A stretch of DNA of 48,691 nucleotides from Dehalococcoidia bacterium (GTDB lineage Bacteria; Chloroflexota; Dehalococcoidia; Lucifugimonadales; Lucifugimonadaceae). The stretch lies in assembly GCA_026421185.1 (NCBI GenBank), contig JAPKCH010000011.1:1-48691 (forward strand), in the 5' to 3' direction. Below, one piece after another: positions 1 to 48,691 of the stretch (positions are counted from its first letter, which is position 1; each line of letters opens with the position of its first letter). The notes under the pieces were generated by a model that made no database searches, was not told the origin of the DNA, and saw nothing but the letters and a program-made list of their open reading frames with translations. The position numbers and the translations under genes were made by a program.

Positions 1-2
1 TC

Positions 3-515
3 GTAATATCGATCCTGAGTTTGGTTGTTGTTACTGGCTGCGGATCGGGTGGTGAGTCTGACTCGGGATTTTCGAAAGTTCAGGCAGATTCGGTGGTTCG
101 CGATCTAGGTAGTTTCGATGTTGCTAGGTTCAAGAAGGCTAAGACGTATGACGTTGACGAACTGCCTGGGGCAATTGCTGCGTACATGGGTTACTACAAA
201 ACTGCTGTAAGTGAACCCGTTCAGTACGAGCTAAGAATGTACCCAGACCATGCTACGGCTATTGCCATCGGCGTGACTTACGCTGAAGAGGTGACGGGCG
301 CTGACGCTCTGTTGCGTTCGGTTGATGTGCTATGGAAAGAGGGCACAAAAGATCGTCGTGGCGGCGGTGCTAGTAGGGGCGGACTCACACCTGTGTACGG
401 AGATTTTGTAGTGTTCGGTAATGTCATTATTCTGTGCGAAGGGCGTGATTCGATTCAGTCTCTGGATCGATGTGAAGCGCTGTTAATAGGTGCTGGAATC
501 ATTGCAGCGGATTAG
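3..515 (+). CDS. Lipoprotein of unknown function, 5' end outside the window
   Basis: The reading frame is open to the left edge. Its first visible residues are a hydrophobic stretch ending in a lipobox (V-T-G-C), with the Cys codon at 39-41, so a signal peptide II site is present and the true start lies before the window. A TTG at 21 falls inside the signal peptide and is not a credible start. The mature part is about 160 residues, starts with a Gly/Ser/Asp linker and has no motif I recognise. It is probably anchored to the outer face of the membrane. It converges with the dehydrogenase gene on the other strand and shares the terminator between them. Confidence 0.7.
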   Translation, partial: VISILSLVVVTGCGSGGESDSGFSKVQADSVVRDLGSFDVARFKKAKTYDVDELPGAIAAYMGYYKTAVSEPVQYELRMYPDHATAIAIGVTYAEEVTGADALLRSVDVLWKEGTKDRRGGGASRGGLTPVYGDFVVFGNVIILCEGRDSIQSLDRCEALLIGAGIIAAD

Positions 516-543
516 TTTCAGGTCGCTGTGAGTTGCGGTTAAC

Positions 544-579
544 ATAAAAGACCTCGGCGTTGTTGCCGAGGCCTTTTAT
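544..579. terminator. Bidirectional intrinsic terminator
   Basis: A 7-bp G/C-rich stem (CCTCGGC at 552-558, GCCGAGG at 565-571) with a 6-nt loop is flanked by ATAAAAG on the left and CTTTTAT on the right. This gives a U-run on either strand. It lies between two convergent genes and can serve both. Confidence 0.85.
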
Positions 580-610
580 GATTATTCGGCAAGAGACCGT
601 TGTCACTAAC

Positions 611-1504
611 TTATTTTCTGGTGACGGTTACGCCTGTGAGCTTTTCTACGTAGCTGAGAATAGCCGAGTGGTCGTTACCACCTTCGCCCCACTCAATTAG
701 TGCTTTGAAGACCTGTTGCAGGTTGGCTGTGACTTGAAGTGACAAGCCCAAATCGTTTGCGGTTTTCGCGGCGTTGTTGATGTCTTTGTAGTGAAGCTCT
801 ATTCGGAATCCAGGAGCGAAGTTTCGCTCGAACATCATTGGAGCCTTGGCGTTCATTACGTTCGATCCGGCGAGTCCGCCCTTGATTGCGTTGAATACAG
901 TCTCAGGGTTTACTCCGGCCTTGGTTGCGAGAGTCAAAGCTTCAGCGAGGGCGTGGATGTTTGCGCCAACGATGATCTGGTTGGCGAGCTTGGTGGTGTT
1001 CCCCGCCCCGCTACCGCCGCAGAGAACTGCTGACTTACCCATGATGTTGAACAACGGCTGTGCTCGCTCGAAGTTGACGGAATCGCCACCGACCATGATT
1101 GCGAGATCGCCAGAGACTGCCATTGGTTCGCCACCAGAGACAGGAGCGTCGATGAAATTCACTCCTTTTTCTTCACAAGCGTCGTGGATGCGTTGCGAAA
1201 CGCCGGGCTCGATTGATGACATGTCGACGATCAGGTCGCCAGCGGAGGCGCCTTCGAGGAGACCAGCTTCTCCGAGAACTACGGCTTCAGAATCGGGTGA
1301 GTCTGGAACCATCAGAACGATGATGTCGGATTTCGACGCGACGTCAGCGGAAGATGTACCCGCTGTTGCGCCAGCAGCGACGAGTTCGTCGACGGATGCT
1401 GATGATCGGTTGTAGACGGTAACGTCGTAGCCGCCTTTAGCCAAGTTGATGGCCATGGGCTTGCCCATGATTCCCAGTCCGACGAATCCGATTCGTTCTG
1501 CCAT
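611..1504 (-). CDS. NAD(P)-dependent beta-hydroxyacid dehydrogenase, GarR-like
   Basis: The 297 residues match the usual length of the 3-hydroxyisobutyrate / tartronate-semialdehyde reductase family. A Rossmann glycine motif (GFVGLGIMGKPMA) lies at residues 6-18, the substrate signature DAPVSGG at 119-125, and the catalytic lysine at about 172 in GNTTKLANQ. The family reduces or oxidises short 3-hydroxy acids. GarR (2-hydroxy-3-oxopropionate reductase) is the closest type by eye, but 3-hydroxyisobutyrate dehydrogenase cannot be excluded. An AAGGA site precedes the ATG by about 8 nt. It follows the reductase gene 52 bp upstream on the same strand, so the two may be cotranscribed. The protein is probably cytoplasmic. 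Confidence 0.88.
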   Translation of the reverse strand: MAERIGFVGLGIMGKPMAINLAKGGYDVTVYNRSSASVDELVAAGATAGTSSADVASKSDIIVLMVPDSPDSEAVVLGEAGLLEGASAGDLIVDMSSIEPGVSQRIHDACEEKGVNFIDAPVSGGEPMAVSGDLAIMVGGDSVNFERAQPLFNIMGKSAVLCGGSGAGNTTKLANQIIVGANIHALAEALTLATKAGVNPETVFNAIKGGLAGSNVMNAKAPMMFERNFAPGFRIELHYKDINNAAKTANDLGLSLQVTANLQQVFKALIEWGEGGNDHSAILSYVEKLTGVTVTRK

Positions 1505-1556
1505 TTCTGAAGTTCCTTTAGGTGAGAGTTAAGGTGCGATGCGGGCCGAAGACGAA

Positions 1557-2339
1557 TTATTCGTCTTCTTTCCAGAAGCGTTCTTCGATGAAGTTGTAGT
1601 CGGTTGGCTCCATACGAACTCCAACGTCTTCGATCATCTGTGGATGACCACAGGCGTAAACGCAGGTTTCTTTAGGATCGATACCGAGCTTTTCGAGGTA
1701 GTCCTCGATAAGCAGGTTGATTCGCCCCTTTGCGCCGGTCCAGTTGGCGTTACGTTCTTCGTTCGGTCGTGATACTGAAGGGTAAAAGTGGATGAAATCG
1801 TGTTCGGCAGCAAGCTTATTTAGCTCTTCGTCGTAGCCGAATTCATCGTCGTAGCTTGCGCCTTCAAGAACGTGGAACGTGTAGTCCTCACGAGCGACTC
1901 CGTCGAACGGTACTGGCCATTCTGGGTCGTTTAGGAACTTGCGGAGCATCGAGATGTAAGGAACCACGCCAGTTACTGTGCCTACGAATATGTGGTGCTT
2001 GTACTGGGGTTGGAGGACGAAGATTCCCTTAGCTCGTGGGCGAAGGGTCATTTCTGCTCCGACTTTCTGGTGATCCAGAAGTGGGGTTAAGTGACCACCA
2101 TGCTCGATGGGTACGACCTCAATGAAGAGTTCGATGTCTTCTTCGTCAGGTGAGGACGAGATTGAATATGGACGTTCAATGCCGTCAACACCGATGGTGC
2201 AGTACTGACCAGGCTTGAACGTGTAGTCCTGTGCTGGCTTAATCCAGAACTTTACGAGGTCATCCGTAAGTTCTTCTCGTTTAATCAGTTCACAGCTTGT
2301 AAATCGCCCTTTTAGGCGCGGGATATCAGCGTCTGCCAT
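1557..2339 (-). CDS. fpr: Ferredoxin/flavodoxin-NADP reductase
   Basis: The 260-residue protein has the FNR fold order: an FAD-binding barrel with RPYS at 56-59, then a nucleotide-binding domain with GTVTGVVPYISM at 120-131 and YACGHPQM at 228-235. The C-terminus is short and aromatic (ERFWKEDE), as in bacterial Fpr enzymes where it covers the flavin. The expected reaction is electron exchange between NADPH and ferredoxin or flavodoxin. ATG start with a CGGAG ribosome site. It is the first gene of a probable two-gene unit with the GarR-like dehydrogenase. Other FNR-fold oxidoreductases with different acceptors are possible. Confidence 0.85.
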   Translation of the reverse strand: MADADIPRLKGRFTSCELIKREELTDDLVKFWIKPAQDYTFKPGQYCTIGVDGIERPYSISSSPDEEDIELFIEVVPIEHGGHLTPLLDHQKVGAEMTLRPRAKGIFVLQPQYKHHIFVGTVTGVVPYISMLRKFLNDPEWPVPFDGVAREDYTFHVLEGASYDDEFGYDEELNKLAAEHDFIHFYPSVSRPNEERNANWTGAKGRINLLIEDYLEKLGIDPKETCVYACGHPQMIEDVGVRMEPTDYNFIEERFWKEDE

Positions 2340-2610
2340 CGTTTACTCCGTACATATATCGAATTTTTCATAATTCAGAATACCGTACGCACGGCACCTA
2401 TGAGAGCTTTTTGGTGGGGCGAATTCGATGTTGGTTTCGTGATGTGTGCATACAGGTGCATTAATTTGAAATAGTGCAGGTGGCGCGGTGTTAGAATTCT
2501 GGGCAAAATCACTGATGGATCATTCACAGTTTAAGGTGAATTGATCTAAAAATATTTGCGATGTCGAACGTTTTTCAGCATCGTAAAATGTACTATTTGG
2601 AGCGGTAAAC

Positions 2611-4068
2611 ATGGCAGTACGAACACCGGGCGTTGCTTATAGCATCACGGTTCGATCGGAATATCCGAACACACCTGGAATGTTGGGCAAAATTACCTCT
2701 GCGATTGGTGATGCCGGGGGTAGTGCACAGGGTGTGGACGTTGTGCAGACGTCACAGAAGGAAATGGTTCGTGATTTCACGATCAACACAAGTGGGCACG
2801 ACCACGCTATTCAAGTGGTTGATGCGATCAAGGCTGTAGATAGAGTCAAGGTCAGGAGTGTTTCCGATCAGACTTTCTTGCTTCACGTTGGTGGCAAGAT
2901 TGAGATGCGATCAAGAGTGTCTGTCACTACTCGTGACGATATGTCAAAGGCTTACACACCGGGCGTTGGCCGGGTTTGTATGGCGATTCACGATGATCCC
3001 GCTGCGGTTTGGGCTCTTACGGGTAAGGGCAATACTGTTGCCGTTGTTTCTGATGGATCGGCAGTGCTGGGACTTGGCGACATTGGCGCAGCTGCATCGC
3101 TTCCAGTTATGGAAGGTAAGGCGTTGCTTTTCAAGGAGTTCGGTGGCGTTGATGCATGGCCGATTGTTTTGGACACGAACGACACTGAAGAGATCATCAG
3201 CATTGTCAAGGCGTTGGCTCCAGGATTCGGTGGTATCAACCTCGAAGACATCAGCGCTCCACGTTGTTTCGAGATAGAAGATCGTTTGAGGGCAGAGCTT
3301 GATATCCCAGTGTTCCACGATGATCAGCACGGTACGGCAGTGGTTGTGCTTGCTGGTTTGATCAACGCTTTGAAGATCGTTGACAAGAAGCCTGAGAACT
3401 TGAAGGTCGTTGTAGCTGGTGTTGGTGCAGCGGGTACTGCTTGCACCAAGATTTTGCAGAGATACGGAGTCAAGAACATCATCGGTTACGACCGCTCGGG
3501 TGCTCTTGATCTAAGCCGTGATTACGGCGATAACACGATGAAGCAGTGGTTCGCCGATAACACCAACCCTGACAACTTCACCGGAACTCTGGCTGAGGGC
3601 TTGGTTGGCGCTGACATGCTGCTAGGACTTGCAGGACCGGGTCTGGTAACCACCGAACAGGTTTCAAAGATGACATCTGATGCGATTGTGTTCGCACTTT
3701 CAAATCCCGATCCAGAGATTTGGCCTGAAGAAGTTCCAAACAATGTTCGCGTTATGGCTACGGGGCGAACTGATTACCCGAACCAGGTGAACAACTCGCT
3801 TTGCTTCCCAGGATTGTTCCGAGGAGTATTGGACGTTCGGGCATCGACTATCAACGATGAAATGAAGATCGCTGCTGCGACTGCAATCGCTGGCGTAATT
3901 CCTGATTCCCACATTTCCGAAGATTTCATTATTCCTAGCGTGTTCGACAAGAACGTTGCAAAGCGTGTGGCTCGCGGCGTGTCGAGAATTGCTTCGGAAA
4001 CTGGTGTTGCTCGTCGACGACAGCGTGGAGGCGACGAGGTTTATGCATCGTTCAAGACTCAGGGTTAG
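2611..4068 (+). CDS. NAD(P)-dependent malic enzyme with N-terminal ACT domain
   Basis: Decarboxylates malate to pyruvate. Residues about 9-85 look like an ACT regulatory domain, so allosteric control by a small ligand is likely. The catalytic part follows: YTPGVGRVC at 115-123, LGLGDIGA at 153-160, the acid cluster EDISAPRCFEIE at 212-223 and FHDDQHGTA at 235-243. The dinucleotide-binding segment VVAGVGAAGTA is near 267-277, and ATGRTDYPNQVNN lies at 383-395. At 485 residues it is an ordinary short bacterial malic enzyme plus the ACT module. ATG with GGAGCG upstream. It has its own 271-bp upstream gap and stands next to an FAD oxidoreductase on the same strand. Confidence 0.92.
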   Translation: MAVRTPGVAYSITVRSEYPNTPGMLGKITSAIGDAGGSAQGVDVVQTSQKEMVRDFTINTSGHDHAIQVVDAIKAVDRVKVRSVSDQTFLLHVGGKIEMRSRVSVTTRDDMSKAYTPGVGRVCMAIHDDPAAVWALTGKGNTVAVVSDGSAVLGLGDIGAAASLPVMEGKALLFKEFGGVDAWPIVLDTNDTEEIISIVKALAPGFGGINLEDISAPRCFEIEDRLRAELDIPVFHDDQHGTAVVVLAGLINALKIVDKKPENLKVVVAGVGAAGTACTKILQRYGVKNIIGYDRSGALDLSRDYGDNTMKQWFADNTNPDNFTGTLAEGLVGADMLLGLAGPGLVTTEQVSKMTSDAIVFALSNPDPEIWPEEVPNNVRVMATGRTDYPNQVNNSLCFPGLFRGVLDVRASTINDEMKIAAATAIAGVIPDSHISEDFIIPSVFDKNVAKRVARGVSRIASETGVARRRQRGGDEVYASFKTQG

Positions 4069-4119
4069 TCGGGCGTTATCGTTGAATTCGTTTGAGCTTT
4101 TTGGATATGGTTGTCACTA

Positions 4120-5226
4120 ATGAAGATATCGATTATCGGTGGCGGCATCGCCGGTTGCTCGACTGCGTATTATCTCACCAAAGATGGACACGATGTAACG
4201 CTTTTTGAGCGGGATTCTCTGGCGTCGCATGCTTCGGGTTTTGCTCAAGGCGGTATCAAACCTGTCATCAGAGGGACACGAGAGATCGAGTATCAGAACC
4301 TATCTGACTACTCGATCGGATTGCATCGAGATCTCGCCAAGCAGCTTACTGGTGATGGTCTAAACGGTAAGTACACGAACTTTCGTTTGAAACCGTCCGT
4401 CATGTTGGTTAAGGAAGAATCCGAAGCTGCAGAGATGATTCGTGTCTACGAATCGTATGGCGGTGACACCGAGTTTGATGTTAGGTGGCTGGATTGTGGC
4501 GAACTGAGCCATATCGACGCACGTATCTCGAACGATGTTATTGGTGGTTTGTATTTTGGAACATCGTACGAAGTCGATCCTTATAAACTCACATTGTCGC
4601 TGTGGCAGGCTGCGGAGGAAAACGGCGCAAAGATGGTGAACCGGGGAGTGACAGAGATAACTGTCAGCGGTGGTAGGGTGACTGGTGTTGTTACGGATGA
4701 CGGGCTGACCGAAGCCGATGTCGTTGTTTCTGCGGCAGGTCCGTGGAGCGCTGAAATTCTTGCTGGAGTAGGAATCGAAATTCCTGTATATCCTCTTAAG
4801 GGGCAGATACTTCGATTGGATGCGCCGGGGCCACCGATGAAAATGTCGCTGTGGTGGGACACCGACTATGCAACCACTAAGGACGACGGCCTAATGTGGG
4901 TTGGAACGACTGAAGAAGAGACGCACTTCGATGATCGCACGAACGATGAGGCACGTGACCTTATCATTGGGTCGGCGGTTGCAATGCTTCCTTATTTAGT
5001 TGATGCCGAGCTTGTGCAGCAGACTGCTTGTTTACGACCTATGACGCCCGATAAAATGCCGATTATTGACGCTGAAGCTGGGCCTGAGGGTTTGGTAATT
5101 TCGACAGGTGGTGGTAGGCAGGGAATTGCGCTTGGTCCGGGTATGGGTATTGCTACCGCTGCTTTAGTTACAGGCGCTGAATCGCCGGTTGATGTTAGCG
5201 GGTTTACTCTGGGACGGTTCGCGTAG
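4120..5226 (+). CDS. FAD-dependent oxidoreductase, DAO / sarcosine oxidase-like family
   Basis: I chose the ATG at 4120 (368 residues). A TTG at 4111 would add three residues. The N-terminus has the FAD Rossmann motif GGGIAG at 7-12 with an acidic residue (E30) ending the second strand, followed by an ASGFAQGGI segment. Near the C-terminus LRPMTPDKMPIID and GGGRQGIALGPGMG are typical of DadA, glycine oxidase and SoxB-like proteins. These oxidise amino or N-methyl amino acids, but the substrate cannot be read from sequence. The gap from malic enzyme is about 50 bp, so cotranscription is possible. Confidence 0.82.
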   Translation: MKISIIGGGIAGCSTAYYLTKDGHDVTLFERDSLASHASGFAQGGIKPVIRGTREIEYQNLSDYSIGLHRDLAKQLTGDGLNGKYTNFRLKPSVMLVKEESEAAEMIRVYESYGGDTEFDVRWLDCGELSHIDARISNDVIGGLYFGTSYEVDPYKLTLSLWQAAEENGAKMVNRGVTEITVSGGRVTGVVTDDGLTEADVVVSAAGPWSAEILAGVGIEIPVYPLKGQILRLDAPGPPMKMSLWWDTDYATTKDDGLMWVGTTEEETHFDDRTNDEARDLIIGSAVAMLPYLVDAELVQQTACLRPMTPDKMPIIDAEAGPEGLVISTGGGRQGIALGPGMGIATAALVTGAESPVDVSGFTLGRFA

Positions 5227-5265
5227 CGTTTTTGGGGGCACTAGATTTTCGTTTGAACTTTCTGT

Positions 5266-5985
5266 TTGGCGGGGGAAATATCGATACTCGTGTCTCTATT
5301 TGTTTTAGATAGCTTTGAGGTTGCTGGTATCTCTTTCTCCGTTCGAAAAACCATACGGCGTGTTGTTTATCAAACTTCGCAGCTGGTCCAAGTTACTCTT
5401 GCACCCGATAAATCGGTAATTGCGCCGCAGGAAGAATCGCGTCAGCTAGCTTTAAATATCGAACAGAAACCAATTGGTAAACCTACCGCGGCTGCGGTTG
5501 ATTTGCTGATTCAATCAACGTTTGATGCGTATGAACCGGGACTTTCGTTGCCGCCGGTTCGAGTGTCGGGTCGGATGCGTCGAACGCTTGGTTCGTACAT
5601 GCCTTCTCGCAAGCAGATCGCTATTTCTTCTCGCTTGTTAGCGATGGGTGATGAGAACGATGTTCGGCAGGTTGTGCTGCACGAGATTGCTCACGCCATT
5701 GTTCATGCTCGTTGGGGAGATAAGCCGAGTGCGCATGGTAGTGAGTTTCGAGCGGTGTGTAACGAGATTGGTGTGAAGCCGCGTCGGTACGTCGATGTGA
5801 CTACCGAGAAGTGGCAGTCGCAAACGCGGTTTCTTTCGAAATGCGGTCATTGCAAGATGCTGATCGTTCGGAAGAAGCGCATGCGTTCGGTACGGTGTGT
5901 TTGCGGGCTTAAACTGTATCCGAAGTCGTGGCGAGCGGTGGCTCCCGCAGATGGTGGTGCAGCTGGTGATTGGGTGATGTTGTAA
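5266..5985 (+). CDS. SprT-like zinc metalloprotein
   Basis: A SprT-like core is visible: HEIAH at residues 139-143 supplies two zinc ligands and the catalytic Glu, with a downstream His at 157 (SAHGSEF). A C-terminal zinc ribbon follows, with CGHC at 193-196 and a CVC at 211-213. SprT/Spartan-type proteins are putative DNA-associated metalloproteases, but function is unproven here. The start is uncertain. The TTG at 5266 gives 239 residues, while a GTG at 5290 sits 11 nt after a GGGGGAAA run and may be the true start. The first 75 residues have no recognisable domain. Confidence 0.75.
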   Translation: MAGEISILVSLFVLDSFEVAGISFSVRKTIRRVVYQTSQLVQVTLAPDKSVIAPQEESRQLALNIEQKPIGKPTAAAVDLLIQSTFDAYEPGLSLPPVRVSGRMRRTLGSYMPSRKQIAISSRLLAMGDENDVRQVVLHEIAHAIVHARWGDKPSAHGSEFRAVCNEIGVKPRRYVDVTTEKWQSQTRFLSKCGHCKMLIVRKKRMRSVRCVCGLKLYPKSWRAVAPADGGAAGDWVML

Positions 5986-6317
5986 CGGTTTTTATCCTAC
6001 CCAAAATACGGTAGTGTTTAGAATCAATCGAGTCCGAATATAACTGGTACTGACTGGAATTTTGCTCTTGATTGTAGTTTTGTAATTTGGGTCGGGTCGC
6101 TATGTCTGGTCATTGCCGTTTGCTAGTGATTCATATTTAGGTGAACCGCCCTCATTTGAACTTCTGGGTGCTATTCCTGTCACTTTGCTTAGGACAGGCT
6201 GCCGTCGGACTCTTCGCACAGACTATGGCTGTCTACGACTGGCGACGCTCCTCCCTCTCCCTAATACGCAAGGAGGAAGGGGCACTGTTTGTTGAGCCTT
6301 TTGTTAATTACTCAGCG
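5986..6317. other. Intergenic region with one imperfect hairpin and no supported gene
   Basis: This is the space between the SprT-like gene and the pyr promoter/leader. Two overlapping short open frames (6113-6295 and 6141-6323) have no ribosome site, no recognisable residues and run through the hairpin at 6247-6283. I see no gene here. Confidence 0.5.
6247..6283. repeat. Imperfect inverted repeat (CTCC/GGAGG hairpin)
   Basis: The left arm 6247-6258 (GCTCCTCCCTCT) pairs with the right arm 6272-6283 (GGAGGAAGGGGC) with two wobbles and one mismatch. It resembles in composition the perfect inverted repeat between carA and carB, so both may belong to one family of intergenic palindromes. Confidence 0.4.
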
Positions 6318-6346
6318 TTGTGATTAATGCTGGTTAGTGGTAGCTT
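6318..6346 (+). promoter_or_regulatory. Candidate promoter for the pyr operon
   Basis: TTGTGA at 6318-6323 and TAGCTT at 6341-6346 are 17 bp apart and would start a transcript near 6353, just ahead of the PyrR-binding leader. The match to the sigma-70 consensus is moderate. Position is the main support. Confidence 0.3.
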
Positions 6347-6373
6347 TGAATGTAAGTAATTGAATATTTTGTG

Positions 6374-6513
6374 GTCCTTTAAATTCAGTCCAGTGAGGCT
6401 GGCAAGGGAATCCGCTTAGTCGCCTCTGCTCGCATGAATGCTGCGTGGGTTACTTCGCACATATGTCACGCAATGCGCGGCTTCTATCCTTGTCAGCAGG
6501 CAAGGATTTTTTT
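6374..6513 (+). promoter_or_regulatory. PyrR-binding transcription attenuator (pyr leader)
   Basis: The binding-loop consensus of PyrR leaders is present at 6387-6400 (AGTCCAGTGAGGCT), enclosed by a short stem CCTT 6376-6379 with AAGG 6404-6407. Downstream, 6486-6492 (ATCCTTG) and 6501-6507 (CAAGGAT) form a terminator followed by seven T. The segment 6401-6407 (GGCAAGG) can pair with 6488-6494 (CCTTGTC), which would break the terminator. In the known mechanism, UMP/UTP-bound PyrR stabilises the binding loop so the terminator forms, and PRPP counteracts this. All three alternative structures can be read directly here, and pyrR is the first gene downstream. Confidence 0.9.
6486..6513 (+). terminator. 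Attenuator terminator of the pyr leader
   Basis: A 7-bp stem with an 8-nt loop ends in a T-run at 6507-6513. The left arm overlaps the predicted antiterminator partner, so this is a conditional terminator. Confidence 0.85.
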
Positions 6514-6565
6514 GTGCCTAGAAATAGATGGACTCAATCGCTATGGCTGCCGATATGGAGCGCAT

Positions 6566-7108
6566 GTGACAAACGAGATCGAGAGAGTCCTGCTGACGCA
6601 GGACGATATTAGAAGGGCGATGACGAGGATTTCTCACGAAATTCTCGAACAAAATCGTGCTGCTAATGATCTTGTTTTGGTTGGTCTACAGACTCGTGGG
6701 GTACATCTGGCAAAACGACTTGCCGAGAGTATTGGACGCATAGAAGGTCTAGCGCCGGTCGTTGGAACGCTCGATCCGAGGCTATGGCGAGACGATCCCG
6801 ACGTGGCATCAGGGCATCCTTCACTCCCTTCAGATATTCGGACCAGCGTAGACGGCAAGCCTGTTGTGATCGTCGACGATGTTTTGTACACCGGTCGCAC
6901 GATACGAGCTGCCATGGAAGCACTTCTTGAATTTGGCAGAGCGAGTCGAATTCAGCTAGCGGTGCTCGTAGATCGCGGTCACCGAGAACTGCCTATCAGG
7001 CCTGATTTCATCGGTAAAAATATTCCCACTGCACGTGGCGAGCGTGTGCAAGTTCGCATCATGGAAATTGATGGCGAAGATGCCGTTGTACTGGGGCGTG
7101 AGAGCTAA
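6566..7108 (+). CDS. pyrR: Pyrimidine operon attenuator / uracil phosphoribosyltransferase
   Basis: I start it at GTG 6566, behind GGAG at 6557-6560. This gives 180 residues, the normal PyrR size, and begins after the attenuator terminator. The open frame continues upstream to 6434 but would then overlap the leader. The PRPP-binding loop VVIVDDVLYTGRTI is at 100-113, LVGLQTRGVHLAKRL at 38-52, and the GTLD...RDD region at 67-77. It binds the leader RNA in response to UMP/PRPP and usually has uracil phosphoribosyltransferase activity. The stop overlaps the pyrB start (TAATG). Confidence 0.95.
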   Translation: MTNEIERVLLTQDDIRRAMTRISHEILEQNRAANDLVLVGLQTRGVHLAKRLAESIGRIEGLAPVVGTLDPRLWRDDPDVASGHPSLPSDIRTSVDGKPVVIVDDVLYTGRTIRAAMEALLEFGRASRIQLAVLVDRGHRELPIRPDFIGKNIPTARGERVQVRIMEIDGEDAVVLGRES

Positions 7109-8157
7109 TGACAAATCCGACGATAACTGTAGGAAATGGCGCAAATGCAGAAGCTACCGATGTTGCAGATGCGACAGCTTCGCCTCGTCATCACCTGCTG
7201 GATCTTGACGATCTTTCAGCCTCAGAAATTAGTGATCTTCTCGATAGCGCCGAGGGCATGCTCGAAATTACGGGTAGGGACGTTCGCAAAACTCCGGCTC
7301 TTCGTGGCAAGACGATTATTACTATGTTCTTCGAGAACTCCACGCGCACACGTGTGTCATTCGAGCAGGCAGGCAAAATTCTAGGCGCCGATGTAATCAA
7401 TGTCACCGCATCTGCCAGTAGTGTTTCTAAGGGCGAATCGCTGCTGAACACAGTCAAGACATTGCAAGCGATGCAGATTGATGCGCTGGTAGTTCGTCAT
7501 CCTCATTCAGGTGCACCATATTTCATATCGAATTACACGGATGCTGCAGTTGTGAACGCCGGCGATGGCACACATGCTCATCCAACGCAGTCGTTGCTGG
7601 ACTTGTTCACAGTGCGAAATCACATTGGTGACATCGCTGGCAAGAAGATAGCGATCGTTGGTGATGTTCTCTACAGCAGGGTCGCTCGATCCAGTATTAT
7701 CGCTTTCCAAAAAATGGGGGCTGAAGTGACCATTTCGTGTCCAAACACGTTGATTCCAGACGAGTGGCAGCTTGGGACTGTATTGGACGAATCAACCGGA
7801 TTTGATGGACTAAAGCTAGCCAAGAATGTTGACGAGGCAGTCGATTCTGCCGATGTCGTGATGGCGTTGAGGATTCAGCAGGAACGACAGGATTCAGGGC
7901 ATGTTCCGACGCTTCGTGAGTACGCCGAACGGTGGGGCATCAACTCGGAGCGCATGGCGCTTGCTAACGATGACGCTTTGCTGATGCATCCGGGGCCTAT
8001 GAACGAGGGTGTTGAGATCTCTAGCGATGTTGCTCACGGGGCTCAGAGCGTTGTCGAGGAGCAGGTTCGCAACGGTGTTGCTGTGAGAATGGCAGTTTTG
8101 TATGCACTGTGTGCTCCGGGTAAATCGACTCGAGTTAGTAGTGGCGACGAAGCTTAG
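7108..8157 (+). CDS. pyrB: Aspartate carbamoyltransferase catalytic subunit
   Basis: Condenses carbamoyl phosphate with aspartate. The carbamoyl-phosphate site FENSTRTR is at 75-82, HPTQSLLD at 158-165, and HPGPMNEG at 294-301. The length is 349 residues, compared with about 310 usual. The excess is a roughly 25-residue N-terminal tail (Ala/Asp/Thr rich) and a short C-terminal tail. The ATG overlaps the pyrR stop by one base, indicating translational coupling. No pyrI regulatory subunit is seen, as expected in PyrR-controlled operons. Confidence 0.96.
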   Translation: MTNPTITVGNGANAEATDVADATASPRHHLLDLDDLSASEISDLLDSAEGMLEITGRDVRKTPALRGKTIITMFFENSTRTRVSFEQAGKILGADVINVTASASSVSKGESLLNTVKTLQAMQIDALVVRHPHSGAPYFISNYTDAAVVNAGDGTHAHPTQSLLDLFTVRNHIGDIAGKKIAIVGDVLYSRVARSSIIAFQKMGAEVTISCPNTLIPDEWQLGTVLDESTGFDGLKLAKNVDEAVDSADVVMALRIQQERQDSGHVPTLREYAERWGINSERMALANDDALLMHPGPMNEGVEISSDVAHGAQSVVEEQVRNGVAVRMAVLYALCAPGKSTRVSSGDEA

Positions 8158-8192
8158 ATTTAGTAAGTACGCAGAGAGAAAAGGAAACGCAC

Positions 8193-9545
8193 TTGGCAGC
8201 CAGAAAACTGGCAATAACAGGCGGTAGAGTGATCGATCCGGCACAGGGGATCGATATGATTTCTGACGTCCTGATTTCAAACGGTAAGATCGTCGAAATT
8301 GTCGCCGGTTCTCCGGGTAAATCGTACGGCGACTACGAAGTAATCGATGCTTCCGGCAAGATCGTAGCACCCGGATTTGTTGATCTTCACACGCACCTTC
8401 GTGATCCCGGCCAAGAGTGGAAAGAAACCATCATCACCGGTACTCGTGCCGCCGCACACGGTGGATTCACCACGATAAGTGCGATGCCTAATACCGATCC
8501 TGTTCAGGATTCCGCTGCAGTTGTTGACGATGTGATGCGTCGGGCTGCGACTGACGGCGTTGTTCGTGTGCTTCCAATCGGTGCGATTTCAGTTGGTCAA
8601 AAAGGTAAAGAGCTTGCTCCAATGGGCGAGCTTGCTGATTCGGGAGTGATCGGATTCTCCGACGATGGGAACCCTGTTGCTGATGCGAACCTGATGCGTC
8701 AGGCACTTTCGTATTCGGTTGAGCTTGGATTGCCGATCATCAACCACGCCGAAGATAAGAAAATCGCTGCTGGCGGAGTGATGAGCGCTGGTGCAGTAGC
8801 TACTAGACTTGGGCTAGCTGGCGTGCCTGCCGCAGCCGAAACAGTAATGGTGGCTCGTGATCTGCATCTGGCGGATCTAACTAAGTCACGACTTCACATT
8901 CCGCACATTTCTACGATGGGTTCATTGGTTGCATTACGAGCCGCCAAAGAGAGTGGAGTCGATGTCACAGCAGAAGTAACTCCGCATCACCTCACATTGA
9001 ACGATGAATGGATATTTGGTCTTCATGGTGAAGTTCCCGCAATAGTCGGCTCAGAGGCTTACGACACGAATACTAAAGTGAATCCTCCGCTTAGAAGTCG
9101 TGCCGATGTTGAAGCATTGATTGAAGCGTTGAGTGATGGATTGATTGACATCATCGCTACCGATCACGCACCGCACTCAGCTACTGACAAGGTCTGCACT
9201 TATAACGATGCAGCGCATGGAATCAACGTGCTGGAAACGGCGTTTTCGTCGGTGTTCGGTCTCGTGGACGTAGGAAAGATTACTGCGGTTCGTCTAATCG
9301 AGTCACTAACCGCTGGGCCTGCTGAAATTTTGCGAAAAGATTTGGGTTCGCTTAAGAAGGGTTTTTCGGCGGACGTTGCGATTATCGATCCGGGCAATAA
9401 GTGGGTGGTGGACCCCACGCAGTTCGAATCAAAGAGTGTGAATAGTCCTTTGACTGGGGTGGAGCTGGCAGGACGAGTTGTGCAGACCATTTATCAAGGA
9501 GAGACCGTGTTCGAGTTGAATGCAGTAGCCGGAGCCAAACAATGA
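8193..9545 (+). CDS. pyrC: Dihydroorotase (class I)
   Basis: Cyclises carbamoyl aspartate to dihydroorotate. Metal ligands are visible: H66 and H68 in DLHTHLRDPG, D157 in the FSDDG segment (the class I position that replaces a carbamylated lysine), H185 in NHAED, H238 in PHIS and D324 in ATDHAPHS. The 450 residues fit class I. The start is TTG 8193 with AAGGAAA about 6 nt upstream. It lies 35 bp after pyrB, and its TGA overlaps the carA ATG. Confidence 0.95.
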   Translation: MAARKLAITGGRVIDPAQGIDMISDVLISNGKIVEIVAGSPGKSYGDYEVIDASGKIVAPGFVDLHTHLRDPGQEWKETIITGTRAAAHGGFTTISAMPNTDPVQDSAAVVDDVMRRAATDGVVRVLPIGAISVGQKGKELAPMGELADSGVIGFSDDGNPVADANLMRQALSYSVELGLPIINHAEDKKIAAGGVMSAGAVATRLGLAGVPAAAETVMVARDLHLADLTKSRLHIPHISTMGSLVALRAAKESGVDVTAEVTPHHLTLNDEWIFGLHGEVPAIVGSEAYDTNTKVNPPLRSRADVEALIEALSDGLIDIIATDHAPHSATDKVCTYNDAAHGINVLETAFSSVFGLVDVGKITAVRLIESLTAGPAEILRKDLGSLKKGFSADVAIIDPGNKWVVDPTQFESKSVNSPLTGVELAGRVVQTIYQGETVFELNAVAGAKQ

Positions 9546-10747
9546 TCGATGTTCGCGGAGATGTGTATCTCGTTCTTGAAGATGGTTCGGTGTTCCCCGG
9601 CAAGCGACTTGGTGCGGAGGGCGAGACGACCGGTGAAGTTGTTTTCAACACGGCGATGACGGGTTATCAGGAGATGTTGACCGACCCTTCATACGGCGGA
9701 CAGATTCTTGTGCCTACTTACCCGATGATCGGTAACTACGGCACGAGTGAAGCCGATGTTGAGTCGACTCGAATTCAGGTGAACGGCTTTGTTGTTCGCG
9801 AGGATTGCGAAGAACCTTCGCACCCGCTTTCGGAAGGTACTGTTCACGATTATTTATTAAAAAACGGTGTACCTGGAATCTCAGGAATCGATACACGTGC
9901 GATTACTCGTAAGCTTCGGTCTGCTGGTGTGATGATGGGAATTATCACTCCGAACGCCGATATAGAAGCTGCTCTCGTAACTCTGGCGAAAGCACCTCGA
10001 TACGGTGAGTTCGATGTTGTTGGAGATGTTTCGACTGACGATATATATGCATGGAATGGTGATGCCGGTGAAGAGTCACGTGCGTTCTTCGACCTACGTG
10101 GTCGAGCTCGACAAGGCGGCATGGGTATCAATGTTGAGCGTGGTATTGGTCAGCGCTATTTGGGTGACAACTACATGAAAGTAGTGGTCAACGATTACGG
10201 AGTTAAGCTGAATATTCTTCGGTCGCTACGAGCTCGTGGTTGTGAAGTGATTGTTGTTCCAGATAACGCATCAGCGGATGACATTTTGGGCCACAATCCT
10301 GACGGTGTGATGCTTTCTCCTGGGCCTGGGGATCCTGAATTACTGGATCGTTCGGTAGCCACTGCGAAGGGGCTTGCTGGCAAGGTTCCAATGATGGGGA
10401 TTTGTCTTGGTCATCAGGTTATTGCAAGGGCGTTTGGGGCTTCGACCTTCAAGCTGCACTTTGGTCACCGTGGCGGTAATCAGCCAGTGAAAGATCTTGA
10501 TTCAGGTCGGGTTTATGTGACGGCCCAGAATCATGGATATGCGGTTGATCCTGCTGGATTGCCAGAAGAGATGATAGTAAGCCATATCAATTTGAATGAT
10601 CAGACCGTTGAAGGTTTAAGGCACCGAGACATGCCAATTATGACGATTCAGTATCACTCCGAGGCGTCACCGGGTCCGCATGATAGCGAGTATTTGTTTG
10701 ATCGGTTTGTTGGTTTGATTCAGACCGGAATGTCCGCGAAAGTTTAG
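9542..10747 (+). CDS. carA: Carbamoyl-phosphate synthase small (glutaminase) subunit
   Basis: Releases ammonia from glutamine for CarB. The N-terminal half is the CPSase small-chain domain (FNTAMTGYQEMLTDPSY near 35-51). The C-terminal half is a class I glutamine amidotransferase with nucleophile C288 in GICLGHQ and the His/Glu pair H372 and E374 in YHSEASPGP. All three catalytic residues are present. It has 401 residues. A Gly/Arg-rich connecting segment at 186-205 is somewhat longer than I would expect. It overlaps pyrC by 4 bp. Confidence 0.95.
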   Translation: MIDVRGDVYLVLEDGSVFPGKRLGAEGETTGEVVFNTAMTGYQEMLTDPSYGGQILVPTYPMIGNYGTSEADVESTRIQVNGFVVREDCEEPSHPLSEGTVHDYLLKNGVPGISGIDTRAITRKLRSAGVMMGIITPNADIEAALVTLAKAPRYGEFDVVGDVSTDDIYAWNGDAGEESRAFFDLRGRARQGGMGINVERGIGQRYLGDNYMKVVVNDYGVKLNILRSLRARGCEVIVVPDNASADDILGHNPDGVMLSPGPGDPELLDRSVATAKGLAGKVPMMGICLGHQVIARAFGASTFKLHFGHRGGNQPVKDLDSGRVYVTAQNHGYAVDPAGLPEEMIVSHINLNDQTVEGLRHRDMPIMTIQYHSEASPGPHDSEYLFDRFVGLIQTGMSAKV

Positions 10748-10783
10748 AGATTTATGAGGTGGGACATTGACGTTCACCTCCCC

Positions 10784-10816
10784 CTCACTCCCTCTCCATT
10801 AACTAGAGGGAGTGAG
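10784..10816. repeat. Perfect 12-bp inverted repeat between carA and carB
   Basis: CTCACTCCCTCT at 10784-10795 and AGAGGGAGTGAG at 10805-10816 pair perfectly across a 9-nt loop. No T-run follows, so termination is not implied. In the transcript it may act as an mRNA processing or stability hairpin. Confidence 0.7.
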
Positions 10817-10853
10817 AGTAAAAATTTGTGCCCTTAGCACATTGGAGAGTTGA

Positions 10854-13800
10854 TTGACGAACGGCGTGGCACAGGAAACAACGACACCAGATATGCCTAA
10901 AAAGGTTTTGGTTATTGGTTCGGGACCGATCATTATTGGTCAGGCTGCAGAGTTTGACTATGCGGGGACGCAAGCCTGCCGATCGCTTCGTGAAGAAGGA
11001 GTCGAGGTTATTTTAGTGAACTCGAATCCGGCTACGATCATGACCGATGAGGACATGGCTGACCGTATTTACATTGAGCCACTCACGGTGTCTGTGCTCG
11101 ATAGAATTCTCGACCGAGAACGTCCTGATGGCATCATCGGGACAATGGGTGGTCAGACTGGTCTCAACCTATTAGTCGATCTTGAAAAAGGTGGGATTCT
11201 AGAGAAGTACAACGTCAAAGCTCTCGGAACATCGGTGGCATCTGTCGAGATGGCTGAAGACCGCGAACAGTTTAGAGACTTGCTTGAACGACTTGGTGAA
11301 CCTGTTCTCCCTTCATTTGCAGTGGAAACGGTTGAAGACGCAGTCGAAGCTGGCCGTAAGATCGGCTACCCAGCGGTTGTTCGTCCTGCATACACTCTCG
11401 GTGGAACAGGTGGTGGAATTGCTCTGAACGAAGAAGAGCTTCGGAAGATTGCCACAGGCGGAATTTTAGCCAGCAAGGTTGGGCAGGTTCTAATCGAGCA
11501 GTCGTTGCTAGGTTGGAAAGAAATCGAGTATGAAGTGATGCGAGACGGTGAAGGAAACGTAATCACCATCTGCAACATGGAAAACCTCGACCCGATGGGA
11601 GTCCACACTGGCGATTCTATCGTTGTGGCTCCAAGTCAGACTTTGAACGACAAGGATTATCAGCGACTACGAACTGCGTCGCTGAATATTATTTCTGGAC
11701 TCGAAATCAAGGGCGGCTGTAACGTTCAGCTCGCATACCGACCTTCCAGTATGGTTGCTGAAACGGTGGGCGAAGGCGCAGGTTACGATGAAGAAGGTTC
11801 GATGTACTACGTCATCGAAGTGAACCCTCGTGTGAGTCGTTCATCCGCTCTCGCATCTAAGGCAACTGGTTATCCGATTGCTCGTGTTGCGGCGAAGATC
11901 GCCCTCGGTAAAACGCTCGATCAAATTTCAAATGCTGTTACGGAGAAGACGACAGCTGCGTTCGAGCCAGCTTTGGACTACTGCGTCGTGAAAATCCCAC
12001 GATGGCCATTCGATAAGTTCCCTATGGGTGATCGTTCACTCGGAACTCAGATGAAGGCAACCGGTGAGGTAATGGCGATTGACCGCACATTCGAAGCAGC
12101 TTTGCAAAAGGCTGTTCGATCGTTGGAAAATGGTCAGGGTACTTTGCTGTGGGAAGATCCTGATTGGGGCACAGATGGCCCGCCTGATTTGCTGGCGGAC
12201 GATAACCGTATCTGGAAGCTAACTGCTGCGATACGTGGTGGTCGAACTGCCGAATCAGTAACGCTGGAAACTGGAGTTGACCCGTGGTTCACTCGTGCTT
12301 TGCAGCGCATTGTGAAAATGGAACGAACACTCCTTGCCGAGGAACTGACTCCTGATTTGATGTGGCGCGCCAAGCGTCTTGGTTTCTCTGATGGGCAAAT
12401 CGGCACGCTTGCTGACTACTTGCCTGAGCAGGTTCGCACTATGCGTAAAGAATGGGACCTCAAGCCGGTCTACAAGATGGTGGACACCTGCGCCGGTGAA
12501 TTTGAAGCAGTTACTCCGTACTTCTACTCAACTTACGAGCAGGAGAACGAGGCTATTCCGAGCGGTCGTGAAACGGCGATTGTTCTGGGAAGTGGTCCTA
12601 TCCGAATCGGACAGGGCATCGAGTTTGACTATTGTTCTGTTCATGCAGCATGGGCGCTTCAGAAGTCTGGAGTTGAGTCGGTCATGATCAACTCGAATCC
12701 TGAGACTGTTTCCACAGATTTTGACACTTCAGATCGGCTGTACTTCGAACCTCTCGACGAAGAGAGTGTTCGAGACATTATTGAGAACGAAGGAAGCGCT
12801 GGAACGATTCCTTCGTCGATGGTCCAGTTTGGTGGGCAGACAGCGATCAACTTGTCACAGTCGCTTGGTGTGGCCAATCTTCCAGTTCTCGGTTCTAGTC
12901 CAGATGTTATCGACCTAGCTTCAGATCGCGGTCGATTTGAGGAAGTTACAGCTCGCCACGGGTTGCCACAGCCTCCGGGTGGCATGGCTTCCGATGTTGA
13001 GAGCGCACTCCAGGTTGCCAGTAACGTTGGCTACCCGGTTCTTGTTCGACCTAGTTATGTACTTGGTGGTCGGGCGATGGAGATTGTTCAGACTCCAGCA
13101 GAGCTGCTTCGATACTTCAAAATGGCCATACGAGACTTCCCGGGTCAGACGATTTTGATCGACCACTATCTGATAGGTCTTGAGGTGGAAGTCGACGCTG
13201 TCTGTGATGGTGAGGATGTATTGATTCCAGGAATCATGCAGCATATTGAACGAGCTGGTGTTCACTCTGGCGACTCGATGGCGGTTTACCCGGCGCAGTC
13301 TCTGACAGAGGCTGAAGTCGAGACGATTGTCGACTACACACGTCGGGTCGGATTAGCACTCGGTGTTGTCGGCCTTATGAACATTCAGTTCGTCGTCGCT
13401 GGTGGTGGAACTTATCGTGGTTTCAACGCTAGCGGTGCTAGCAGTAAATCTGGTGAACCAGAGATTTACATCATTGAAGTGAATCCACGTTCTTCAAGAA
13501 CTATTCCGTTTATATCGAAAGTCACTCGAATTCCAATGGTTCGAATCGCCACTGATGTGATGCGAGGCAAGACGATTGCAGAGCAGGGCTACAAGGGCGG
13601 GCTTGCTAGGAAGCAGAATTTGATCGCTGTCAAGGCGCCTGTTTTCTCGATGTCGAAGCTTGCGGGTGTCGACACGTTCTTAGGCCCTGAAATGAAATCG
13701 ACCGGTGAGGTTATGGGTATCGATACCACGTTCGAGGGCGCGGTAACTAAGGCTTTGCTTGGCTCGGGCTTGAATGTTCCTGAGGGCGAACCGGTGTTGT

Positions 13801-14207
13801 TGAGTATTGCTGACCCCGATAAGGCAGATGCGCTTGGTTTGGTTCGCACTCTGGATGATGCAGGTCACACGATCTACGCCACCGCTGGAACGGCGGAGAT
13901 GATTCGTGCAATGGGCGTCGATGTTATAGAGGTTGAAAAACGACTCGAAGGTGGAAGCGGTCGAACGGTTGTCGACATTATCGAAGATGGAACTGTCAGC
14001 GCAGTTGTGAATACTGTGACCGGTGATCGATCGACGATGCAGGATGGTTTCCACATTCGCCGTTCGGCAGTGATGCAGCGAATTCCGTGCTTCACTTCGA
14101 TCGACACAGCTCGCTGTGCTGTCGAAGCTGAAGGCACGGTTGCTGGTATTACTGGTGGTCAGCCTTACAACATAAAAACGTTGGCTGAATACTTAGACGG
14201 CGAGTAG
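10854..14207 (+). CDS. carB: Carbamoyl-phosphate synthase large subunit
   Basis: Makes carbamoyl phosphate from bicarbonate, ammonia and two ATP. The two homologous halves are both visible. Each begins with a glycine motif followed by IGQ...EFDY (residues about 18-36 and 575-595) and contains an ATP-grasp core ending in IEVNPR. The C-terminal MGS-like allosteric domain covers roughly the last 140 residues. The length of 1117 exceeds the usual 1070, through a 15-residue N-terminal tail and a Trp/Asp-rich insertion near residues 425-445. The start is TTG 10854, 4 nt after GGAGAG. It is the last gene of the pyr operon. Confidence 0.96.
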   Translation: MTNGVAQETTTPDMPKKVLVIGSGPIIIGQAAEFDYAGTQACRSLREEGVEVILVNSNPATIMTDEDMADRIYIEPLTVSVLDRILDRERPDGIIGTMGGQTGLNLLVDLEKGGILEKYNVKALGTSVASVEMAEDREQFRDLLERLGEPVLPSFAVETVEDAVEAGRKIGYPAVVRPAYTLGGTGGGIALNEEELRKIATGGILASKVGQVLIEQSLLGWKEIEYEVMRDGEGNVITICNMENLDPMGVHTGDSIVVAPSQTLNDKDYQRLRTASLNIISGLEIKGGCNVQLAYRPSSMVAETVGEGAGYDEEGSMYYVIEVNPRVSRSSALASKATGYPIARVAAKIALGKTLDQISNAVTEKTTAAFEPALDYCVVKIPRWPFDKFPMGDRSLGTQMKATGEVMAIDRTFEAALQKAVRSLENGQGTLLWEDPDWGTDGPPDLLADDNRIWKLTAAIRGGRTAESVTLETGVDPWFTRALQRIVKMERTLLAEELTPDLMWRAKRLGFSDGQIGTLADYLPEQVRTMRKEWDLKPVYKMVDTCAGEFEAVTPYFYSTYEQENEAIPSGRETAIVLGSGPIRIGQGIEFDYCSVHAAWALQKSGVESVMINSNPETVSTDFDTSDRLYFEPLDEESVRDIIENEGSAGTIPSSMVQFGGQTAINLSQSLGVANLPVLGSSPDVIDLASDRGRFEEVTARHGLPQPPGGMASDVESALQVASNVGYPVLVRPSYVLGGRAMEIVQTPAELLRYFKMAIRDFPGQTILIDHYLIGLEVEVDAVCDGEDVLIPGIMQHIERAGVHSGDSMAVYPAQSLTEAEVETIVDYTRRVGLALGVVGLMNIQFVVAGGGTYRGFNASGASSKSGEPEIYIIEVNPRSSRTIPFISKVTRIPMVRIATDVMRGKTIAEQGYKGGLARKQNLIAVKAPVFSMSKLAGVDTFLGPEMKSTGEVMGIDTTFEGAVTKALLGSGLNVPEGEPVLLSIADPDKADALGLVRTLDDAGHTIYATAGTAEMIRAMGVDVIEVEKRLEGGSGRTVVDIIEDGTVSAVVNTVTGDRSTMQDGFHIRRSAVMQRIPCFTSIDTARCAVEAEGTVAGITGGQPYNIKTLAEYLDGE

Positions 14208-14279
14208 TAATCGTCGACTGTAGCTTGCCGAATATCGTTGTTGGGTGCACAGATACAGACTAGTTCAATTCTGACACGA

Positions 14280-14459
14280 TCAGTCCTGCATCCGCCAGAC
14301 CATTGGTAGCAGGAATGGGAAATTCGTTGCCTCGTCGATTTCCACTTTCATAATTGGCGCCATGAATTTGTCCCAGCGACGGGTGGCTTCGCCTTCATTA
14401 AGGTTGTTATACCTTGGCGGCGCTAACTGAAAGCCAAACTCGTGGGATTGTTTTGAGAT
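14280..14459 (-). pseudogene. Gene-end remnant resembling the C-terminus of L-rhamnose mutarotase-like proteins
   Basis: A 59-codon open stretch with no start codon before an internal Met reads like the natural end of a protein: ...ATRRWDKFMAPIM... then LLPMVWRMQD and stop at 14280-14282. The W-x-x-F-M-A pattern and the aromatic V-W end resemble the last 40 residues of the rhamnose-mutarotase (DUF718) family, by recollection only. Its 5' part overlaps the methyltransferase end in another frame, so the rest of the gene is missing. It is probably a deletion remnant. Confidence 0.4.
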
Positions 14460-15231
14460 TCATCTCTTCCCAGATTTGAGCCAGTCCTTTTTGCAGTGCC
14501 TCACGTCCAATATCGAGTGGGACACCCGGCATTACGCCTTCGATCCAATCGGAAAATCCAGAAATATGGTGCCAACCCTCATGTGGGACTTCGACTCGGT
14601 TGAAGTCGTTTACGAGGACTTTGAATCCTGCGTTTTCAACGAGATCGATATAGTCCTGTGCGTTCAGCTGAACTCGTGATTCAACCTTGGCAGATTTATC
14701 GGCTGACAATCCGTGTTCACGCTTGAGAATGCGGAGTGATCGCATCATCCACTTTCTGAAAAACACAAGACTGTCGTCTGGGTGAGAACCTTCGTAGAAC
14801 GATGTATTGAAAGCGAATATTCCACCTGAGACCAGCTTTTCTTTGATCTGGTTTACCAGAACAGGCTTATCTGGAACGTAGTGGATAGAATTGCAGTAAA
14901 CAACCGCGTCGACTTTGTCTTTTACTGCGCCAGTGAGGTTTTGTACTTCGGAGTGGACGTAGTTGATCGCAACATCTTTGCGCTCGCCAATTTCTTCTGC
15001 AGCAGCTTTTAGAGCCGTGCTCGAGTGGTCTACTGCGTAGATCACTGTGTCCTTGGCAGACTGGAGTCGTTCTAATATGAGCTTGCTGATTCCGCCAGTT
15101 CCACAACCGAGGTCGACGATTTTTCTCTGCTTGCCAACTTCAGCAAGGTCGAGCAAACGTTCGTTAACCTTGGTATAAAAAGATAGGTTGGAGAAGCTTG
15201 TGAAGGAGTATTCTTCGCTCGCTGTTACCAA
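14407..15231 (-). CDS. Class I SAM-dependent methyltransferase, substrate unknown
   Basis: Motif I for S-adenosylmethionine binding, VDLGCGTG, is at residues 39-46. An acidic residue follows in the second strand (YAVDHSS, about 65-71) and motif IV is near DAVVYCNSIHYV. The C-terminal 120 residues form a cap with several aromatic residues (EGWHHISGFSDWIEG) and are likely to set substrate choice. It is a single gene, divergent from modA across 135 bp, with no operon partner to suggest a substrate. Confidence 0.82.
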   Translation of the reverse strand: MVTASEEYSFTSFSNLSFYTKVNERLLDLAEVGKQRKIVDLGCGTGGISKLILERLQSAKDTVIYAVDHSSTALKAAAEEIGERKDVAINYVHSEVQNLTGAVKDKVDAVVYCNSIHYVPDKPVLVNQIKEKLVSGGIFAFNTSFYEGSHPDDSLVFFRKWMMRSLRILKREHGLSADKSAKVESRVQLNAQDYIDLVENAGFKVLVNDFNRVEVPHEGWHHISGFSDWIEGVMPGVPLDIGREALQKGLAQIWEEMNLKTIPRVWLSVSAAKV

Positions 15232-15366
15232 AATTCACGCCCCATGCTCGGCTGCGATTGCAGCGCTTGTTCAAATGTGATCCCGTTGTATATTCTACGG
15301 CTCACTTCTGTAAGTTTTTGAATTCTATCAGAGCTTATAGTTTTCAATAAGGAATTTTGTTGTAGT

Positions 15367-16158
15367 TTGTTGAGTCGTCGTTCAGTTCAATTTTCACTAA
15401 GCATGATCTGTGTGCTTCTTATAGCATCTTGCGGCAAGAACGCATATGAGGATGTTCCGTTGATCTTCGCAGCAGCGTCACTGTCGGAGGTACTTACTGA
15501 ATCCGCCGAAATATATGAGCGGGAAACCGGGAAGCGGGTTGAATTCAGCTTTGGTGGTTCGTTGGCTCTAGCGAACCAAATTGCGAAGCTTGACGCTCCT
15601 GCCGACGGAGTTGTTCTGGCAGGTTGGGAAGCCGGAGAGATACTCGCTACTGCTGAGAAATTGTACTCGAGAGGCTACGGGCACCAAATATTCAATAAGC
15701 TAGTGGTGATCGGAACTAGAGATCAAGCCCCTATCGTATCTCTCGATCAATTAGTGAATTTGAAGGGACGGATCGCAGTAGCTGATTCTTCTCTAGCGCC
15801 CGCAGGCGTATTCGCTAGAGAAGCGCTTCAAGATGCTGAGATTTATGAATTGGTTCGAGATCGTCTAGTAACGACGATCGATGTACGGGCTGCTTTAACT
15901 GCCGTCGAATCTGGGAACGCTCAATTTGGACTGGTCTATTTGACGGACTACTTTAGTTCTCAAAATGAGTCCGCCCACGTGTTGTTGGAACTTGAAGGCG
16001 GGCACACTCCGATTGGATACGGGGCTACCGGCATCAGAAATGGGAACCGAGATGGAATGGCAAATGCGTTCATAGATTTCATATTGTTTACGCCTGAAAC
16101 CCGTAGAATTTTTGAATCGGCTGGATTCGATTTGATTCCAGTGCCTGAAAAACCGTGA
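15367..16158 (+). CDS. modA: Molybdate-binding lipoprotein of the ABC importer
   Basis: An N-terminal signal peptide ends in a lipobox (LIASC, Cys 22), so the binding protein is anchored to the outer face of the membrane. The mature part shows the ModA pattern: FAAASLSEVL early, then a FGGSLALANQI segment near 62-72 for oxyanion contact. The length (263) is normal. The start is the TTG at 15367 or the next TTG. The two differ by one residue. It is the first gene of modABC, with an ordinary gap of 46 bp to modB. Tungstate may also be a ligand. Confidence 0.88.
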   Translation: MLSRRSVQFSLSMICVLLIASCGKNAYEDVPLIFAAASLSEVLTESAEIYERETGKRVEFSFGGSLALANQIAKLDAPADGVVLAGWEAGEILATAEKLYSRGYGHQIFNKLVVIGTRDQAPIVSLDQLVNLKGRIAVADSSLAPAGVFAREALQDAEIYELVRDRLVTTIDVRAALTAVESGNAQFGLVYLTDYFSSQNESAHVLLELEGGHTPIGYGATGIRNGNRDGMANAFIDFILFTPETRRIFESAGFDLIPVPEKP

Positions 16159-16204
16159 CCGCTTGAGTGTCACCCTCTAACATAATTGAATTTTCGTTCA
16201 TTAA

Positions 16205-16900
16205 ATGAACTCAGATATTTCCATAGTTGCTCTTTCTCTGCAGATCGCACTTATTGCCACTGCAGTGACGCTGCCGCTTGGAATGCTTTTGGCTTGGCTG
16301 CTAGTTCGGAAAAAGTTCAGGGGAAAGTTTGTACTTGATGTTGTTGTCTCGTTGCCTCTTGCTTTACCGCCTGTTGTGATTGGCTATGCTCTGCTTTGGT
16401 TGGTTGGGTCGAACGGTTGGATAGGGCAAGTTAGTAAATCGCTATTCGGTTCAACCTTGGCTTTCACTTGGATCGCTGCGGCTTTGGCTGCTGCGATAGT
16501 TTCACTGCCGCTTGTGGTTCGATCGTTTGCTGCTGCGTTATCGGGCGTTGATACCCGTTTGGAAGTTGCTGCTCGAGGTCTTGGATCTGGACCATGGCGG
16601 ACTTTCTTCACAGTCACACTTCCTCTTGCTTACAGAGGAGTGATCGCAGGTGGACTGCTGGGGTTCGTTAGGGCGCTTTCGGAGTTTGGTGCAACGATTG
16701 TGGTTGCTGGAAATATACAAGGGCGAACGCAGACGGTTCCGTCAGCAATTTTTACTCGGATTTCCGCTGGTGATACAGATGCTGCGTGGCGGTTGGCGTT
16801 AGTGTCGGTAGTTCTAGGTGTGGCCGCATTGGCAGTTCACAACTGGTTGATTAAGCGTTCAGCAAATGGCAATGAATCTACGAGCGGTGGTGCTCAATGA
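16205..16900 (+). CDS. modB: Molybdate ABC transporter permease
   Basis: The 231-residue membrane protein has about five transmembrane segments. The cytoplasmic EAA-type loop that docks to the ATPase is visible as EVAARGLGSGPWRTFFTVTLP at about 121-141. The LPLALPPVVIGYALL stretch near 51-65 is typical of ModB/CysT permeases. It forms the membrane channel of the importer with ModA and ModC. Its TGA overlaps the modC ATG (ATGA), so the two are translationally coupled. Confidence 0.92.
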   Translation: MNSDISIVALSLQIALIATAVTLPLGMLLAWLLVRKKFRGKFVLDVVVSLPLALPPVVIGYALLWLVGSNGWIGQVSKSLFGSTLAFTWIAAALAAAIVSLPLVVRSFAAALSGVDTRLEVAARGLGSGPWRTFFTVTLPLAYRGVIAGGLLGFVRALSEFGATIVVAGNIQGRTQTVPSAIFTRISAGDTDAAWRLALVSVVLGVAALAVHNWLIKRSANGNESTSGGAQ

Positions 16901-17970
16901 TTTCGTTCGATGTTCAGCTTTTACGTGATGGATTCACGCTCGATGTATCCGCTGAGTTAGATGACGGTATTACTGCTGTTTTCGGACCTTCGGGGGCAGG
17001 TAAGTCGAGCTTGTTGAACTGTATCGCTGGTTCAGTCCATCCAACCGGTGGTTCGATTCAAATCGATGGTCATAAGGTTTATTCCGCCACAGAGAAAATC
17101 TGGGTCGCTCCTGAAAATCGTCGTATTGGAACTGTTTATCAGGACGGCGCTTTATTTCCTCATTTGGATGTGCGGCGAAATATCGAATTCGGCTGGCGAC
17201 TGCTGCCTGAGAACGAACGTCGATTAGATCCGCTTGAAGTGGCAGAGTTCCTTGGTCTTGCGCACTTACTAGAGCGTAAACCCAATGATCTCTCTGGCGG
17301 AGAACGCCAGCGGGTAGCAATCGCTCGTGCTCTCGCTACATCGCCGAATCTATTGCTTCTTGATGAGCCATTGGCCTCGCTCGATGGTGCTAGACGTGGT
17401 TCGATTTTGAACTACCTGAAGCGTGTGCATGCTGAATTCAAGATGCCGATGGTTTATGTTTCACACTCGATATCAGAAGTGGTATCGATAGCGTCCAAAG
17501 CGATGCTGATTCGTGACGGAAAAGTCGAAGGATACGATCGACCTTCCGCACTGTTACTCGGCGCTGCTACTGCTGGAGGCGATGTCGACAGCTTTCAGAA
17601 TATCGTCGATGGAGTGATTGGTGAATCAACCGATCATCTGACCACTGTTCAAATCGGTGAATCCTTTAGTGTGAATATCTCAACTCGTCATCAAAATAAA
17701 ACCCCTGGCGAGAGAGTTGTCGTTTCAATTGGTGCAAATCAGATAATTTTGGCCGCTGGAGAACCCCAAAACCTTTCTGCGAGAAATATCATTAAAGGTG
17801 TAGTGACCGAGATTTGGTCGAAGCAAGGCAAAGTCTTTACCGAAGTTGATATCGGTCACAAGTACATCGTAGAGCTAACTGAAAACGCACTCAAAGACCT
17901 TGGAATATCTGTCGGTAACGACGTATTTTTAGTATTCAAATCAAGCAGCGTCGACGTATTCGACGCCTAG
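16897..17970 (+). CDS. modC: Molybdate ABC transporter ATPase with C-terminal Mop/TOBE domain
   Basis: All ABC motifs are intact: Walker A GPSGAGKS at 30-37, Q-loop Q82, signature LSGGERQ at 132-138, Walker B LLLLDEP at 152-158 and switch His190. The region from about 290 to the end resembles a Mop/TOBE domain (RNIIKGVVTEIW..., then V-E-L-T-E), which binds oxyanion in ModC. It drives molybdate import from the cytoplasmic side. It overlaps modB by 4 bp and is the last gene of the unit. Confidence 0.92.
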   Translation: MISFDVQLLRDGFTLDVSAELDDGITAVFGPSGAGKSSLLNCIAGSVHPTGGSIQIDGHKVYSATEKIWVAPENRRIGTVYQDGALFPHLDVRRNIEFGWRLLPENERRLDPLEVAEFLGLAHLLERKPNDLSGGERQRVAIARALATSPNLLLLDEPLASLDGARRGSILNYLKRVHAEFKMPMVYVSHSISEVVSIASKAMLIRDGKVEGYDRPSALLLGAATAGGDVDSFQNIVDGVIGESTDHLTTVQIGESFSVNISTRHQNKTPGERVVVSIGANQIILAAGEPQNLSARNIIKGVVTEIWSKQGKVFTEVDIGHKYIVELTENALKDLGISVGNDVFLVFKSSSVDVFDA

Positions 17971-17998
17971 AATCCCAAAATATCCGAAACACAAACTC

Positions 17999-18610
17999 AT
18001 GAAACGAACTGTATCGCTGGTTTTATTGGTCGCTATTTTCGCCGTGTCACTAACGGCGTGCTCATCTGATGCTGAACCAACACCGACGGCTAGGCCTGCC
18101 CCGACTGTCAGGCCGACTACTATTCCAACCGGTGGAGATTCCCCGATTCTTCCAGCAGGCGCGGAGGTCGACCGAAAGACGGCTATGCTGCTTGGGATTG
18201 ATTTGCATCGTCAACTGTGGGCAACTAGACCTAGTAGTAACTACAAATTCGGGTTTCAGTGGAACGTGGGCGAGCTCGCTTACGAAAAAGCGAACGTCGA
18301 AGTTCGAGTTATCAAGAGTGACATCGACGAGGTTTCATGGGCCGATAATGCTGTTAAGACGGATGGCACTGAGCCAGACGGATTTGAAGTTCCTGCTGAA
18401 CCTGACCTAAGCGATTACTACAGTATTGATGGATTATTCGCTGTGATTCAAGAAGCAATCGAAAGCGATCCGCTTCGAGTATCGCTCGGATTTGATTCAG
18501 TGTTTGGATTCCCGACTTCTGTAGTTATCGAGTTTGCTCCTGATAACGGACACAAAGACATTTCTTTCTTCGCTGCGCAGCTTGTCCCGATTGCGGGTCC
18601 GCCTGAATAA
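17999..18610 (+). CDS. Lipoprotein of unknown function with Thr/Pro linker
   Basis: A clean signal peptide with lipobox LTAC (Cys 21) is followed by a linker rich in Pro, Thr and Arg (about residues 26-45), then a 150-residue acidic domain I do not recognise. The ATG is 28 bp after modC, so it could be cotranscribed with the molybdate genes, but nothing in it suggests metal or oxyanion binding. It is probably attached to the membrane surface by its lipid, with the linker as a stalk. Confidence 0.75.
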   Translation: MKRTVSLVLLVAIFAVSLTACSSDAEPTPTARPAPTVRPTTIPTGGDSPILPAGAEVDRKTAMLLGIDLHRQLWATRPSSNYKFGFQWNVGELAYEKANVEVRVIKSDIDEVSWADNAVKTDGTEPDGFEVPAEPDLSDYYSIDGLFAVIQEAIESDPLRVSLGFDSVFGFPTSVVIEFAPDNGHKDISFFAAQLVPIAGPPE

Positions 18611-18628
18611 GCCGGTGAGGCGTTTTTT
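18600..18628 (+). terminator. Weak intrinsic terminator after the lipoprotein gene
   Basis: CGCCT at 18600-18604 can pair with AGGCG at 18618-18622, followed by six T. The stem is only 5 bp with a long loop, so efficiency is doubtful. Confidence 0.4.
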
Positions 18629-18772
18629 ATGATCGTGGTTTGATCCGAGATCGGTCTGAATTAATATGAGATTCAGTGTTGCCGGACGGTCAGAAGATCG
18701 TCAGTGACGTTGTTGTGCGACAATTATGAGCAACAAAACGCACGATGTGATTACAACACTTAGGAGTCTATT

Positions 18773-19630
18773 TTGCAGACGATGTTCGAGAGGCTGGATG
18801 CAGCAGCTGCCAAAATGGAAAGTTTCGTTTGCGTAGGATTAGACCCAACTCCTGAACGTGTTCCGATCGATGACATTCTGGCGTTCAACTGCGCCATCGT
18901 AGACGCTACTAAAGATGTTGTATCTGCGTTCAAGCCTCAGTTTGCTTACTACGAGGCGATGGGAATCGAAGGATTCCGGATTCTCGAAAAGACTATTCAG
19001 CACATTCGTGACGTTGCTCCCGATCACGTGATTGTCGGCGACGGTAAGCGTGGTGATATTTCAGCAACTGCTACTGCTTACGCCACAGCTATGTTCGAAA
19101 CATGGGATGTAGATATCGCGACCATATATGCGTATCAGGGCAACGATTCGGTAGAGCCGTTTTTGCAGTATCCGGGCAAGGGCGTTTACATCGTATGTCG
19201 CACCTCAAACCCAAGCTCACGAGATATTCAGGATTTGGTAGTGGACGGGACTGATCAGAAGGATAAGGTGTTCGATCGAGTTGCCGATATGGCTGATCGC
19301 TGGGCACACAGTGAAAACGTTGGGCTCGTTGTGGGAGCTACTTATCCTGATGATCTCCGAGCGCTTCGTTCTAAGCATTCGCTTCCGCACTTCCTTATAC
19401 CCGGCGTTGGCGCTCAGGGCGGAGTAGCAGAAGAAACTGCTCGAGCCGGTGCAAAAGAACGTGGTGGCGGGTTTATCGTGAACTCCTCACGTGGAATCAT
19501 TTACGCTTCGAGTAATCCTGAAGATTTCGATAATGCAGCTCGGACTGAAGCTGAGAAGTTGAAAATCCAGCTGAACGACGCGTTGAAATCTGATTCACCG
19601 ATTACTACTAAATCTGTAAACGTAGAGTAG
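18773..19630 (+). CDS. pyrF: Orotidine 5'-phosphate decarboxylase (type 2)
   Basis: Last step of UMP synthesis. The catalytic Lys/Asp array is present as D90-G-K92-R-G-D95, followed by IS. VGLDPTPERVP at 21-31 and the phosphate-binding end IPGVGAQGG near 209-217 fit the type 2 (about 270-residue) branch. The start is TTG 18773, 6 nt after AGGAG. The ATG at 18782 would be too far from that site. It stands apart from the main pyr operon, and no PyrR-binding loop was seen upstream, so control probably differs. Confidence 0.93.
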   Translation: MQTMFERLDAAAAKMESFVCVGLDPTPERVPIDDILAFNCAIVDATKDVVSAFKPQFAYYEAMGIEGFRILEKTIQHIRDVAPDHVIVGDGKRGDISATATAYATAMFETWDVDIATIYAYQGNDSVEPFLQYPGKGVYIVCRTSNPSSRDIQDLVVDGTDQKDKVFDRVADMADRWAHSENVGLVVGATYPDDLRALRSKHSLPHFLIPGVGAQGGVAEETARAGAKERGGGFIVNSSRGIIYASSNPEDFDNAARTEAEKLKIQLNDALKSDSPITTKSVNVE

Positions 19631-19661
19631 ATCCTAGTTAGCTATTTGAAAGATTGATTCA

Positions 19662-19928
19662 ATGGAAAAAACTCCTTTTAAGGCTGGCGACCGTATAACT
19701 CTTAAGAAGAAGCATCCTTGTGGTGGTTCCGAATGGGGGATTTATCGTATCGGTGCCGACGTAAGACTGATTTGTTTGACGTGTGAACACAGAATGAAAA
19801 TGTCGCTCAGGGATGCTGAACGAAGAACCGTTTCTCGGGTAGAAGCGAGCGTTGTTTCGGAAGGCGACTCAACATCTGATTTGACAGTCGGAGAGGCGCC
19901 GCCGTCACAGAATCAGTCTGATGAGTGA
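19662..19928 (+). CDS. DUF951 small zinc-binding-like protein
   Basis: The 88-residue protein matches the DUF951 pattern: an SH3-like start (FKAGDRITLKKKHPCGG), then YRIGADVRLICLTCEHRM with Cys residues in HPCGG and CLTCEH that could bind a metal. DUF951 proteins are usually 60-70 residues. The last 30 here are a polar tail. Function is unknown. It lies 31 bp after pyrF on the same strand and has only a weak ribosome site. Confidence 0.8.
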   Translation: MEKTPFKAGDRITLKKKHPCGGSEWGIYRIGADVRLICLTCEHRMKMSLRDAERRTVSRVEASVVSEGDSTSDLTVGEAPPSQNQSDE

Positions 19929-20051
19929 CGTTTAAGCTGCTTGATTAGGATGATCCCGGTGTAACCTAGAATTCACTTTAGGAACATCAGCTAATTGGTC
20001 GCATTGATCTTGCTGGTGGATCGAACTGACGTATAGATGGAGGCTCACAAC

Positions 20052-20654
20052 ATGATGGAGCTTGTAATAGACAGCATTAGGGTTAGCTTGCTTAACCATC
20101 AGCGCGTCGTGATTCTGAAGCAAAAGGAAATCGACCGTTACCTCCCTATTTGGATTGGTCCGCCTGAAGCCGACGCCATTGCCGTGCGGTTGCAGGAAGT
20201 TTCTGTTCCTCGCCCTTTGACGCACGATTTGCTTCACAACTCGATTAAGGATCTCGATGGGGTTATAGATCACATTATTGTTTCGAGCATGGAAAACGAT
20301 ACTTACTACGCCACGATCGTTGTACGCCAGGGCGACAAGGTTGTTGAGATTGATGCACGTCCTTCCGATGCTTTGGCACTTGCAGTTCGAGCAAGCGTTC
20401 AGATCTACGCGGCTCCTGAAGTAATGGAGAAGTGCGGAGTTCGCCTCGATAAGGACAGCGGTCTTGCTGTTGTTGGCGAAGACGCTATGAGTGCGAATAC
20501 TTCGGATCAACGGCAGGCTGGTGGTCCGGTTGGTGAAGAAGAGGCTAAAAAGCTTTCAGTGTTCTCCGACTTCATAGAATCGCTTGATTTAGGTGATATG
20601 GATGCGCCTGACAGTTATAAAACTGACGGCGACGAACCTGTGGCGGGCGGCTGA
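20052..20654 (+). CDS. Bifunctional nuclease family protein (DUF151)
   Basis: I start at ATG 20052, 8 nt after GGAGG, giving 200 residues; an in-frame ATG at 20037 overlaps that site. The family core is clear: LPIWIGPPEADAIAV, then LTHDLLHNSI, and RPSDALALAVRA near the end of the domain. Members have been described as DNase/RNase, but the biochemical role in bacteria is unclear. The 70-residue C-terminal tail is acidic and probably disordered. A terminator follows. Confidence 0.87.
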   Translation: MMELVIDSIRVSLLNHQRVVILKQKEIDRYLPIWIGPPEADAIAVRLQEVSVPRPLTHDLLHNSIKDLDGVIDHIIVSSMENDTYYATIVVRQGDKVVEIDARPSDALALAVRASVQIYAAPEVMEKCGVRLDKDSGLAVVGEDAMSANTSDQRQAGGPVGEEEAKKLSVFSDFIESLDLGDMDAPDSYKTDGDEPVAGG

Positions 20655-20690
20655 TCAAGCTAAATGGCTTGACCCGCTCGGTTGAATATT

Positions 20691-20717
20691 GACCTCGTTT
20701 TGTACGGGGTCTTTTTT
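20691..20717 (+). terminator. Intrinsic terminator before the atp operon
   Basis: GACCTCG at 20691-20697 pairs with CGGGGTC at 20705-20711 (one G-U pair, 7-nt loop), followed by six T. It separates the pyrF-DUF951-nuclease group from the ATP synthase genes. Confidence 0.85.
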
Positions 20718-20896
20718 CGTTAATGTTCGGGTTTTGTGGTGTTTCGAGATTGTTTCAGTTCGTGTCATCTACTTCGAGGTGAGTATGGTGCCAAAAGTTG
20801 ATACGTGAAACTACCCTGATTTCCTGAAATTACGTTTTGATTTCGTATGCTTCGTGGTAGCATTTTCAATCGGTCATTTAGAGCAGAGGATTGCCT

Positions 20897-21190
20897 GTGA
20901 CGGACGAACCAGAGTCGCTGAATAACGAAAGCGAAAACGGTAGTTTGCCTAGGAGTTCGACGGAACGTGCTAAAAGTGGCTGGCCCGCAACAATTACGTT
21001 GCTGGGGCGAATAGGTGGAATCGGCTGGTTTGTCGGTACTACAATCGCTCTGGGAGCCTACGGCGGGTATTGGCTCGATCGACAATTTGATATGGCTCCT
21101 GTCCTGACGATAATTGGGCTGGGGCTGGGCGTGACAACAGCATTTGTTGGCATGTTCCGGCTTCTCAGTGCAATTAGAAAAGGACGGTAA
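20897..21190 (+). CDS. AtpZ/AtpI-like ATP synthase accessory membrane protein
   Basis: A small protein of 97 residues from GTG 20897, which sits 6 nt after AGAGGA; the TTG at 20891 overlaps the spacing. The N-terminal 30 residues are polar. Then come two transmembrane segments (about 37-58 and 68-90) with the YWLDRQFD turn that marks the AtpZ/AtpI (F0F1 subunit I) group. Such proteins help assemble the c-ring or carry Mg2+. It is first in the operon, 39 bp before atpB, the usual place. Confidence 0.8.
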   Translation: MTDEPESLNNESENGSLPRSSTERAKSGWPATITLLGRIGGIGWFVGTTIALGAYGGYWLDRQFDMAPVLTIIGLGLGVTTAFVGMFRLLSAIRKGR

Positions 21191-21229
21191 CAGTCACCAG
21201 AGAACGAAAGAGATTTAGGTACAAGCCGC

Positions 21230-22513
21230 TTGGGAAAGCTTCTTTCTAGTCCCAAACTTCTTGCAATCGCCATTGCAGCAGTAGCTGCGCTTTTGGTTTC
21301 AGTTGCCGGTGGTGCACTTGGTGCATCGTTCGGTCTCGGATTCCTCGGCGGTCCTATTCCTTTTATTTCGATTCCGGCCGAACGGGTTGCATCCATTGGC
21401 GGTTACGATCTCCTGAACTCGACAGTTATGTTCTGGTTTGGCGGATTCGTTCTCCTGTTCATCGCATGGCGAGCAGGTCGGAACGTGAAAGATGTCCCGT
21501 CTGGCTGGCAGAACCTGATGGAGATGATTTACGAATTCTTCAGCAACACGGTTGACGGCGTTGCTGGCGGAACACCAAAAGCGGGTCGACGTTTCCTCGC
21601 TTTGGTTTCCACAATTTTCCTTGTAGTGATGATCATCAACTGGGTTGGAATTCTCCCCGGTGTTGGATCAGTCGGTCGAATCGAAACGATTGACGAGTGG
21701 ACTCACCACCACCTTGAAGCGTTCGAAGCTGAAGTCGAAGAGGCTCACCCTTCATACAACCACGAGCAGGTCGAAGCTGCTGCGATGGTTCACCTTCTTG
21801 AAGAGCACGGCGACGATACGTTTGTAGCGTTCGACGGTGCGATTGTTCCTCTAGGACGCGGCGAGCAGCAGCGTGTTCCGCTGAACAAGATCATTAGCTT
21901 TGATCATGGTGACTTGGAAGACATTGAAAAAGCTATCGAGGATGGTGACGATCTTTCTCTCCTGCCTATCCTTGAGAGCATTCATCACGATATCGAAACT
22001 GGTGTAGTGAAGGGTAAATTTGCTTACAAAGAGGGCGGCGATATTGAAGCGTCGAGCGAACTCCTCGGTAAGAAGGTTGGACTATTGGTCCCTTACCTTC
22101 GAGGTGCTTCCACCGACATCAACACGACATTGGCTATTGCTCTTGTTGCGATGTTCACAGTTCAGTTCTGGGGCTTCCGGGCTCTAGGTGTTCGTGGTTA
22201 CGGTGGTAAGTTCCTAGTCAACCCTATTACACAGGGTCCGATCGCAACGTTTGTGGGGATACTTGAGGCATTCGGTGAGCTGACACGAACTATCAGTTTC
22301 ACTTTCCGATTATTTGGGAATATGTTTGCCGGTGAGATTTTGCTTATAGCTATGGCATTCTTGCTGCCGCTAATCGGAATTATCCCGTTCATGGGTCTGG
22401 AATTGTTTGTGGGCGTTATCCAGGCGTATATCTTCGCAATGCTCACTCTTGTATTTGGCGTCATGGCAGTCGCGAGTCACGGTGATCACGACAGCCACGC
22501 GGAGGATCACTGA
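21230..22513 (+). CDS. atpB: ATP synthase F0 subunit a with a large acidic insertion
   Basis: Forms the proton half-channels beside the c-ring. The C-terminal helices are canonical: the essential Arg is R360 in TFRLFGNMFAGE, and Q398 in GVIQAYIFA is the second conserved polar position. The protein has 427 residues, while most are 230-300. The excess is mainly an insertion at about 148-286 between NWVGILPG (137-144) and LVPYLRGASTDINTT (286-300). It is rich in Glu, Asp and His, has no hydrophobic span, and so probably protrudes from the membrane. The TTG start is weakly supported by AGG upstream. Confidence 0.93.
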   Translation: MGKLLSSPKLLAIAIAAVAALLVSVAGGALGASFGLGFLGGPIPFISIPAERVASIGGYDLLNSTVMFWFGGFVLLFIAWRAGRNVKDVPSGWQNLMEMIYEFFSNTVDGVAGGTPKAGRRFLALVSTIFLVVMIINWVGILPGVGSVGRIETIDEWTHHHLEAFEAEVEEAHPSYNHEQVEAAAMVHLLEEHGDDTFVAFDGAIVPLGRGEQQRVPLNKIISFDHGDLEDIEKAIEDGDDLSLLPILESIHHDIETGVVKGKFAYKEGGDIEASSELLGKKVGLLVPYLRGASTDINTTLAIALVAMFTVQFWGFRALGVRGYGGKFLVNPITQGPIATFVGILEAFGELTRTISFTFRLFGNMFAGEILLIAMAFLLPLIGIIPFMGLELFVGVIQAYIFAMLTLVFGVMAVASHGDHDSHAEDH

Positions 22514-22582
22514 GAACAGGGATCCTCTTGAATAAAGCGTGGTGGGCGACATGAATCATTATGATTGGTCACCGACGCATAG

Positions 22583-22834
<252 letters not shown>

Positions 22835-22858
22835 TTCAATCGGAATCCGCGTGACTTG

Positions 22859-22886
22859 CCTGAGTGAAAGTTTTCTCTCACTCAGG
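22859..22886 (+). other. Intercistronic hairpin between atpE and atpF
   Basis: CCTGAGTGA at 22859-22867 and TCACTCAGG at 22878-22886 pair perfectly across a 10-nt loop. There is no T-run, so it is unlikely to stop transcription. It sits in the longest gap of the operon, right after the gene whose product is needed in most copies. Confidence 0.65.
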
Positions 22887-22948
22887 TGTCGTTAGCGGGC
22901 CGGTGACGGCGGATTCGATTCGTCGGCATAACCGATAAAGGAACGAAT

Positions 22949-23449
22949 ATGGAAGCGCTTGGAATAACACTTCAGCAGTTGCTAACTCAGTTGGTTAGTT
23001 TCCTGATCCTGTTCTTCCTGTTGTATAAGCTGGCGTATGGTCCAATTATGGGCATGCTCGACAGCCGTGCACTGAAGATCAAGGAAAGTTTGGAAGCAGC
23101 GGAGACAGCGCGGCTTGACGCGGCATCTTCAGCCGAGCGTGTAGAAGCAGAAATTGCTTCAGCACGTGTAGATGGTCAGAAGATTGTGGCAGAAGCACGT
23201 GATGCAGCTTCGAAGTTACGTGAGCAAGAGCAGGGACGTGCACGAGAAGAGGTCGAAGTGATGCTCGATCGTGCGAGAACTGAAATTGGTCGCGAGAAGG
23301 ATGCCGCAGTAGAAGAAGTTCGCAAGGAATTTGCGGGCCTAGCTATCACAGCAGCTGAACGAATCGTTGAAGGATCACTTGATGCTAAGTCTCACTCCAG
23401 CCTTATTGACAAGGTTTTGGAAGAAGGACTGAGCGAGAGGAAGAACTAG
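22949..23449 (+). CDS. atpF: ATP synthase F0 subunit b
   Basis: The peripheral stalk subunit has 166 residues. One N-terminal transmembrane helix (about 7-27) is followed by a long charged helix rich in Ala, Glu and Arg (about 45-140), typical of the b-subunit coiled coil, and a short C-terminal part that binds delta. Only one b gene is present in the operon, so a homodimer is expected. ATG start with AAAGGA upstream. Confidence 0.94.
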   Translation: MEALGITLQQLLTQLVSFLILFFLLYKLAYGPIMGMLDSRALKIKESLEAAETARLDAASSAERVEAEIASARVDGQKIVAEARDAASKLREQEQGRAREEVEVMLDRARTEIGREKDAAVEEVRKEFAGLAITAAERIVEGSLDAKSHSSLIDKVLEEGLSERKN

Positions 23450-23492
23450 AGAATTCGGCGAATTTCGATTTGACGAGGACTCTGAACTAGCA

Positions 23493-24032
23493 ATGGCAGC
23501 AACCGGACGAAGATACGCACAGGCAGCTTTCGAGCTGGCTAACGAAAAGAACAACATCGACCGTTGGGTTGAAGACCTATCGCGTGCGGCGGAAGTTCTA
23601 AACGATGCTGATGTATTGAGTTTTCTCGATGCACCACAGGTGACCGACAGCGTAAAGCTGGACGGAATCGTAAAGCTTCTTGCGGATGTTGATGTGTTAG
23701 TACGAAACACGGTTAACCTAATGACGGTTAATCGTGACATTACTAAATTTGCGGACATGTTCCGTTTGTTTAGTGAGATGGCCGATGAACACCACAGTAT
23801 CGCAAGATCTGAGGTTGTTACAGCGGTTCCACTCGACGATGCCCGCCGAAGCAAAATTGCTGAAGGTTTGGCCAAGTTGGTTGGACGAAAAGAAGTAAAG
23901 ATTTCTGAGAGCGTGGATCCTGAAATAATTGGCGGAATGGTGGCGAAAGTCGGCGACCGCCTGATTGATGGAAGTACACGCACACAGATACGAGCGATGC
24001 GAAATTCGTTGGCCGAGCGGCCAGTCGATTAG
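23493..24032 (+). CDS. atpH: ATP synthase F1 subunit delta
   Basis: The 179-residue OSCP/delta protein links the b stalk to the top of F1. The N-terminal helical domain begins with RRYAQAAFELA. The C-terminal end shows the family signature around I-G-G-M-V-A-K-V-G-D, then L-I-D-G-S near 149-165. It is 43 bp after atpF and 69 bp before atpA. Confidence 0.93.
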   Translation: MAATGRRYAQAAFELANEKNNIDRWVEDLSRAAEVLNDADVLSFLDAPQVTDSVKLDGIVKLLADVDVLVRNTVNLMTVNRDITKFADMFRLFSEMADEHHSIARSEVVTAVPLDDARRSKIAEGLAKLVGRKEVKISESVDPEIIGGMVAKVGDRLIDGSTRTQIRAMRNSLAERPVD

Positions 24033-24101
24033 CGCCAATAAAACGGCCGATCGATCAGGCCAGTAAAGCAATAAGACGGGTTTACCCGGAGAGAGAGTCC
24101 G

Positions 24102-25613
24102 ATGGCAGTACGAGGTCAGGACATAGCCTCTGTTATCAAGAGGCAAATAGAAGATTTCGGTGGAGATATCACGCAAGTTGATGTCGGTACCGTTATAGAA
24201 GCCGCAGACGGTACGGCTCAGATACATGGTCTCTCAGGAGTCCGGTATTCTGAGCTGTTGCAGTTCCCTGGCGATATTTTTGGACTTGCGCTGAACCTCA
24301 ACGAGGACAGTGTTGGTGCAGTAATTCTTGGTGATTACGTTCAGATCAAAGAAGGCGACGAAGTTCGCAGCACTGGTCGAATTATTGAAGTTCCTGTTGG
24401 TGATGCGATGCTTGGGCGAGTCGTTGACTCACTCGGTGTTCCTATCGACGGCAAGGGCTCAATTGCAACGACAGAGTCATACCCGGTCGAGAAGATAGCA
24501 CCGGGTGTTGGAGCTCGACAGTCTGTTGATCAGCCAGTGCAATTTGGTCTTAAGATCGTTGATGCAATGGTTCCGGTTGGCCGAGGGCAGCGAGAGCTTG
24601 TCATTGGTGACCGTGCTACAGGGAAGACTTCGGTCTGTATCGATGCATTGATCAACCAGAAGGACAGTGGAATCATCGGTGTGTACGTGGCCATTGGGCA
24701 ACGTGCATCGAAGGTTGCTCAGGTTGTAACTAGATTAGAAGAAAACGGAGCTCTAGATAACACGGTTATCGTTACTTCTAATGCTTCCGATCCAGCAGCT
24801 ATGCAGTACCTCGCTCCTTATGCCGGTTGCTCCATTGCTGAATATTTCATGGCTCAAGGTAAAGACGTATTGATCGTTTATGACGATCTTACGAAGCACG
24901 CTTGGGCTTACCGACAGATGTCACTTTTGCTTCGACGACCTCCTGGTCGTGAGGCATACCCTGGTGACGTTTTCTACCTTCACTCACGTTTGCTTGAACG
25001 GGCTGCTCGCCTAAACAAGGAAGCCGGCGGTGGTTCGATTACTGCTCTGCCTATTATTGAGACGCAGGCTGGTGACGTTTCGGCTTACGTTCCTACTAAC
25101 GTTATTTCGATTACCGACGGTCAGCTCTTTCTTGAGCCTGACTTGTTCAACTCAGGTGTTCGACCTGCTGTGAACTCGGGTATTTCTGTAACACGTGTGG
25201 GTTCTTCAGCTCAGACTAAGGCCATGAAGGGGGTGTCAGGATCTTTGAAGGCTGAGATGGCTCAGTACTCAGCACTTGTAACCTTTGCTCAGTTCGGTAC
25301 CGACGACCTTGATGCCGTCACCCGACGACAGCTAGAACGTGGAGCACGATTTACTGAACTATTGAAGCAGGACGAAAACTCCCCACTTTCACTTGAGGCG
25401 CAGGTCTCAGTATTGTACGTCGCAGACAAGGGCGCACTTGAAAAGATAGCGGTCCCGGACGTTCGATCATGGGAAGCACAGTGGCACGATTATTCCGCAG
25501 CTAACTTGCCAGATGTTTTGAAGTCGATCGCAGCTTCAGGTGAACTGAGCGATGATTCCAAAGCCAAACTGGACGAAGCAGTAGTTGCTTTCCAACAGAC
25601 AGTAAGCCTCTAA
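24102..25613 (+). CDS. atpA: ATP synthase F1 subunit alpha
   Basis: The regulatory, non-catalytic nucleotide-binding subunit, 503 residues, full length. Walker A GDRATGKT is at 169-176. The Walker B region is [17 protein letters not shown], and the conserved Ser/Arg end of the family ([17 protein letters not shown]) follows. ATG with GGAGAGAGAG upstream. Three copies alternate with beta in F1. Confidence 0.97.
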
Positions 25614-25642
25614 AGACGAACAGAAACTAACAGAGTCAAGAA

Positions 25643-27998
<2,356 letters not shown>

Positions 27999-28036
27999 CA
28001 GCTCGTAACCAAAGTTCCTGAGGACATCAATTAGTT

Positions 28037-28456
28037 ATGGCCAAACTTCAGTTAGCAGTAGTGACCGCCGAGGGCGAAAGCTTTTCGGGTGAAGTCGACA
28101 CAGTTGTAGCGCCGGGGGGGCTCGGTGAGTTCACCGTGCTGCCTTCTCACGCTCGAATTATTTCGACTTTGGCACCGGGCGTTCTTCGCTTAGATCAGGG
28201 TGCTGATTCTGTGTCGTTCGCACTATCTGGCGGTTTCTTGGAAGTTTCTGACAACCGAGTGACGATTCTCGCAGATGCTGCTGAGCAGGACGATGCTATA
28301 GATATTGAACGTGCGGAAGCTGCTTTGGCTCGGGCGCAGGAGCGTATCGTTTCGAGTCCTGCTGACATTGATTTAGAGCGAGCTACTGCTTCGCTGAGAC
28401 GTGCACGAGTACGAGTAAATCTCGGTCGAGGACGTCGAGAGCGCGGTTTAGGCTAA
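28037..28456 (+). CDS. atpC: ATP synthase F1 subunit epsilon
   Basis: The 139-residue protein has the beta-sandwich (LQLAVVTAEGESFSGEVDTVVAPGGLGEFTVLPSH) and a C-terminal helical pair (about 92-132) rich in Arg and Ala, the part that can brake the enzyme in many bacteria. It is the last gene of the operon, 38 bp after atpD, and is followed by a strong terminator. Confidence 0.95.
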   Translation: MAKLQLAVVTAEGESFSGEVDTVVAPGGLGEFTVLPSHARIISTLAPGVLRLDQGADSVSFALSGGFLEVSDNRVTILADAAEQDDAIDIERAEAALARAQERIVSSPADIDLERATASLRRARVRVNLGRGRRERGLG

Positions 28457-28458
28457 TT

Positions 28459-28470
28459 CTCACATGTGAG
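28459..28470. repeat. 12-bp perfect palindrome after atpC
   Basis: CTCACATGTGAG reads the same on both strands and lies between the atpC stop and the terminator. It may simply be a second small hairpin in the 3' end of the transcript. Confidence 0.4.
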
Positions 28471-28474
28471 TTAC

Positions 28475-28508
28475 AAAAAAGCCTCGGCGAATTCGCCGAG
28501 GCTTTTTT
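28475..28508. terminator. Perfectly palindromic intrinsic terminator of the atp operon
   Basis: The 34-bp sequence is its own reverse complement: AAAAAAGCC... on the left, an EcoRI-like GAATTC centre, ...GGCTTTTTT on the right. Each strand therefore has a GC-rich stem followed by six U. It ends the atp operon and would stop transcripts from the right as well. Confidence 0.93.
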
Positions 28509-28509
28509 G

Positions 28510-28910
28510 TACTTGTGAATGATCAAACGTTTTTTACGTAGACTCCTACGGGAAGGATCATCGAGTGTTTTGTTGACGATTCTCGAGATCTCTTATGTGG
28601 TGACCAATTCCTGAACTGCAAACGGTTCATTGGCGTGACGTGGGATGACCTGCGTACGACACTCTGATCCACCGTGATATCGCAGTTCCATCTAACGGTT
28701 TATGCATCGGGGTAATAGATCTTATAAAGCATTGTTTTGGCGCACCCTAGAAGATGGTGAGTATCTTTCCGATTATTGCTGTAGAGATTTTTTATTTGAG
28801 CGCAACAAATAACGTACGAACCATCCACAGTTCGCTCTATACTCTGCCACTAGGCAAGTGACTTATTAGGGTGATCACTCTAGATGGGTAGTTTAAATTA
28901 TTAAAAGAAA
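28510..28910. other. Gene-free stretch with possible RNA structure
   Basis: No open frame of credible quality was found on either strand. GAACTGC at 28612-28618 and GCAGTTC at 28681-28687 are complementary and enclose a smaller imperfect stem. A TTGACG at 28573-28578 could be a -35 element just upstream, but no good -10 follows at 17 bp. A noncoding RNA is possible but not demonstrated. I do not recognise 6S, SRP RNA or tmRNA here. Confidence 0.3.
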
Positions 28911-28939
28911 AAGGCTCTGGTAGTGATAACCAGAGCCTT
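28901..28939 (-). terminator. Intrinsic terminator of the small zinc-ribbon gene
   Basis: AAGGCTCTGGT at 28911-28921 pairs perfectly with ACCAGAGCCTT at 28929-28939 (7-nt loop). On the minus strand a T-rich run (TTTCTTTTAA) follows at 28910-28901. On the plus strand no T-run follows, so direction is clear and supports a minus-strand gene. Confidence 0.88.
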
Positions 28940-28955
28940 AAGAGTACGGTCGACC

Positions 28956-29126
28956 CTAAGCTGCTTCAGTCGCAGCCGAAATCTTTTTCTCAGACATGGC
29001 TCGACGTGCTGCCTCTTTCGAGTCAACAGTGAATGAACACTGTAAGCATGACAGGGTGTTGCTATCTGGGAAGACAACTAACTCAATGTCGCCGTGGCAC
29101 TTAGGGCAAGCCTTCAAGTAAAGCAC
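28956..29126 (-). CDS. Small zinc-ribbon protein, 56 residues
   Basis: Starts at a GTG (29126) with AAGGA about 7 nt upstream and ends at a TAG before a good terminator. Two Cys pairs, C7-P-K-C10 and C27-L-Q-C30, are spaced as in a four-Cys zinc ribbon. The tail is rich in Lys, Arg, Ala and Glu (KEAARRAMSEKK). I do not know a specific family; small ribbons like this bind nucleic acid or other proteins. A minus-strand promoter is visible at 29247-29276. The complete promoter, ribosome site, frame and terminator set makes a real gene likely despite its length. Confidence 0.75.
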   Translation of the reverse strand: MLYLKACPKCHGDIELVVFPDSNTLSCLQCSFTVDSKEAARRAMSEKKISAATEAA

Positions 29127-29246
29127 TTTACGTTCCTTTTTGTTTCGTCCCCGCCTTAAGTGTGGTCGGGGCGGTCAATAAATAATGGTTCCGATTGCGT
29201 TACGAATCCTGTAACAAAATCCCTTTCACAAAACGGACCGGCGAAG

Positions 29247-29276
29247 ACTATACCACAAAAAAAGGCAATTTACCAA
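29247..29276 (-). promoter_or_regulatory. Promoter for the small zinc-ribbon gene
   Basis: On the minus strand TTGGTA (29276-29271) and TATAGT (29252-29247) are 18 bp apart. A start near 29239 would leave a leader of about 110 nt before the GTG. Confidence 0.5.
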
Positions 29277-29305
29277 ATCATATAAGGCATATCTCGTTAT
29301 CATGC

Positions 29306-29333
29306 CACGAGTGACTTATGAAAAACCCTCGTG
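29306..29333. repeat. Inverted repeat upstream of the heat-shock operon
   Basis: CACGAG at 29306-29311 and CTCGTG at 29328-29333 are inverted copies 16 bp apart, 17 bp before the -35 box at 29350. It may be an operator arm or chance. Confidence 0.3.
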
Positions 29334-29349
29334 AGTTAGCTGCAAAAAG

Positions 29350-29378
29350 TTTACACGATGCGTATCAACTATTACAAT
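29350..29378 (+). promoter_or_regulatory. Sigma-70-type promoter for hspR-grpE-dnaK
   Basis: TTTACA at 29350-29355 and TACAAT at 29373-29378 with exactly 17 bp between them, each one base away from consensus. Transcription would start near 29386, about 95 nt before the regulator's start codon. Confidence 0.65.
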
Positions 29379-29423
29379 GCTTATTGTGTTATTTAGATTG
29401 ACTCGAATCGTCGAATCATTCGT

Positions 29424-29439
29424 AAATCACACGTGATTT
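29424..29439. promoter_or_regulatory. Palindromic operator candidate before the HspR-like gene
   Basis: AAATCAC at 29424-29430 and GTGATTT at 29433-29439 are perfect inverted copies separated by 2 bp, located in the 5' untranslated region. It differs from the actinobacterial HAIR consensus (CTTGAGT-N7-ACTCAAG) and from CIRCE. It could be the binding site of the regulator encoded just downstream. Confidence 0.45.
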
Positions 29440-29479
29440 GCTTATGCCATGCCATATCTTATCCGTTATAGGAATCGTC

Positions 29480-30040
29480 TTGACTCAAAAATTCGGAAAC
29501 TCGGCACGTGATCCAAATGAGCCTGTAAAACAGGATCTTGCTTGGTCGCGCTCCGATAATTTGAATCGAATGTTAACCGATCTCTTCGAAATCGCGTCAT
29601 CCGGCGACGAAAAGCGGAGGGTGCCAATCACAAGGCCTAAGCCTGCTAGTGAGCAGCGCTCAAATAAGCGCGAACAACAGGCTGGACGATCTAATCGAAT
29701 TGCTGGCGTATACGTTATTAGTGTGGCTGCACGATTAGCTGACATGCACCCGCAAACGTTGCGTAAATACGACAAGGAAGGTCTTGTTAGCCCGGAACGG
29801 TCTGGTGGTAGCCGGAGACTTTATTCCGATTCAGATGTGGAACGCTTACGCGTAATTCGTCGCCTCGCTGAGGGGTTGAGATTGAACTTGAATGGCGTGA
29901 GCCTTGTTCTCGATTTAGTGAGATCATTAACGGATATTGTTTCACTTCTAGAGAGTAGTCCTGAAGTATCAGATACACGTGCTGCGAGGGTAGCGGCAGA
30001 CGAGCTTAGACAGATACTCTCATATGTTGGTGCTGACTAA
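29480..30040 (+). CDS. HspR-like MerR-family heat-shock regulator
   Basis: The C-terminal half holds a MerR/HspR DNA-binding domain: VYVISVAARLADMHPQTLRKY, then EGLVSPERSGGSRRLYS, close to HspR, which represses dnaK operons in other phyla. I start at TTG 29480, 6 nt after AGGA, giving 186 residues; the frame remains open to TTG 29438, which overlaps the palindrome. A polar N-terminal extension of about 75 residues precedes the domain and is absent from typical HspR. The C-terminal helices (LVRSLTDIVSLLESS) may mediate dimerisation. It is placed first in the operon, before grpE and dnaK, whereas actinobacterial hspR is last. Confidence 0.82.
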   Translation: MTQKFGNSARDPNEPVKQDLAWSRSDNLNRMLTDLFEIASSGDEKRRVPITRPKPASEQRSNKREQQAGRSNRIAGVYVISVAARLADMHPQTLRKYDKEGLVSPERSGGSRRLYSDSDVERLRVIRRLAEGLRLNLNGVSLVLDLVRSLTDIVSLLESSPEVSDTRAARVAADELRQILSYVGAD

Positions 30041-30096
30041 TCGAAGTGCTCGCGCTAAAAATATATTTCTTTTCATTAATAGGTCATTAGAAAACG

Positions 30097-30678
30097 TTGT
30101 CAGAAAAAGAAGACAAAATTCCACAGGAAGAGCCTGTGAACTCCGAAGAATCAAGTCATGTTGCGGATGCCGACTCTGTATTAGATTTCAGTGAGGAATC
30201 GAATGACGAGTTGTCAGAAGCACTGCGAGAGAAAGACCAATTCAAGCGTTTGGCACAACGTGCTCAGGCAGACTTGGTCAACTATCGCCGTCGTATAGAA
30301 GGCGAGCAGGAATCATCACGGCTACGAAATCAGCAGCGCATCGTTTTGAAGTTCGCTGATGTCATCGACCAGTTGGACGTGGCGTTGGCTTCTGAAGGAG
30401 TCGACACAGCTGATTCAGGTTGGCTAGAGGGCGTAAGCGTAATACAAAAGAATTTCTTGAATGCGCTTACAACAGAAGGTTTTGAACGGTTTGAGTGTGT
30501 CGGTGATGACTTTGATCCTCGTAAGCACGAGGCTTTGTTGTCGAGTCCGACAGACGAGCACGAAGCAGGCACGGTTCTTACTGAACTTCGGCCAGGATAT
30601 TTACATAACGACGAAGTTGTTCGCCCCGCTCAAGTACAGATAGCGGTCGAACTGCCTAAAAGCGACGATAACGAGTAG
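30097..30678 (+). CDS. grpE: Nucleotide exchange factor GrpE
   Basis: A 193-residue protein. The acidic, disordered N-terminus (about 1-45) leads into a long helix with KDQFKRLAQRAQADLVNYRRR (about 48-68), the GrpE dimer coiled coil. The C-terminal beta domain includes FDPRKHEALLS and a VVRPAQVQIA end. It releases ADP from DnaK. TTG start at 30097 with a poor ribosome site. It follows the regulator by 56 bp and precedes dnaK by 245 bp. Confidence 0.92.
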   Translation: MSEKEDKIPQEEPVNSEESSHVADADSVLDFSEESNDELSEALREKDQFKRLAQRAQADLVNYRRRIEGEQESSRLRNQQRIVLKFADVIDQLDVALASEGVDTADSGWLEGVSVIQKNFLNALTTEGFERFECVGDDFDPRKHEALLSSPTDEHEAGTVLTELRPGYLHNDEVVRPAQVQIAVELPKSDDNE

Positions 30679-30923
30679 GCGGTTACGAAATTGAGGATTT
30701 CACTCTGTGCGTCAATGTAGCGACTGGTTCATTAACGGCAATTTAGGCGATTGACCGGACGCAATCAAATCACTTGGGTATGAATGTCTAAAACATGAGC
30801 CTTATCCCCTTCTCGAATGAAGGGTCGCAAACCAAATAAGAATCTAACTAACTAGTACTTACATAGAACTCTGGTCACTAAAAATGGTGAGTCCGGAATC
30901 CTAGAAGGAAAAAAATAAAAGCA

Positions 30924-32870
30924 ATGTCAAAGGTTATTGGAATCGATCTCGGGACCACGAACTCCGCAATGGCGGTTATGGATGGTGGCGAGGCTACTAT
31001 CGTCGAAAACGCAGAAGGTCGACGCACTACTCCATCAGTAGTTGCATTCAACTCAAAGACGGATGAACGGTTTGTTGGTGAACTTGCTCGACGTCAGGCG
31101 ATTACGAATCCCGAGAACACCGTTTACTCAGCAAAACGATTCATCGGTCGACGGTTCGACGATGATTCGGTACAGGCAGACGTAAAGAACGTTTCGTTCA
31201 AACTAGGAAAACTTGACGGCGGCGACGCTGGAATTATTCTCAACGGCAAAGTCAGCCCTCCTGCTGAAGTTTCGGCGATGGTTCTTCGTAAGCTGAAGGA
31301 AGACGCTGAAGCAAAGCTTGGTGAACCTGTAACTCAGGCAGTGATTACTGTTCCGGCTTATTTCAATGATGGTCAGCGTGAGGCGACGAAAATCGCTGGT
31401 CAGATCGCTGGTCTCGAAGTTCTGCGAATCATCAACGAACCAACTGCAGCATCGCTGGCGTACGGTCTCGATAAAGAAGGCGAACGCACGATTGCTGTAT
31501 ATGACCTCGGTGGGGGAACGTTTGACGTTACGATTCTCGCACTTGGTGAGGGCGTATTCGAGGTAAAGAGCACCAATGGTGACACTCACCTTGGTGGTGA
31601 CGATTTCGACCTTAACTTGGTCGACTATCTCGCCGACGAGTTCAAGAAAGAAAACTTGATCGACCTTCGTCATGATGTTTCAGCTCACCAACGCCTACGT
31701 GTTGAATCTGAACGAGCGAAGATCGAACTTTCTTCCGTTGCTTCGACCGAGATTAACTTGCCGTTCATTTCGGCTGACGCATCTGGGCCTAAGCATCTTC
31801 AGTCGACGCTCACACGAGCAAAGCTTGAAGAGCTTACATCTGCACTAATTAGCCGAACTTCAGGCCCTACTAAGGCTGCTTTGAAGGATGCTGGCGTTGC
31901 ACCTGGCGAAATCGATGAGGTTGTGCTCGTTGGTGGTATGACTCGAATGCCAGCTGTAATCGAGATGGTCACGAAACTATTCGGCAAAGAGCCTAACCGA
32001 ACTATTAACCCTGATGAAGTGGTTGCAGTTGGTGCAGCGATTCAGGCCGGTGTGCTTCAGGGTGATGTGAAAGATGTTCTGCTTCTAGACGTAACTCCAC
32101 TTTCAGTGGGTATCGAAACGCTTGGTGGCGTTCGTACGGCATTGATCGAACGAAACACGACGATTCCAACGTCGAAGACTGAAACCTTCACGACTGCTGC
32201 TGATAATCAGTCGAGCGTGGAGATTCACATTGTTCAAGGTGAACGCGAAATGGCGGGCGATAACACGTCCATTGGTCGCTTCAACCTCGATGGCATTCTC
32301 CCGTCACCGCGTGGTGTTCCGCAGGTTGCTGTTACTTTCGATATTGATGCTGACGGAATTCTCAAGGTTTCTGCCAAAGACAATGGAACTGGGAAGGAAC
32401 AGCATATTACGATTACAGGACGTTCTGGAATGGACGATGCTGAAGTCGAACGTCTGATCAAGGAAGCTGAAGATAACGCTGAAGCTGACAAGGCTAAACG
32501 AGAGGGTATCGAGACCCGAAACGCTGCTGAAAGTGCAGTGTTTCAGGCTGAGAAGATCCTGAAGGACGACGGCGACAAGATTCCTGACGAGATCAAGACA
32601 GATGTTGAAGCAAAGGTTGTAGCTGTCAAGGAAACGCTTGCTGAAGAAGCTGGTGAAACTTCGGCAATTGCTGCCGCTACTGAAGAACTTCAGACTGCAT
32701 TGCAGGCTGTTGGTCAGGCCGTTTACGAAGCTAATCAGGCTGCTGGTGGCGAAGAAGCGACCGTTGAGGGTGGCGATCAGTCTGAAGACGATGGCGACGA
32801 AGATGCTGGTGACAGCGACAGCGACGCTGATGACGACGACACGGTAGAGGGCGAATTCCGAGAAGTTTAG
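30924..32870 (+). CDS. dnaK: Chaperone DnaK (Hsp70)
   Basis: Full-length Hsp70, 648 residues. The ATPase domain begins with [15 protein letters not shown] (4-18) and includes [14 protein letters not shown] and [16 protein letters not shown]. The interdomain linker [18 protein letters not shown] follows. The C-terminus is a helical lid ending in an acidic Asp/Ser tail (about the last 30 residues) and an EFREV terminus like the usual EEVKD-type end. No dnaJ follows it in this window. A 245-bp gap upstream could carry a separate promoter, but I did not find a convincing one. Confidence 0.97.
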
Positions 32871-32902
32871 TCTCTAACCGGTTCGTACTACGAATTAATT
32901 TT

Positions 32903-32931
32903 GGAAGCCCTGTTGTATAGACGGGGCTTCC
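32903..32931 (+). terminator. Terminator hairpin after dnaK
   Basis: GGAAGCCCTGT at 32903-32913 pairs with ACGGGGCTTCC at 32921-32931 (one T-G pair, 7-nt loop). The following T-run is broken (TTAATTGTT), so it may be of moderate strength. Confidence 0.65.
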
Positions 32932-33010
32932 TTAATTGTTACGTAATCGATTGTTCTCAGCGAAGTTCTTGATGGTCACTAGATGTGTTGCTTGATAGAG
33001 TCCAGCGAAT

Positions 33011-34498
33011 ATGACTCAAGCAGCATTTATTGGAATTGATATCGGGACTTCGTCGATCAAAGTTGTCGTGGTTGATCCGGCAGGAAAATTGTTGGCTGTC
33101 GCAAGAAGCCCTATGTCGGTCGACGTAAAGCGATCCGGTTGGAGCGAACAGAATCCTGAGGATTGGTGGGCAGAGACTTGCTCAGCGATTAAACAGGCAC
33201 TTAGCGAAATCGATGGGCCAGAGGTTCTCGGAGTCGGACTGTCGGGCCAGATGCACTCATTGATCGCACTCGATAGCACGCATCAGGTTGTTCGTCCAGC
33301 GATATTGTGGAACGACGTTAGATCTAGCGCTGAAGCTGCATATGTCCGTGAAACAGTGGGCAACGAGTCTCTTAGGCGGCTAACTGGAAACCCATCGTTA
33401 GAGGGATTTACTGTTACCAAACTACTTTGGATGAGGAATCACGAACCGGATCTTTACGGTCGTGTGTCGCACCTGCTTCTTGCAAAAGATTACATTAGGT
33501 TCCGAATGACCGGTGAATTGGGTAGCGAACCTTCTGACGCTTCAGCCACTTTGTTGTTCGACATCGTCAGGAGCAAATGGTCGGGTGAAATGTGTGAACT
33601 ACTCGATATTGATTCGAACGTACTTCCGCCGATTATAGAATCAGCGCAAATAGCTGGCAGGGTTACGAAATCGGCTGCTGCGCAAACAGGACTTGCTGAA
33701 GGTGTTCCTGTTGTTGGTGGCGGGGCCGATAACGCTTGTGCGGCGGTTGGTGTGGGCGTTGTTGCTGCTGGGGATGCTCTATTTTCCGTAGGTACATCTG
33801 GAACTGTTGTCGCACCGACTGAGTCGCCAGTTACTGATTACGGAATGCGGATTCATTCGATGCGCCATGCTATTCCTGACACTTGGTATCTCATGGGAGT
33901 TGTTTTGTCGGCGGGTGCTGCACTCGATTGGTGGCGACGTTCGTCCGGTAGTTCAGGATTTAACGAATTGGTTGCCGAGGCTTGGTCCATTGAAGCCGGG
34001 TCGGGTGGTGTAACTTTCTTGCCTTATTTGAGCGGTGAGAGAACGCCTCATGCCGATGCCAACGCTCGTGGCGTGTTTTTTGGAATGCATGCCGGGACCG
34101 AACGGGCACACATGACTAGAGCGGTGATGGAGGGTGTTTCGTTCGCACTGCGAGACTCAATGGAATTGATGACCGCACTTGGTGTGAATCCTGTTGAGGC
34201 TGTGGCAGTTGGTGGCGGTGCTTCGAGCGCTGTGTGGTTGCAAATGCTGAGCGATGTCGTTGATATGCCGCTGCGGACAGTGGCACCTTCCGAAGGTGCA
34301 CCACTGGGAGCTGCAATGCTCGCTGCTGTTGCTGCCGGGGAGTTCTCGGACGTTGTTGCTGTTGGTAATTTGTGGTTGACTGATCTGGATGCAGTAGCTC
34401 CTGATGCTTTGACGCGTGGCGCTTACGATGACGCGTACGGGCGGTATCGAGCGTTGTATCCGGCGCTGAGAGAAATGTTTGCTTCCGGCGGAGAGTAG
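33011..34498 (+). CDS. xylB: Xylulokinase-like FGGY sugar kinase
   Basis: Phosphorylates D-xylulose or a related ketose. The N-terminal ATPase fold starts with IGIDIGTSSIKVVVVD (7-22). GQMH at 79-82 and LWND at 99-102 are xylulokinase substrate motifs, and the catalytic base is D240 in VGGGADNAC. The second domain has YLSGERTPH and the GGGASSAVWLQMLSD adenosine segment. The length of 495 is normal. It is a single gene with no xylose isomerase or transporter nearby, so the sugar is inferred from family only. Confidence 0.87.
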   Translation: MTQAAFIGIDIGTSSIKVVVVDPAGKLLAVARSPMSVDVKRSGWSEQNPEDWWAETCSAIKQALSEIDGPEVLGVGLSGQMHSLIALDSTHQVVRPAILWNDVRSSAEAAYVRETVGNESLRRLTGNPSLEGFTVTKLLWMRNHEPDLYGRVSHLLLAKDYIRFRMTGELGSEPSDASATLLFDIVRSKWSGEMCELLDIDSNVLPPIIESAQIAGRVTKSAAAQTGLAEGVPVVGGGADNACAAVGVGVVAAGDALFSVGTSGTVVAPTESPVTDYGMRIHSMRHAIPDTWYLMGVVLSAGAALDWWRRSSGSSGFNELVAEAWSIEAGSGGVTFLPYLSGERTPHADANARGVFFGMHAGTERAHMTRAVMEGVSFALRDSMELMTALGVNPVEAVAVGGGASSAVWLQMLSDVVDMPLRTVAPSEGAPLGAAMLAAVAAGEFSDVVAVGNLWLTDLDAVAPDALTRGAYDDAYGRYRALYPALREMFASGGE

Positions 34499-34591
34499 CG
34501 GGCTCATGGTAGTGATTAAGACGTTAAAACGAGACACTGAATTTATTTGAGCCTGAATATACAGACGTTCAGTAATTCACTTTCGCTGAGC

Positions 34592-35740
34592 CTAAATCCT
34601 GAATTTAGGGAATACCAGTGATCTAACTTCATCCAACGTTTTGGAGTTGTAGCTCCGTATTTCCTTGAGGAATCGTTCTTCATTTCGTTCGGGTGGAGCG
34701 TCAGCGAACTTCGTGAGGTGTTGTAGGGAGTAGAACGACGCCGGGATTTCGGATGGTAAATCGTGATTTGCCATAGTCGCCAGTGCCATCGTCCATGATC
34801 TAGCGACCGCGGATAGATCGTAACCACCACCACCTACGGCAATCCACTTGCCGATCTCAGATGCGAGAACGCCTAACTTTTGCACAACGAGGTTGAAACC
34901 TTGTGTGGTTAGTGACAGGTGCGTGAGTGGATCTTGATAGTGAGTGTCGATTCCCAACTGAGTAAATAGAACGTCCGGTTTGAATGCACGGACCAGCGGT
35001 GGAATGACAGCATCGAAAGCTTCGTGCCACTCATCGTCCTGCGTGTATGGCGCTAACGGCACGTTGACTGAGTAACCCGTGCCATCACCGACACCGATTT
35101 CATGAGTATAACCGGTTCCAGGGAACAGCCATTTTCCCGATTCATGAATCGAAATTGTCAGAACTTGGCTAGAATCGTAGTGCCCCATCTGTACACCATC
35201 TCCGTGGTGGCAGTCGATATCGATATATGCGACTCGCAAGCCAGCTTCAACCATCGCTGTCATTGCAATTACTGCGTCATTGAACACCCCGAATCCTGCA
35301 GCGCTCCGGGGCATTGCGTGATGGTGGACCCCGCCTGCGGGAGCGAACGCAATGTCAGCTTTGCCTGATGTGACGAGTTCGCTGGCGGTGAGTGTTGATC
35401 CAACGGTGAGTGCCGTTGTTTCATACATACCGGAATGAACAGGATTGTCCGATGTGCCGAGTCCGAATTCGGCCATACCAGGAACTATGGCTCCATTTGA
35501 AATCGCCTCAACTATCGAAACGTAATCAGGATCATGACTGGTTTCGATTTCTGACTTGCTGGCGATTCGAGGTACTGCTGATTCGACGTTCGCCAGATCG
35601 AGCACTCCACTGACTTTCATTAGCTCGTGCATGTGATGCAACCGGATAGGTCGTAATGGATGTTCGGTAGAAAGTTGATATTGCGACATTTCGTCGACGT
35701 AGACGAATGCTGTTTTGGGTTTCTTCCAGAGGTTGATCAC
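34592..35740 (-). CDS. Histone deacetylase superfamily protein, AcuC-like
   Basis: The zinc-dependent deacetylase core is complete. The active-site His pair is H139-H140 in GGVHHHAMP, the zinc ligands are D176 and H178 in YIDIDCHHGDG and D265 in QLGIDTHYQDP, and the GGGGYD loop follows near 304-309. In bacteria such enzymes remove acetyl groups from acetyl-CoA synthetase (AcuC) or polyamines. The target here is unknown. GTG start, 382 residues, a normal AcuC length. It converges with the xylulokinase gene. The next minus-strand gene is 52 bp upstream, so they could be cotranscribed. Confidence 0.87.
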   Translation of the reverse strand: MINLWKKPKTAFVYVDEMSQYQLSTEHPLRPIRLHHMHELMKVSGVLDLANVESAVPRIASKSEIETSHDPDYVSIVEAISNGAIVPGMAEFGLGTSDNPVHSGMYETTALTVGSTLTASELVTSGKADIAFAPAGGVHHHAMPRSAAGFGVFNDAVIAMTAMVEAGLRVAYIDIDCHHGDGVQMGHYDSSQVLTISIHESGKWLFPGTGYTHEIGVGDGTGYSVNVPLAPYTQDDEWHEAFDAVIPPLVRAFKPDVLFTQLGIDTHYQDPLTHLSLTTQGFNLVVQKLGVLASEIGKWIAVGGGGYDLSAVARSWTMALATMANHDLPSEIPASFYSLQHLTKFADAPPERNEERFLKEIRSYNSKTLDEVRSLVFPKFRI

Positions 35741-35792
35741 GCGAGTTGTTTTTGTGACTCAGCTGAAAATGGTGCTTATAGCGATTTCAGTA

Positions 35793-37247
35793 TTAACGTT
35801 TTGACGGTTTGCGACGTGAGGTGAACAACCAAACGCCCACGATTATGGATAATCCGATTACTAGCGAAGCGACAACATAGTCGGGTTCTGATTTTTCTTC
35901 GAAGAGTGTTGGATTGGATACAGGAGTTTTTTTTGGTGTGACTGTGGGGAGCAGTGAAGGAGCGGTCGTTGGCGTCGGTGTTTTATTTCCTGATGTTGTA
36001 TTAGCGTAATCGATCAGCGGAACTGATGTTCTATAGGATTGGTCGGAATCATATTTCGAAGGTTCAATCGTTGCGGTCGGTATCGGTAATGGGGCCGCAT
36101 TGAACAGTGACCGCCATTCGTTTTCGACTTCGTAGAGCGGCTTGTTGAACACGATTTCAAAAGCATCCTGAACTGATCGACCTTTGTTCAATAACGTAAG
36201 AAAATCTGCCATCGCTTCGTGGTGATATTCTTCGACTAGGTAGCCAACAAATGCTCCGGCTTGTGGATAGAAAATGAACACATCACTTCGCTGACCGGGA
36301 ATCGTCTGCATGTGCTTCAACGACAGTAGTTCGTCGGGTCGGACACTGTCTCGAAGTCTCTCATTCGAACTCTCGCTCGATCCTGATTCAAGAAATCTTG
36401 CTAACCCTTCGCCTAGCCATGATGGAATGCCGCCCATTAACGAAGAAGAAACCGCTTCATGGGTGTATAGATGGGCTAGTTCGTGAGTGAACGTCGTTGT
36501 GTTCATTTGTCCTTGCACGAACAGTCGATACTCAGGCTGAGCGAATCCGGCAAACAGGAACTGATCGGTGGCTGTTTGGCTTACCGGCGGGAACGATGGT
36601 GTTGCCGATTGAATGGACGGGAACACGATGGCTTTGAAATTGGGAGTGTCAGTGACTCCAAGGGTTGCTTCAAGCGTTGGTATGAGGTGGTCGATAGTTG
36701 CGACCAGGTCTTCGACTTTGGAGCGATCTACGCCGTAGTAGACGACAGTGAACCCGTTGCCTTGAACTCGTTCCCAATCATTAGCTGGATCTAGGTACTC
36801 AATTGCCTCAGATGAGATAACCGATGATCGCTCACCATGAATATCGGTGATTTCAATTTCGAAGTCGAACTCTGCGCCAGGCGGATAGTACGAACCGGGA
36901 CCTGTGAGAATTTCGAACGTTATGGATAATTCGTTGTTGTGGTTATCGTTAATCGAGTATTCCGGATAGGAATACGACCAAATAGTCGATCCTCCTCTTG
37001 CTCGGAAAAGAGTTTTTACGTTCTCGATTTCTAGAATATTAGGACCCGCATCGACCATGGCTGAGATCGAGATTTTCTCGCCGTAGTCGATATCAACCGT
37101 CTGACTTATGATTGTCAGCATTGGTGAATCATTGGCATTGGCTGGGTGAGTTGATATGAATAGCGCCGTTAAAATAGCGAGTGAAATAGCGACCGCCAAA
37201 AAGGCGATCGGACGAGTTCGAGTTGAGTTGGAAATGGTTGGAGTCAC
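35793..37247 (-). CDS. Membrane-anchored gluzincin-type peptidase
   Basis: A signal-like hydrophobic segment at 13-31 precedes an extracytoplasmic protein with a two-part layout: a beta-rich domain (about 40-155) and a peptidase domain with HELAH at 255-259 and E280 in WLGEGLARF as probable third zinc ligand, the gluzincin (MA clan) arrangement. A Pro/Thr linker (about 385-450) follows, then a transmembrane segment (about 455-476) and a Lys/Arg end, so the enzyme is fixed to the outside of the membrane. Substrate unknown. GTG start. The layout resembles DUF4157 or peptidase MA-like proteins of Chloroflexota. Confidence 0.78.
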   Translation of the reverse strand: MTPTISNSTRTRPIAFLAVAISLAILTALFISTHPANANDSPMLTIISQTVDIDYGEKISISAMVDAGPNILEIENVKTLFRARGGSTIWSYSYPEYSINDNHNNELSITFEILTGPGSYYPPGAEFDFEIEITDIHGERSSVISSEAIEYLDPANDWERVQGNGFTVVYYGVDRSKVEDLVATIDHLIPTLEATLGVTDTPNFKAIVFPSIQSATPSFPPVSQTATDQFLFAGFAQPEYRLFVQGQMNTTTFTHELAHLYTHEAVSSSLMGGIPSWLGEGLARFLESGSSESSNERLRDSVRPDELLSLKHMQTIPGQRSDVFIFYPQAGAFVGYLVEEYHHEAMADFLTLLNKGRSVQDAFEIVFNKPLYEVENEWRSLFNAAPLPIPTATIEPSKYDSDQSYRTSVPLIDYANTTSGNKTPTPTTAPSLLPTVTPKKTPVSNPTLFEEKSEPDYVVASLVIGLSIIVGVWLFTSRRKPSKR

Positions 37248-37408
37248 GTATCTGTTAATTCCTTAGATTAAAGATATACGTGGATCGTATTGATCCGGTC
37301 CTAGTGAGTTCACCCAATTTCGATCCTCATGGGCAATTTTCGTTGTAGATGCCCAAACCGCTCTCGCTCAGTTAACCTAGTCGGCAACATTTCTATTTCG
37401 AGAAGATG

Positions 37409-37442
37409 AGCATCACTCTGAGCACAGCTCAGAAATGATGCT
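37409..37442 (+). promoter_or_regulatory. Strong hairpin in the leader of the sugar-acid gene
   Basis: AGCATCA (37409-37415) pairs with TGATGCT (37436-37442), and inside it CTGAGC (37418-37423) pairs with GCTCAG (37427-37432) around a 3-nt loop. There is no T-run. It ends 23 nt before the ATG, where it could affect translation or RNA stability. Confidence 0.55.
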
Positions 37443-37465
37443 TGCTAGTTCAGTGAAAGCAAAAG

Positions 37466-38374
37466 ATGCGTTACTACCAGTACCTCCAAAACGGCACCAA
37501 GCACGTAGGCGTCGAAGATGATTTAGGGCAGGTTATCAACCTCACTGCTCTTAATTCACAGATCGGATCGACTCTCGACCTGTTCAAGGTCGCTTCGATC
37601 ACCGATTCAGACATCGATTCTGTGGCCCGAGGAATTCTTGATGCGAACAAAGGCGCATCTTCGGTATCGGCAGTGGAATTCTTAGATGGTGCTGAACCCG
37701 GTAAACATGGTGTGACCATGCTGCCTCCGGTCGATGCTCCTGAAATATGGGCATTTGGCGTGACATATATGGACTCAATGCGAGAACGACAGGCCGAGAG
37801 TGGATCGCCTGACATTTATGCAAAGGTTTACAACGCCGAACGTCCTGAGGCATTTTTCAAGGCAACGCTTGATCGACTTCAGTCACCATTTGATGAAGTT
37901 GGAATCCGGGCGGATTCTGGTTGGGATGTTCCCGAACCAGAGCTTGCGTTCGTTATTTACGGCGGCAAGATCGTTGGGTTCACCTGCGGAAACGATATGA
38001 GTAGTCGAACGATTGAAGGCGAAAATCCGCTTTATCTTCCACAGGCGAAGGTCTACGACAAGTCGGCGGCGCTTGGACCTGCTCTTGTTTCGAAAGAGTC
38101 GATTGGCGACCCGCAGAAGCTTTCTGTCACGCTCGTAATCGAACGAGATGGCAAAGAAGCATTCAAGGGCGAGGCGAACACTGCAGACATGAAACGAGAT
38201 TGTGAATATCTCGTTGATTGGCTAATTCGTCACAACTCAGTTCCAGACGGCACATCGGTTATGACTGGTACTGGAACTATCCCACCACCAGAGTTCACGT
38301 TAGCAGCAGGCGACGTGGTTCACGTCACGATCGACAAGATAGGCACGCTGACTAACACTGTGGTTGTCGTTTAG
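37466..38374 (+). CDS. Fumarylacetoacetase-fold enzyme, probably 2-keto-3-deoxy sugar-acid dehydratase
   Basis: The FAH-fold C-terminal domain has the metal ligands E157 and E159 in VPEPEL and D177 in CGNDMSSR, and ends in TGTGTIPPPEFTLAAGD (267-283). The segment NPLYLPQAKVYDKSAALGP (187-205) resembles 2-dehydro-3-deoxy-D-arabinonate dehydratases rather than fumarylacetoacetate hydrolase itself. It has 302 residues and an ATG start. The substrate is inferred only from the family branch. Other sugar and sugar-acid genes in the window (GarR-like, xylulokinase, Ldh2-like) fit such metabolism. Confidence 0.8.
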   Translation: MRYYQYLQNGTKHVGVEDDLGQVINLTALNSQIGSTLDLFKVASITDSDIDSVARGILDANKGASSVSAVEFLDGAEPGKHGVTMLPPVDAPEIWAFGVTYMDSMRERQAESGSPDIYAKVYNAERPEAFFKATLDRLQSPFDEVGIRADSGWDVPEPELAFVIYGGKIVGFTCGNDMSSRTIEGENPLYLPQAKVYDKSAALGPALVSKESIGDPQKLSVTLVIERDGKEAFKGEANTADMKRDCEYLVDWLIRHNSVPDGTSVMTGTGTIPPPEFTLAAGDVVHVTIDKIGTLTNTVVVV

Positions 38375-38521
38375 GAATACGTTGTTACGAAGCTTGAGGC
38401 TACTTGAGTAATACCGACATTGCACCTAACGCATGTAGTTGCAAAATAGAACCTGATTAGTGACTCAGTTCAGCGTAAACTACTGCAACTTATGTTCCGA
38501 TGTGTGTACACGGAGAACCAA

Positions 38522-39514
38522 TTGGCGATAGATAGTCAGACCAGAGTGCCAGAAACATTATCAGTGGACGTCGCGTCCGTACAAAAACTTTCGATCAAGA
38601 TTCGTGAGTCGATCCAGCGAGTAATCGTTGGCAAATCAGAAACAATCGATATTGCAGTTCTGGCTCTTTTGTGCCGGGGACACGTACTTCTAGAAGACGT
38701 GCCAGGTACGGGTAAAACGACGTTGGCGAAGGCATTGGCGGCTTCTCTTGATTGCGATTTCGGTCGTATACAGTTCACACCTGATCTGGTTCCTGGCGAT
38801 GTTCTTGGAGTGAACTTTTACAATGCATCTAAGGGCGAATTTGAGTTTAGACCAGGTCCTGTGTTTTCACAGATCCTACTTGCTGACGAAATAAACCGAG
38901 CAACGCCACGCACGCAGTCGGCATTGCTCGAAGCGATGCAAGAGCGTCAGGCTTCTATCGACGGAGTCACAATTGCTCTGCCTGAGCCGTTCATGGTTAT
39001 GGCAACGCTTAACCCTGTTGAGATGGAAGGCACGTTCCCACTGCCTGAAGCGCAGCTTGACCGATTTATGGTCCGTGCTTCGATTGGATACCCAGATCGT
39101 GATGAAGAGTCAGCGATGTTGGATCGGTTTCGTGCAGGCGAAAACCCCGATGCTATTAAACCGACGTCTACAGCTGCTGATTTAATTAATGCTCGTGCCA
39201 TCGTCGACAAAGTGACTGTGAACGATACCGTTCGTGACTATTTGCTGGATATCGTCGCAGCGACGAGGGTAAGTTCAAGTTTGAGACTTGGAGCCAGTCC
39301 ACGTGCTTCGCTCGCTCTGCAGCATGCTGCGCAGGGTTGGGCGGCAATGAATGGCCGATCTTACGTTCTGCCAGACGATGTGAAATACCTTGCCGTACCA
39401 GTATTGGCTCACCGATTGCTAGCTGAAACAACAACCCAGCTTCGTGGGCAGGCGACCGTTCAAATTATTACCGAAATCGTCAATACGACTCCTGTCCCAA
39501 TAGAACGGGAATAA
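38522..39514 (+). CDS. MoxR-family AAA ATPase
   Basis: I start at TTG 38522, 5 nt after GGAGA, giving 330 residues; the frame also contains ATG 38492 without a ribosome site. Walker A VPGTGKTTLA is at about 60-69, Walker B is in ILLADEINRATP, and the MoxR sensor region MATLNPVEMEGTFPLPEAQLDRF is intact. MoxR ATPases act as chaperones for assembling or activating partner proteins. Its TAA is immediately followed by the ATG of the DUF58 gene, so they are coupled. Confidence 0.9.
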   Translation: MAIDSQTRVPETLSVDVASVQKLSIKIRESIQRVIVGKSETIDIAVLALLCRGHVLLEDVPGTGKTTLAKALAASLDCDFGRIQFTPDLVPGDVLGVNFYNASKGEFEFRPGPVFSQILLADEINRATPRTQSALLEAMQERQASIDGVTIALPEPFMVMATLNPVEMEGTFPLPEAQLDRFMVRASIGYPDRDEESAMLDRFRAGENPDAIKPTSTAADLINARAIVDKVTVNDTVRDYLLDIVAATRVSSSLRLGASPRASLALQHAAQGWAAMNGRSYVLPDDVKYLAVPVLAHRLLAETTTQLRGQATVQIITEIVNTTPVPIERE

Positions 39515-40906
39515 ATGAACATGTACGGGAACTGGATGGAGAGGGGGCTTGAAGCCCGCTCTCGTATTCCAGCGCTAAAAGCATCACGATCAACTTCGCT
39601 CAATCCGGTGGGTGAATTATTCGTTCTACTGCTTATTGTGGTGGTGATAGTTGGCGCCGTTTCACACGAACCACTCATCAGTGCAGTTGGAGCGTTGGCG
39701 TTTGTTGTGGCTATCGTATCCCGCGTTTGGGCGGCGCTTTCACTTGAAGAAATAACCATCGACAGATCAATATCGATTGATCATGCATTTCAAGATGATG
39801 AGATAGAAGTTACGTTCACCATCGAAAATCGTAAGCCTCTGCCCGTTGCTTGGTTAGAAATCAACGAATACGTTCCGCGAGGACTTTTGATCGATGGTCA
39901 GAAGGCGGTTGAGCAGGCCTACCTTGGTGGGGCTGAAATTAAAGTATCAACGTCTCTCGGCGGATATGAGCGAGTGAAGATAAAGAAGAAGTTGACAGCG
40001 TTGTCTCGTGGTTCGTATCGGTTAGGTAAAACTCGACTCAGAAGCGGTGATTTGTTCGGTCTTTATCCATCTGAAGCAACGTTAAGTCACACGCCGTGGT
40101 CGCTATATGTGTACCCAACGATTAAAGCGATTCCTGGCTTCTCATTGCCGGCACGTCGACCGATAGGTGACTCGATATCACGTGATCGTCTGTGGGACGA
40201 TCCTTCTCGACCAGCCGGCGTACGGGAATATCGTCCCGGGGATCCGATTAAGAGCATCGATTGGAAAACAACTGCTCGGCGTGGCGATATGTTCGTTCGG
40301 CAATTCGATACTAGTGTGTCGGAGCACACAGTTATTTTCGCTGAATCAGTGACTACCGACGTGCCATGGGAGGGTTACCGATCGGACGTTCTCGAAGCAA
40401 CGATGACAGCAGCTGCTTCCATTGCGAATCATGCGTTGGATCTTGGTTACAACGTTGGACTTGTTGTCAACGGCGTCAGTTCCATGAGCGCATCCCATGC
40501 AGTTGTGCCGCCGGGTACCGGTGCATCCCATCTAACCGCGTTGCTTGAGTCTTTGGCGATGGTTCACCCTATTGGTGTTCGCAGCCTTGATGAGTTGGCT
40601 CGCAGCCGTCGAGGCGTAATTCCTCCCGGAGCCACGATCATTCAGATCGGTGGGATTTACAATCCACAAACGATGGCGTATTTACTCGGTTTGAAGCGCA
40701 CAGGGTATCCAGTAATCATCGTTCACACAGGGCGAGAAGAGCCGCCTGATTATCCTCATTTTGAAGTTCGCGACGGACGTGGAATGTTCCTCGAAGAACG
40801 TCCTTCGAGCGATCCGGCAGGTTTTAGACGACCGCCTTCAACGGGCGGCAATTGGGAAGATCTTCCGGTGGATGAGGCAACCTCAGAACGAAGTGTCAGA
40901 CGATGA
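39515..40906 (+). CDS. DUF58 membrane protein
   Basis: Two N-terminal transmembrane segments (about 33-50 and 55-75) are followed by a beta-rich domain and the DUF58 core with REYRPGD at 237-243 and IDWK at 248-251. The later region to about 400 resembles a von Willebrand A-like fold, as in other DUF58 proteins, although a clear MIDAS Asp-x-Ser is not evident. Proline-rich C-terminal tail. It is the usual partner of MoxR, and its stop overlaps the next start (ATGA). Confidence 0.88.
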   Translation: MNMYGNWMERGLEARSRIPALKASRSTSLNPVGELFVLLLIVVVIVGAVSHEPLISAVGALAFVVAIVSRVWAALSLEEITIDRSISIDHAFQDDEIEVTFTIENRKPLPVAWLEINEYVPRGLLIDGQKAVEQAYLGGAEIKVSTSLGGYERVKIKKKLTALSRGSYRLGKTRLRSGDLFGLYPSEATLSHTPWSLYVYPTIKAIPGFSLPARRPIGDSISRDRLWDDPSRPAGVREYRPGDPIKSIDWKTTARRGDMFVRQFDTSVSEHTVIFAESVTTDVPWEGYRSDVLEATMTAAASIANHALDLGYNVGLVVNGVSSMSASHAVVPPGTGASHLTALLESLAMVHPIGVRSLDELARSRRGVIPPGATIIQIGGIYNPQTMAYLLGLKRTGYPVIIVHTGREEPPDYPHFEVRDGRGMFLEERPSSDPAGFRRPPSTGGNWEDLPVDEATSERSVRR

Positions 40907-42318
40907 AGAATTACACAGTAATCTCCCACGCCGCTTTGGTTGTAGTTGAGAGCATTTGGTGGTTCTCATTATTGGCAGTTTTTGGCGGAATTATGGGACT
41001 CGGGGGAGCTCCAATACCATGGCCTTCGATCGTGGTTTTATTTGGTGTCGGAGTCATTTCATCTTGGTTGTTTGGTGGGATGAAAGGCAGTGCATCTAAG
41101 CTTGCTATTTATCAGGCGGCGTTGGCGGTAGTTGCTATCTACCTAACTCTTGCGACAGCTACTCTGACCGATTCTTGGTCATTCAAAATCGGCTGGCCAA
41201 TCGATACGTTCGGCGGCACGTATGGCGCGCAAGGTGTCGCCGACGTTCTAATTGGCGTGATAGCCGTAGCTTGGATCTGGTTCAGAACTCAGGGAATTAT
41301 CGCTGAAGGCGGTATATCTCGGAGATTGAGTCGGGCATTCAAGATAGGAACGGCGTTCATCGCCTTTGGTCTGCTAATTGAAATGTCGGTGATCCGTTCT
41401 GATATTGGAATTGAGCCATTGCTTTTCCCGTTCTTCGGGGCTGCGCTGATAGGCATGGCAGCTTCACGACTACCTCAGTCCGGCGATTCTAGTCAGGCTT
41501 CTTGGCCGTTAGTGATCGGAATATCTGTTGCAGGGCTTCTAGGAATTGGTGTTGTCGGCGGAATGCTTACCGGCCGTTACGGAGATGCTGGCGTTCGCGG
41601 TTTGGTTAACGTTTGGGCAGGATTTATCGATACCTTGTTGTGGGTACTTCGATATCCGATCGAGTGGGTTATGACTGCGCTGTGGAACGTTATCCTATGG
41701 TTGAAGGAAAGATTCGCGCCTGAACAACAACAGATAGACCAAGAGGCACCTGGTCAGCTTTCCGCAGAGATGGCTAATCCGGCGTTACAACGAGCAGAAA
41801 CTGCTTCAGATTTCGCTATTGAGGCACTTCGATGGCCGCTTTCAATACTGCTAATAATCGTGTTGTTCGTTGTTATGACATTTGCGTTCCGTAGGTTTTC
41901 AAATCGCCTTGGTGAAAAAGATGACAGTGATCGCGAATCGATTCGTGGTGACGCGGATGCTAAGGCCGACATGATGAAGCTTCTGACGAGCTTGATTCCT
42001 CAATGGATGCGGGGCGGAAAACGTTCGATATGGAAATGGCCTGAGGGCGAACATGGCGTCGCCGAGACATTCTTACTGTATTTCGACACGCTGACTCACG
42101 CGATAAAGCGTGGGATGATCTTTGATCCGAACTTGACCCCGAACGAGCGAGTAATAGCGTTGACCTTGTTCTTACCCGGTGCGCCAGTCGATATCGTCAC
42201 GACACGATTTAATGCCGCCTGCTACGGGATGGAACCTACGGATTTAGCTGAGATCGAGCGATTAAGAATTGCGATCGAAGCAGTTGCGAAGAAACCCAAG
42301 CCGAGCGACGAGGGTTAG
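40903..42318 (+). CDS. Membrane protein with C-terminal DUF4129-like domain
   Basis: The first 250 residues contain about seven hydrophobic segments. After a polar loop, another transmembrane segment (about 308-325) precedes a soluble C-terminal region (about 390-470) with the DUF4129 look: FDTLTHAIKRGM, then TPNERVIAL and FNAACYG. In related operons this protein is often a transglutaminase-like membrane protein fused or adjacent. No transglutaminase Cys-His-Asp triad is visible here. It completes a three-gene MoxR unit and converges with pyruvate kinase, 22 bp apart. Confidence 0.78.
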   Translation: MKNYTVISHAALVVVESIWWFSLLAVFGGIMGLGGAPIPWPSIVVLFGVGVISSWLFGGMKGSASKLAIYQAALAVVAIYLTLATATLTDSWSFKIGWPIDTFGGTYGAQGVADVLIGVIAVAWIWFRTQGIIAEGGISRRLSRAFKIGTAFIAFGLLIEMSVIRSDIGIEPLLFPFFGAALIGMAASRLPQSGDSSQASWPLVIGISVAGLLGIGVVGGMLTGRYGDAGVRGLVNVWAGFIDTLLWVLRYPIEWVMTALWNVILWLKERFAPEQQQIDQEAPGQLSAEMANPALQRAETASDFAIEALRWPLSILLIIVLFVVMTFAFRRFSNRLGEKDDSDRESIRGDADAKADMMKLLTSLIPQWMRGGKRSIWKWPEGEHGVAETFLLYFDTLTHAIKRGMIFDPNLTPNERVIALTLFLPGAPVDIVTTRFNAACYGMEPTDLAEIERLRIAIEAVAKKPKPSDEG

Positions 42319-42340
42319 TTCAGGGCATTGATGAAGCAGA

Positions 42341-43831
42341 TTAGCTGTGGCTGACTGGCTCAGGAAGGGTGATGACTCGGAGCAGGTTTGTTGTTCCGGG
42401 AACTCCAATTGGCAAGCCGACTACTGCGACGATTACATCACCGTCTTTGGCTATTTTCGTATCCAGCGCTAGGTCTGACGCTGCCGTGAACATGTCTTGA
42501 ATGTTCTTGTAGTTCGCGACAACGACAGGGATTACTCCCCAGCGGAGAGCGAGTTTTGCCCCGGCACCTATATCGGGAGTTAGAGCCAGTAATGGTGTTG
42601 AAGGTCGATACGCCGCAACGTGAGCGGCGGTGCTACCTGAAGTCGTGAAAGCAACTATAGCTTTCGCGTTCAATCCTGCTGCGACCACTGCTGCACTATC
42701 GGCTATTGCGTCGTCGGCGGCTAAACCGCCTTTGGACGCAGCATCACGCCTTCGATCGGCCAGTTTAGGATATTCGAGATAGCGTTCGGCGCGTTTGGCA
42801 ATTTTAGTCATCGCCTGAACTGCCTTGACCGGGAACTTACCTACCGAGGTTTCTGCCGAAAGCATGATAGCGTCGGTTCCATCTCGAACCGCGTTATAAA
42901 CGTCTGTTACTTCAGCACGTGTTGGAGATGGTGATTCGATCATCGATTCCATCATTTGGGTAGCAGTGATAACCGGTTTGCCGATTTCATTTGCCATGCG
43001 AATGATTTGTTTCTGGACAGACGGAACCCGTTCAAATGGAAGCTCGACACCTAGATCGCCTCGGGCAACCATTACGGCGTCGGATTCAACCAATATTTCG
43101 GCGAGATTGTCGACAGCTTGCTGGATTTCTATTTTTGCTACGAGCTGTGGTGTTTTGCCCGCATTGACGAGATTTTCACGAACCCGCGCAACATCACCAG
43201 CGTCCCTAACGTACGAGAGGCCAACAAAATCGATGTCTGAAGATGCCACGAAATCAAGAGCATCTTCTGTTTCTGGAGTGAAATAGTCGACGGTGGTCGT
43301 GTTTCCGGGAGCTGTGACAGCTTTGTTCGGCTTTATTACACCGCCCATTGTGACTCGGCAGTGAATCTCTTCTTCGTTGATTTCCTTGACACGAAGCTCA
43401 ACTGAGCCTTCATCGATTAATATTAACGAACCAATTTTTATGTCGCTGTGAAGCCCGAGAGGCCAAACATTAGCTCGTTCTACAGTGCCTTCGATTGGTT
43501 CGCGTTGAAGAACGAAGTGCTGGCCAGTTAAAAGTGATATTTCCGACTGAGTCATTTTTCCGACACGGTACTTTGGCCCGGGGAGGTCGGCTAGGATTCC
43601 TACTGCGACGCCCATTTCTTCAGCCGCTTTGCGTAGCACGGCGACGTAGGCGTGATGGTCGGTTGGACTACCGTGACTGAGATTTAGCCTGCCGACAGAC
43701 ATCCCTGCACGTATCAATCGTTTTATCCGAGGAAGCGTGCCTGTCGCAGGTCCGATTGTGCAAACGATACGAGTGCGGGCGCGACTTTTTAGGAACGGTG
43801 GGAGCAAATAAGAACTATCAGTATCGGCCAA
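42341..43831 (-). CDS. pyk: Pyruvate kinase
   Basis: Converts PEP and ADP to pyruvate and ATP. Motifs (counted from the longer TTG 43843 frame): RTRIVCTIGPAT at 23-34, RLNLSHG at 52-58, the KIEIQQAVDNL catalytic Lys/Glu region, MVARGDLGVELP, and PVITATQMMESM. The C-terminal allosteric domain is present. I prefer TTG 43831, 6 nt after GGAG (496 residues), over the TTG at 43843 that overlaps the site. Together with malic enzyme it supplies pyruvate. Confidence 0.95.
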   Translation of the reverse strand: MADTDSSYLLPPFLKSRARTRIVCTIGPATGTLPRIKRLIRAGMSVGRLNLSHGSPTDHHAYVAVLRKAAEEMGVAVGILADLPGPKYRVGKMTQSEISLLTGQHFVLQREPIEGTVERANVWPLGLHSDIKIGSLILIDEGSVELRVKEINEEEIHCRVTMGGVIKPNKAVTAPGNTTTVDYFTPETEDALDFVASSDIDFVGLSYVRDAGDVARVRENLVNAGKTPQLVAKIEIQQAVDNLAEILVESDAVMVARGDLGVELPFERVPSVQKQIIRMANEIGKPVITATQMMESMIESPSPTRAEVTDVYNAVRDGTDAIMLSAETSVGKFPVKAVQAMTKIAKRAERYLEYPKLADRRRDAASKGGLAADDAIADSAAVVAAGLNAKAIVAFTTSGSTAAHVAAYRPSTPLLALTPDIGAGAKLALRWGVIPVVVANYKNIQDMFTAASDLALDTKIAKDGDVIVAVVGLPIGVPGTTNLLRVITLPEPVSHS

Positions 43832-43948
43832 TCGAATCTCCAAATATGTGCGTTGTCAGATGTAGTTCGACAAAAAACTCTATTACGAGCATACACATTT
43901 ACTATGGCAGGTTGGTTCATTTTTGGTCTCAGGATTGCCTATGCGTAT

Positions 43949-43976
43949 TTGACACGGAAACTGACAGGACTAACAT
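43949..43976 (+). promoter_or_regulatory. Candidate promoter for the zinc-ribbon/recombinase-like pair
   Basis: TTGACA at 43949-43954 is a perfect -35 box. TAACAT at 43971-43976 follows at 16 bp. A start near 43984 would leave about 47 nt before the GTG at 44031. Confidence 0.5.
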
Positions 43977-44030
43977 TCAGTAAATACGGCGGCATTTTTT
44001 CCGACAATATTCTGACTTCAGGATCACTAC

Positions 44031-44732
44031 GTGACAATCGCACAATCTCTTCTTTCTCTACAAGACACGGATCAGGTACTAGCACTACGACGTCGCGAAT
44101 ACAGGGAGATTGACACAGAGCTTAGCTCTGAGGGTGGGCTACCTGAACTCCGAGAATCTTTCGAAAAAACAAAAATTCGTAAGCTTGAATCCAAGGTTGA
44201 GAGTGCACGACTTGAATCCGACCTAGCGATGTTGAAAAATGAAGTCGGAGAGCTTGAAACGAGGCTCTACAGTGGTTCCATAACTAACGTTCGAGAGTTG
44301 ACCGCGATTGAAACCGAGCATTCGTTAGTGCGACGAAATCTTGCTCAGATTGAAGAGTCGATTGCTCCAGCTGAAGTTGCAGCAGAGCATGCTCGACAGC
44401 AACTCGAAGATCTAACTCAAGAATTGTCCGACCGAGAGAAGTCTTGGGATACTCGGCAACTCGAACTTCGACACGAAAAAGCTAAACGCGGCACTGCGTT
44501 CAACGAATTGCTTGAAATTCGGAACGTTGAAGCTTCTCAAATTCCAGATGAAGACCTTGCCCGTTACACACGATTATTTCGATCAAACCGTGGCATCGCA
44601 GTTGTAAAAGTCGATCGAGGCGTATGCGGCGGTTGTGCCGTTCGACTTCCAGTCGGTGAACTAACCCGACTACGTGCGGCTGACGGACCTATCCCCTGCA
44701 GCTGTGGCAGGGCACTCCTGACAGAGCAATAA
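44031..44732 (+). CDS. Coiled-coil protein with C4-type zinc ribbon
   Basis: Residues about 15-165 form a long charged helical hairpin (coiled coil), followed by a zinc ribbon with C199-G-G-C202 and C223-S-C225, the arrangement of the CT398/FlgZ-like C4 zinc-ribbon family. The second knuckle is one residue shorter than the usual C-x2-C. Such proteins are thought to act in RNA or DNA-related complexes, but the role is open. GTG start. Its TAA is directly followed by the TTG of the recombinase-like gene. Confidence 0.8.
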   Translation: MTIAQSLLSLQDTDQVLALRRREYREIDTELSSEGGLPELRESFEKTKIRKLESKVESARLESDLAMLKNEVGELETRLYSGSITNVRELTAIETEHSLVRRNLAQIEESIAPAEVAAEHARQQLEDLTQELSDREKSWDTRQLELRHEKAKRGTAFNELLEIRNVEASQIPDEDLARYTRLFRSNRGIAVVKVDRGVCGGCAVRLPVGELTRLRAADGPIPCSCGRALLTEQ

Positions 44733-46172
44733 TTGCGAGCAGTCGGATTCCATAGCGAACCGGCCCAAATTACGAACGCGTCCCTGAATTACGAAAACGT
44801 AAGTCGGAGTGATGGGGATGTTTTTGATTCCGGTGATCGGATTCATCCACGGGCAGAAATCGAACTTTACTGTCAGCGTAATTCTCATACCTTAGATAAT
44901 TGGTTTGAGCCTGAGTTAGATGAATCTGCTAACGATTTCGACGCTCGTCATGATCGTTATCGCCAAATGATAGCTTCGTTTACAGGTGCAAACGCACGTT
45001 TGGCTTTGGTAGTCGTTCCAGATGCTTCGCACATTGCTGAAGATATCGAAACCTTGGTCGTGCGCCTACTTGAACTAGATCGCCTCGGTACCGAGATTCG
45101 ATGTACTGATCCAAATCGTCCTGATGCATTGCAAAGCGGCGAAGAGCTGCTTGGATTGGGTGGTAGATCGCCTCAGCGTCAGGCGAGAATACGTGATGCT
45201 ATTGTCGCCAAAGCTTCACGTGGAGAAGTTCTTGGGCGCACACCGTTCGGGTATGAAGCGGGTCTCGATGGCCTGCTGAAGCCAGTGCCCGTCGAAGCCG
45301 AAGTCGTACGCGAGATTTTCAAGACTTATGCTGGCCCATGGCACGCCGAGGATTCAAAACCTTTTGGTGGACCTGGGTTACGTTCAATAGCGCGTTTACT
45401 AAACGATCGTGGGCTGCGGACTCGTACAGGTCGTCCGTGGTCGGCTCTTGCTGTTTCAGGGATTCTCAAAAATCGAACTTATCTGGGTACGTATACGCGA
45501 TACGGAGTACGAATCGCCGGTAGCCATGAGCCATTAGTCGAGCGAGAAATATATAACAGGGCAGAAGGTGTAACGAAAAGCCGAAAGCCTATCCGCCGGC
45601 GTCCCACAGAACCGCCTTACCTACTCGGCGGGATTGCTCGCTGCGATCTTTGTGGTCGAGGTCTATCGGGACTCACACGCCGTCGTACGTGGACGCGAGT
45701 CGATGGAACCTCAACTTCCAAGTCCTACCGTTACTACGAATGTCCCTCTCGTGACGCTCGTGCTGAACGGACTGTAGGAGTTTCTCGTCACTCGTCTTGG
45801 CATGCCGATCAACTGGAAAAAACCGTTCTGACGGAAGTTCAAGGTTGGGGTGTTCGGATAAAGAAGAAACTACGACCGGTTGTTGGCGACACTGCTGAAG
45901 AAGAAATCGCTGATGCAGAGCGTGAATTCAATCGATCGGTGCGAGCCGTGGCATCGGCTTACGGAACATTGAATGATCTCGCCGGACCTCTTAAGAGACT
46001 CGAAGACGCGCGGACTGGTACAGCGTCGGATGATGTCGTTCAGATTGACGTAAAAAAACTGCTGGAAGAACTGCAAAGTTCAGATATTTCATTGGCAAAG
46101 GCTGCAGCGTCAGCGCTTCTCGAACGTGTGATCACTGGCGAAGAGCAAGTCGAAGTAATTCCACGCTTCTAG
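44733..46172 (+). CDS. Serine-recombinase homologue without catalytic residues
   Basis: The architecture is that of a large serine recombinase: resolvase-like N-terminus (about 1-150), recombinase domain (GRTPFGYEAG at about 169-178 to 270), zinc ribbon (CDLCGRGL near 304-311) and C-terminal helices. The N-terminus aligns as MRAVGFHSEP where active enzymes have Y-x-R-x-S, so the catalytic Ser becomes Pro and the Arg Ser. The later D-R-L-x-R helix reads D-A-S-H-I. The ribbon also lacks a clear fourth Cys. It may bind DNA but is unlikely to cut it. TTG start, zero gap to the preceding gene. Confidence 0.78.
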   Translation: MRAVGFHSEPAQITNASLNYENVSRSDGDVFDSGDRIHPRAEIELYCQRNSHTLDNWFEPELDESANDFDARHDRYRQMIASFTGANARLALVVVPDASHIAEDIETLVVRLLELDRLGTEIRCTDPNRPDALQSGEELLGLGGRSPQRQARIRDAIVAKASRGEVLGRTPFGYEAGLDGLLKPVPVEAEVVREIFKTYAGPWHAEDSKPFGGPGLRSIARLLNDRGLRTRTGRPWSALAVSGILKNRTYLGTYTRYGVRIAGSHEPLVEREIYNRAEGVTKSRKPIRRRPTEPPYLLGGIARCDLCGRGLSGLTRRRTWTRVDGTSTSKSYRYYECPSRDARAERTVGVSRHSSWHADQLEKTVLTEVQGWGVRIKKKLRPVVGDTAEEEIADAEREFNRSVRAVASAYGTLNDLAGPLKRLEDARTGTASDDVVQIDVKKLLEELQSSDISLAKAAASALLERVITGEEQVEVIPRF

Positions 46173-46212
46173 TATCGTTGCCAATTCGGAATAGACAAAC
46201 GCCAGTTGCTAA

Positions 46213-46353
46213 GTTGGTACGGTCACGTTTGTGATGAACACTCAAGAAGAACTTCAGGAAGCATTTTCCGACCACCACACTGGCAAGCTTGGTGTGATTC
46301 CGCCTGACGTTATGCCGCATACATCGCCTGATTATGAAGCGCCGGGCGTCTAG
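46213..46353 (+). pseudogene. Gene-end remnant resembling the C-terminus of pirin
   Basis: After a stop codon at 46210-46212 the frame reads VGTVTFVMNTQEELQEAF, then SDHHTGKLG and on to a stop at 46351. This closely resembles the pirin C-terminal pattern (G-P-F-V-M-N-T ... E-E-I ... D-Y ... G-x-F/L-G). An ATG at 46234 would give a 39-residue peptide, but it has no ribosome site. The remainder of a pirin gene is absent, so a deletion remnant is most likely. Confidence 0.5.
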
Positions 46354-46382
46354 CTTTCACTGAGTGATGTTAGAAACCGATG

Positions 46383-46416
46383 AAAACGCCATCAGCAATA
46401 ATTCTCAGGGCGTTTT
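46383..46416 (+). terminator. Possible terminator before the hydrolase gene
   Basis: AAAACGCC at 46383-46390 pairs with GGCGTTTT at 46409-46416 across an 18-nt loop. The T-run is part of the stem, so strength is uncertain. Confidence 0.4.
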
Positions 46417-46503
46417 GTGTTATTCCCGGTTTCCAGCTCGCTCGGGTAGAGTGGCGTCCAACGAGATTTGACGTAATCTATACCCACTGGAGAACACAGA
46501 CAC

Positions 46504-47346
46504 ATGCCACTTCTGCTGAACGGATTTACTGATCACACGATCAACACTGGCGAAATCGAAATCGGTTATTCGGCTGGTCCTGACAACGGGCCGACTCTGC
46601 TTCTTTTGCATGGCGTTACGAGTCGGCGTGATGGTTTCTTGAGAGTGATCGACGGACTGGTCAACGACTACCGTGTGATCACGATGGATCAGCGCGGACA
46701 CGGCTTTTCCGGTCACGCATCTGGGGCGTACGAACGTGAAGATCACGCACGAGATATTCGCTACGTTATGGAAAACGTTTGCAAGGAACCGACCATCGTT
46801 TGGGGTCACTCGATGGGTGGTGGAAATACAGTTGCAATGGCCAACAATCCGCCATCAAATCTGAAGGCTGTCGTGCTCGAAGACCCCGCAGTATTTGGTC
46901 GAGTTCGTCCAGAGGGCGCGAATAACAGTCCAACCATGAACGGGTTCCAACTGCACCTGAGTTTCATTGAGGCTGGAATGTCGGTCGATCAGATGACCCC
47001 TAAGTTGCAGGAAGCGACTCCGAACCAGCCAGAGTATTTCGCGGCGTGGAAGGCTGAGTGCCTGCTTCAGATGGATGTCGACATTCTTCGCGGAGTGGTC
47101 GCTGGAACGTATCGAGGCTTTGATGATCCGGCTGAGATGCTGGCGAATATTCAAGTGCCGGTGATCCTACTTCAAGCTGATCCAGATACTGGCGGAATTC
47201 TGCCTGATGACTATCTAACAGGAATTCTTCCAGACAACGACTCGTTCACGTCGCAGAAGATCGTTGGTACTGGTCACAATATCAATCGTGAGCACCCTGA
47301 GGAGATTCTGCCAGTAGTACTGCCGTGGTTGGAGAAGCACGCGTAA
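46504..47346 (+). CDS. Alpha/beta hydrolase
   Basis: The 280-residue protein shows a full catalytic triad: nucleophile S103 in GHSMGG, acid D226 in LLQADPDTG and H258 in GTGHNI. The oxyanion segment LLLLHGVTS is at 32-40 and DQRGHGFS at 62-69. The substrate is not predictable; it could be an esterase, lactonase or C-C hydrolase. ATG with a GGAGAA site upstream. It is a single gene between a remnant and rnpB. Confidence 0.85.
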   Translation: MPLLLNGFTDHTINTGEIEIGYSAGPDNGPTLLLLHGVTSRRDGFLRVIDGLVNDYRVITMDQRGHGFSGHASGAYEREDHARDIRYVMENVCKEPTIVWGHSMGGGNTVAMANNPPSNLKAVVLEDPAVFGRVRPEGANNSPTMNGFQLHLSFIEAGMSVDQMTPKLQEATPNQPEYFAAWKAECLLQMDVDILRGVVAGTYRGFDDPAEMLANIQVPVILLQADPDTGGILPDDYLTGILPDNDSFTSQKIVGTGHNINREHPEEILPVVLPWLEKHA

Positions 47347-47400
47347 GTCTGGCTGTATGTCAGCTCGTGGATTGACCTTGGCACCAATCCAAACGCCACA

Positions 47401-47533
47401 CTGTCATTCTGAACTTAACTCAGAATCAGTAGACACAGCGGATATGTCGTTTGACTCAGCGTTGACCTTTCTTGCCATGTTCAACGGATTCCTGTGTGTC
47501 GAACGTGATACTGAATCAAGTACAGCATGACAC
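47401..47533. repeat. Inverted-repeat element upstream of rnpB
   Basis: The left end 47401-47428 (TGTCATTCTGAACTTAACTC core) and the right end 47505-47533 are inverted copies with about 21 of 28 matching bases. An inner CGTTGA/TCAACG pair (near 47459-47486) adds to a long imperfect hairpin of about 133 bp. No open frame is inside. It resembles the GTCATTCTGA-type intergenic palindromes of many genomes, in degraded form. Confidence 0.6.
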
Positions 47534-47573
47534 TTAACGCCCGCTCGACGAACGAAACCTAGTACCCTTGAAT

Positions 47574-47961
47574 GTGTCGCGAGGAGGACGGACGGTCGCC
47601 GCTGTGTTTCGATACAGGGGAGGAAAGTCCGAGCACCTCAAGAATCAGAGTGCCTGCTAACGGCAGGGCGGGGCGACCCGACAGAAAGTGCAACAGAAAA
47701 AAAACCGCCAGAGCGCAAGCGTTTGGTAAGGATGAAACGGTGCGGTAAGAGCGCACCGCTCGGATGGAGACATTCGGGGCAAGGTAAACCTCACTCGGTG
47801 CAAGACCAAATAGGGAAGTGATGACCGGATTCGGGTAGCTTCCGGGTTGGTTGCTTGAGCCTGTGAGCAATTGCAGGCCTAGATGGATGACCGTCACTGG
47901 TTTCGCTTTATTGCGGAGCGAGTACAGGACTCGGCTTACAGTCCGCCTCGCGGCGAGACAC
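47574..47961 (+). ncRNA. rnpB: RNase P RNA, class A
   Basis: Conserved segments appear in the right order: GAGGAAAGTCCGAGC (about 47620), GGTAAGAGCGCACCG (about 47744), AGACCAAATAGG, TGGATGACCGTC and the closing ACTCGGCTTAC. Helix P1 can form between GTGTCGCGAGG at 47574-47584 and the CCTCGC...GACAC end at 47946-47961. The RNA is the catalytic component of RNase P and matures tRNA 5' ends. A T-A-G-T-A-C box at 47560-47565 is a candidate -10. A strong terminator follows. Confidence 0.95.
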
Positions 47962-47972
47962 CACTTACGTGA

Positions 47973-48008
47973 ATAGCCCCCGGTAAAACCGGGGGCTATT
48001 GTTTTTTT
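47973..48008 (+). terminator. Intrinsic terminator of rnpB
   Basis: A 12-bp perfect stem (ATAGCCCCCGGT at 47973-47984, ACCGGGGGCTAT at 47988-47999, loop AAA) is followed by a T-rich run (TGTTTTTTT). Confidence 0.93.
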
Positions 48009-48103
48009 GAGGGTTATCCACCGTGCGTCGTAGAACGACTTGGTCGTCGCTGTAATCGATCCATTCCCTAGCCCCTTCCCGAAGGAACGAAGACCGATTT
48101 GGC

Positions 48104-48691
48104 CTATTCAGGAATTGTGAACTCTACGTCCAATGTGTCGGCCATTTTCTTGAAGTAGTTGACGGTGTGGCGTGGGAGCGGGATGCCCTGTTCTTTGCGC
48201 TTGGCTACGTACTTGGAGTCAGGGTAGCCGGGGTACATAACATCGCCTGAGGCTTCTGGAGACGGCTCTTGAGCACGGAAGGCTCGGAGCATCTCGTCCA
48301 TGTCGGTCTTGAATTCTTCTGCAGGCCGGAACCCATCGATTCGAGTCGCCTGGAAGTAGTGACCGAAGCGTCCGCCCTTCGGGTTGTCCATCATCAGACC
48401 CGAAAGCCGCTCGCCCGGTAGAACACCACCAAGCACATCGGCCATCACGCCGATTCCTGTGCCCTTGTGAGCGCCGGTGTCGTACTTGCCACCGAGCGGT
48501 GGCTGACCAATCGATTCGCTTCGCTTTGAAATATCGGTTACAGGCTTGCCATCGGCGTCCTGCGCCCATCCTTCAGGAATATCGACCCCAAACGCCTGAG
48601 CGATCGAAACCTTGCCGTACGAGGTCATCGACGATGCCATATCGATAACGAAAGGAGGCTCTTCGCCAGCCGGAGCTGCAAACGCCATTGG
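48104..48691 (-). CDS. Malate/L-lactate dehydrogenase family (Ldh2) protein, 5' end beyond the window
   Basis: The frame is open to the right edge (the codon before Met is Pro), so only the C-terminal 195 or so residues are visible. FAAPAGEEPPFVIDMASS is the family's typical NAD-proximal segment, and LGGKYDTGAHKGTGIGVMADVLGGVL is the conserved glycine-rich stretch. Members reduce or oxidise 2-hydroxy acids such as malate, lactate, ureidoglycolate or 3-dehydro-sugar acids with NAD(P). Which substrate applies is unknown. Confidence 0.88.
   Translation of the reverse strand, partial: PMAFAAPAGEEPPFVIDMASSMTSYGKVSIAQAFGVDIPEGWAQDADGKPVTDISKRSESIGQPPLGGKYDTGAHKGTGIGVMADVLGGVLPGERLSGLMMDNPKGGRFGHYFQATRIDGFRPAEEFKTDMDEMLRAFRAQEPSPEASGDVMYPGYPDSKYVAKRKEQGIPLPRHTVNYFKKMADTLDVEFTIPE

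Follow-up and report, generated by a model that had tools for sequence, protein, structure and literature searches.

A catalytically dead large serine recombinase family of Dehalococcoidia, probably domesticated as a DNA-binding protein

Introduction

The large serine recombinases (LSRs), or serine integrases, represented here by a comparison set of YokA of SPbeta, A118 Int, Bxb1 and phiC31 (PDB 9dxh, 4kis and 9iu2), carry a resolvase fold that provides a dimerisation surface in the relatives of the protein described below. CcrA, CcrB, CcrC and XisF excise elements. Recruitment of recombinases by cells is known for the tyrosine kind, as in Xer and MrpR. MrpR (YopR), the master repressor of SPbeta, has a tyrosine-recombinase fold but has lost recombination and acts by DNA binding (PMC10516654). 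According to a review of such recruitment, hosts use serine recombinases for DNA inversion, integration or excision, and no serine resolvase serving chromosome segregation is known there (PMC8987985). The literature searched, which lay mostly outside subscription journals, contains no description of an inactive or domesticated serine recombinase, or of SAR202 with a serine recombinase.

Here we describe a catalytically dead LSR homologue (denoted as RC) and the zinc-ribbon gene directly upstream (denoted as the ZR gene) in a stretch of 48,691 nucleotides from a Dehalococcoidia bacterium (contig JAPKCH010000011.1), the whole of which is called the window. A sequence-only reading of the window had proposed that RC is a domesticated DNA-binding protein that acts together with the ZR protein. 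CT398- and HP0958-like proteins, to which the ZR protein is related, serve elsewhere as RNA-polymerase and nucleic-acid adaptors.

Results

The TTG start codon of RC is the very next base after the TAA stop of the ZR gene (44730–44732), and the frame is open throughout its 479 codons; both features had been recognized in the sequence-only reading (Table 1). RC shares the domain order of LSRs, comprising a resolvase-fold N-domain, a long helix, a recombinase domain, a zinc ribbon and a helical part. In Pfam, the window RC matches Recombinase (6e-15) and the recombinase zinc ribbon (1e-8), while Resolvase is not matched in the window RC itself. Since Resolvase is found over its entire length in sister members (6e-11 in L087 and 1e-8 in L098), the N-terminus of RC is assigned as a resolvase domain. 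Among 35 diverse RC members, PF00239 is found in 15, and PF07508 and PF13408 in all. An hhalign comparison of the RC family profile with a profile of 12 active LSRs aligns end-to-end over 456 columns (probability 100, 7.5e-65), and RC matches YokA and A118 at 1e-25, with structural Z scores of about 16–17 and 14. In the family alignment, conservation amounts to 0.58 in the DNA-binding domain, 0.55 in the zinc ribbon and 0.36 in the N-domain. The zinc ribbon of the window RC contains Cys304, Cys307 and Cys337, and the fourth position is occupied by Ser351 with a histidine nearby. This fourth cysteine is present in 69% of the RC members and missing in the window's genus. The zinc ribbon, most of which the sequence-only reading had described as intact along with the DNA-binding domain, thus retains three of its four cysteines.

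Table 1. Coordinates of the features at the RC locus in the window.
Feature	Coordinates	Strand	Remarks
Pyruvate kinase gene (pyk)	42341..43843	-	divergent upstream neighbour in the window's family
Promoter-like block of the ZR-RC operon	43947..43983	+	TTGACA-N16-TAACAT; block and spacer conserved across 17 congeneric species
ZR gene	44031..44732	+	coiled coil and C4 zinc ribbon (CT398/HP0958/MSMEG_4306 family); first operon gene
RC, catalytically dead large serine recombinase	44733..46172	+	479 aa, TTG start
RC N-terminal resolvase-fold domain	44733..45167	+	residues 1–145; replaced S8, P10, H73, H100, E103; PF00239 in sister members
RC Recombinase DNA-binding domain (PF07508)	45288..45569	+	residues 186–279; most conserved part of the RC family
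RC recombinase zinc ribbon (PF13408)	45621..45839	+	residues 297–369; three of four Cys retained in the genus
RC C-terminal helical part	45843..46169	+	residues 371–479; terminal beta strands as in other LSRs
rnpB, RNase P RNA gene	47580..47954	+	conserved neighbour downstream of the RC locus

The fold of the window RC was predicted with a mean pLDDT of 70.6, in a model built with active and viral LSRs in the alignment, which possibly pull it towards the LSR fold. Modelled residues 1–136 superimpose on the solved catalytic domain 3guv with a Z score of 12.8 and an rmsd of 2.5 Å over 109 residues, and on 3bvp with a Z score of 12.3. RC is thus predicted to retain the resolvase fold. A model built from the window RC and five genus relatives alone was unusable (pLDDT 37). 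Within the N-domain, Cys47 (44871–44873) of the first helix is nearly invariant (107 of 109 members); the corresponding residue in the active enzymes is Ala, Cys or Val.

The catalytic columns were read from an alignment of 109 RC members with nine active serine recombinases of related genomes, all nine of which possess Arg8, Ser10, Arg45, Arg68 and Arg71. Compared with these enzymes, the window RC has Phe6 for Tyr6, Ser8 for Arg8, Pro10 for Ser10, His73 for Arg45, His100 for Arg68 and Glu103 for Arg71. The sequence-only reading had noticed the replacement of the catalytic serine and arginine and the aberrant second arginine cluster D-A-S-H-I; the latter corresponds to residues 97–101 with the His100 substitution, and incompleteness of the catalytic set extends throughout the family. 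A complete Ser/Arg catalytic set occurs in none of the 109 members, and no single member retains more than four of the seven counted catalytic positions. Serine is found at position 10 in 11 members, and arginine at positions 8, 45 and 71 in 47, 18 and 6 members, respectively; position 68 is mostly histidine (53 of 109). The core glycines Gly5 and Gly119 are retained in the family. The catalytic loss in the window RC is not local decay. Because no RC member has a complete catalytic set, RC has very likely lost recombination, and the substitutions suggest that DNA cleavage was lost as well. Recombination through a changed active site, perhaps one with a different nucleophile, would fit the N-domain fold that is predicted to be kept, the purifying selection described below and the arginine at position 8 in part of the family. 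We regard it as very improbable, since four arginines and the serine are jointly replaced in the window RC and vary freely among the members, neither an att site nor cargo is visible, as the sequence-only reading had noted, and RC stays at a fixed position. Neither the profile alignment nor the fold model places an intact Ser/Arg site elsewhere in RC, and the columns of the 109 members led us to set an alternative nucleophile aside.

RC is a single-copy gene in its own genome, where no other match was found. At a threshold of 1e-3, 51 of 60 near relatives contain a match, mostly one strong match; additional weak matches, present in some of these genomes, are other LSRs. Across the class, 102 of 197 Dehalococcoidia genomes match at 1e-15, nearly all once; two of them (G169 and G203) contain ordinary LSRs, so that about 100 genomes possess RC. 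Scores with the family profile are 441 bits for the window RC and 510–602 bits for three class members, against 227 bits for the best match outside the class. Two diverged, AT-rich RCs of the window's own family, L053 and L054, score 163 and 187 bits, below this outside match, which means that the family cannot be delimited by score alone. Both were assigned to it because they lie next to pyk and rnpB or to the ZR gene. The best non-family matches come from 16 loci, 14 with the canonical YxRxS motif and two with frames that have no N-terminal motif. RC members also match the NCBIfam models of CcrA, CcrB, CcrC and XisF, with best E-values from 1e-18 to 2e-26, but the window RC, at 43.8 bits, lies far below the CcrB family cut-off of 900 bits. 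Homologues in mobile elements, which would have spoken against domestication, were sought in phages, plasmids and viral contigs. No full-length relative was found in phages or plasmids, where none of the best matches listed covers more than 67% of the query and identities are 24–29%, nor in viral contigs, where identity is at most 30% over part of the protein. Those viral-contig relatives in which YxRxS was looked up and found are canonical. Active LSRs belong to mobile elements of variable location, whereas RC shows a fixed gene order and no mobile full-length relative in these searches.

In a tree of 105 RC members and 15 active LSRs, the RC family forms one clade (SH-aLRT 99). The tree groups the GTDB families with more than one sampled member, e.g. 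f1, f43, f46, f47, f57, f60 and f84, as well as the window's genus; three rows stand on long branches, and resolution is lacking at several deep forks. Pairwise dN/dS, computed for 16 of 19 pairs, is 0.05–0.31 for the whole gene where dS is unsaturated, and values in the N-domain are similar (0.03–0.34). The DNA-binding domain mostly shows dN/dS below 0.11, with values of 0.35–0.72 in three very close pairs whose domain dS is about 0.1 or less. The dN/dS check that the sequence-only reading had suggested, carried out here on the RC gene, thus indicates purifying selection. The integrase origin of RC and its absence from several lineages would also be expected of a functionless, decaying remnant of a prophage or other element. 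There is barely any chance of this, given that dN/dS is well below 1, that the RC members listed have stop-free frames, and that G023, a genome of only 1.4 Mb (95% complete), retains RC and no other recombinase candidate. An unselected remnant was set aside on the dN/dS values. Together, single-copy vertical inheritance, a fixed locus, purifying selection and family-wide catalytic loss bear out the proposed domestication of a dead recombinase, which is well supported.

RC occupies a characteristic place in the chromosome. The sequence-only reading had put it beside pyk and rnpB; pyk is indeed the upstream neighbour, but rnpB is not directly adjacent: on the downstream side, 1.4 kb containing an alpha/beta hydrolase gene and the remnant of a pirin gene separate it from RC. 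The hydrolase gene (46504–47346) and the pirin stub fill the interval 46173–47580, from which rnhA is absent. The stub is a 39-codon frame (46234–46353; MNTQEELQEAF...YEAPGV) similar to the 3'-terminal part of a pirin-family gene, of which nothing else remains in the window; this gene is intact at the same place in sister species, e.g. at 3069–4079 of L012. In much of Dehalococcoidia, rnhA and rnpB lie downstream of RC. G032 has RC between pyk and rnpB, as elsewhere, and in the f29 genomes RC remains beside fabD/yceD genes. In L119 (f29), a large SRP RNA gene (RF01854; 5617–5878) follows RC where others have rnpB. RC-less genomes show an uninterrupted order of ZR gene, rnhA and rnpB, or the ZR gene followed by rnpB. 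A single, lasting insertion of an integrase gene after the ZR gene is the simplest reading; the ZR protein tree is too weak to place the gain and losses of RC.

The survey for a conserved gene pair revealed that, at 107 of 114 loci, RC is directly preceded by the ZR gene in the same orientation, usually with a gap of 0–8 bases; the gap is at most 60 bases in 100 of these 107 (with start codons as chosen). The ZR protein consists of a coiled-coil part and a C-terminal C4 zinc ribbon with all four zinc cysteines present. In profile comparison it matches its structurally solved relatives CT398 (3e-26), HP0958 (FlgZ; 9e-24) and MSMEG_4306 (7e-22) over the full length, and with 30.7 bits it remains far below the CdsZ equivalog cut-off of 275 bits. 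The adjacency is consistent with an obligate functional pair in which the dead RC recruits the ZR protein to DNA, and it accords with the complex of chlamydial CT398 with RpoN and core RNA polymerase (PMC5947703) and with the recovery of Wcw_1456, the CT398 homologue of Waddlia, in a screen for DNA-associated proteins (PMC6426960). The distribution of the two genes makes such a pair unlikely. Of 152 class genomes with the ZR gene, about 86 also contain RC and about 66 do not. Conversely, genomes of f29, f34, f80 and f86 have RC but no ZR match at 1e-6. A recheck at 0.01 of eight RC-containing, ZR-less genomes, G032 (f1) and G053 (f18) among them, yielded a single match, marginal and partial, in G219; absence of the ZR gene is less certain in G032, G053, G165 and G219, which are 76–89% complete. 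In total, genomes from six GTDB families possess RC without a convincing ZR gene. Furthermore, the ZR gene adjoins rnhA/rnpB even where RC is absent, so the adjacency of ZR gene and RC is largely inherited. The partnership proposed in the sequence-only reading is therefore supported in part: RC and the ZR gene share an operon, and neither requires the other.

The same neighbourhood raises the question of whether RC, instead of being a regulator that works on duplex DNA, acts on RNA or RNA-DNA hybrids alongside the RNase H and RNase P encoded nearby. The constant vicinity of rnhA and rnpB is in line with such a role, as is the mRNA binding of HP0958, a relative of the ZR protein (PMC5947703). 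It nevertheless appears improbable, because the rnhA-rnpB order occurs without RC, rnhA is missing at this locus in the window's family, and RC retains DNA-binding domains of the LSR type.

In 17 species of the genus, the promoter-like block of the operon is conserved as TTGACA and a -10 element resembling TAGTAT, separated by 16 bases, much of this spacer being conserved as well. A search of five genomes found this block once per genome, at the operon, and it is not recognisable outside the window's genus. Since it is the sole site in each of the five genomes and was not found outside the genus, a regulon is not derivable. The conservation of the spacer would be accounted for by an operator overlapping the promoter, and likewise by other constraints; the genus-limited block may be only a promoter. 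A second genus-conserved block (43886–43899; consensus GAGGATACACA, window GAGCATACACA) is located between the operon promoter and pyk, and is perhaps the pyk promoter.

Discussion

Our findings are best explained by RC being a domesticated LSR, likely a dimeric binder of fixed chromosomal sites that plays a regulatory or architectural role independently of the ZR protein; we assign this reading a probability of roughly 0.7. In the proposed course of events, an integrase gene would have settled once, in an early ancestor within Dehalococcoidia, between the ZR gene and rnhA/rnpB, as suggested by the gene order and the single clade. The alignment shows that the protein has lost its nucleophilic serine together with the arginines around it, and no cargo is visible. 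Under purifying selection it has kept the Recombinase DNA-binding domain, the zinc ribbon and, as predicted by the model, the resolvase fold. In this arrangement, RC would most likely function as a site-specific DNA-binding protein, whose dimer would bind fixed positions in the chromosome, a single one or a small number, and its own operon promoter is one candidate target. RC would work as a regulator or an architectural protein, encoded together with the ZR protein but not dependent on it.

RC differs from the active LSRs in the absence of the catalytic Ser/Arg set, its single copy, its vertical inheritance, its fixed locus and the lack of visible cargo. Judged by analogy, the nearest working analogue of RC is MrpR. 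Both combine a recombinase fold with lost catalytic residues; MrpR binds DNA, and RC probably does so. Unlike MrpR, which is of the tyrosine kind and resides in a prophage, RC is of the serine kind and resides in the chromosomes of a bacterial class. RC is a further instance of a mobile-element enzyme recruited by the cell, an already known phenomenon, and we found no precedent for its dead LSR version in the literature searched.

The annotation "recombinase" at the RC locus does not signal a mobile element. With the class-wide family of dead LSRs, the conversion of a serine recombinase into a DNA-binding protein becomes open to testing, and a cultivated relative exists in Candidatus Lucifugimonas marina, obtained through SAR202 cultivation (PMC10444878). 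The RC orthologue of Lucifugimonas marina (CP046147) is 85% identical. More tentatively, and with somewhat less than an even chance, a serine integrase recruited once early in Dehalococcoidia may have become a core protein with a conserved DNA target that serves as a regulator or chromosome organiser throughout the class. In one large Chloroflexota class, what was once a viral-type integrase of mobile genetic elements seems to have become a regular DNA-binding protein of the cell.
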